Source: a virus. Taken from it: a DNA stretch of 27,303 bases. Positions 1 through 27,303 of the stretch are shown here, in pieces. The position numbers and the translations under genes are program-made. The stretch is taken from IMG/VR virus record IMGVR_UViG_3300034980_000440, positions 1 to 27,303 of that record, one strand, 5' to 3'. The notes under the pieces were generated by a model that saw only the letters and a program-made list of their open reading frames with translations, was not told where the DNA came from and made no database searches. How positions within the stretch are numbered: position 1 is the stretch's first letter; the number at the start of each line of letters is the position of its first letter.

Positions 1-3
1 CAT

Positions 4-330
4 ATGGGCGGTCGGATGGATGCTGATTATATTCGCCGATTTTACAAGCTAACAGAGGGTCAAGAGTTGAGCCTGCAAGAAGCGATCGAAGCCTCAAAGA
101 AAAAAGTTCTTAACTCAAAAAAGGCGTCATACGCTCAAAAGTGGCTCGACTGGTCGATCTTGAAACCGTCCGATGATGAGTTTTTGCAAGTTGTCGAAAC
201 GGTCAAAGAATGGATTCCGAAGGAGTGCTTGGAAAACGCGATCACGTATGGCACGAAGCGGAAAACATACAATCGAAAACTGAAACAAAAACTTAAACGC
301 AATCGAACGAAGCTAAGGAGAGTGCGATGA
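4..330 (+). CDS. Small basic protein, 5' end possibly outside window
   Basis: The reading frame is open from the left edge, so this may be the C-terminal part of a longer gene. Within the window, ATG codons at 4 and 16 could start it, but neither has a convincing Shine-Dalgarno site. The visible 108 residues are largely helical in character (Leu/Glu/Lys-rich, Trp at two places) and end in a very basic tail of Lys and Arg from about residue 85. The stop overlaps the ATG of the next gene by four bases (ATGA), so the two are translationally coupled and belong to the head operon. I do not recognise the family. Its position before the scaffold-like and capsid genes makes a head-assembly role likely, but this is inference from position alone. 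Confidence 0.6.
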   Translation: MGGRMDADYIRRFYKLTEGQELSLQEAIEASKKKVLNSKKASYAQKWLDWSILKPSDDEFLQVVETVKEWIPKECLENAITYGTKRKTYNRKLKQKLKRNRTKLRRVR

Positions 331-923
331 CTGAGGAAACGAAAGAAGCGACAACCCCCGAACCCGTCGAGGCTCCCGCAGTGGAGGAAGACGCAACCCC
401 GCAAGCCGAAGCAGAGATCTCTTCCGAACCGGTGGAGGAAAAAGAAGAAGCCGAAAAGCCTGCGCCAAAAAAAGCGAAGCCGAAAGCAAAAGCGAAGCGA
501 GCAAAGCCGAAAGCAAAAGCGGCACCACAGCCGGACGAAGAAGAAGTTCCGGATATGGCCGAAGCGGTATCAACGATGCAAGGCGAACTCGGCGAGCTTC
601 GCAGGAGACTCGAAGAGAAAGACGCATCGATCGAGGCTTTGAGCAATCAACAACGCGAACGATTGGAAAGCGAACGACGGCGAATCCTGGTTAACCAATG
701 GGGGTTAAGGGATGCGGCTTATCTTGCGTTGGCACCATCTATCGATCAAGCGGATCCCCTAACCGAAGAGGGGCGCGGAAAAATGATCGAATTTAGAAAT
801 AAGCACAGGGCTTTATTTGCAGGTTCTCCGAGCCTGCCCGATGTAAACGTAAGCGAGGGAGGACACGATGAAACGGCAATCCACGGAAGAATCAAGAAGT
901 TCGGCGACATCTTCAAAAAGTAA
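327..923 (+). CDS. Scaffold-like head protein with Lys/Ala/Pro-rich segment
   Basis: The protein has 198 residues. Residues 1-45 are acidic (Glu, Pro, Ala, Thr). Residues about 46-68 are a Lys-Ala-Pro segment like histone H1 tails (repeated KPKAKAK-type units). Residues about 80-125 are a strongly predicted charged coiled coil. The C-terminal third is more ordinary and ends in a basic helix. Low complexity plus coiled coil, directly upstream of the capsid gene, is the usual look of a capsid scaffolding protein; such proteins often bind the capsid lattice through a basic C-terminal helix. There is no recognisable protease motif. It starts at the ATG overlapping the previous stop, with AAGGAG just upstream. 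Its last 56 bases overlap the next gene in another frame. Scaffold is inference from composition and position. Confidence 0.75.
   Translation: MTEETKEATTPEPVEAPAVEEDATPQAEAEISSEPVEEKEEAEKPAPKKAKPKAKAKRAKPKAKAAPQPDEEEVPDMAEAVSTMQGELGELRRRLEEKDASIEALSNQQRERLESERRRILVNQWGLRDAAYLALAPSIDQADPLTEEGRGKMIEFRNKHRALFAGSPSLPDVNVSEGGHDETAIHGRIKKFGDIFKK
477..521 (+). repeat. 18-bp direct repeat, two copies
   Basis: Two identical 18-bp copies (477-494 and 504-521) with a 27-bp period lie inside the scaffold-like gene. Each encodes a Lys-Pro-Lys-Ala-Lys-Ala-type unit. They look like an in-frame duplication that expands the basic Lys/Ala/Pro stretch. Copy number may vary among relatives. Confidence 0.8.
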
Positions 924-1356
924 CAAAAGCGCGAAAGCGAAAGCGAAAGAGTTGATCCTAAAATTCGAAGCGGAAGGCGCTCTTGTATTGCAACCGGGGT
1001 CAATCCTCGGGGGGGATCCGGACTATCATTATTTCAACGTGGGATTGAATCCGAGTCCGGCGCTTCTCGCTCGGCTTTCGTCGCTTGGTTATGAGAAAGC
1101 GCCGGATCACGTTAAGAGAGTTGGTCATAGTCCCGCAGTACTTTACTGTGTACCGAAGGCTTTCTACGAATACCGCAAAGAGCAATCACGCAAAAAGCGG
1201 ATCGAAGAAGCAAACAGAGGAAAGAAGCAACGCAAGATGATGAAGCGCTTCTTCTCTGCGATGGGCAAGGAGCCCGGATTGGCCGATCGGCTTCTTTCGG
1301 GTTTCTCGTCGGGGAACGGTGCCCCACAAAGCGCCGACGATTTGAATGATGATTAA
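868..1356 (+). CDS. Accessory head protein of unknown function
   Basis: The product has 162 residues. The start at ATG 868 is supported by a strong GGGAGG site five bases upstream, although this places the first 56 bases inside the preceding gene in a different frame. The N-terminus (residues 1-28) is a Ser/Lys/Ala-rich, probably disordered tail. Residues about 30-105 look like a compact domain with alternating hydrophobic strands and a Gly-Tyr and His-rich middle. Residues about 107-135 are a very basic helix (Lys/Arg-rich), then an acidic end. I do not recognise the family. Position between the scaffold-like gene and the capsid gene suggests a head-assembly or DNA-contacting role, by inference. 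Confidence 0.75.
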   Translation: MKRQSTEESRSSATSSKSNKSAKAKAKELILKFEAEGALVLQPGSILGGDPDYHYFNVGLNPSPALLARLSSLGYEKAPDHVKRVGHSPAVLYCVPKAFYEYRKEQSRKKRIEEANRGKKQRKMMKRFFSAMGKEPGLADRLLSGFSSGNGAPQSADDLNDD

Positions 1357-1378
1357 AACTTAGAAACAGGAGAACGAG

Positions 1379-2290
1379 ATGACAGCCTACGGATCATCGA
1401 ATAAATATGCTCCGATTGCGCAGCGTTGGACGTCTGCGCTTTTGGATTACTCTCCGACCTGGTCCGCGTTTGCGGCTGTGGTCGGGAAAGAAGGGGATTC
1501 TAGTCTCCAAGTCTACCACGATCTCACAATCGGAGAGCTTTCTGGTTCTTGGACTGATGGTGGCGCAATCCCCGACGGGGATGTTGGCTCGGGTCCGGTT
1601 CAAACCATTACCGCAAGCGGCAAGGGTCTCAAAGTAACCTTGAAACGTGGTGATATTGTTCGTGACTCAACCCTGATTTCCCGAAAGTCCGCGGAGCTTG
1701 TGAACGCAGCAAAAAGGGAAATAGAGAAAGCGGTCTATACCAGTTTGGACACGTCCCCGACCACAGCCTATTCGGTCGGTGGAGGTCTGCGCAATTACCT
1801 ATCAGGAACCGGAGATCCTCACCCTCTCGAAGATGGTGTGACGACTCAGTTCAACGATCTAAACGCAGCGCTCGCAAACGACAGCCTCGAAGATGCAAGA
1901 GTCACTCTCCGACGGTGGAAGAATTTCGGGGATGGTTCTCCCCTTGGTTTGGGCGCGGGTCCTTTGGTTCTTGTAGTGCCTCCCGATCTCGAAGGGTTGG
2001 CAAACCGAATCACGGGATCGGCTTCTATGGATCACGATAGTACCGTGGGGATCTTGAATCCACACAGCCAACGGAACTACACTGTGATCTCGAGTCCATA
2101 TCTGACAAGCACCACTGAGTGGTTCTTGATCGATCCTATGGCGGCACCGGTCAAGGTTTTCGCTCCTGTTTCTCCGCATCTTGCGATCGAAGAACAAGCG
2201 GCTGATCAGCAAACTGTAATCAGCGTTACCATGGAGATTGCCGCCTTTATCGAAGGACCACCAGACGGCTTGGTTGGTTCCTCAGCATAG
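1379..2290 (+). CDS. Major capsid protein
   Basis: The product has 303 residues, the usual length for a mature-size HK97-fold capsid subunit of the Mu gpT-like type. Features that fit: an N-terminal region with Trp-rich helices; a central stretch with a basic helix (residues about 95-120) like the capsid spine helix; a strand reading LVLVVPPDLEGLANRI, and after it a segment ending in ISSPYLTSTTEWFLIDP. These two resemble conserved strands in Mu-like major head subunits. The C-terminal segment before the stop is strand-rich and hydrophobic. An AGGAGA site precedes the ATG. It follows the scaffold-like gene and precedes the connector candidate, the canonical head order. The family assignment rests on pattern recognition, not a search. 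Confidence 0.85.
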   Translation: MTAYGSSNKYAPIAQRWTSALLDYSPTWSAFAAVVGKEGDSSLQVYHDLTIGELSGSWTDGGAIPDGDVGSGPVQTITASGKGLKVTLKRGDIVRDSTLISRKSAELVNAAKREIEKAVYTSLDTSPTTAYSVGGGLRNYLSGTGDPHPLEDGVTTQFNDLNAALANDSLEDARVTLRRWKNFGDGSPLGLGAGPLVLVVPPDLEGLANRITGSASMDHDSTVGILNPHSQRNYTVISSPYLTSTTEWFLIDPMAAPVKVFAPVSPHLAIEEQAADQQTVISVTMEIAAFIEGPPDGLVGSSA

Positions 2291-2305
2291 GCGAGGGGGG
2301 AAGGT

Positions 2306-3247
2306 GTGGGAATTGCTCACGAGATCATCCAGAACGGAACAGCGACAATCCGCGTTCCGCTTGCGACTCGACTTAACGCGGCGACAGCCTCGGCAAGTTG
2401 GCTCGACCGGAGCGCGAACTCGACATCGTTGACAGCAACGATCGACGACTCGAGCGCGTCGGTTTCGTCGGTGTCTGGTGATCATTCCCTCACCCTTTCA
2501 AGCCTTGACCCTATGGGGTCACAGTCTACCGCGGATTGGTATAAATACGCTCCGGGGCGTCAGTATGTCCTTCTAAATCCAGAGGAGACAACGCGGGGTC
2601 AACTTGTCACGGTTGCCACAGCGGACGCATCGACCAACGTGATCACAATCGTCGAGGCAATTGCGGCTTCTGATACAACCGGGCTTGCCGTTTACGGTGG
2701 GCACGTCGAGGTTTCTATCCCGGCTTCTCTTACGACGAAGCGGGGGATGAACTTCCGAGTCAGAACCACAGCGACCTTCACGGAAGGCGCGAGTCTCCTG
2801 GCTACACCGGACGAAACGATCCAAGAGATGATCCATATTGTCGCACAGCCGACAAACGCGATCGTGGATCTGGAATCGTGTCTTCGTTTGTTGGAAGCGT
2901 GGCATCCGAGTGCCGCCACATCCTGGCCAGTGGCGAAGGTTCGCGCAGTCGCGGATCTCGCCGACATTCGAGTTAAGCAAGCGATCCAAGGTTTGAAAAG
3001 ATATCCCCACTTATACGGTGGGGCGTCTTGGTTTCAAGCCGGGGTCTATGCTTTGCGTTTCGTTTTGAGTGATTACGGGCTTGCGCCTCGTGATGCTGAT
3101 TTGGGGACTTATCAACTCGAGATGGACGAAATGATGCGCAGAGAGGTCGATTCTGCTTCTCTGACTTTGTCGTGGTACGACGACGACGATGACGACGTGG
3201 TGGAGGAGATCGAAGAGGCAAGGCAATCGATCCGGGTGATCCTGTGA
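2306..3247 (+). CDS. Head-tail connector-like protein
   Basis: The product has 313 residues. The start is GTG 2306, preceded by a purine-rich GAGGGGGGAAGG site. It seems to have two parts. Residues 1-170 are Ser/Thr/Ala-rich beta-type sequence. Residues about 170-285 are mostly helical, resembling the small helical adaptors that join portal and tail in siphoviruses. Near the end there is a run of six Asp (residues 292-297) followed by a Glu-rich helix and a basic end. It lies between the capsid gene and the tail-terminator candidate, where connector proteins normally sit. The stop overlaps the next start (GTGA). The connector call rests on position and helical pattern only; the N-terminal half is not recognised. 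Confidence 0.75.
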   Translation: MGIAHEIIQNGTATIRVPLATRLNAATASASWLDRSANSTSLTATIDDSSASVSSVSGDHSLTLSSLDPMGSQSTADWYKYAPGRQYVLLNPEETTRGQLVTVATADASTNVITIVEAIAASDTTGLAVYGGHVEVSIPASLTTKRGMNFRVRTTATFTEGASLLATPDETIQEMIHIVAQPTNAIVDLESCLRLLEAWHPSAATSWPVAKVRAVADLADIRVKQAIQGLKRYPHLYGGASWFQAGVYALRFVLSDYGLAPRDADLGTYQLEMDEMMRREVDSASLTLSWYDDDDDDVVEEIEEARQSIRVIL

Positions 3248-3672
3248 ACTCGAAAGAAGTGCGGGACGCACTCAAAACCGTAATCTCTGGGATCACGATA
3301 CCATCGGCTTCGAAGGCTTCGCGGGATGACGTTTTTCGATACTTGGGAGACTTGGAAGAGATGAGGCTTGATCGTGAGTTTCGGATCGATCTTGTAAGTC
3401 CCGCAGCCCCTTCGGAAAGGTTAACCGCGGGGATTTACACACAGACAGATCCCCGCGTTTGCGAGTGGGAGTTGTCTTTGGGTTATGTGATTGCAAACGG
3501 TGTTCAAGATCGAGCTTGCGAAGATGCCGATCTGATTACGGACGAACTATACAAACTCCACGAGACCACCGGGATCTTCTCGGCTTCGTGGGCGGCAAAT
3601 ACAACTGACTTTATGGACGGGATCATGCTGATCGGCTGGACCGTCACAGTCGAATACGATCGGAGGGCTTGA
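3244..3672 (+). CDS. Tail terminator / neck protein candidate
   Basis: The product has 142 residues and begins at a GTG that overlaps the previous stop by four bases, implying translational coupling. The sequence alternates helices and strands, ending in a strand-rich segment (IMLIGWTVTVEYDR) typical of tail-terminator and tail-completion proteins, which cap the tail tube and contact the head. Size and place (after the connector, directly before the tail tube gene) fit this family. No motif is decisive, so an alternative is a second head-completion protein. Confidence 0.75.
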   Translation: MNSKEVRDALKTVISGITIPSASKASRDDVFRYLGDLEEMRLDREFRIDLVSPAAPSERLTAGIYTQTDPRVCEWELSLGYVIANGVQDRACEDADLITDELYKLHETTGIFSASWAANTTDFMDGIMLIGWTVTVEYDRRA

Positions 3673-3674
3673 GA

Positions 3675-4883
3675 ATGGCTTCACCTACTAGACTAGGAAC
3701 TTTGAGAATGGGGACCGAATCAACATTTGGAACGGAAACCGGATCTTACGATTACACACTCGAGACAGAAGTCCCGAGCATTACCTTTGCGCAAGAGATA
3801 TTCGAGCGCGATGCGATCAAGAATAACTTTCACAGCCTCCAACCCTCACTCGGATCACGAGCGGGCGCGGAGATCACGTTGAAGTTTCCAATGCACGGTT
3901 TGAGCGCAACGATTCCCAGTGGCGGATCCTGGCCAACGAGCAACGCGGATTCGGTCTTGATGAAGAGTTTGCTTGGTGGGGTTCAAGCCGGGGCACACTT
4001 GACCGGAGCGGACGCAGAGGACACCGCACTCACTTCGACGGCTTCCGTTCTTTACTTTGGACCGGGGCTCTCGAATGTGCCTTGCGGATCCTTTGTGACT
4101 TGTACGGGGGCATCGGCAAAGGTGGCGAGCTGGACAAGCGTTACGGATGGCGCGGTGGACAACAACGCGACGATGCTTTTCCCAATGGAAGCGGCTCCCG
4201 TCGACGGTTCGGATATATGGGTTGCGGAAACCTGTTATATGAGCACCGATCAGCCTTCGAGCTTTTCTCTCGAATTCAAACCGAACGATACAAATCTTGG
4301 TTTGAAATTCCTTGGTGCGGTTCCATACAAATCGACGATCTCGCTAGATCCTGGTGGCGTTGCGATGATGGAGGTGACTTTCTGGTGTGGAGATGTCGAA
4401 GCGACATCGGGCGCAATGGAAACGACGCAACCAAGTCTCCCGGTCCTTCCTGCGGCTGTGCGGAATCAAGGAGCGCGAGCAACCGAGGACGCAAGCGGAA
4501 CCGAGATCGATCTGGCTTCGCTCTCGATTAGCATCGAGGGAACGGTCACCCCGATCGTAAGTCACAACGCAGCCGAAAAGGTCAAAAGCGTACTTGTGAC
4601 AGATCGGATCGTTACGATGGAAAGCACAATCGTCGCCGAAACCGGCTTTACGCTGACGGTCCCAACTTCCGGAAAAATTATGGCTATTCGCATTGGCTCA
4701 ACTCCGGGTCAAATGCTCGGCATCCTGATGCCTGCTGCGCACGAATATGAGTTGACAAGCCCGACGGATCAGGATGGTCTGTGGGCTCAAACTCGAACCT
4801 TCCGCGCAGGACGTTTCACAGGTGACTCGGCTGCGAGTGGTGGAGGTGGTGCGGATACACCTTTCCGAATTGCGTTTGGTTGA
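3675..4883 (+). CDS. Major tail tube protein
   Basis: The protein has 402 residues from ATG 3675; GGAGG lies eight bases before it, making it a better start than the TTG at 3669. The sequence is beta-rich with abundant Ser, Thr and Gly. Near residues 35-70 there is a pattern of an Arg/Asp-containing turn followed by GSRAGAEITLKFPMHG, which resembles the strand pair in tail tube proteins where the inner tube surface is built. The C-terminal 120 residues look like a further beta domain and end in a Gly-rich linker plus short strand. It precedes the chaperone and tape measure, the standard place for the tube subunit. The length is above the usual 200-300 residues, so an added surface domain is likely. 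Confidence 0.75.
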   Translation: MASPTRLGTLRMGTESTFGTETGSYDYTLETEVPSITFAQEIFERDAIKNNFHSLQPSLGSRAGAEITLKFPMHGLSATIPSGGSWPTSNADSVLMKSLLGGVQAGAHLTGADAEDTALTSTASVLYFGPGLSNVPCGSFVTCTGASAKVASWTSVTDGAVDNNATMLFPMEAAPVDGSDIWVAETCYMSTDQPSSFSLEFKPNDTNLGLKFLGAVPYKSTISLDPGGVAMMEVTFWCGDVEATSGAMETTQPSLPVLPAAVRNQGARATEDASGTEIDLASLSISIEGTVTPIVSHNAAEKVKSVLVTDRIVTMESTIVAETGFTLTVPTSGKIMAIRIGSTPGQMLGILMPAAHEYELTSPTDQDGLWAQTRTFRAGRFTGDSAASGGGGADTPFRIAFG

Positions 4884-4897
4884 TCTTGGGGGATTGC

Positions 4898-5281
4898 ATG
4901 AAATGGGTTTTCTTTATTCTTTTGGGTTTCTTCTTTGCTGGTTGTGCCTCGTCGAATTTTGGGACGTGTGCGTTGCATACTTCCCTTTCTTGCTCTATGC
5001 AATCGATTGGGGCTTGTCCGGTCTCTCCTACGGGTGATCAAGATTGGGAAGCCTGGGGAATGTGCTTGGCTTCGTCGGCTGCGGTTCGCTGTCCGTCTGG
5101 GCTTGCACGGTGCGCGGTGTCTGCTATGCTGCGAAGCAAAGGGCCAAAGTTAGTCGCGGGTGGAACAGGTTGTGACACGGACGCGGCAAAGGCCTGTGTA
5201 GACAAAGCAAACCCAACGAACGAAGACGAAGCGATCGAAGTCGTCGCTGATTGTTTCCGAGAGGTTTGCGCCTCGGAGTGA
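4898..5281 (+). CDS. Small Cys-rich lipoprotein
   Basis: The product has 127 residues from ATG 4898 (GGGGGA six bases upstream). Residues 1-15 are a signal peptide: Lys-2, a hydrophobic core, then Phe-Ala-Gly before Cys-16, a type II (lipoprotein) cleavage site. The residue after Cys-16 is Ala, not Asp, which in Gram-negative cells would send it to the outer membrane. The mature part has ten more Cys spread along it, suggesting disulfides formed outside the cytoplasm. It sits between the tail tube and the chaperone genes, an odd place for a membrane protein. Phages such as T5 (Llp) make small lipoproteins that block superinfection; that role is a guess from type and location. A lysogenic-conversion or virion lipoprotein is also possible. 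Confidence 0.8.
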   Translation: MKWVFFILLGFFFAGCASSNFGTCALHTSLSCSMQSIGACPVSPTGDQDWEAWGMCLASSAAVRCPSGLARCAVSAMLRSKGPKLVAGGTGCDTDAAKACVDKANPTNEDEAIEVVADCFREVCASE

Positions 5282-5284
5282 AAT

Positions 5285-5710
5285 ATGTCTGTTCTCGTAC
5301 CCACAAGAAGCGATCGAACGGTCGCTGTCGTTTGGACTGGTGATCAGTCCGTAAAGGAAAAACCGTCAAAGACAAAAGACAAAAAGGCGGGAGAGGGTGG
5401 AACGAGGGTCATACCATTACAAGATGCGAAGGACGCGACAGGAGCGACAGTGTTCCACGTTCGAGCACTTAACAATCGAGAACTCGAGTTTTTTTCCCAC
5501 TATCTCGCAAAAGACGGTCGACCCTTTGCAACGGATGCCGCGATTGCCTCTGTTCAAAAGGTGGTCGACGGTGGGACGGTTATCGAAGAAGAAGCGCAAC
5601 TGGTCGAGCTTATCACACAGCGGATGCCGTTCGATTGTCTTGCCTCCCTTGCGCAATTTATTATCGAACTCACGACCGGCGGCAAGATCAACGAAGCGGG
5701 GGATCTTTGA
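5285..5710 (+). CDS. Tail assembly chaperone, short form (lambda gpG-like)
   Basis: The product has 141 residues; GGAG sits six bases before the ATG. Residues 1-45 are a Lys/Gly-rich leader, and residues about 55-141 are a helical domain. It sits directly before the tape measure gene, where long-tailed phages encode a chaperone in two forms, the longer made by ribosomal frameshifting. Here the reading frame ends in CTT TGA at 5705-5710, and a second open frame without its own good start continues at +1. The short form would wrap and stabilise the tape measure during tail assembly, as known for lambda gpG. The assignment rests on position, size and the frameshift layout. Confidence 0.8.
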   Translation: MSVLVPTRSDRTVAVVWTGDQSVKEKPSKTKDKKAGEGGTRVIPLQDAKDATGATVFHVRALNNRELEFFSHYLAKDGRPFATDAAIASVQKVVDGGTVIEEEAQLVELITQRMPFDCLASLAQFIIELTTGGKINEAGDL

Positions 5711-5711
5711 C
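5696..5711 (+). other. prfB-like +1 programmed frameshift site
   Basis: The end of the chaperone short frame reads GCGGGGGATCTTTGAC. It combines a Shine-Dalgarno-like G run (5698-5702), two spacer bases, the slippery codon CTT (5705-5707), the in-frame stop TGA (5708-5710) and a C after it. The E. coli release-factor-2 gene uses AGGGGGTATCTTTGAC at the same kind of site, where tRNA-Leu slips from CUU to UUU. Slippage here would continue with GAC in the +1 frame, which stays open to 6107. The only differences in layout are the spacer (two bases against three) and the base before the G run. Confidence 0.8.
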
Positions 5712-6107
5712 TCTCGATCGTTTGATGCTTTGAAAGCGGCTGCGGTTCTTGTCGAGAGCGATCATATAACGGGGCTTCCCTATAACCTCGATTGTAACAA
5801 CTGCCCGAGGTCTTCCACCCTTGGGGATCCTCGTTGTTATAAATGGAATCAATCCGATTCCGATTATCATTTCGAACAAAAAGAGATCATCGGCCAGTCT
5901 TGGGAAGTGTGTCCCGCGGTGTACCTGTCTGATTATAGAACACGCAATCTGATGGGGTATTTCGCTGCGGCATACTCGGAAGGCGCTTACAACCTCGACG
6001 GATGGCCGGATCGCTTTTCCGCTTGGGTCGAGATTGGGCTCGTTGAGCTTCGAACCAGAGTCAACAAAAAAAGAGAAATAAGATGGCAAAAGCAAGCGGG
6101 ACAGTAA
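5709..6107 (+). CDS. Tail assembly chaperone extension (gpT-like), made by +1 frameshift
   Basis: This 132-residue segment has no start codon with a ribosome site of its own and is in the +1 frame relative to the chaperone short form. Translation would enter at GAC 5709 after slippage on CTT, giving a fusion of about 273 residues. Codon pattern and protein-like composition support real coding after 5709, while the same frame upstream is low-quality sequence. The segment holds a helix (residues 1-20), then a Cys cluster (CNNC and a third Cys about a dozen residues on) and further aromatic-rich helices. In lambda, the T extension binds the tail tube subunit and recruits it to the tape measure. 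Its end overlaps the tape measure start by 25 bases. Confidence 0.75.
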   Translation, partial: DSRSFDALKAAAVLVESDHITGLPYNLDCNNCPRSSTLGDPRCYKWNQSDSDYHFEQKEIIGQSWEVCPAVYLSDYRTRNLMGYFAAAYSEGAYNLDGWPDRFSAWVEIGLVELRTRVNKKREIRWQKQAGQ

Positions 6108-9100
6108 GCCTCAAACTGGCGATCGTCGGTCAAGACAAGATTAGCGCAGTTCTCGAAACAGCCAAACGCAATACCGCAGGGTATGCCAATTCAGCAAAAC
6201 AAAACCTCGAAAAGACATCGGGCGCTTTCGCATCGATCAAAGGTTCGATCGAGGGTATGGGCACAAAGTGGTCCGAACTCCGATCCAAGGTTGCTCTTGC
6301 AACCCAAGCGATCGGGATGATTCGGCAAGGGCTCGATGAGTTGCAAGAGTTCGAATCATCGAGAGCGGTCGATCAAATGTTCACACAAATGGTCGAGCAA
6401 CCGGGAATCGTCCTGGCTGCCATGCGTCAAGCCTCGAGGGGTGTCAAAGCAACGGACACCGATCTCAAGCGAATGGCGATGTCGGCGCGTGCCGCGGGGT
6501 TTAATGTAAAAGAGATGACCTTGATTCTCGATGCCGCATCAAAGCGATCGGTCTTTCGAAATACGGGTCTTCTTGAATCATTCAACGAACTAAACACGGC
6601 ATTTAAAAACCAATCAAAAGAGTCGCTCGCGTCGTTGGGTATTGAGTTCGATCGCCAGAAATACATCGAAAAGCAAAGAGCAAATTACAAGAAACTCGGA
6701 AAAGAGGTAAGCGATTACACGTTAAACATCGGCGCTATGCGGGAGGCTTTGCGGCTTTCGGAAGAGGTATCCGGGATCAGTCGGATCAAGTTATCAGAGA
6801 CTGCATCTGTTCTTCGTGAGACTTCGGAGGAACTCGAGAATCTCAAAGACACCGCAGGGAAGGGGATCGTTTCGTTTTTGACGGGCGAAGGGTTCGGAGA
6901 GGACGAAGCCGATGTGATTGCAAACGCTCTCCAAAAGGTCGCGGAGGGTGGCGACGACATGGGATATTCGGTTTCCGTTTTGAATACCCATTTTGGAAAC
7001 ATGGCAAAAAGTTCTCCCGAAATTGCGGCTTTTCTGGATTCCGTCAATAACCGAATGACCGAAGCCAAGGATCGAGTCGATGGTGTGGGGGGTGTGATTC
7101 GTGATTTGCATTCGGTCGATCTTCCCGATTGGTTGGGGGGAGGAGTCGAAGACGTCGGAGAGGTTGGGGCGTCTGCGGTGGGTTTGGTAATCGATGCGGC
7201 AACCGGTTTTACCCAACAAACAAAACTCGGAAATTTCCAATTAAAAGAACAGGTCGAATTCTTGGATCAAGGTTTGGGGATTCTCACAGACTGGGTCGCA
7301 AAGGAACAAGACATAACGGACGAGCGGAGAGATCAAGCCGGACTTTCGAACCAAATGAAACTGACAAAGTCGTGGTTGCAATTCAGGGAAAACGAAGCAA
7401 CATCGATCCAAGATGTCACAAAAAGAATCCGCGAAGCGCGAGCGGCTTTGCGCGAATACGAAGAAGGATGGGCGGCGACAAGTTTCCGAGCGGGGGTTGC
7501 ACAGTTTAGCGGGGCAGAGCGGAAGGATTTCGCGGAAAAATTGCAAGCGATGAAAGACCTGGTCGGGGAAGCTGATTTTGCGAACATAATGTGGCGCGAT
7601 GCGTCCAACCTCACATACACCTTCCTCACCGATCAGGCCTCGGAGATAGAACAAGCGCACTACATTATGAGCGGGTGGGAGGTATACCACGACAGTGCAA
7701 AACAGATCGAAGCGTACCAAGATCAACTTCGCAATCTTTACATGAGACAAAATAACCAAGGGAAGATCCTCGAGAAACAAAACATGATCACACGGTCTAA
7801 GAACCGGATGACATATGTCGAGGACAAAGCGGAACTCGTCAAAATGGAGCACCAAATCCGGGTCGCGGAGGGCATGATCAAGATCATGTCTGGGGAAATT
7901 GATCTGACAATCGCAGAGGTGATCAACTGGTCCAAAAACATAATGGACGAAGCGGACAAAGCAGAACGAAAACGAAAAGCGGAAAAATGGAAACAACGAA
8001 AAGAAGAGATCAAATCCCTCGAGATCCAACGCTTGCAAAATATGGAGAAGATGTTCGTTTTAGATCTCGAAGCGAAAGGCTTGATGACTGATCGAAAAAG
8101 GTTGTTCTTTTCGCATTCAATAGCGGACGCGATCGACGATATCAACAACAAAAAGCGACGGGGAACGCTCGAAGATTTGGAGCGTGCCGGAAAGCTGTCC
8201 GAAAAACAATGGCTCGAACTCGATGCGCTTCGCATGTCAGAAACCATTCGCGCAGCCGAAAAAGCGAAAGCGATCAAAAGCGCAAACGCACAGGAGAAGG
8301 ATCTGACATTGGAGCACGGTCGAGAAATGGAAACGATCGATCAAGCAAGAATCGAAGCCTCTGCCAAGTATGGTATCGATCAAACGAAATACGCAGAAAG
8401 ACAGAAGCACGGTGCGATCCTGGCTGCGGAGCACAATCTCGAACGAAAACTTTCAGATATCAATCAACGAAAAACGGATTCGATTATCGACGCAGCCGAA
8501 GCAGATCGACAAATTCAGATCGCAACGCTCACGAGCGAGCTGGAGATCGAAGCTATATATGCGGATCGTCGGGCGGCAATACGGGAAGAGGAGTTCGAAA
8601 GACGATCGGAACTTCTCGACGAGTGGACGGTGCAACTTGATAATGTATCCGGACCCCTTTCGCAGATCATTGCGTTAGACGAAAACGCAAGCGCAGGAAC
8701 CGAAACTCTTGCCGCGGCTTTTGCTGTCGCAAGTGTTGCCACTTCCGAAATGTCCGCAGCCACCAACGGATACCGAGCCGCACTTCCGGGGATGCTTAGT
8801 GCCTCGGGTGCCGCGGCTAGCGGCATGATCGAAGACACAAAACGGCAAGCGCAGGTGCAAGGAATGTTCGAGATCGCCTCGTCGCTGAGTTCGTTTGCGT
8901 TCGGGGATATTAAGGGTGGAGCACTACACGCGGCAAGCGCGGCTGCGTTTTTTGCTCTTGCCGGTAAAGGTGGATCAGGAAAGAAAGACAAGTCAGGAGC
9001 GAAGGGTGGATCGATCTCTAAGGGTGGCGGGGGTGGGGGTTCTTCGAAAACAGGATCCACCACGTCGAATCTTGTCCTTAATGTTTCCGGATTTGTGGGA

Positions 9101-9193
9101 AGCGAACACGATCTCGCGGTTGGTATGTCGAAGAATCTAAGCGTATTAGATCACGACAACCCCGGAACGGGACTTGGGAGTCATTTAGCATGA
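6083..9193 (+). CDS. Tape measure protein
   Basis: The product has 1036 residues, by far the longest helical protein here. It is rich in Lys, Glu, Ala and Gln with long stretches of predicted coiled coil (about residues 410-860), the pattern of tape measure proteins that set tail length and line the tube. Near residues 870-960 there is an Ala/Gly-rich hydrophobic region, often the membrane-active part, followed by a Gly/Ser/Lys linker (about 961-990) and a short C-terminal domain. By the usual 0.15 nm per residue, the tail would be about 155 nm. The start is ATG 6083, inside the chaperone extension; the upstream ribosome site is weak, so coupling to that frame may matter. The stop overlaps the next start (ATGA). 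Confidence 0.92.
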   Translation: MAKASGTVSLKLAIVGQDKISAVLETAKRNTAGYANSAKQNLEKTSGAFASIKGSIEGMGTKWSELRSKVALATQAIGMIRQGLDELQEFESSRAVDQMFTQMVEQPGIVLAAMRQASRGVKATDTDLKRMAMSARAAGFNVKEMTLILDAASKRSVFRNTGLLESFNELNTAFKNQSKESLASLGIEFDRQKYIEKQRANYKKLGKEVSDYTLNIGAMREALRLSEEVSGISRIKLSETASVLRETSEELENLKDTAGKGIVSFLTGEGFGEDEADVIANALQKVAEGGDDMGYSVSVLNTHFGNMAKSSPEIAAFLDSVNNRMTEAKDRVDGVGGVIRDLHSVDLPDWLGGGVEDVGEVGASAVGLVIDAATGFTQQTKLGNFQLKEQVEFLDQGLGILTDWVAKEQDITDERRDQAGLSNQMKLTKSWLQFRENEATSIQDVTKRIREARAALREYEEGWAATSFRAGVAQFSGAERKDFAEKLQAMKDLVGEADFANIMWRDASNLTYTFLTDQASEIEQAHYIMSGWEVYHDSAKQIEAYQDQLRNLYMRQNNQGKILEKQNMITRSKNRMTYVEDKAELVKMEHQIRVAEGMIKIMSGEIDLTIAEVINWSKNIMDEADKAERKRKAEKWKQRKEEIKSLEIQRLQNMEKMFVLDLEAKGLMTDRKRLFFSHSIADAIDDINNKKRRGTLEDLERAGKLSEKQWLELDALRMSETIRAAEKAKAIKSANAQEKDLTLEHGREMETIDQARIEASAKYGIDQTKYAERQKHGAILAAEHNLERKLSDINQRKTDSIIDAAEADRQIQIATLTSELEIEAIYADRRAAIREEEFERRSELLDEWTVQLDNVSGPLSQIIALDENASAGTETLAAAFAVASVATSEMSAATNGYRAALPGMLSASGAAASGMIEDTKRQAQVQGMFEIASSLSSFAFGDIKGGALHAASAAAFFALAGKGGSGKKDKSGAKGGSISKGGGGGGSSKTGSTTSNLVLNVSGFVGSEHDLAVGMSKNLSVLDHDNPGTGLGSHLA

Positions 9194-9906
9194 TCGCGGA
9201 GTTGGTCACATTTTGGAGTCGAGGGTGGACCGGTGGCGTAATCGTTGCCGATTCTGCGATCCCTATATCAACAACAATCCCGGTGCCTGCTTCGGCTTCT
9301 CCGATCTATATTGCAAAATATATCGAAAGCACCACAGCCTCTACGACTTGCGCAATCAAGTGGGACATCGTCGGAAATGACAAGATCAAGTTCTATCGAT
9401 CCGGCTCTTCCGCAAACTTTACTCTTTCGATGTCCGGAACGGTTGCGCAGTATATGGGGTTTTCTGCTTCGACGACTTTCTCCGGATCGGGCGCTAACAA
9501 TTACACCGGGACGATTCTCCCTCGTGGATTGTGGCGTCCGCATACCTCCGACGAAGCCTTGAACTTTGGCGAAGTCCTGGGGGGAGGTCACGGTTTGCCG
9601 GGTGCCGTTTACGGTGGCGCGGCTGTCTCGATGTCGGGTTCTTCCGTCGCAAGCCAATCGGGGGTCTTGTCGGCTCAAATATTCAGAGAAGATGCCGCGG
9701 CTTTTTATACTGCTTCGAAAGTTTCGATCGGGGTGTTAGACGTGAAAACCCCCACCACGACTTCGGCTGTGTTGTTTTCGCATGGATCAGGAACGCAGGC
9801 TTTCACATGGTATCACGGGACCCCGTCTGTCTCCGAGCAATCGAGCTTTTCCGGATTCATGGAGATCGCTTTCCCAATTATCCGAGCACCGAAGGGGGGG
9901 GCGTAA
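9190..9906 (+). CDS. Tail tip protein (distal-tail-like)
   Basis: The product has 238 residues and starts at an ATG overlapping the tape measure stop, with GGGAG nine bases before it. It is beta-rich, with many Ser, Thr and Gly. Residues about 55-95 (DKIKFYRSGSSA, then LSMSGTVAQYMGFSAS) form a motif that reappears in looser form near the N-terminus of the next gene. In long-tailed phages, the gene after the tape measure usually encodes the distal tail protein that starts the tip. No specific fold can be proven by eye, so this role is inference from position and composition. Confidence 0.75.
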   Translation: MIAELVTFWSRGWTGGVIVADSAIPISTTIPVPASASPIYIAKYIESTTASTTCAIKWDIVGNDKIKFYRSGSSANFTLSMSGTVAQYMGFSASTTFSGSGANNYTGTILPRGLWRPHTSDEALNFGEVLGGGHGLPGAVYGGAAVSMSGSSVASQSGVLSAQIFREDAAAFYTASKVSIGVLDVKTPTTTSAVLFSHGSGTQAFTWYHGTPSVSEQSSFSGFMEIAFPIIRAPKGGA

Positions 9907-12900
9907 ATGCCACAAGAATATATATCGGGATTCATAAATTGCGACACTCCCGGATTGCAGGATCTGGGCTTCGGGAATTCAACTGTCGGGTATACCACTT
10001 TGACCATGGAGGGTTGGCGGCATTTTTCGGATTATCTCGATGAAATGGAAACGAAGATCAACGCGCTTGCCTCTTTTAATTATTCGGTCGAATACGACAC
10101 GACAGCGAATCCGGACAAGGTGACCTTCACGCAATCGGGGGGATCTGCGGGTGCTCCCGTTTTTGAATCTCTTTCTATGGCATATGCGCTTGGATATGCT
10201 TCGAAAAACCAAGCCAGTTTCGGATCACACGTTGGCGGGATCTCTCCGCTTGCCTGTGTTCCGATCGATGGTTTCTTTTTTCAGGATCGGCGACCGGCGC
10301 GGGAGTATGATTTGGCAGAGCGACGATTCGGAAGGAACACGAACGTCGCGTGGGGTTCGGGCGAGCTGGCGACCCTTGTGATCACTTTGGAGTGGTCGAA
10401 GTTATACCGGATCATGGATGGGCCTTTGCGGTCTGGAAAAATTCGGATCGGGGGTTTGTCTTCGGACTATACGGATTGCTTCGTTTATTCGGTCTCCTCT
10501 CCGGAGGTCCACGGATCTGCGGAGACAGCCGGAACCGTCGAGCTTGAAGTATACATTCCGGAGGATCAAACGCACACGATCGGATCTACTGCGAGCTTTA
10601 CCGATCCGTGGGCGCTCGTTGAACGTGGATATGTGCCATCCTATTTCATGAAAATAGAAGGGCTCCCCTTCCTCTTTTGCGAAACGAAAGCAAGCACGAT
10701 AGGGGTGACGCATCCAACGCACAGCGAAGCGCAAAGCCTGATCATTGATGACTCTTCTGCGTTCAGAGAAAAGATCAATCGAGAGGGCGGGATCGTTGAG
10801 GGTTCCCCCTTGACGATTGGGATCAAGGATTCATCTTCTGGGGTTGGTGACGTTCACGGGATCTTCGGGTCTCCCTCGGGTCGTGCCGTTTTAGATGGCA
10901 CGGTCTACGAATACGACTTTGGAGGGGGCGCAAGTGCGACACAAGCGGTCAACGTCGAGAACATCGTGACCGCAACCGGAACAACCTCCACAGACGGGTT
11001 CGCCTCTTCGGGCTTTTGTTACTTGGGCAAGGAGTGCATCCAATACACCGCGAAGTCGAGCACGTCTTTAACTTGCAATTTTCAAACGCGGGGAACTTGG
11101 GGTTCGACGTATCGACACGGATCCCACGTCGGACCCTCGACCCACAAGATCCTCTCGGATCGTCCGGTTGTTTGGCACGGTCGGATCGTGGAGTTGTGGG
11201 TTTGCTTTGTTGATCCGATCGCGGGTCTTCCGTCGATGACGGCATGGGAGGAAACAGGAAACCAACTGATGGTCGGCTTGTTCGAAGTCCGGGGCACTCC
11301 TGGGTTTGATCGTGGGCTTTGGTCTCTCGAGTTGCGACCCCTTTCCGATAGGCTAAAAAGAAAACCCGAAAGCGCACTCCAAGGTGCTCTCAAACCCTAC
11401 GCAGGAATTACGAAGAACCCCCAAGATCTATGGGTGGCTTTTAATGGCGTAATGGAGTTTCATTCTCAAAAATACACCGCGCCGACTTTATATTGGATAC
11501 TCGAACACACTCGAAGCGCCTCCGAGTATGGCGCGTATATGAGCTTGCAACAGGGAATCCAAACGTGGCTCGACGGGGTGGAGCGGGGGTTGAACTATGA
11601 TCAGGTTTCGGGATCTGTTTTCGGTTCTTCCGATCCCGCAGATCGAAAGGTCGAGTTGACCTTGGGAAAGATTAGCGTCGAATCGGGGGGTGTGTCGTTT
11701 TCGTTTTCTGTTAATAAACTCAACAGCTATACGAACAACCTGGTATGCCGTGGACAGGTTTCCGGATCGGTCCCGTTTGTCCCTCAGAGTTGGGATGTCT
11801 TATATACCACAGCGGCGACGAACTTCCCTTACGAGGTAACAATGCAAGCGCCTTTGACCGGTCAAGGATCGGAAGCGCTTGTGGTAAGTTTGTCAAAATA
11901 CGAGGGAATTGATTCGAGCGATTGGCCTTCCGCAGATCTTAACGTCGGTCCCGCATATGCTTCGATCAATGGTAAAGAGGTGATCTCGTATACCAAGGTT
12001 TTTACGAACTCATTGATTCCGACTTTGGGAGCCAAGCAGATCGCCTTGGGTGGAGTTTCTCGAAACGTCTTTGGTGATAGTCCTGTCGATGCTTTTGCCG
12101 GTGGCAATATTTCAGCGGGTAACGCAATTCTCGACAAGCCGATCCACGAGATCATGAACTCGTTCGTGGAGTCTAGCGGATTGAAAACGGCATCCGGATC
12201 GACTGTAGCGGACGACGGTCCCCGCGGGGCTTTCGATGAAATGGACACGATCGGATCTGGCTATGGGTTGGACGATGCGTATTGGGACGAAGCGCAACAC
12301 CCTATCGATCCGGGGTTCTATTCGAATCATATTGTGACCCCCGGTGGGGCAAGTCTTCAAAAGTTGGTCGGGGGTTACCTCTACGCCAACAACCTCGCCA
12401 TTGGTCCCAAGCGAAGTGGAAACCGGATCAAACTTGGAACGATCTCGACCCTTCCTTTCTCTCCTTTCTACGATGCAACCTTGCGAGACTCCGATCTTCT
12501 TTTAAAGAAACAAGCCGCAACGGTTCGAAAGTTTTCACCGAAACCGAACTCCGTCAAACTTTCGAGATCTTTCGGAGGTGGAAAAGATACGATCACAGTA
12601 AACGAGATGGACGATATAATGGCTCGCGGGTTGCAGTCGTCCAACGTGTCGCTTCCTGGTTTAGCGGAAACCGATTTCTTTGCGTTCGGTTCGGCTGTCG
12701 GTCGCGGCTTGGTAACTCAACACGAGAGCGCGTCTGTCTATTCTTTCAAGGTTCGACCAACTCAGGATTGGCGCGTTGGGATGTCTCTCGACGTTTCTGT
12801 GACCTATCCGGGGATCTATGATATGGCGAACAACGCTTTGGGGCTCGTTGGAAAAGGTCGGATCTTGGAGGTGTCTCGAAACCTTAGAACGGGCGAGATC

Positions 12901-13257
12901 GTGTTGGTTGTGATGATGGGTGTCGGGTCTGCTCCTCTGTGTTATTCTGCAACGGTCACAGGTGTCGCGGGTAACGTGTACACGCTTGACGTTTTCGAGA
13001 CCGAAGGGGGGGATCCTTTGTTCGATCGAACGGAATATGTCCGCGTTTACAATCCTGGAAAGAGCACCGAGATCGACGAGTCTCGATCGATCACTGCGGT
13101 CGATCCTTCGGCAAAAACGCTCACGCTCTCGGGGTCGCTCGGGTTTACTCCGGTAAATGGATATACCCAAGTAACATTCCTACACCAACAAGACTCGAAT
13201 ATCACAACGAGACAGCAAGAGTTCTGCCACTTCAACGACGGGACCCGGTGGATCTAA
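9907..13257 (+). CDS. Large tail tip / central hub protein
   Basis: The product has 1116 residues; a long G-rich site precedes ATG 9907. Residues about 1-95 share a motif with the preceding gene: a DKVTF strand, a Ser-Gly turn, and LSMAYALGYAS. The rest is multi-domain beta-rich sequence with frequent aromatic and Gly residues, and there is no collagen-like or clear enzymatic repeat. Size and position match the tail-associated hub of siphoviruses, which closes the tube, contacts the host envelope and anchors fibres. The last 150 residues look like small beta domains that carry receptor-binding or structural function. No peptidase catalytic motif was visible, although a lysozyme- or peptidase-like module cannot be excluded without a profile search. 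Confidence 0.8.
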   Translation: MPQEYISGFINCDTPGLQDLGFGNSTVGYTTLTMEGWRHFSDYLDEMETKINALASFNYSVEYDTTANPDKVTFTQSGGSAGAPVFESLSMAYALGYASKNQASFGSHVGGISPLACVPIDGFFFQDRRPAREYDLAERRFGRNTNVAWGSGELATLVITLEWSKLYRIMDGPLRSGKIRIGGLSSDYTDCFVYSVSSPEVHGSAETAGTVELEVYIPEDQTHTIGSTASFTDPWALVERGYVPSYFMKIEGLPFLFCETKASTIGVTHPTHSEAQSLIIDDSSAFREKINREGGIVEGSPLTIGIKDSSSGVGDVHGIFGSPSGRAVLDGTVYEYDFGGGASATQAVNVENIVTATGTTSTDGFASSGFCYLGKECIQYTAKSSTSLTCNFQTRGTWGSTYRHGSHVGPSTHKILSDRPVVWHGRIVELWVCFVDPIAGLPSMTAWEETGNQLMVGLFEVRGTPGFDRGLWSLELRPLSDRLKRKPESALQGALKPYAGITKNPQDLWVAFNGVMEFHSQKYTAPTLYWILEHTRSASEYGAYMSLQQGIQTWLDGVERGLNYDQVSGSVFGSSDPADRKVELTLGKISVESGGVSFSFSVNKLNSYTNNLVCRGQVSGSVPFVPQSWDVLYTTAATNFPYEVTMQAPLTGQGSEALVVSLSKYEGIDSSDWPSADLNVGPAYASINGKEVISYTKVFTNSLIPTLGAKQIALGGVSRNVFGDSPVDAFAGGNISAGNAILDKPIHEIMNSFVESSGLKTASGSTVADDGPRGAFDEMDTIGSGYGLDDAYWDEAQHPIDPGFYSNHIVTPGGASLQKLVGGYLYANNLAIGPKRSGNRIKLGTISTLPFSPFYDATLRDSDLLLKKQAATVRKFSPKPNSVKLSRSFGGGKDTITVNEMDDIMARGLQSSNVSLPGLAETDFFAFGSAVGRGLVTQHESASVYSFKVRPTQDWRVGMSLDVSVTYPGIYDMANNALGLVGKGRILEVSRNLRTGEIVLVVMMGVGSAPLCYSATVTGVAGNVYTLDVFETEGGDPLFDRTEYVRVYNPGKSTEIDESRSITAVDPSAKTLTLSGSLGFTPVNGYTQVTFLHQQDSNITTRQQEFCHFNDGTRWI

Positions 13258-14400
13258 ATGGCAAACCTGAATAACACATGGGACAAAACGGACATCTACA
13301 CGGGCGCGGGTGTGATCCCCGGTGTGCCTGTGACCTTCAATCCGATCTTGGGAATGGCTGAAAACCACAGCGCACAATACCGGCTTTTTAATCCGGTTCT
13401 TTTCGCTGCGCAGTCACAGAACGGATTCTGGCAAACGTACTCCGCGGTACACACAGACACGAGCGATCCCCCGGACGGGGTTCCGGATGTCTGGGTCTAC
13501 ACACAGGATTCGAACGTTCACTGTTGTACCTTTATCACTCCCCCGGCTCGCTGTCGCAATATGCAAGGGACGATCTATTACCGAGTGCGCAACAATCACC
13601 CTTCGGCGACGAAGGTTGTCAAAGTTTATTTAAACGGGGTCGAGCTTGATTCCCAAACAGTCGCAGCGGCGACGGTTTCGGAATATGCTCGAGGCTTCAC
13701 GAGTTCAGTGATTGGCGACTCATATGCGGGGTTCACTGCTCCGGATCGTTGGTCGATCGAAGGCGCGGATCTTTCGATCGCTGTGCATTCGATCCTGGTC
13801 GTCGCTCCGGACCACAACCAAATGTCGAGCATAGCGGATTCGTATATGCCGACGAACACGGGATTCCACACGCTCAACGAATCCGGAGCTGGCTCCACGT
13901 ATGGCACGCAAGGAAGTTTCGACACGGGTGATCCTGTGACTGTGGGAACCGTTAACGCTTTGCTCTCGGGACCTGAGAAAACATACAAAAGCAGATCTCA
14001 AACCGTGGCGAGTTTTTGTTCAACGATGGGATCAACCGGTTCGACTCCTGTCTTCTATGGTTCGCAAACCTCGTTTGCTCTCGCTTGGAACTTCTTCGCG
14101 GATTGGAGATATGTCCCCCCGTCAGGATCGACCGTGACTGTTGCGATTATTGGATCGACTTCGGGGGGTGGATCGGGGGGAGTGGTAAGAGTGACCGGAT
14201 CGACGAATGGCGAGAAGGTCGAGTTATCCGTTCCCACTTCGATGAAGTCGAGTTATGAAGGCGACGTTTTCAGCTATGCGCAATTCACAGCAACAGAGCA
14301 ACCATGGGAGAACGAGCACTTTGCGGTTTCTATTCGAGCGCCTTCGAGCGAAACCGTTGCGATTCGTTTTCTTGGTTTGTTCATAACTCCCCCCGCGTGA
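13258..14400 (+). CDS. Tail tip or fibre protein
   Basis: The product has 380 residues. The ATG follows the previous stop without a gap. The protein is beta-rich with many Ser, Thr, Gly and aromatic residues and few charged clusters. Around residues 300-315 there is a Ser/Gly-rich linker (GSTSGGGSGG) that separates an N-terminal part of about 300 residues from a C-terminal beta domain of about 75. Such a shape is common in tail-tip, fibre or decoration proteins. No enzymatic motif or signal sequence is visible. It lies in the late operon between the hub and two small beta-rich proteins, so a virion role is likely; the exact role is unknown. Confidence 0.75.
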   Translation: MANLNNTWDKTDIYTGAGVIPGVPVTFNPILGMAENHSAQYRLFNPVLFAAQSQNGFWQTYSAVHTDTSDPPDGVPDVWVYTQDSNVHCCTFITPPARCRNMQGTIYYRVRNNHPSATKVVKVYLNGVELDSQTVAAATVSEYARGFTSSVIGDSYAGFTAPDRWSIEGADLSIAVHSILVVAPDHNQMSSIADSYMPTNTGFHTLNESGAGSTYGTQGSFDTGDPVTVGTVNALLSGPEKTYKSRSQTVASFCSTMGSTGSTPVFYGSQTSFALAWNFFADWRYVPPSGSTVTVAIIGSTSGGGSGGVVRVTGSTNGEKVELSVPTSMKSSYEGDVFSYAQFTATEQPWENEHFAVSIRAPSSETVAIRFLGLFITPPA

Positions 14401-14409
14401 GGTGGCTTG

Positions 14410-14934
14410 ATGCCTTTTCTTGATCCCGATGAATTATACGATAGCCAAACGCAACCCCCGGTCGTCAAGAATGGCGCTTTTCCTCTCGCGTCGGTTGCTT
14501 GTGCCGTTGAGCATAGGCAACTCGCGTTGGTATATGGTGCGCCTCTTTTCTATACGATGACCCTCGAACAGACTTATAGGTCTGTCAGTGGGGGAGGAGA
14601 GACAACAACAGCCGACAGAACGATCGATGTCTGGGTGCCTTCTTTTTGCAACCTGATGGGGTTCAAGGCTGTGGGCTCGGGTTCGGGTGTTTTGAAAATT
14701 GAATATGGATCGATCGATTATTTCATATCGATGGGGGGTGGCGATTCGGACGCACCGATCGCAAACAAAAAACAATCGCTTTCGCTTTCGTCGGGTCCAT
14801 TGGCTCCCGCAGAAATGATCGCGTTTACGGCTGCGGACACTCCGCAGCGTTTAGAACTAACCGTGACACCGGGAACGGATGTCTACATTGAGCAACTGAT
14901 CGTGGTCTTTTCGAAGACTTCGGGATCAATATAG
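14410..14934 (+). CDS. Small beta-rich virion protein
   Basis: The product has 174 residues from ATG 14410; GAGGTGG lies a few bases upstream and makes this a better start than the TTG three bases earlier. The sequence is mostly beta-type, with a Gly-rich strand pair in the middle and a C-terminal strand (QLIVVFSK). There are few charged residues, and no signal peptide or membrane helix. It sits among the tail-tip genes and could form a trimeric tip, a fibre head or a decoration. I do not recognise the family. Confidence 0.7.
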   Translation: MPFLDPDELYDSQTQPPVVKNGAFPLASVACAVEHRQLALVYGAPLFYTMTLEQTYRSVSGGGETTTADRTIDVWVPSFCNLMGFKAVGSGSGVLKIEYGSIDYFISMGGGDSDAPIANKKQSLSLSSGPLAPAEMIAFTAADTPQRLELTVTPGTDVYIEQLIVVFSKTSGSI

Positions 14935-14945
14935 GAGAAGAGACA

Positions 14946-15338
14946 ATGGCAAGAGGAGAACAAAAGATCATCGACGCGAGCACCGCAGGATCGGGTTCCG
15001 TCACTTTTACAACGCACCATAGCGGACAGGTGGCGGTGACTATTACGTGTGGAGATACCTCCGCAAACTTTGCGATCTATGCAAAAGCGACATCGACAGC
15101 GACGGATTCGAAGGTCTTCTCGACTTTTTCCGCAACGCCATCGACAGCGGCAATCACGGGTAACACTTCCGCGACTGCGGCTGTGGCTTATTCAAACGCA
15201 CAGCTTTCGACGGCATACGGCGACGCATCCGCGGGGGTGTCGATTACTTTGGATGGTTCTATGTATAGCTATTCGGTGAAGTGGAACAGCAACACCGACA
15301 CAGTCAACGCTTGGGCCTATGTTGGGGATTCGGCGTGA
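14946..15338 (+). CDS. Small Thr/Ser/Ala-rich virion protein
   Basis: The product has 130 residues with an AGGAGA site before ATG 14946. More than half of the residues are Ala, Ser, Thr or Gly, in an alternating pattern that predicts a single beta-sandwich domain. It ends in a strand-like segment with Trp at two places (VKWNSN and NAWAYVGDS). It has no signal peptide. Size, composition and location in the tail-tip cluster suggest a decoration protein or receptor-contacting tip domain. The stop overlaps the next ATG (TGATG). Its family is not recognised. Confidence 0.7.
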   Translation: MARGEQKIIDASTAGSGSVTFTTHHSGQVAVTITCGDTSANFAIYAKATSTATDSKVFSTFSATPSTAAITGNTSATAAVAYSNAQLSTAYGDASAGVSITLDGSMYSYSVKWNSNTDTVNAWAYVGDSA

Positions 15339-15676
15339 TGGATAACTTGGAGCAATACATACCGGGCGCGGTGCTTTTGGCGCTCCTCGTTGTTGATCGC
15401 GTCTTGGGTTGGAGTGCAAAAAGGATCGAGCCTTCGTTGCGTGAAATCCTCGACAAAACACAGGACCTTCACGAGTGGCACGACAGAAGAGATCAAGATG
15501 GTCTTTTCATATGGTATCAAAGAAAAGAGCACGATCACGTTCTGGGAAGGCTTGCCGACACAATCGATCGCCAGACAACCTTGACGTATGAGATCGTGAA
15601 CGAGTTAAGAGCGATCCACACTTCGACGAAAAGGACAGAAGGCGAGGTCGAAAAGTTGAGAGACAAGATCAACTAA
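15338..15676 (+). CDS. One-TM coiled-coil membrane protein (holin-region candidate)
   Basis: The product has 112 residues from ATG 15338, which overlaps the preceding stop. Residues about 7-24 form a hydrophobic helix (IPGAVLLALLVV) near the N-terminus, and the rest is a charged amphipathic helix with heptad-like spacing and several His and Arg. Proteins of this shape occur near lysis and tail genes of many phages, including accessory holins, inner-membrane spanins and XhlA-like proteins (XhlA has its membrane helix at the other end). The endolysin is far away on the other strand, so a lysis role is uncertain. The stop overlaps the next start (TAATG). Confidence 0.75.
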   Translation: MDNLEQYIPGAVLLALLVVDRVLGWSAKRIEPSLREILDKTQDLHEWHDRRDQDGLFIWYQRKEHDHVLGRLADTIDRQTTLTYEIVNELRAIHTSTKRTEGEVEKLRDKIN

Positions 15677-16170
15677 TGGTTGCACGTCGAAGATTAAGGC
15701 GCGAGCAAGTCGAGGAGATCGCAAAGTGGGCGTTTATAAAACACCCCCGCGAGATCTCCCGATTGGTTGGGATTCCGACGGCAACCGTTCAACGTGTGAT
15801 TACCCTTTTGGGTGTGTTGGATTTGCTACACCCTATCGAAAAACAGACACCCCCCGAGGATCTCGCGCTTTCCGTCCTGGGGGGCGAGGTTGATCCGGTC
15901 TCGATTAAGAAGTGGAGGCTCTCGATCGGATACACTCAACACCAACTCGCAAAGGTTGCGGGGGTCTCGATAACAACGATCACACAGATCGAGCTTCGCC
16001 CCGATGAGTTTCGAAAAGCAACAGCGACAACTCGAGAAGCCATTGCCGAAACAATCAAGAGGCTCGATCCTCGCTCTCCCTCTTATAAGCCTTTGCAAAG
16101 GGTGGGAGGTTCAACCGTTCCTCTACCACGGCAAGACCCTCGATCACGAGATGACGAACCACAGAGCTAA
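15676..16170 (+). CDS. Double helix-turn-helix DNA-binding protein
   Basis: The product has 164 residues. Residues about 8-48 form a first helix-turn-helix that resembles ArsR/Sigma-70-region-4-type folds (REISRLVGIPTATVQRVI). Residues about 76-130 form a second one of the XRE/Cro type, with the usual YTQHQLAKVAGVS pattern followed by a recognition helix. The C-terminus is a Pro/Arg-rich tail. It is the last gene of the late operon and lies just before an intergenic promoter bearing a perfect inverted repeat, so it may regulate the next operon; that link is inference. The ATG overlaps the preceding stop codon by one base. Confidence 0.8.
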   Translation: MVARRRLRREQVEEIAKWAFIKHPREISRLVGIPTATVQRVITLLGVLDLLHPIEKQTPPEDLALSVLGGEVDPVSIKKWRLSIGYTQHQLAKVAGVSITTITQIELRPDEFRKATATTREAIAETIKRLDPRSPSYKPLQRVGGSTVPLPRQDPRSRDDEPQS

Positions 16171-16398
16171 GCGCGACTTTTCTTGTCGTTCTTTTGTTCA
16201 TAACCCCCGCGACCCTTTCAAGTCTCCACATTGTGACAACGTCCGTTCTCGCTCTAATATATCCCACTAGCATTTTTACCTCTTTTTTTTACACCGATTA
16301 ATTACGCTTTTTTTTTTTGATATGTCGGCGTGATTTTCTAGCAAAATCGGGATCGTTTCAAGGTCTTCGGTTTTTTTGTATTTATTGTCCGGTTTTAC

Positions 16399-16427
16399 TT
16401 GCGGTGTTGTAGTAGATGCACTACAAT
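16399..16427 (+). promoter_or_regulatory. Promoter of the small-gene operon
   Basis: TTGCGG (16399-16404) and TACAAT (16422-16427) are 17 bases apart, fitting sigma-70-type -35 and -10 boxes (the -10 differs from consensus at one position). Transcription would start about 16434, only 18 bases before the ATG of the next gene, whose AGGAG site is well placed. A perfect inverted repeat covers the spacer and most of the -10 box. The call rests on sequence match only. Confidence 0.6.
16407..16426. promoter_or_regulatory. Operator-like inverted repeat over the -10 box
   Basis: TTGTAGT (16407-16413) and ACTACAA (16420-16426) are perfect reverse complements separated by six bases. The 20-bp site overlaps the -10 box TACAAT and the spacer, so a bound dimer would block RNA polymerase. 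Helix-turn-helix proteins encoded nearby (15676, 18317, 21670) are candidate binders. No second complete copy was seen in the window. Confidence 0.6.
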
Positions 16428-16451
16428 GGGGACAGAAACAAGGAGAACACA

Positions 16452-16826
16452 ATGAGCACCGAGATCAAACGAGAATTAAAAAGAACCCTGATTGGATATG
16501 CCTGCAAAGAATTCAACGATTTTCTTGACACGCACAAAGCGCAAAGCCTTCGGGATCACGGTCGCCGACTGGAAGCGGAAGCGAGCCTTCGGGATCTTCG
16601 CTTGGCTGTCGAGTTGATGGATAGACACGCAGAGGAACCGCAAACGGTCTTCGAGGGTTGGTGGATGCTTTGTGTTTTGGTTAGTGACCACGAAGACGAA
16701 GAAACAATCAACGCGATCTTTGACGGGTGTCGAAACGAAGAAGAAGAGATCGCAATGGAACAAGCGAAAGCAACAGCAAGAGAAGAGGATCACGGCTTCG
16801 ATTGCTATTGTGCCGGGTGTATGTAA
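16452..16826 (+). CDS. Small unknown protein with C-terminal Cys cluster
   Basis: The product has 124 residues from ATG 16452; AGGAG lies seven bases upstream, whereas the in-frame ATG at 16416 lies inside the operator and lacks a ribosome site. It is helical and charged throughout, with a Glu-rich helix near residues 93-112. It ends in GFDCYCAGCM, three Cys within six residues, a possible metal site. I do not recognise the family. As the first gene after a regulated promoter, it may be expressed early, but that is inference. Confidence 0.75.
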   Translation: MSTEIKRELKRTLIGYACKEFNDFLDTHKAQSLRDHGRRLEAEASLRDLRLAVELMDRHAEEPQTVFEGWWMLCVLVSDHEDEETINAIFDGCRNEEEEIAMEQAKATAREEDHGFDCYCAGCM

Positions 16827-16855
16827 ACCGAACAGAAAACAGGAGAGGACAAGAT

Positions 16856-17095
16856 ATGGATTGGCGAATAAACGAAAACACGGAAGAGAACAGACGGATC
16901 GCACTTTGCGAGCACTTGACCGAAGCGCGGCTTATTGCCGATGCGCTTTCGCATTCATTGTTCGAAGAGGTTCGATCACTTTCGGAGCCAACGGGTCCAC
17001 GAGATGATTGCGACTGGGGTCTTATCATGCAAGCCCGGAGCGCGGTCGAGAAATTGAAAGAGGTTCAACAGTTAATTACAAGGAGGACAAGATGA
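16856..17095 (+). CDS. Small helical protein of unknown function
   Basis: The product has 79 residues with a good GGAGAGGA site before ATG 16856. It is almost entirely helical with many Glu, Arg and Leu, and the final residues are very basic. The stop overlaps the next ATG (ATGA) so translation is probably coupled. No domain is recognised. It belongs to the short operon that runs from the 16399 promoter to the hairpin at 17614. Confidence 0.75.
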   Translation: MDWRINENTEENRRIALCEHLTEARLIADALSHSLFEEVRSLSEPTGPRDDCDWGLIMQARSAVEKLKEVQQLITRRTR

Positions 17096-17592
17096 ACAAG
17101 ACCGAGGTGAAAAGGTGTCCCGGTTGCGAAGAAACTCCGAGAGAAGTCCATTTTCCGGAGCATTGGGTTTGTGAAAATTGCACACACGATCTCGAGTGGA
17201 TCGGGGTTGGTGTGGATGTTTTCCGATTGGACGACGTGGGAAGGTATGGGGGAATCGTCACATATCAGACTCCCGATCGTCGTGTATTCGAAGCAACCCT
17301 CGACAACTGGCGAGATCCTGATCCATCGCGTCCGGGCGAGACCGGACCCGAGACTGTTGATTTGGCATCCGCGGATCTCGCGTGGTTCAAAGTGACATCG
17401 GATCGGCTGAAATGGATCGCGCACAAGTTTGTCTTTGAAGCCGAAGCGCAGGTTCCCCCGTCGGTTTTCAGCATACACACGACAGACGATTTCCGGATCA
17501 GTGTCGATGTGAGCGAATGGCCCGAGGGTGAAGGGTTCGAGGAATGGTTCGATCATTTAATGGACCGATTCGGGGTTAAGGTGTTTGATTAA
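17092..17592 (+). CDS. Zinc-ribbon-like small protein
   Basis: The product has 166 residues from ATG 17092, which overlaps the preceding stop and has AGGAGG seven bases upstream. Two Cys pairs at residues 9-12 (CPGC) and 27-30 (CENC) form a typical zinc-ribbon spacing. The remainder is acidic, with strands, Trp residues and an Asp/Glu-rich C-terminus, and looks like a separate domain. Zinc ribbons of this kind often serve as DNA-, RNA- or protein-binding add-ons in phage early proteins. The function is unknown. It is the last gene before a terminator hairpin. Confidence 0.8.
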   Translation: MNKTEVKRCPGCEETPREVHFPEHWVCENCTHDLEWIGVGVDVFRLDDVGRYGGIVTYQTPDRRVFEATLDNWRDPDPSRPGETGPETVDLASADLAWFKVTSDRLKWIAHKFVFEAEAQVPPSVFSIHTTDDFRISVDVSEWPEGEGFEEWFDHLMDRFGVKVFD

Positions 17593-17613
17593 GTCCCGCC
17601 ACTTTTCCTTCCT

Positions 17614-17656
17614 CAGAGAACCCCGTCTTCGTCCTGTCGGGGGGGTTCTCTGTTTC
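17614..17656 (+). terminator. Intrinsic terminator hairpin
   Basis: CAGAGAACCCC (17614-17624) pairs perfectly with GGGGTTCTCTG (17642-17652), giving an 11-bp stem with a 17-base loop. A T-rich run (TTTCTC) follows. It lies 22 bases after the stop of the zinc-ribbon gene and so likely ends the small operon. The U tract is short, so termination may be partial and allow read-through into the next gene. Confidence 0.75.
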
Positions 17657-17711
17657 TCTCTGCTCACGAGGTGGTCTTGTGGTCAGAGCGAAACAAAACA
17701 AGGAGATAAAA

Positions 17712-18302
17712 ATGAACGATATCAAAGGCGCGGATCTGTTGTTGGTAAATGGTTTTTTATTGGCTGCGAAGATTCCGGAGCACCGCGAGGGGCTTGCGTC
17801 GGAGTGTTTGAAACTGATGGAAATGGTTCGAAGACAACACGAACAGACCCTCGAGGAGTTCGAGGAGTTGTTGGAGATTTGGGTGGGGCACTTGTCCAAG
17901 GATCAGCCAAGCGAGCAAGAGTTGGAATCGGTGTTGTGCGATCTGATCGTGCGTTCGCTGTCGTTTTTCCCGGTTGAACTTCAAGCGAAAACCGGGACCG
18001 GTGGGGGTTTGACGTCTGGGGATATGTGGGCCGTGCCTCGAAGAATCACAATCGAACAGGTGCCGATCCCGCCACAAAACCCGAGATCCTCGGAAAATTC
18101 GGGGACAAGTCCAAATTTAAAGTTAGTCGAGGATCCCGAATACAAGGAGCCGCGGGATCGGCTTTCGGAGGATACACCACCGGGAGACACGGGGCAAGGG
18201 GATCGAATGTGCGCGACTTGTGGATCTTGTCGTGCCGATGTGCGAGCGAGAGCAATCGAAGAACGTCAAAATTGTCAAAAGTGCAACTGGTTGTTGCGAT
18301 AA
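17712..18302 (+). CDS. Unknown protein with C-terminal five-Cys cluster
   Basis: The product has 196 residues; AAGGAG lies before ATG 17712. Residues 1-100 are helical, with Leu/Glu-rich stretches. Residues about 105-165 are Pro/Gly/Ser-rich and probably disordered. Residues 167-191 contain Cys at 167, 170, 173, 188 and 191 (CATCGSC, then CQKC), resembling a small zinc finger. The gene comes just after the terminator hairpin; no separate promoter was seen in the gap, so it may depend on read-through. I do not recognise the family. Confidence 0.75.
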   Translation: MNDIKGADLLLVNGFLLAAKIPEHREGLASECLKLMEMVRRQHEQTLEEFEELLEIWVGHLSKDQPSEQELESVLCDLIVRSLSFFPVELQAKTGTGGGLTSGDMWAVPRRITIEQVPIPPQNPRSSENSGTSPNLKLVEDPEYKEPRDRLSEDTPPGDTGQGDRMCATCGSCRADVRARAIEERQNCQKCNWLLR

Positions 18303-18316
18303 AAAGGGAGGAAGAG

Positions 18317-18664
18317 ATGCCGCGGAAAACACTTATAAGCGAAAGCCTCGACGGTCGAGCGTTGAGAGATTGGAGAAAGAAAAGATCGTGGAGTGCAAAA
18401 GCGCTCGCGGAATGGGTCGGGGTTTCCGTCCATGCCGTCAGATCGTGGGAGTCGGGTCGACTTTCGATCCCTATTTACTGCGAGCGGATTCTCGATTTGT
18501 CGGATTCGTTGCGGGTCAATTCGGCAAGGGTGGAGGCTTTGGAGGATGAATTGAAAACGACAGAATCCGAGCATCGACGATTGCGCAGAGGGGAGTCAAC
18601 ACCCCTTCAAATGCTTACCTCGTTGATTAAATCAGCCGATAGCAGGGAGAACGGCAAACCCTAA
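18317..18664 (+). CDS. Helix-turn-helix regulator (XRE type)
   Basis: The product has 115 residues with GGGAGGAAG just before ATG 18317. Residues about 11-60 form an XRE/Cro-type helix-turn-helix: LRDWRKKRSWSAKALAEWVG then VSVHAVRSWESGR, the usual second and third helices ending in the conserved WE-G turn. Residues about 65-92 form a coiled coil, likely a dimer interface, and the tail is short and basic. It is the last gene of the plus-strand small-gene group. Its 3' end overlaps the minus-strand endolysin by 33 bases. It could act on the operator at 16407 or on the divergent region at 21520; neither link is shown. Confidence 0.85.
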   Translation: MPRKTLISESLDGRALRDWRKKRSWSAKALAEWVGVSVHAVRSWESGRLSIPIYCERILDLSDSLRVNSARVEALEDELKTTESEHRRLRRGESTPLQMLTSLIKSADSRENGKP

Positions 18665-19336
18665 CAACTTGGGGTTCCCTCGGAAGTCGCGGTGCGTGCG
18701 CTTCGTGACTTGCGAGGGATACCTCCCCACGTTCCCCTCGATGGTGTGGAGCGTGTCGCCTTTCGACCCTTCTCCCCTCGTAATCCCAATCACCAATCCT
18801 ATATGTCCGGTCCATGATCCCGGCTTCCCTCGATGCCAACACACGAGATCTCCGGGCGCGGGTTCGTTCGAAAACGTCCCGGCTCTTCCTGTTCGCTTGT
18901 AAAGGGCTTTCGCTCCTCCCGTCCGTTTGAATAGGTCCGTTTCCATATCGACCCCAAGATCGGCGCAGGCTCGATCGATGCACTCGCTGATAAACGATGC
19001 GCACCAATTCCCGTCGTCGTCGGTGTCTCCATCGTATTCTTTGCCGTGCAACATTTCGACGAATGGCCCGGAGTTGTTTCCGCCTTCCTCTCCTTCTCCG
19101 AGCATGGATCGAGCATGGTCGAGCGTGGCTTGTGCTAGGTTGGTTGGTGCTCGTTCGCTGTCGTCCTGGTGGACGAATCCGAAATACGCTTGCAAGTCTT
19201 CGAGCGTTTTCGGTCCCGCTTTTGCGTCGGTCTCGAGGTCTCGGGCTAGTTGATAGAACTCGACGAGCCCGGTGATATAATCGATTGTTAAGAGTTGGCG
19301 ATCTATTTGTCTTTGGTTATAATCTTGTGCTCTCAT
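18632..19336 (-). CDS. CHAP-domain endolysin
   Basis: The product has 234 residues from the ATG at 19336; a GTG four codons earlier lies too close to the AAGGAG site. Residues 1-75 are helical, a possible cell-wall or substrate part. Residues about 75-230 form a CHAP-type (amidase/peptidase) domain: GNWCASF with Cys-112 as nucleophile, GDLVCW, GHIGLVIG with His-178 as the second catalytic residue, and TIEGN with Glu-200 or Asn-202 as the third. The enzyme would cut peptidoglycan peptide bonds. No signal peptide is visible, so a holin is expected to release it. It ends the minus-strand operon, and its start overlaps the stop of the upstream 108-residue gene. A virion-associated wall hydrolase is a less likely alternative. 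Confidence 0.8.
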   Translation of the reverse strand: MRAQDYNQRQIDRQLLTIDYITGLVEFYQLARDLETDAKAGPKTLEDLQAYFGFVHQDDSERAPTNLAQATLDHARSMLGEGEEGGNNSGPFVEMLHGKEYDGDTDDDGNWCASFISECIDRACADLGVDMETDLFKRTGGAKALYKRTGRAGTFSNEPAPGDLVCWHRGKPGSWTGHIGLVIGITRGEGSKGDTLHTIEGNVGRYPSQVTKRTHRDFRGNPKLLGFAVLPAIG

Positions 19337-19659
19337 TTTCCCACACACTCCTTCAAGTACCCACCTTCCCCGAGTTGCCTCCGGGTGTTGATTCCTTGGG
19401 ACATAAACCAGAGAAGCCTCCGGTCTGTTTTTTTGATTTTGGGTGGCTCGATATGTCTTTCTATTTCCAACCCTCGCAACTCACAAAGAAATTCGAGAAA
19501 GTCCGCGATCTTTGTGGTTTCACATAACGCGAGCCCGTGAAAATAAGAGGCATCCGCTTCGAGAATAGTCGAGAGAACCTGTTGATCGTGTCGTTTGCTC
19601 GAAGAAACTCGACAGAATTCCCGCTTGTTTTTGCCAAAAAATATCAATTCCGAACCCAC
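19333..19659 (-). CDS. Unknown protein in lysis-recombination operon
   Basis: The product has 108 residues from a GTG at 19659. There is no clear Shine-Dalgarno site; coupling to the end of a short upstream frame (stop at 19644) could replace it. Composition and codon pattern match neighbouring genes. The sequence is mixed helix and strand with four Cys and a basic C-terminal third. The stop overlaps the endolysin ATG (ATGA). No membrane helix is present, so it is not a holin. I do not recognise it. Confidence 0.65.
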   Translation of the reverse strand: MGSELIFFGKNKREFCRVSSSKRHDQQVLSTILEADASYFHGLALCETTKIADFLEFLCELRGLEIERHIEPPKIKKTDRRLLWFMSQGINTRRQLGEGGYLKECVGK

Positions 19660-19706
19660 AAAGCAGAGACAAAACCAACAACCAAACCAGAAAAGAACCC
19701 GATCAT
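19644..19706 (-). CDS. Possible 20-residue membrane peptide
   Basis: An ATG at 19706 overlaps the stop of the ATPase gene (ATGA), the coupling pattern used repeatedly in this phage. It opens a 20-codon frame that encodes an almost wholly hydrophobic helix (starting MIGFFSGLVVG, ending in Trp-Val-Arg-Asn). The stop is just after the GTG of the next gene. AAGGA lies about 12 bases upstream. The peptide is long enough to cross a membrane once and lies in the same operon as the endolysin. The same frame also extends back to 19832 and there encodes a lipobox-like segment. It could be chance. Confidence 0.3.
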   Translation of the reverse strand: MIGFFSGLVVGFVSALWVRN

Positions 19707-20458
19707 TTTTTTGTTTTTTCCTTTTTTAACGCATCCCGAAAGCAATCCAAGAACGACGAATAGCACAAAGGAAGCACGGGGGGAAGAACGTCCGTACGGT
19801 CTTTTGCTATGTGGCTTGGGGTTGGTTGGCATTCAAGAACCCGATCTCCGGTTCGGAGATCCATTGCGCAGCGAAGAATAAGATCTGCGGCTCCCTTGGT
19901 TGCTCGATACGCGGATCCCCCGCTTGGGACGTGCCTTGTAAAGACCTCCCCTTTTGGTCGGTCCATCATTCCAACCTCTCGACCGGTTGCGGCTTCGATC
20001 GTCACGTCTTTTTCGTGACTGATTAGAATAACCCCATAGGGTCCGGACATTAGGGTTTCGAGTGCCTCTGTGACCTGTTTTTTCACAAATCCCCACAGTG
20101 CCGCGGAACTTCTTTGTCCGTGGAGCTGATCGACGTTGTGCCGTTTTTCTGTGTATTCAACAGCGAGTCGCGTGACGTTGTCGAGAGTGTCAACAACGAC
20201 GGTTCCCCAATCGTGCGGAGTGGTCGCAAGGTGAACGCAAAGTGCTCGAAACTCTTCCCAGTCTTTGACGGTCGATCCGTCTTCATGGACTTGGAAGACA
20301 GAAAGCCCGGTCAGTCCTGCTTCGGTCGCAACGAAAAGCGGATCTTTGAACATAGATGCAAAGGTGCTTTTTCCGATTCCTTCTTTTCCGTACAGGATAA
20401 CCTTCATGCGGTGCGGGTCGAATTGTCGGGGGGTTTTGTTTTTCGGTAGTGTGATCAC
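19703..20458 (-). CDS. Sak4-like RecA-fold recombination ATPase
   Basis: The product has 251 residues and begins at a GTG that overlaps the exonuclease stop, with AAGGAG upstream. A P-loop GKEGIGKST lies at residues 24-32, and the Walker B strand GTVVVD ends at Asp-90. A further strand ILISHEKDV (about residue 150) fits the sensor motif of AAA_24/Sak4-type RecA-like proteins. These proteins bind single-stranded DNA and help anneal or exchange strands in phage recombination. Pairing with a YqaJ-type exonuclease is a known arrangement. The tail is Lys-rich. Family assignment is by motif and context; a DNA-packaging or partition ATPase is much less likely. Confidence 0.8.
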   Translation of the reverse strand: MITLPKNKTPRQFDPHRMKVILYGKEGIGKSTFASMFKDPLFVATEAGLTGLSVFQVHEDGSTVKDWEEFRALCVHLATTPHDWGTVVVDTLDNVTRLAVEYTEKRHNVDQLHGQRSSAALWGFVKKQVTEALETLMSGPYGVILISHEKDVTIEAATGREVGMMDRPKGEVFTRHVPSGGSAYRATKGAADLILRCAMDLRTGDRVLECQPTPSHIAKDRTDVLPPVLPLCYSSFLDCFRDALKKEKTKK

Positions 20459-21471
20459 GGTTTTCTCCTTCTAATAATAAGCCGACGAGATGAGGGTTCA
20501 GAACACGCATCGAAGATCTCGGGGTGCTCCTCTTTGACTTTCTTTGAGTTGAGCCGGGGCGAGGTTGGTGATTTGTAAGACACTCCCCAACCCTCCCCGA
20601 GATCTGCGGGTCCTTCGATGAACCCCTTTTCATGATCGGACATTTCAGATCGGATCCGGTTTTTGATCTCGTTTAACTCCTGATCGAGTTTGCGACGTTC
20701 GATCATGATCGTTTCGTATCTTTCCATGTTTTGGGAGCATTCGGAGGACAACAGGTTCTCACCTTCTCGAAGTTGGGTTGGTTCGGTTTCTTTTAATGTC
20801 CTGGTGACATCGTCGGACCCGTCGATCAACGACTTCGGATCGCGTCTTTTGATGGTGTCTTGGAGGTGCTCGCAGGCTTCCACAATGCGTTCGAAATACT
20901 TGCGATCGCGTTCGAGATAGAAGCAACGGGTCGTCGCGTCCACGACTGCGAAAACGTGACCCCAAGATCGATCCATGACTTCCATTTCGAGTTGAACCTG
21001 CGCTTCTACATATCGCGGCAACCCTCCCTCCCACTTTTTGCGACCGTTTGAAGTGACGAGTTTAAATTGCGCAACCCCCTCGCCTCGCTCCGGGTGTGCA
21101 ACGAGGTAATCCGGAGTGGCGACGAGATAATCGATCTCCGGGTGTTGATATGTGGGAGCCTTTCCCCCGATCTCGAGTTCCGGATATCTCTTTTCATACA
21201 TACGCGCTATTCCGTCTTCGAACTCTCTCCCGCATTCTGCGGGGCAATATTGATCGATCTCGAACTCTTCCTGGTCGTACTCGAGAGATCCGACAATTCG
21301 GTGATATATGCGAAACGCAGATCCCCAAGGTTGATCCTCTTTTGGCCAGTCTTCGAACCAAGCGAGGATCGCGCCAACGTCGCTTGCTCCGATGTATGGG
21401 GCGCGGAGTTCTTTCCATTGTTCATACGTGACATCGAAGGGAATGTGGACTTTTGCCGGTTTTCTTTTCAT
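20455..21471 (-). CDS. YqaJ/lambda-exo family recombination exonuclease
   Basis: The product has 338 residues from the ATG at 21471, which has GAGGAAAAG just before it. Family motifs: IGASDVGAIL (residues 27-36), CGREFEDG (80-87, with Glu-85), TPDYL (Asp-121) and VAQFKLV (Gln-135, Lys-137). These match the order of the PD-(D/E)XK core of YqaJ and lambda exonucleases, which chew the 5' strand of DNA ends to prepare single strands. The usual Glu of E-x-K is Gln here (codon CAA), which deserves a check. Residues about 235-310 form a charged coiled coil not typical of the family's core. The stop overlaps the ATPase start, so the two are coupled. Confidence 0.85.
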   Translation of the reverse strand: MKRKPAKVHIPFDVTYEQWKELRAPYIGASDVGAILAWFEDWPKEDQPWGSAFRIYHRIVGSLEYDQEEFEIDQYCPAECGREFEDGIARMYEKRYPELEIGGKAPTYQHPEIDYLVATPDYLVAHPERGEGVAQFKLVTSNGRKKWEGGLPRYVEAQVQLEMEVMDRSWGHVFAVVDATTRCFYLERDRKYFERIVEACEHLQDTIKRRDPKSLIDGSDDVTRTLKETEPTQLREGENLLSSECSQNMERYETIMIERRKLDQELNEIKNRIRSEMSDHEKGFIEGPADLGEGWGVSYKSPTSPRLNSKKVKEEHPEIFDACSEPSSRRLIIRRRKP

Positions 21472-21633
21472 CTTTTCCTCGTTTGGTGGGCTTTTGATCT
21501 TAGTGCTTTGGGTTGCGTGGCGCAATAATTGCGCAAGAGCAAACCAAGGGAACTCCCGCCAGTGTTGACTCGGGCGTTTTGGCTTTTTTTTAACGCTTGA
21601 CACGTTGCACGGTTGCAAAGTAAAGGGTGGAAG
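21472..21633. promoter_or_regulatory. Divergent control region
   Basis: The region separates the minus-strand recombination operon from the plus-strand replication operon. It carries a perfect palindrome GCGCAATAATTGCGC (21520-21534), nearby TTGCG/TTGCA elements (21513-21517, 21604-21608, 21612-21616), TTGACT at 21565-21570 with TTTAAC 18 bases on, and an exact TTGACA at 21597-21602 whose -10 is poor. I see it as an early divergent promoter region under a repressor. Exact promoters are not certain. Confidence 0.5.
21520..21534. promoter_or_regulatory. 15-bp palindromic operator candidate
   Basis: GCGCAAT and ATTGCGC are perfect reverse complements around a single central base. The site lies between two divergent operons, about 50 bases from the exonuclease start, and fits a dimeric helix-turn-helix repressor or Cro-like protein. 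The gene just downstream (21670) encodes such a protein. Binding is inferred. Confidence 0.55.
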
Positions 21634-21669
21634 GTGTCGAAATGCAATCGAAAAAGAAGGGGGATCGAC

Positions 21670-21930
21670 TTGGACGATTTAAAGAAATACCTGGAAACCC
21701 AAGAAATGAGCGCTTACGAGCTGGCGAAAAGAGCGGGGGTCCATCCTTCGATCTTGTGCCGGTTTTTGAGCGGTAAAACGGGAAAGATGAGCGCCAACAA
21801 TGCAGAAAAGATAAGCCGAGCGACCTTGTGGAGTCTTTCCGTCACGGCGCTTTTATATCCAAACAAAAAAACAGAAGTTTACCCACCATCGACGATAGTT
21901 TTGAGGGAGAGAGGGGGATCGGATGAGTGA
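21670..21930 (+). CDS. Cro/CI-like helix-turn-helix regulator
   Basis: The product has 86 residues if it starts at TTG 21670, which has AGAAGGGGG six bases upstream; a GTG at 21634 would give 98 residues but with a weaker site. Residues about 4-40 form an XRE-type helix-turn-helix: LKKYLETQEMSAYELAKRAG then VHPSILCRFLSGK, matching the helix-turn-helix of Cro-like proteins. The rest forms a short dimerisation-type part and a Glu/Arg-rich end. It is the first gene to the right of the divergent region, so autoregulation through the palindrome at 21520 is likely. The end overlaps the next start. Confidence 0.75.
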   Translation: MDDLKKYLETQEMSAYELAKRAGVHPSILCRFLSGKTGKMSANNAEKISRATLWSLSVTALLYPNKKTEVYPPSTIVLRERGGSDE

Positions 21931-22189
21931 CACGATCGATGTAGACGAGATCACGAGACTCGTTTTTGCGTGGGATTCGGAACCCCCCGAGAGCCGAAAG
22001 GCGGCGATTTATTGTTTAGAACGTCGAGCATACGATCTCGAGGTCAGTGTGGGGATTTATAGACACAACCCGAAGCGAGCAAAGGATCTCGAGGAGTGGC
22101 TCGATCAGTGCGTACAAAACCTTTCAACCCTGCGGATTGCGGCGAAGATATTGCGAGCACTCGACGGGGAAGAGGAAGGTTTGCACTAA
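21923..22189 (+). CDS. Small helical protein of unknown function
   Basis: The product has 88 residues from ATG 21923, which overlaps the previous gene by eight bases and has GAGGGGGATC upstream. It is acidic and helical throughout with two Cys and a Trp-Leu motif near residue 56. No domain is recognised. Its stop overlaps the start of the initiator-like gene (TAATG), so the three genes are translated as a unit. Confidence 0.75.
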   Translation: MSDTIDVDEITRLVFAWDSEPPESRKAAIYCLERRAYDLEVSVGIYRHNPKRAKDLEEWLDQCVQNLSTLRIAAKILRALDGEEEGLH

Positions 22190-22761
22190 TGGGGAAGCCG
22201 AACCTGTGGAAGCCTGTCCCGTGTTCTTGGATGCGTGATATCAAATGGCACCAACTGACAGCGAAAGCGCGGGATCTGCTCTTTCGTCTTTGGATGGGTT
22301 CGGACGACGGGAAGATCCGGATTGCTCCGGGCTCGAAGGGGCTCGATTATAGATCGATCCAAGTTCTCGCTGTAACGCAGGAACGAGGCTCTCGCCTCGC
22401 CAATCAGATCGAAGAACTCATACAATCCGGCTTTCTATTGGAGCAACCCACAGAGGACGGATCGAAGTGTCTCGAGTTGCGAGACTTCAACCGGTTCGTT
22501 CCTCGTTGGCGTGTCAAACGGGATCCAACCCGTCGCAAAAGTGGCACCAACTCGGCAAAAGGAGATCAACGATCCCGCGAGGTTGGATCCTCTCCTGTAT
22601 TGTATAGTTCTCTAAAGAGAACTAAGAACAGGGAGGGAGCCGTTATCGACGGCGCTCCCTCTCCTGTTATGACAGAAACAACCCAGAAAACCATCCGGAA
22701 CTTGTTCGCAAAGAGGGGGATCCCCTTGCCTGCGGAACTTGGGAAAGGGGGGGAGGAGTGA
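22189..22761 (+). CDS. Replication-initiator-like winged-helix protein
   Basis: The product has 190 residues from ATG 22189. Residues about 12-95 show the pattern of phage replisome organisers: a helix (KWHQLTAKARDLLFRLWM), strand, then a second helix with ERGSRLANQIEELIQSGFLLEQ, and a strand LELRDFN, consistent with a winged helix. The C-terminal half is basic and probably disordered. It lies before DNA methyltransferases and the DnaB helicase; a short protein in this place often loads the helicase at the origin. The coding sequence contains a perfect palindrome and short repeats (22589-22667) that could be part of an origin. Function is inferred from pattern and context. Confidence 0.6.
   Translation: MGKPNLWKPVPCSWMRDIKWHQLTAKARDLLFRLWMGSDDGKIRIAPGSKGLDYRSIQVLAVTQERGSRLANQIEELIQSGFLLEQPTEDGSKCLELRDFNRFVPRWRVKRDPTRRKSGTNSAKGDQRSREVGSSPVLYSSLKRTKNREGAVIDGAPSPVMTETTQKTIRNLFAKRGIPLPAELGKGGEE
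22605..22624. repeat. 20-bp perfect palindrome inside initiator-like gene
   Basis: TAGTTCTCT and AGAGAACTA are perfect reverse complements separated by AA. The palindrome lies within coding sequence of the initiator-like gene and is flanked by two copies of CCTCTCCTGT (22589-22598 and 22658-22667). It could be a protein-binding site or part of an origin; lambda has its origin inside the O gene. Confidence 0.7.
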
Positions 22762-23624
22762 TGACAGCCGGAACTTGTGATCGACTGTGGGATCTGGTGT
22801 TGGGGGATTGCCGGGAATTGATCAAAGAGATCCCAGACGGAACCGTTCAAACGTGTATGACTTCCCCCCCTTATTGGGGTTTGAGAGACTACGGGAGCGA
22901 CGATCAGATAGGACACGAGCCAACCCCGGTGGAATACGTCGAGGAGTTGTTGAGCGTGTTCGCGGAGGTGCGTCGGGTGTTGCGGGATGATGGCACGCTG
23001 TGGATCAACTTGGGCGACTGCTACGAAGACAAGAACGTGGTAGGCATTCCGTGGCGCGTGGCTTTTGCGTTGCAGGATGCCGGGTGGTGTCTTCGGTCCG
23101 ATATCGTTTGGCACAAACCAAACCCGATGCCCGAACCCGTCACAGATCGACCCACGAAGGCTCACGAATACCTTTTTCTTCTCTCCAAGGGTCCGCGGTA
23201 CTTTTATGATCACGAGGCAATACAAGAACCGGCGACCGGTAAGAAAAGCGGAAACATCGAGAGATTGCTTGGCATAGATTGTGATCGACCGGGTTCCGAG
23301 AGGGGAAGGGGGATCCCGTGGTCGGGGTCGGAGTTCAGAAACAAGAGATCCGTATGGACGATCCCGACGCAACCCTTCCACGGTGCGCACTTCGCGGTTA
23401 TGCCCGAGGCACTTGTGGAGCCTTGCGTTCTTGCCGGGAGTCGTCCGGGGGATCTGGTTCTCGACCCGTTCGCAGGTGCAGGAACGGTGCTACTTGTAGC
23501 GACGAAGAACGATCGCAGATCGATAGGGATGGAACTTTCTCCCGAGTTTCGAGACATCGCAAGGTCTCGTATCTTGGAGTGGGAGAACACGGACGAGGCT
23601 CGACAGGGCTCGCTTGGGATTTAG
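22761..23624 (+). CDS. DNA methyltransferase 1 (beta-type order, TSPPY)
   Basis: The product has 287 residues from ATG 22761; a GTG one codon earlier lies too close to the GGAGG site. The catalytic motif IV is TSPPYW (residues 34-39) and the SAM-binding motif I is DPFAGAGT (about 235-242). That order is the beta class, which methylates N4 of cytosine or N6 of adenine; the (T/S)PPY form is frequent in N4-cytosine enzymes, so base specificity is open. No target-recognition domain or restriction partner is seen, so it acts as an orphan enzyme that may protect phage DNA. It is paralogous to the next gene at both ends. Confidence 0.88.
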   Translation: MTAGTCDRLWDLVLGDCRELIKEIPDGTVQTCMTSPPYWGLRDYGSDDQIGHEPTPVEYVEELLSVFAEVRRVLRDDGTLWINLGDCYEDKNVVGIPWRVAFALQDAGWCLRSDIVWHKPNPMPEPVTDRPTKAHEYLFLLSKGPRYFYDHEAIQEPATGKKSGNIERLLGIDCDRPGSERGRGIPWSGSEFRNKRSVWTIPTQPFHGAHFAVMPEALVEPCVLAGSRPGDLVLDPFAGAGTVLLVATKNDRRSIGMELSPEFRDIARSRILEWENTDEARQGSLGI

Positions 23625-23633
23625 GAGACAAAG

Positions 23634-24977
23634 ATGACAGACGGAACATGTGACAAGTGGCAGATTATACAAGGAGACAACCGGGAGGTCTTGAAGACCT
23701 TCGAGGACAACACGATCGATGCCGTGGTGTGTGATCCACCTTATGAACTCGGATTCATGGGGAAGGCTTGGGATTCAACCGGGATCGCTTACGACGTCGA
23801 CCTGTGGCGGGAAGTATATCGAGTTATGAAACCGGGCGCACACTTGATCGCGTTCGGGGGTACGAGGACGATCCATCGTATCACGTCGGCGATCGAGGAT
23901 GCCGGGTTTGATATCAGAGACACGATCTCTTGGCTACAGTGGCAAGGGTTCCCGAAGTCGTTGGACGTTTCGAAGGCTATCGACAGACAGAGACACGACA
24001 GAGAGGAGATCCTTCGGGTGACTGGTTGGATCGCGGATCGTCGGGATGCGTCCGGTTTGACGAATAAGGATATCGACGATCGGTTTGGGTTTCATGGTAT
24101 GGCGGGACATTGGACTTCGAACGCCTCACAGCCGAGCATCCCAACACTTGAACAGGTGCCGGAGTTGCTCGACCTTCTCGGGGTGCAACTCGAAGAAGTC
24201 GAAGAGGAGATCCGGGATCTTCTGTGGACTTTGAACACTCCAAGCGGGGAGCCTGGGAAGGATTGGTGGAAGCGTGAAGTGGTGGGTAAGCTGGCTGCAC
24301 CCGCGTCAAGCATCTATTCGCAAGGGGCTGTTTCGTTGCCTTCTAGCGTTCCGATCACAACGTCCGCAACAGAGGACGCGAAGAAGTGGCAAGGGTGGGG
24401 CACGGCACTCAAACCGGCACAAGAACCGGCGACCCTGGCACGCAAACCCCTCGCGGGAACCGTGGCGCATACTGTTCTCGAGTGGGGTACGGGGGCTTTG
24501 AACATCGATGCTTGCAGAGGTGTGGAGGGTTGGCCCGGTCCCGCAGTCAGAGAAAGCCCGGACGGTCGATGGCCGGCGAACATATACGCAACCCCCAAGC
24601 CTTGCCGGGGAGAGAGGGAGGAGGGTTGTCGGGGGCTTGCGCCGGTCCAGAGGGAAGAGGTCACAGGGAGAAAGGAAGGATCCGCAGGTCAGAATCACGC
24701 ACGAAGCGGGATGACTCGCTCCGGGGATATCCACAACCATCACCCGACGGTGAAGCCCATAGCCTTGATGCGTTGGCTTGTTCGGCTTGTCACTCCTCCC
24801 GATGGTGTGGTGCTCGACCCGTTCGCGGGGTCTGGTACGACGATCGCGGCTGCGGCTCTCGAACATCGGCGCGGTATTGGGATCGAGTTGTCGGAAGAGT
24901 ATGTGGAGATCGCTCGGGCTCGGGTCGAGGCTTGGGAGCGAACAGACGACGCAAGGCAAATAGGTTTACAATTCTGA
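23634..24977 (+). CDS. DNA methyltransferase 2 with HTH-like insert (DPPY)
   Basis: The product has 447 residues with AGGAG before ATG 23634. Motif IV is DPPY (residues 34-37) and motif I is DPFAGSGT (about 395-402), beta-class order, likely adenine N6. Between them lies about 150 extra residues compared with the preceding paralogue. Residues about 118-185 contain two helices and a GMAGHWTSNASQPSIPT stretch that look like a helix-turn-helix-type module; residues about 185-250 are acidic and then Trp-rich. The insert could serve as target-recognition domain or as a regulator that binds DNA. The first nine and last 50 residues resemble those of methyltransferase 1, so the two likely arose by duplication. 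Confidence 0.88.
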   Translation: MTDGTCDKWQIIQGDNREVLKTFEDNTIDAVVCDPPYELGFMGKAWDSTGIAYDVDLWREVYRVMKPGAHLIAFGGTRTIHRITSAIEDAGFDIRDTISWLQWQGFPKSLDVSKAIDRQRHDREEILRVTGWIADRRDASGLTNKDIDDRFGFHGMAGHWTSNASQPSIPTLEQVPELLDLLGVQLEEVEEEIRDLLWTLNTPSGEPGKDWWKREVVGKLAAPASSIYSQGAVSLPSSVPITTSATEDAKKWQGWGTALKPAQEPATLARKPLAGTVAHTVLEWGTGALNIDACRGVEGWPGPAVRESPDGRWPANIYATPKPCRGEREEGCRGLAPVQREEVTGRKEGSAGQNHARSGMTRSGDIHNHHPTVKPIALMRWLVRLVTPPDGVVLDPFAGSGTTIAAAALEHRRGIGIELSEEYVEIARARVEAWERTDDARQIGLQF

Positions 24978-24994
24978 GCAACGGTGCTCGGGAT

Positions 24995-25070
24995 GGGGTC
25001 TTGTTTTTATTCGACCGGGACCCCGTGGGAGATCTCCCCTTTTTCGCCTCTGGGGGGGTCTCCTTCTTTT
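24995..25070 (+). terminator. Structured gap: possible terminator/attenuator before helicase gene
   Basis: The 111-bp gap contains GGGGTC/GACCCC (24995-25000 with 25019-25024), a perfect palindrome GGGAGATCTCCC (25027-25038) followed by CTTTTT, and a second G run with TCTCC (25052-25063) followed by TTCTTTT. Several competing hairpins can form, each followed by T residues. It fits a partial terminator that lowers expression of the helicase or an attenuator. A possible in-frame extension of the helicase through this gap lacks support. Confidence 0.5.
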
Positions 25071-25088
25071 CGAATGTTGGAGGACAAG

Positions 25089-26426
25089 ATGGGCGCGAAA
25101 GTAATGCCAATACGAAAGAACGAGGGGTGGAAGCCTCTCCCGAGCGCAGAGGAGACAGAGTCCGCGGTTGTCGGAATCCTGGTGGCACACTTCCACGATC
25201 GAGAGTTGCCGGGGGATGTGGGGGCGCGGTTGAGGGGTGATCTGTTTCACAATGAACCACAGCGATCAATCGTTGCCGCAGTGCTCGAGGTGGGAGCGTT
25301 TCCCCCGTTGGTCTTTGAGCACTTGAAGCAATCAGGATCAAAGGTTCGGCTTTCTCAGATTTTGCAATATGCCGAAGAAGCCTTGCCTCTTCTCGTTCTT
25401 CCGAGGTTGATCGACAGTTTGCACACATACGTCGAAGCCCGGAGCGCAGTCCGCGCAACGCGGGAGGCTTCGGAGTTGGCGAGCAAGGGAAACGCACAGG
25501 AAGCACGCAAGGTTCTCGGGGAGTATTGCGCGACACCCCCGCAAGGTGGGGACGGGCTCGAAGCGTGGAAGCCTGCGACCGGGTCTGTTGATGCCGCGAT
25601 CGAAAGGATCGAACGACTCGAACGAGGAGAGAACGACGGATGGATCACGGGTCTCGGGTACTTCGACGAAGTCGTTAATAGTTCGCTTGGTGGAGGCTTG
25701 CAACCGGGAACGCTTGGTGTCGTTGCGGGTCGTCCGGGGAGGGGGAAGACCACGTGGACGGTTGAATTACTGTGCGAAACACTAGCCAGGAACCCCGGCA
25801 ACGAGCACCGCGAGGGGTTGTTGTGTGCGTTCTTTTCCTTCGAGATGGTCGCGGATCAGGTGGCGCAAAAGGTATTAGCACGCCACACGCCACCGACGGA
25901 CGGTGTCGGACCTTTGAAGGCTTGCGATCTTTCGGCTGCGGCACGTTCTTCGGTGGCATCGTCCCAGCTCGCTAGGCTTTGGATCAATGATTCGTCGGGA
26001 ATGTACATAGACGAGATCATCGACGCGGCTGATCGTTTATACTTGCAAGGGTTCCGGGTTTTCGCTTTGGACTATATCCAACGTGTCAAACTTGACGTTC
26101 CTCCGGAGTTGTCGCGGTTCGGCTTTGGGGAGGTATCGAAGAGGCTTGCAACGCATGCGAAGGATCGGGGGGTGGCTTGGGTGGCTTGTTCTCAACTTAA
26201 CCGGAGCGCGGAGAATCGGAAGGTTCCGACGATGGGGGATCTGAAAGAAAGCGGAGATATTGAACAGGACGCATCGTGGATCGTTGCGTTGCATACTAGC
26301 CAAGTTGAGCCAGACGATCACAAGCGGGTCGGGTTCTACGTGTTGAAGAATCGGTTTGGCTCGGGTTCATGGTCGAGGGAGTTGATCGCAGACTGGGGTC
26401 GGCAACGGTTTCGGGTAAGTTATTGA
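25089..26426 (+). CDS. dnaB: Replicative DNA helicase, DnaB family
   Basis: The product has 445 residues from ATG 25089, supported by GGAGG seven bases upstream. Residues about 15-110 look like the helical DnaB N-terminal domain. The RecA-fold motor follows: Walker A GRPGRGKTT (residues 214-222, Lys-220), a Walker B-type strand ending in Asp-328 (FALDYIQ), and SQLNRSAENR, then GDLKESGDIEQDAS, the usual DnaB H3/H4 motifs, and KNRFGSG near the end. As a hexamer it unwinds the replication fork 5' to 3'. Length is near the 430-470 of bacterial DnaB. No separate helicase loader or primase is seen in the window. Confidence 0.92.
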   Translation: MGAKVMPIRKNEGWKPLPSAEETESAVVGILVAHFHDRELPGDVGARLRGDLFHNEPQRSIVAAVLEVGAFPPLVFEHLKQSGSKVRLSQILQYAEEALPLLVLPRLIDSLHTYVEARSAVRATREASELASKGNAQEARKVLGEYCATPPQGGDGLEAWKPATGSVDAAIERIERLERGENDGWITGLGYFDEVVNSSLGGGLQPGTLGVVAGRPGRGKTTWTVELLCETLARNPGNEHREGLLCAFFSFEMVADQVAQKVLARHTPPTDGVGPLKACDLSAAARSSVASSQLARLWINDSSGMYIDEIIDAADRLYLQGFRVFALDYIQRVKLDVPPELSRFGFGEVSKRLATHAKDRGVAWVACSQLNRSAENRKVPTMGDLKESGDIEQDASWIVALHTSQVEPDDHKRVGFYVLKNRFGSGSWSRELIADWGRQRFRVSY

Positions 26427-26476
26427 GGATCCCCGCTCGTCGGTGTTATAACACACGCAACGAGGTGGGGTGTCTT

Positions 26477-27082
26477 ATGAGGAAGAAGGCAAAGAGCACG
26501 GTAGGGATTCGGTTCGACGATGAACAGTTTCGAGAACTTGAGAAGATATTGAAAGCGGTTAATGGGTCCGACGGGCTCGAGGGTGGACGGTTGACCAGGT
26601 CCGAACTTGTACGAGTTTTGATTGGTCGAGCCTTGGAGGATATGACGATGGGAGATCAATCTAGAACAATGCGCGACAGTGTGAGAACACCGAAAGAGGA
26701 AGACAGAGAGGCAGAGGAAGCCAGACTCGCAGAGGAAGCAAGCCGACGCGGTAAGATGTCGAGGGCGAAGGGTGCAAGGTTTGAAAACGTGATCGCAAAA
26801 GAGATCAACGAGGCTTGCGACGGTGCCGACGCGAAGCGGGGTTTCCAGTTTCGCGGGGGTGATAACGTCCCCGATGTCGAGTGTCCTCTGTTGCATATCG
26901 AGTGCAAACGTGGCAAACGTCCGAATCCTCGGGCGGCATTGGCGCAAGCAATTGAGGGATGCCCCAAGGGAAAACTTCCGATCGCATTGATAAGAGATGA
27001 CCGGCGGGAGACTTTCGCGGTCATGTTGTGGGAGGACGTGTTGTCCTTCCTTTCGGAGTGGTGGGAAGCCACAAACAAATAA
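26477..27082 (+). CDS. RHH-PD-(D/E)XK nuclease fusion (junction resolvase-like)
   Basis: The product has 201 residues from ATG 26477, preceded by GAGGTGGGG. Residues about 7-56 form a ribbon-helix-helix domain: strand TVGIRF, helix EQFRELEKILKAV, and helix TRSELVRVLIGRALEDM. Residues about 72-95 form an acidic coiled linker. Residues about 96-195 form a PD-(D/E)XK nuclease: Glu-103 (GARFEN), Asp-133 (NVPDVE), and Glu-142-x-Lys-144 (IECKRGK). The arrangement of small nuclease core and flanking basic segments resembles Hjc-type Holliday-junction resolvases, which would resolve recombination or replication intermediates before packaging. Such a fusion with RHH is unusual to me. The stop is followed at once by the next ribosome site. 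Confidence 0.75.
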   Translation: MRKKAKSTVGIRFDDEQFRELEKILKAVNGSDGLEGGRLTRSELVRVLIGRALEDMTMGDQSRTMRDSVRTPKEEDREAEEARLAEEASRRGKMSRAKGARFENVIAKEINEACDGADAKRGFQFRGGDNVPDVECPLLHIECKRGKRPNPRAALAQAIEGCPKGKLPIALIRDDRRETFAVMLWEDVLSFLSEWWEATNK

Positions 27083-27100
27083 CAACAACGGGAGAACAGG

Positions 27101-27303
27101 ATGAACAAAGAACAAACAGCGATAATTCTTGCGCTTTTAACTGCGGTCGGTAGCGCGGTGGCTTCGTATGTGGAGCACGTCGATCCGTCCGAACCGCAAC
27201 AGGAGATCGCGTATCCGCTTGTGGCGAGTGCTCTCGAGGCTTTGGAAGCCCGAGCGGATGATCTCGAGTTTCGTTTGGTTGCGATAGAAGAAACCCTTGA
27301 AGG
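27101..27303 (+). CDS. One-TM coiled-coil protein, 3' end outside window
   Basis: ATG 27101 has GGGAGAACAGG just upstream. The 67 residues seen before the window ends start with a short polar stretch, then a hydrophobic helix (residues about 7-22, IILALLTAVGSAVAS), then Pro-rich and Glu/Leu-rich heptad-like sequence. It is shaped like an inner-membrane spanin or accessory holin, similar in plan to the protein at 15338. The end of the gene is not visible, so function stays open. Confidence 0.7.
   Translation, partial: MNKEQTAIILALLTAVGSAVASYVEHVDPSEPQQEIAYPLVASALEALEARADDLEFRLVAIEETLE

Follow-up and report, generated by a model that had tools for sequence, protein, structure and literature searches.

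A single open reading frame of a virus record (IMGVR_UViG_3300034980_000440), located at positions 26477-27082 (+), encodes a protein of 201 aa in which a predicted ribbon-helix-helix (RHH) DNA-binding domain precedes a nuclease domain of the Hjc type. The 27303-base stretch that was analysed is hereafter called the window. The protein combines two known kinds of domain in a new way, and we give a probability of about 45% to the reading in which it is an Hjc-type resolvase that regulates itself, with an RHH dimer that would bind its own promoter, as in PutA.

Coding is continuous over the whole frame. Its ATG follows the stop codon of a DnaB-like helicase gene after a gap of 50 nt and is preceded by a ribosome-binding-like stretch, GAGGTGGGG, at 26462..26470 (+); inspection by eye revealed no evident stretch of this kind before the alternative in-frame ATG at 26369. 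Codon usage was scored after training on 12 other genes of the window, whose own scores were 0.08-0.26. In the same forward frame, the RHH part scored 0.14, the linker 0.18 and the nuclease part 0.12, and the other five frames were negative in all three parts alike. One frame is therefore coding across RHH domain, linker and nuclease, which makes a frameshift join or an antisense artefact unlikely as the origin of the fusion. An error of assembly or sequencing that joined two genes is extremely improbable as well: the protein is known from a single virus record, with no independent copy found in viral contigs, database phages or plasmids, but the frame and the coding signal are the same over the whole ORF, which has a clean start and a clean stop.

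The RHH domain covers residues 1-57 (26477..26647, +), with a strand at about residues 8-13, helix A at 15-30 and helix B at 41-57, as delimited by phrog_4738, hhalign and the structure models. Residues 1-62 match phrog_4738 over almost the full length of the profile (E 0.00095; 0.013 with the whole protein), and no Pfam family was matched by residues 1-62 or 1-92 at E values up to 10. The identity of phrog_4738 itself was checked by a profile search of 299 genomes of one phylum, 47 of which had a match. Twenty phrog_4738 loci were fetched, one (L118) was omitted for a stop in frame, and 19 stretches were aligned, some with ends shifted by a few codons. Since 17 of these 19 recruits match Pfam RHH_1 (PF01402), phrog_4738 is an RHH family. 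Several of the recruited stretches presumably belong to longer proteins, NikR-like in look.

Aligned by hhalign with the profile of the 19 RHH domains, residues 1-62 obtained a probability of 62% and a score of 25.2, versus 16.7 for the best of 300 shuffles. In the alignment, TVGIRFDDE falls on the RHH strand and LTRSELVRVLI on helix B, and about 8 extra residues stand between the two helices relative to the 19 domains, which would give a longer loop. A plain HMM of the same 19 domains was less discriminating, and we regard hhalign as the stronger control for the RHH call: residues 1-62 scored 13.1 bits with the HMM against 10.9 for the best of 5000 shuffles, their best single stretch, at 9.5, was level with that of the best shuffle, also at 9.5, and a score of 7.6 placed the whole 201-aa protein below three shuffles. 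In both structure models the helices are found at 15-29/30 and 41-57/60, and the strand is weak or disordered. It is disordered in the full-length model, as would be expected for an unpaired RHH strand, although this is not proof. PDB fold searches with the single-sequence model of the N-terminus (mean pLDDT 71.6, one chain) listed no RHH structure; as an RHH folds as a dimer, a search with one chain speaks clearly neither for nor against the domain. By sequence statistics, residues 1-57 are best read as a real but divergent RHH domain, in agreement with the sequence-only reading, which had called one at the N-terminus.

Compared with RHH domains of the NikR, CopG and Arc type (PF01402, phrog_4738), the N-terminus shares the helix B pattern (T/N)-R-S-E-x-(I/V)-R and, in the profile alignment, a putative strand-helix-helix order, but these domains do not have the insert between the helices. 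In the NikR, CopG and Arc architectures, the RHH domain is combined with a ligand-binding domain or with nothing, not with a nuclease. Here it is followed by a charged linker rich in Glu and Arg (residues 58-92, 26648..26752, +), defined from the coding frame and the model; in the full-length model, residues 74-113 form one long helix, by which the linker runs into the nuclease.

The nuclease domain covers residues 93-201 (26753..27079, +), as defined by phrog_244, invariant columns and a match to the Hjc fold. A PHROGs profile search matched residues 89-195 to phrog_244 with an E value of 4.8e-12. The Pfam family PF24608 (PDDEXK_15) scored 17.4 bits with the whole protein and 19.7 with the domain alone, below the Pfam cut-off of 27. 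NCBIfam gave no match, and a sequence search of the PDB nothing useful. Residues K98, G99, E103, R121, Q124, D133, E142, K144, Q157 and A158 are invariant in 39 aligned sequences, and the catalytic E103, D133 and E142-C-K144 are all intact in the fusion protein. The core is thus the same as in phrog_244 and PF24608 nucleases, including K98-G99, Q124 and Q157-A158 besides the E, D and E-x-K positions. One detail would speak against strict equivalence with the relatives, namely the residue that follows the first catalytic Glu, which is Asn in the fusion protein and Arg in 9 of 10 aligned relatives; this position also varies among the more distant relatives of the 39-sequence alignment.

A full-length AlphaFold2 model, built from the 39-protein alignment, had block-mean pLDDT values of 96-98 over residues 91-200, except for 87 at residues 121-130. 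Its best matches in the PDB were 1gef, with Z 8.6 and an rmsd of 2.1 over 82 residues, and 2wcw, also with Z 8.6 but an rmsd of 2.7 over 85 residues, and the top eight rows of the fold search were all Holliday-junction resolving enzymes; the margin is small, as best Z values of 7-8 are typical of this tool for models without a clear match. Foldseek also ranked Hjc 1gef first, with an E value of 5.8e-3, so that no PDB match at E<=0.001 was obtained for the full model, whereas 14 predicted viral proteins of BFVD matched at E<=0.001, several of them named Holliday junction resolvase. The Pfam Hjc family, PF01870, was matched neither by the whole protein at E values up to 5 nor by the nuclease part at E values up to 10. 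By its predicted fold, the nuclease half is probably a resolvase of the Hjc type, with junction cleavage as its presumed activity. The proposal that the core was resolvase-like, with E, D and E-x-K in place, stands. PHROGs labels phrog_244 'RusA-like'; the folds closest to the model are those of Hjc, one relative (L002) passes the Pfam Hjc cut-off (22.4 versus 21.1 bits), and the label looks misleading.

The predicted fold and the catalytic motif are shared with archaeal Hjc and with Hjc_15-6 of Thermus phage Tth15-6, for which junction cleavage was demonstrated and the residues E10, D40, E53 and K55 are described (PMC8805305). The spacing from the first Glu to the Asp is 30 residues in both the fusion nuclease and Hjc_15-6 (PMC8805305). 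Unlike the fusion protein, whose cleavage activity is presumed, archaeal Hjc and Hjc_15-6 have no added DNA-binding domain. A nuclease of the phrog_244 kind is ordinary phage equipment.

To place the fusion among its relatives, viral contigs were scanned, with 1, 427, 18 and 351 loci found and 1, 80, 18 and 80 of them kept, with much overlap. Three genome contigs, three database phages and whole genomes from two groups (9 of 282 and 16 of 398) gave further relatives. Pooling yielded 103 distinct nuclease cores, that of the fusion protein included, with one ORF per core. Only the fusion and L003 have at least 45 ATG-started residues before the core, so that 101 of the 102 distinct relatives are without such an extension, and that of L003 matched no RHH family in a PHROGs scan. 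The aligned relatives start at or near an S-R-x-K-G motif, which is where the nuclease half begins in the fusion protein. Unlike the latter, relatives of the phrog_244 and PDDEXK_15 kind carry no RHH domain; counted from their first possible start, they are about 100-190 aa long (235 in L003). The unusual order of domains, and the view that the N-terminus is not part of a known resolvase family, are both borne out by this comparison, and a relative with the same fusion, which had been proposed as a thing to look for in other phages, was not found among those compared.

When any start codon is allowed, extensions of at least 40 residues appear in L003, L009, L047, L053, L075, L076, L078, L084, L087, L091 and L105. 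Nine of these 11 loci were scanned against PHROGs (L091 was omitted, as was L076, whose extension as printed is that of L075); all nine matched phrog_244 and none an RHH family. The whole-genome loci L107-L116 and L137-L153 were judged by the ATG rule only. An apparent N-terminal match in L091 (query 51-201) was rejected, as it stems from an overlapping upstream exonuclease-like gene in another frame; the start at the nuclease motif comes after that gene. The HMM of the 19 RHH domains found no RHH in any locus with default filters, that of the fusion included, and its sensitivity is therefore too low for a negative result to prove absence. When the filters were switched off, the fusion ORF came 14th, and some short RHH-like ORFs close to other nucleases ranked above it. 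The statement that the relatives are without RHH thus rests on their absent or short N-terminal extensions. A regular-expression screen for RHH neighbours missed the known one of L002 and was discarded.

Database searches gave a similar picture. The whole protein found one close relative in viral contigs, which matched residues 71-193 only, and three database phage records at E<=0.01, in all of which the alignment begins no earlier than residue 92 or 95. A search restricted to the nuclease half, at E values up to 10, gave 43 phage records, most with insignificant E values; with the first 61 residues as query, the best E value was 2. Plasmids gave no match for the whole protein, and for the N-terminus nothing better than an E value of 1. 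In BFVD, a 233-aa protein of Bacillus phage BCD7 (UniProt J9PUL0) aligned over 206 columns, and two further matches likewise aligned over 200 columns. The comparison supports the view that the fusion of RHH and nuclease is rare, and the BCD7 protein could be a second case. Uniqueness is not claimed, since 80 loci were kept per large scan and the comparison does not extend to those database proteins that have a long N-terminus, such as that of BCD7. Among the papers listed from the open-licence literature, none reports the fusion of an RHH domain to a PD-(D/E)XK nuclease, whether of the Hjc type or another, and no paper on PDDEXK_15 was found there. RHH partition proteins and resolvases are described as separate proteins in phages (PMC8026635), and fusions of RHH to HEPN, as well as RHH antitoxins, are reported (PMC2701414).

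Might the RHH domain be the degenerate remnant of a neighbouring small repressor gene, joined recently and by accident and with hardly any function, in which case the enzyme may start at Met94? Met94 (ATG at 26756) opens the MSRxKG motif, which is the start point of several relatives, and the fusion was seen once. Small RHH genes also occur next to such nucleases and are a plausible source of a join, as an RHH gene overlaps the nuclease gene in L002 and a CopG-like ORF lies upstream of it in L074. However, codon usage is still of the coding type through the RHH domain and the linker, and the ribosome-binding-like stretch stands before the start at 26477, whereas the nearest one before Met94 (GAGGAA, 26732-26737) is 18 nt away. 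We consider such an accident quite unlikely.

The neighbouring genes themselves deserve description. In L002, a separate RHH gene of 63 aa (5398-5589) overlaps the end of the nuclease gene and matches RHH_5 (E 0.00096) and phrog_2685 (E 8e-7). Short ORFs with a helix B-like motif, GKSISEI(V/I)REA(L/I), are found upstream of the nuclease in L058 (2507-2674), L059 (2491-2670) and L074 (2477-2680). Their best CopG-like match is phrog_7325, with E values of 0.069, 0.0046 and 0.00032, respectively, and they are probable small RHH genes.

Inspection of the 50-nt gap before the fusion gene revealed, by a palindrome scan, a perfect 12-bp palindrome, GTGTTATAACAC (26443..26454, unstranded), which is a candidate RHH operator. 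The palindrome spans TGTTATAAC, a stretch similar to an extended -10 element: the -10-like hexamer TATAAC (26447..26452, +), identified with the pattern TGNTATAAY, is extended by a TG at 26444-26445. A -35-like hexamer, TTGAGG (26423..26428, +; 4 of 6 positions), was read from the sequence 18 nt before it, overlapping the dnaB stop codon. A sigma-70 scan, which demands a T at position 6, lists no site at the palindrome. The window contains three matches to TGNTATAAY on both strands versus 0.36 expected, two of which are this site on both strands.

The palindrome came to attention post hoc, and its significance was estimated in several ways. Of the 23 perfect palindromes of at least 10 bp in the window, only GTGTTATAACAC lies wholly outside the genes of a rough, hand-made list of 34. 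With this list, which leaves 4.6% of the bases outside, chance would place about one palindrome of at least 10 bp outside genes (23 x 4.6%) and about 0.3 of at least 12 bp; a palindrome of at least 12 bp is present in 0.86% of 50-nt segments. Allowing up to three mismatches, the window has eight matches to GTGTTATAACAC, itself included, versus 4.83 expected, which is within chance. The next-best copy, with two mismatches, is found at 26679-26690, inside the fusion gene itself. These observations are suggestive of an operator by which an RHH repressor would control its own gene, while chance could give one such site. No relative with the fusion was found in which the candidate operator might be conserved.

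The best-documented precedent we saw for an N-terminal RHH domain on a self-repressing enzyme is the trifunctional PutA, in which this domain is reported to make the enzyme both a dimer and the autogenous repressor of its own regulon (PMC5293562). The likeness lies in an N-terminal RHH domain carried by a (here presumed) enzyme; in contrast, the enzyme of PutA is unrelated, and for the fusion protein an operator and repression are only suggested. By analogy, the gene product would be a junction-resolving nuclease of the Hjc type, belonging to the replication and recombination set of the phage and bearing an RHH domain at its N-terminus. Two chains would pair through their RHH strands, in keeping with an Hjc dimer, which is two-fold symmetric too. 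When free, the protein would bind GTGTTATAACAC and shut off its own promoter, so that the nuclease would remain scarce. As branched DNA accumulates during replication, the protein would be drawn to it and might cut the junctions symmetrically, and repression would be relieved. Dimerisation, operator binding, self-repression and junction cutting are all steps that we infer. If self-repression proved true, the phage would have a compact device for holding back a dangerous nuclease as long as there is no branched DNA, and the principle known from PutA, in which an enzyme doubles as its own repressor, would apply to a recombination nuclease as well.

The sequence-only reading had suggested that the RHH domain either directs the nuclease to an operator or to the junctions of the phage, or lets it control its own expression. 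The latter suggestion receives some support from the palindrome over the extended -10-like element; targeting to operators or junctions finds no direct support, the matches to the palindrome being within chance. A combined version, in which the resolvase is anchored at operators, seems unlikely to us. There, the two-fold RHH dimer would read a phage palindrome while the two-fold Hjc dimer cuts branched DNA; branched DNA would titrate the repressor off the promoter and so set its output, and resolution would be favoured near RHH sites.

More probable than this, though still doubtful, is that the RHH domain is an auxiliary arm for DNA binding and dimerisation that contributes little, if anything, to repression. 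It would hold two Hjc-type cores in register and raise the affinity for DNA, so that branched replication intermediates are processed more efficiently. RHH domains are described as pairing into dimers (PMC10853773), junction-resolving enzymes are reported to work as dimers (PMC8805305), and fusion of an RHH domain is reported to turn a monomeric enzyme into a dimeric one (PMC5293562). The single long helix that joins linker and nuclease in the model fits with such an arm, and so does the finding that the window holds no second operator-like site beyond chance. Against it, the large majority of relatives without an N-terminal extension, together with L003, whose extension matches no RHH, indicates that the core manages without an arm, and the palindrome over a promoter-like element would be left unexplained. 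If only this explanation were true, the RHH domain would be a new accessory to a resolvase that is common in phages. The self-repressing resolvase and the dimerising arm alike lead to predictions that are simple and can be tested with a single short gene and a single 12-bp site.

A role of RHH in DNA processing, and not only in repression, has a parallel in a different system. DndE is described as having two tandem RHH domains and as a partner of a DNA-modification ATPase, and is argued to be without nuclease activity of its own (PMC10853773). One could also imagine that the RHH domain targets the nuclease to particular sites, either recombination or packaging sites of the phage, or sites in the DNA of a competing phage or of the host. 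An intact nuclease that carries a domain for reading sequence has the layout of a targeted nuclease, and two methyltransferases encoded upstream of dnaB could protect the phage's own DNA. However, the matches to GTGTTATAACAC give no repeated target beyond chance in the window, the core resembles the structure-selective Hjc, and the relatives are standalone enzymes, as is the one near a DnaB-like helicase gene in L003. Such targeted cutting appears very unlikely.

The gene lies in a setting of replication and recombination genes. For the DnaB-like replicative helicase directly upstream (24984..26426, +; Pfam DnaB_C 2.4e-34, phrog_19 9e-51), a search of viral contigs found no close relatives. 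At 19703-21618, on the strand opposite to DnaB and the fusion (-), lie genes for a Sak4-like annealing protein (phrog_124, E 1.3e-34) and a RecE-like exonuclease (phrog_434, E 6.1e-49). A junction resolvase fits this set of recombination and replication genes (RecE-like, Sak4-like and DnaB). Nuclease relatives in contigs of Sandaracinus, of a Polyangiaceae bacterium and of Rubrivivax adjoin genes that, judged by eye, seem to serve DNA metabolism.

The two adjacent DNA methyltransferases upstream of dnaB are of the N6/N4 type according to Pfam (22758-23624 and 23634-24977, +). The second has an internal insert of about 200 residues, as its match to phrog_67 spans residues 7-433 versus 224 profile positions. 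Downstream of the fusion, the next open frame (27101-27303) is cut by the end of the record; with its hydrophobic start and acidic tail, it resembles a membrane protein by eye. In three bacterial MAG contigs (L086, L087 and L088) and in the viral L091, the nuclease gene follows a RecB-like gene and a DEDD-type exonuclease-like gene (by eye), an order that is apparently a conserved cassette.
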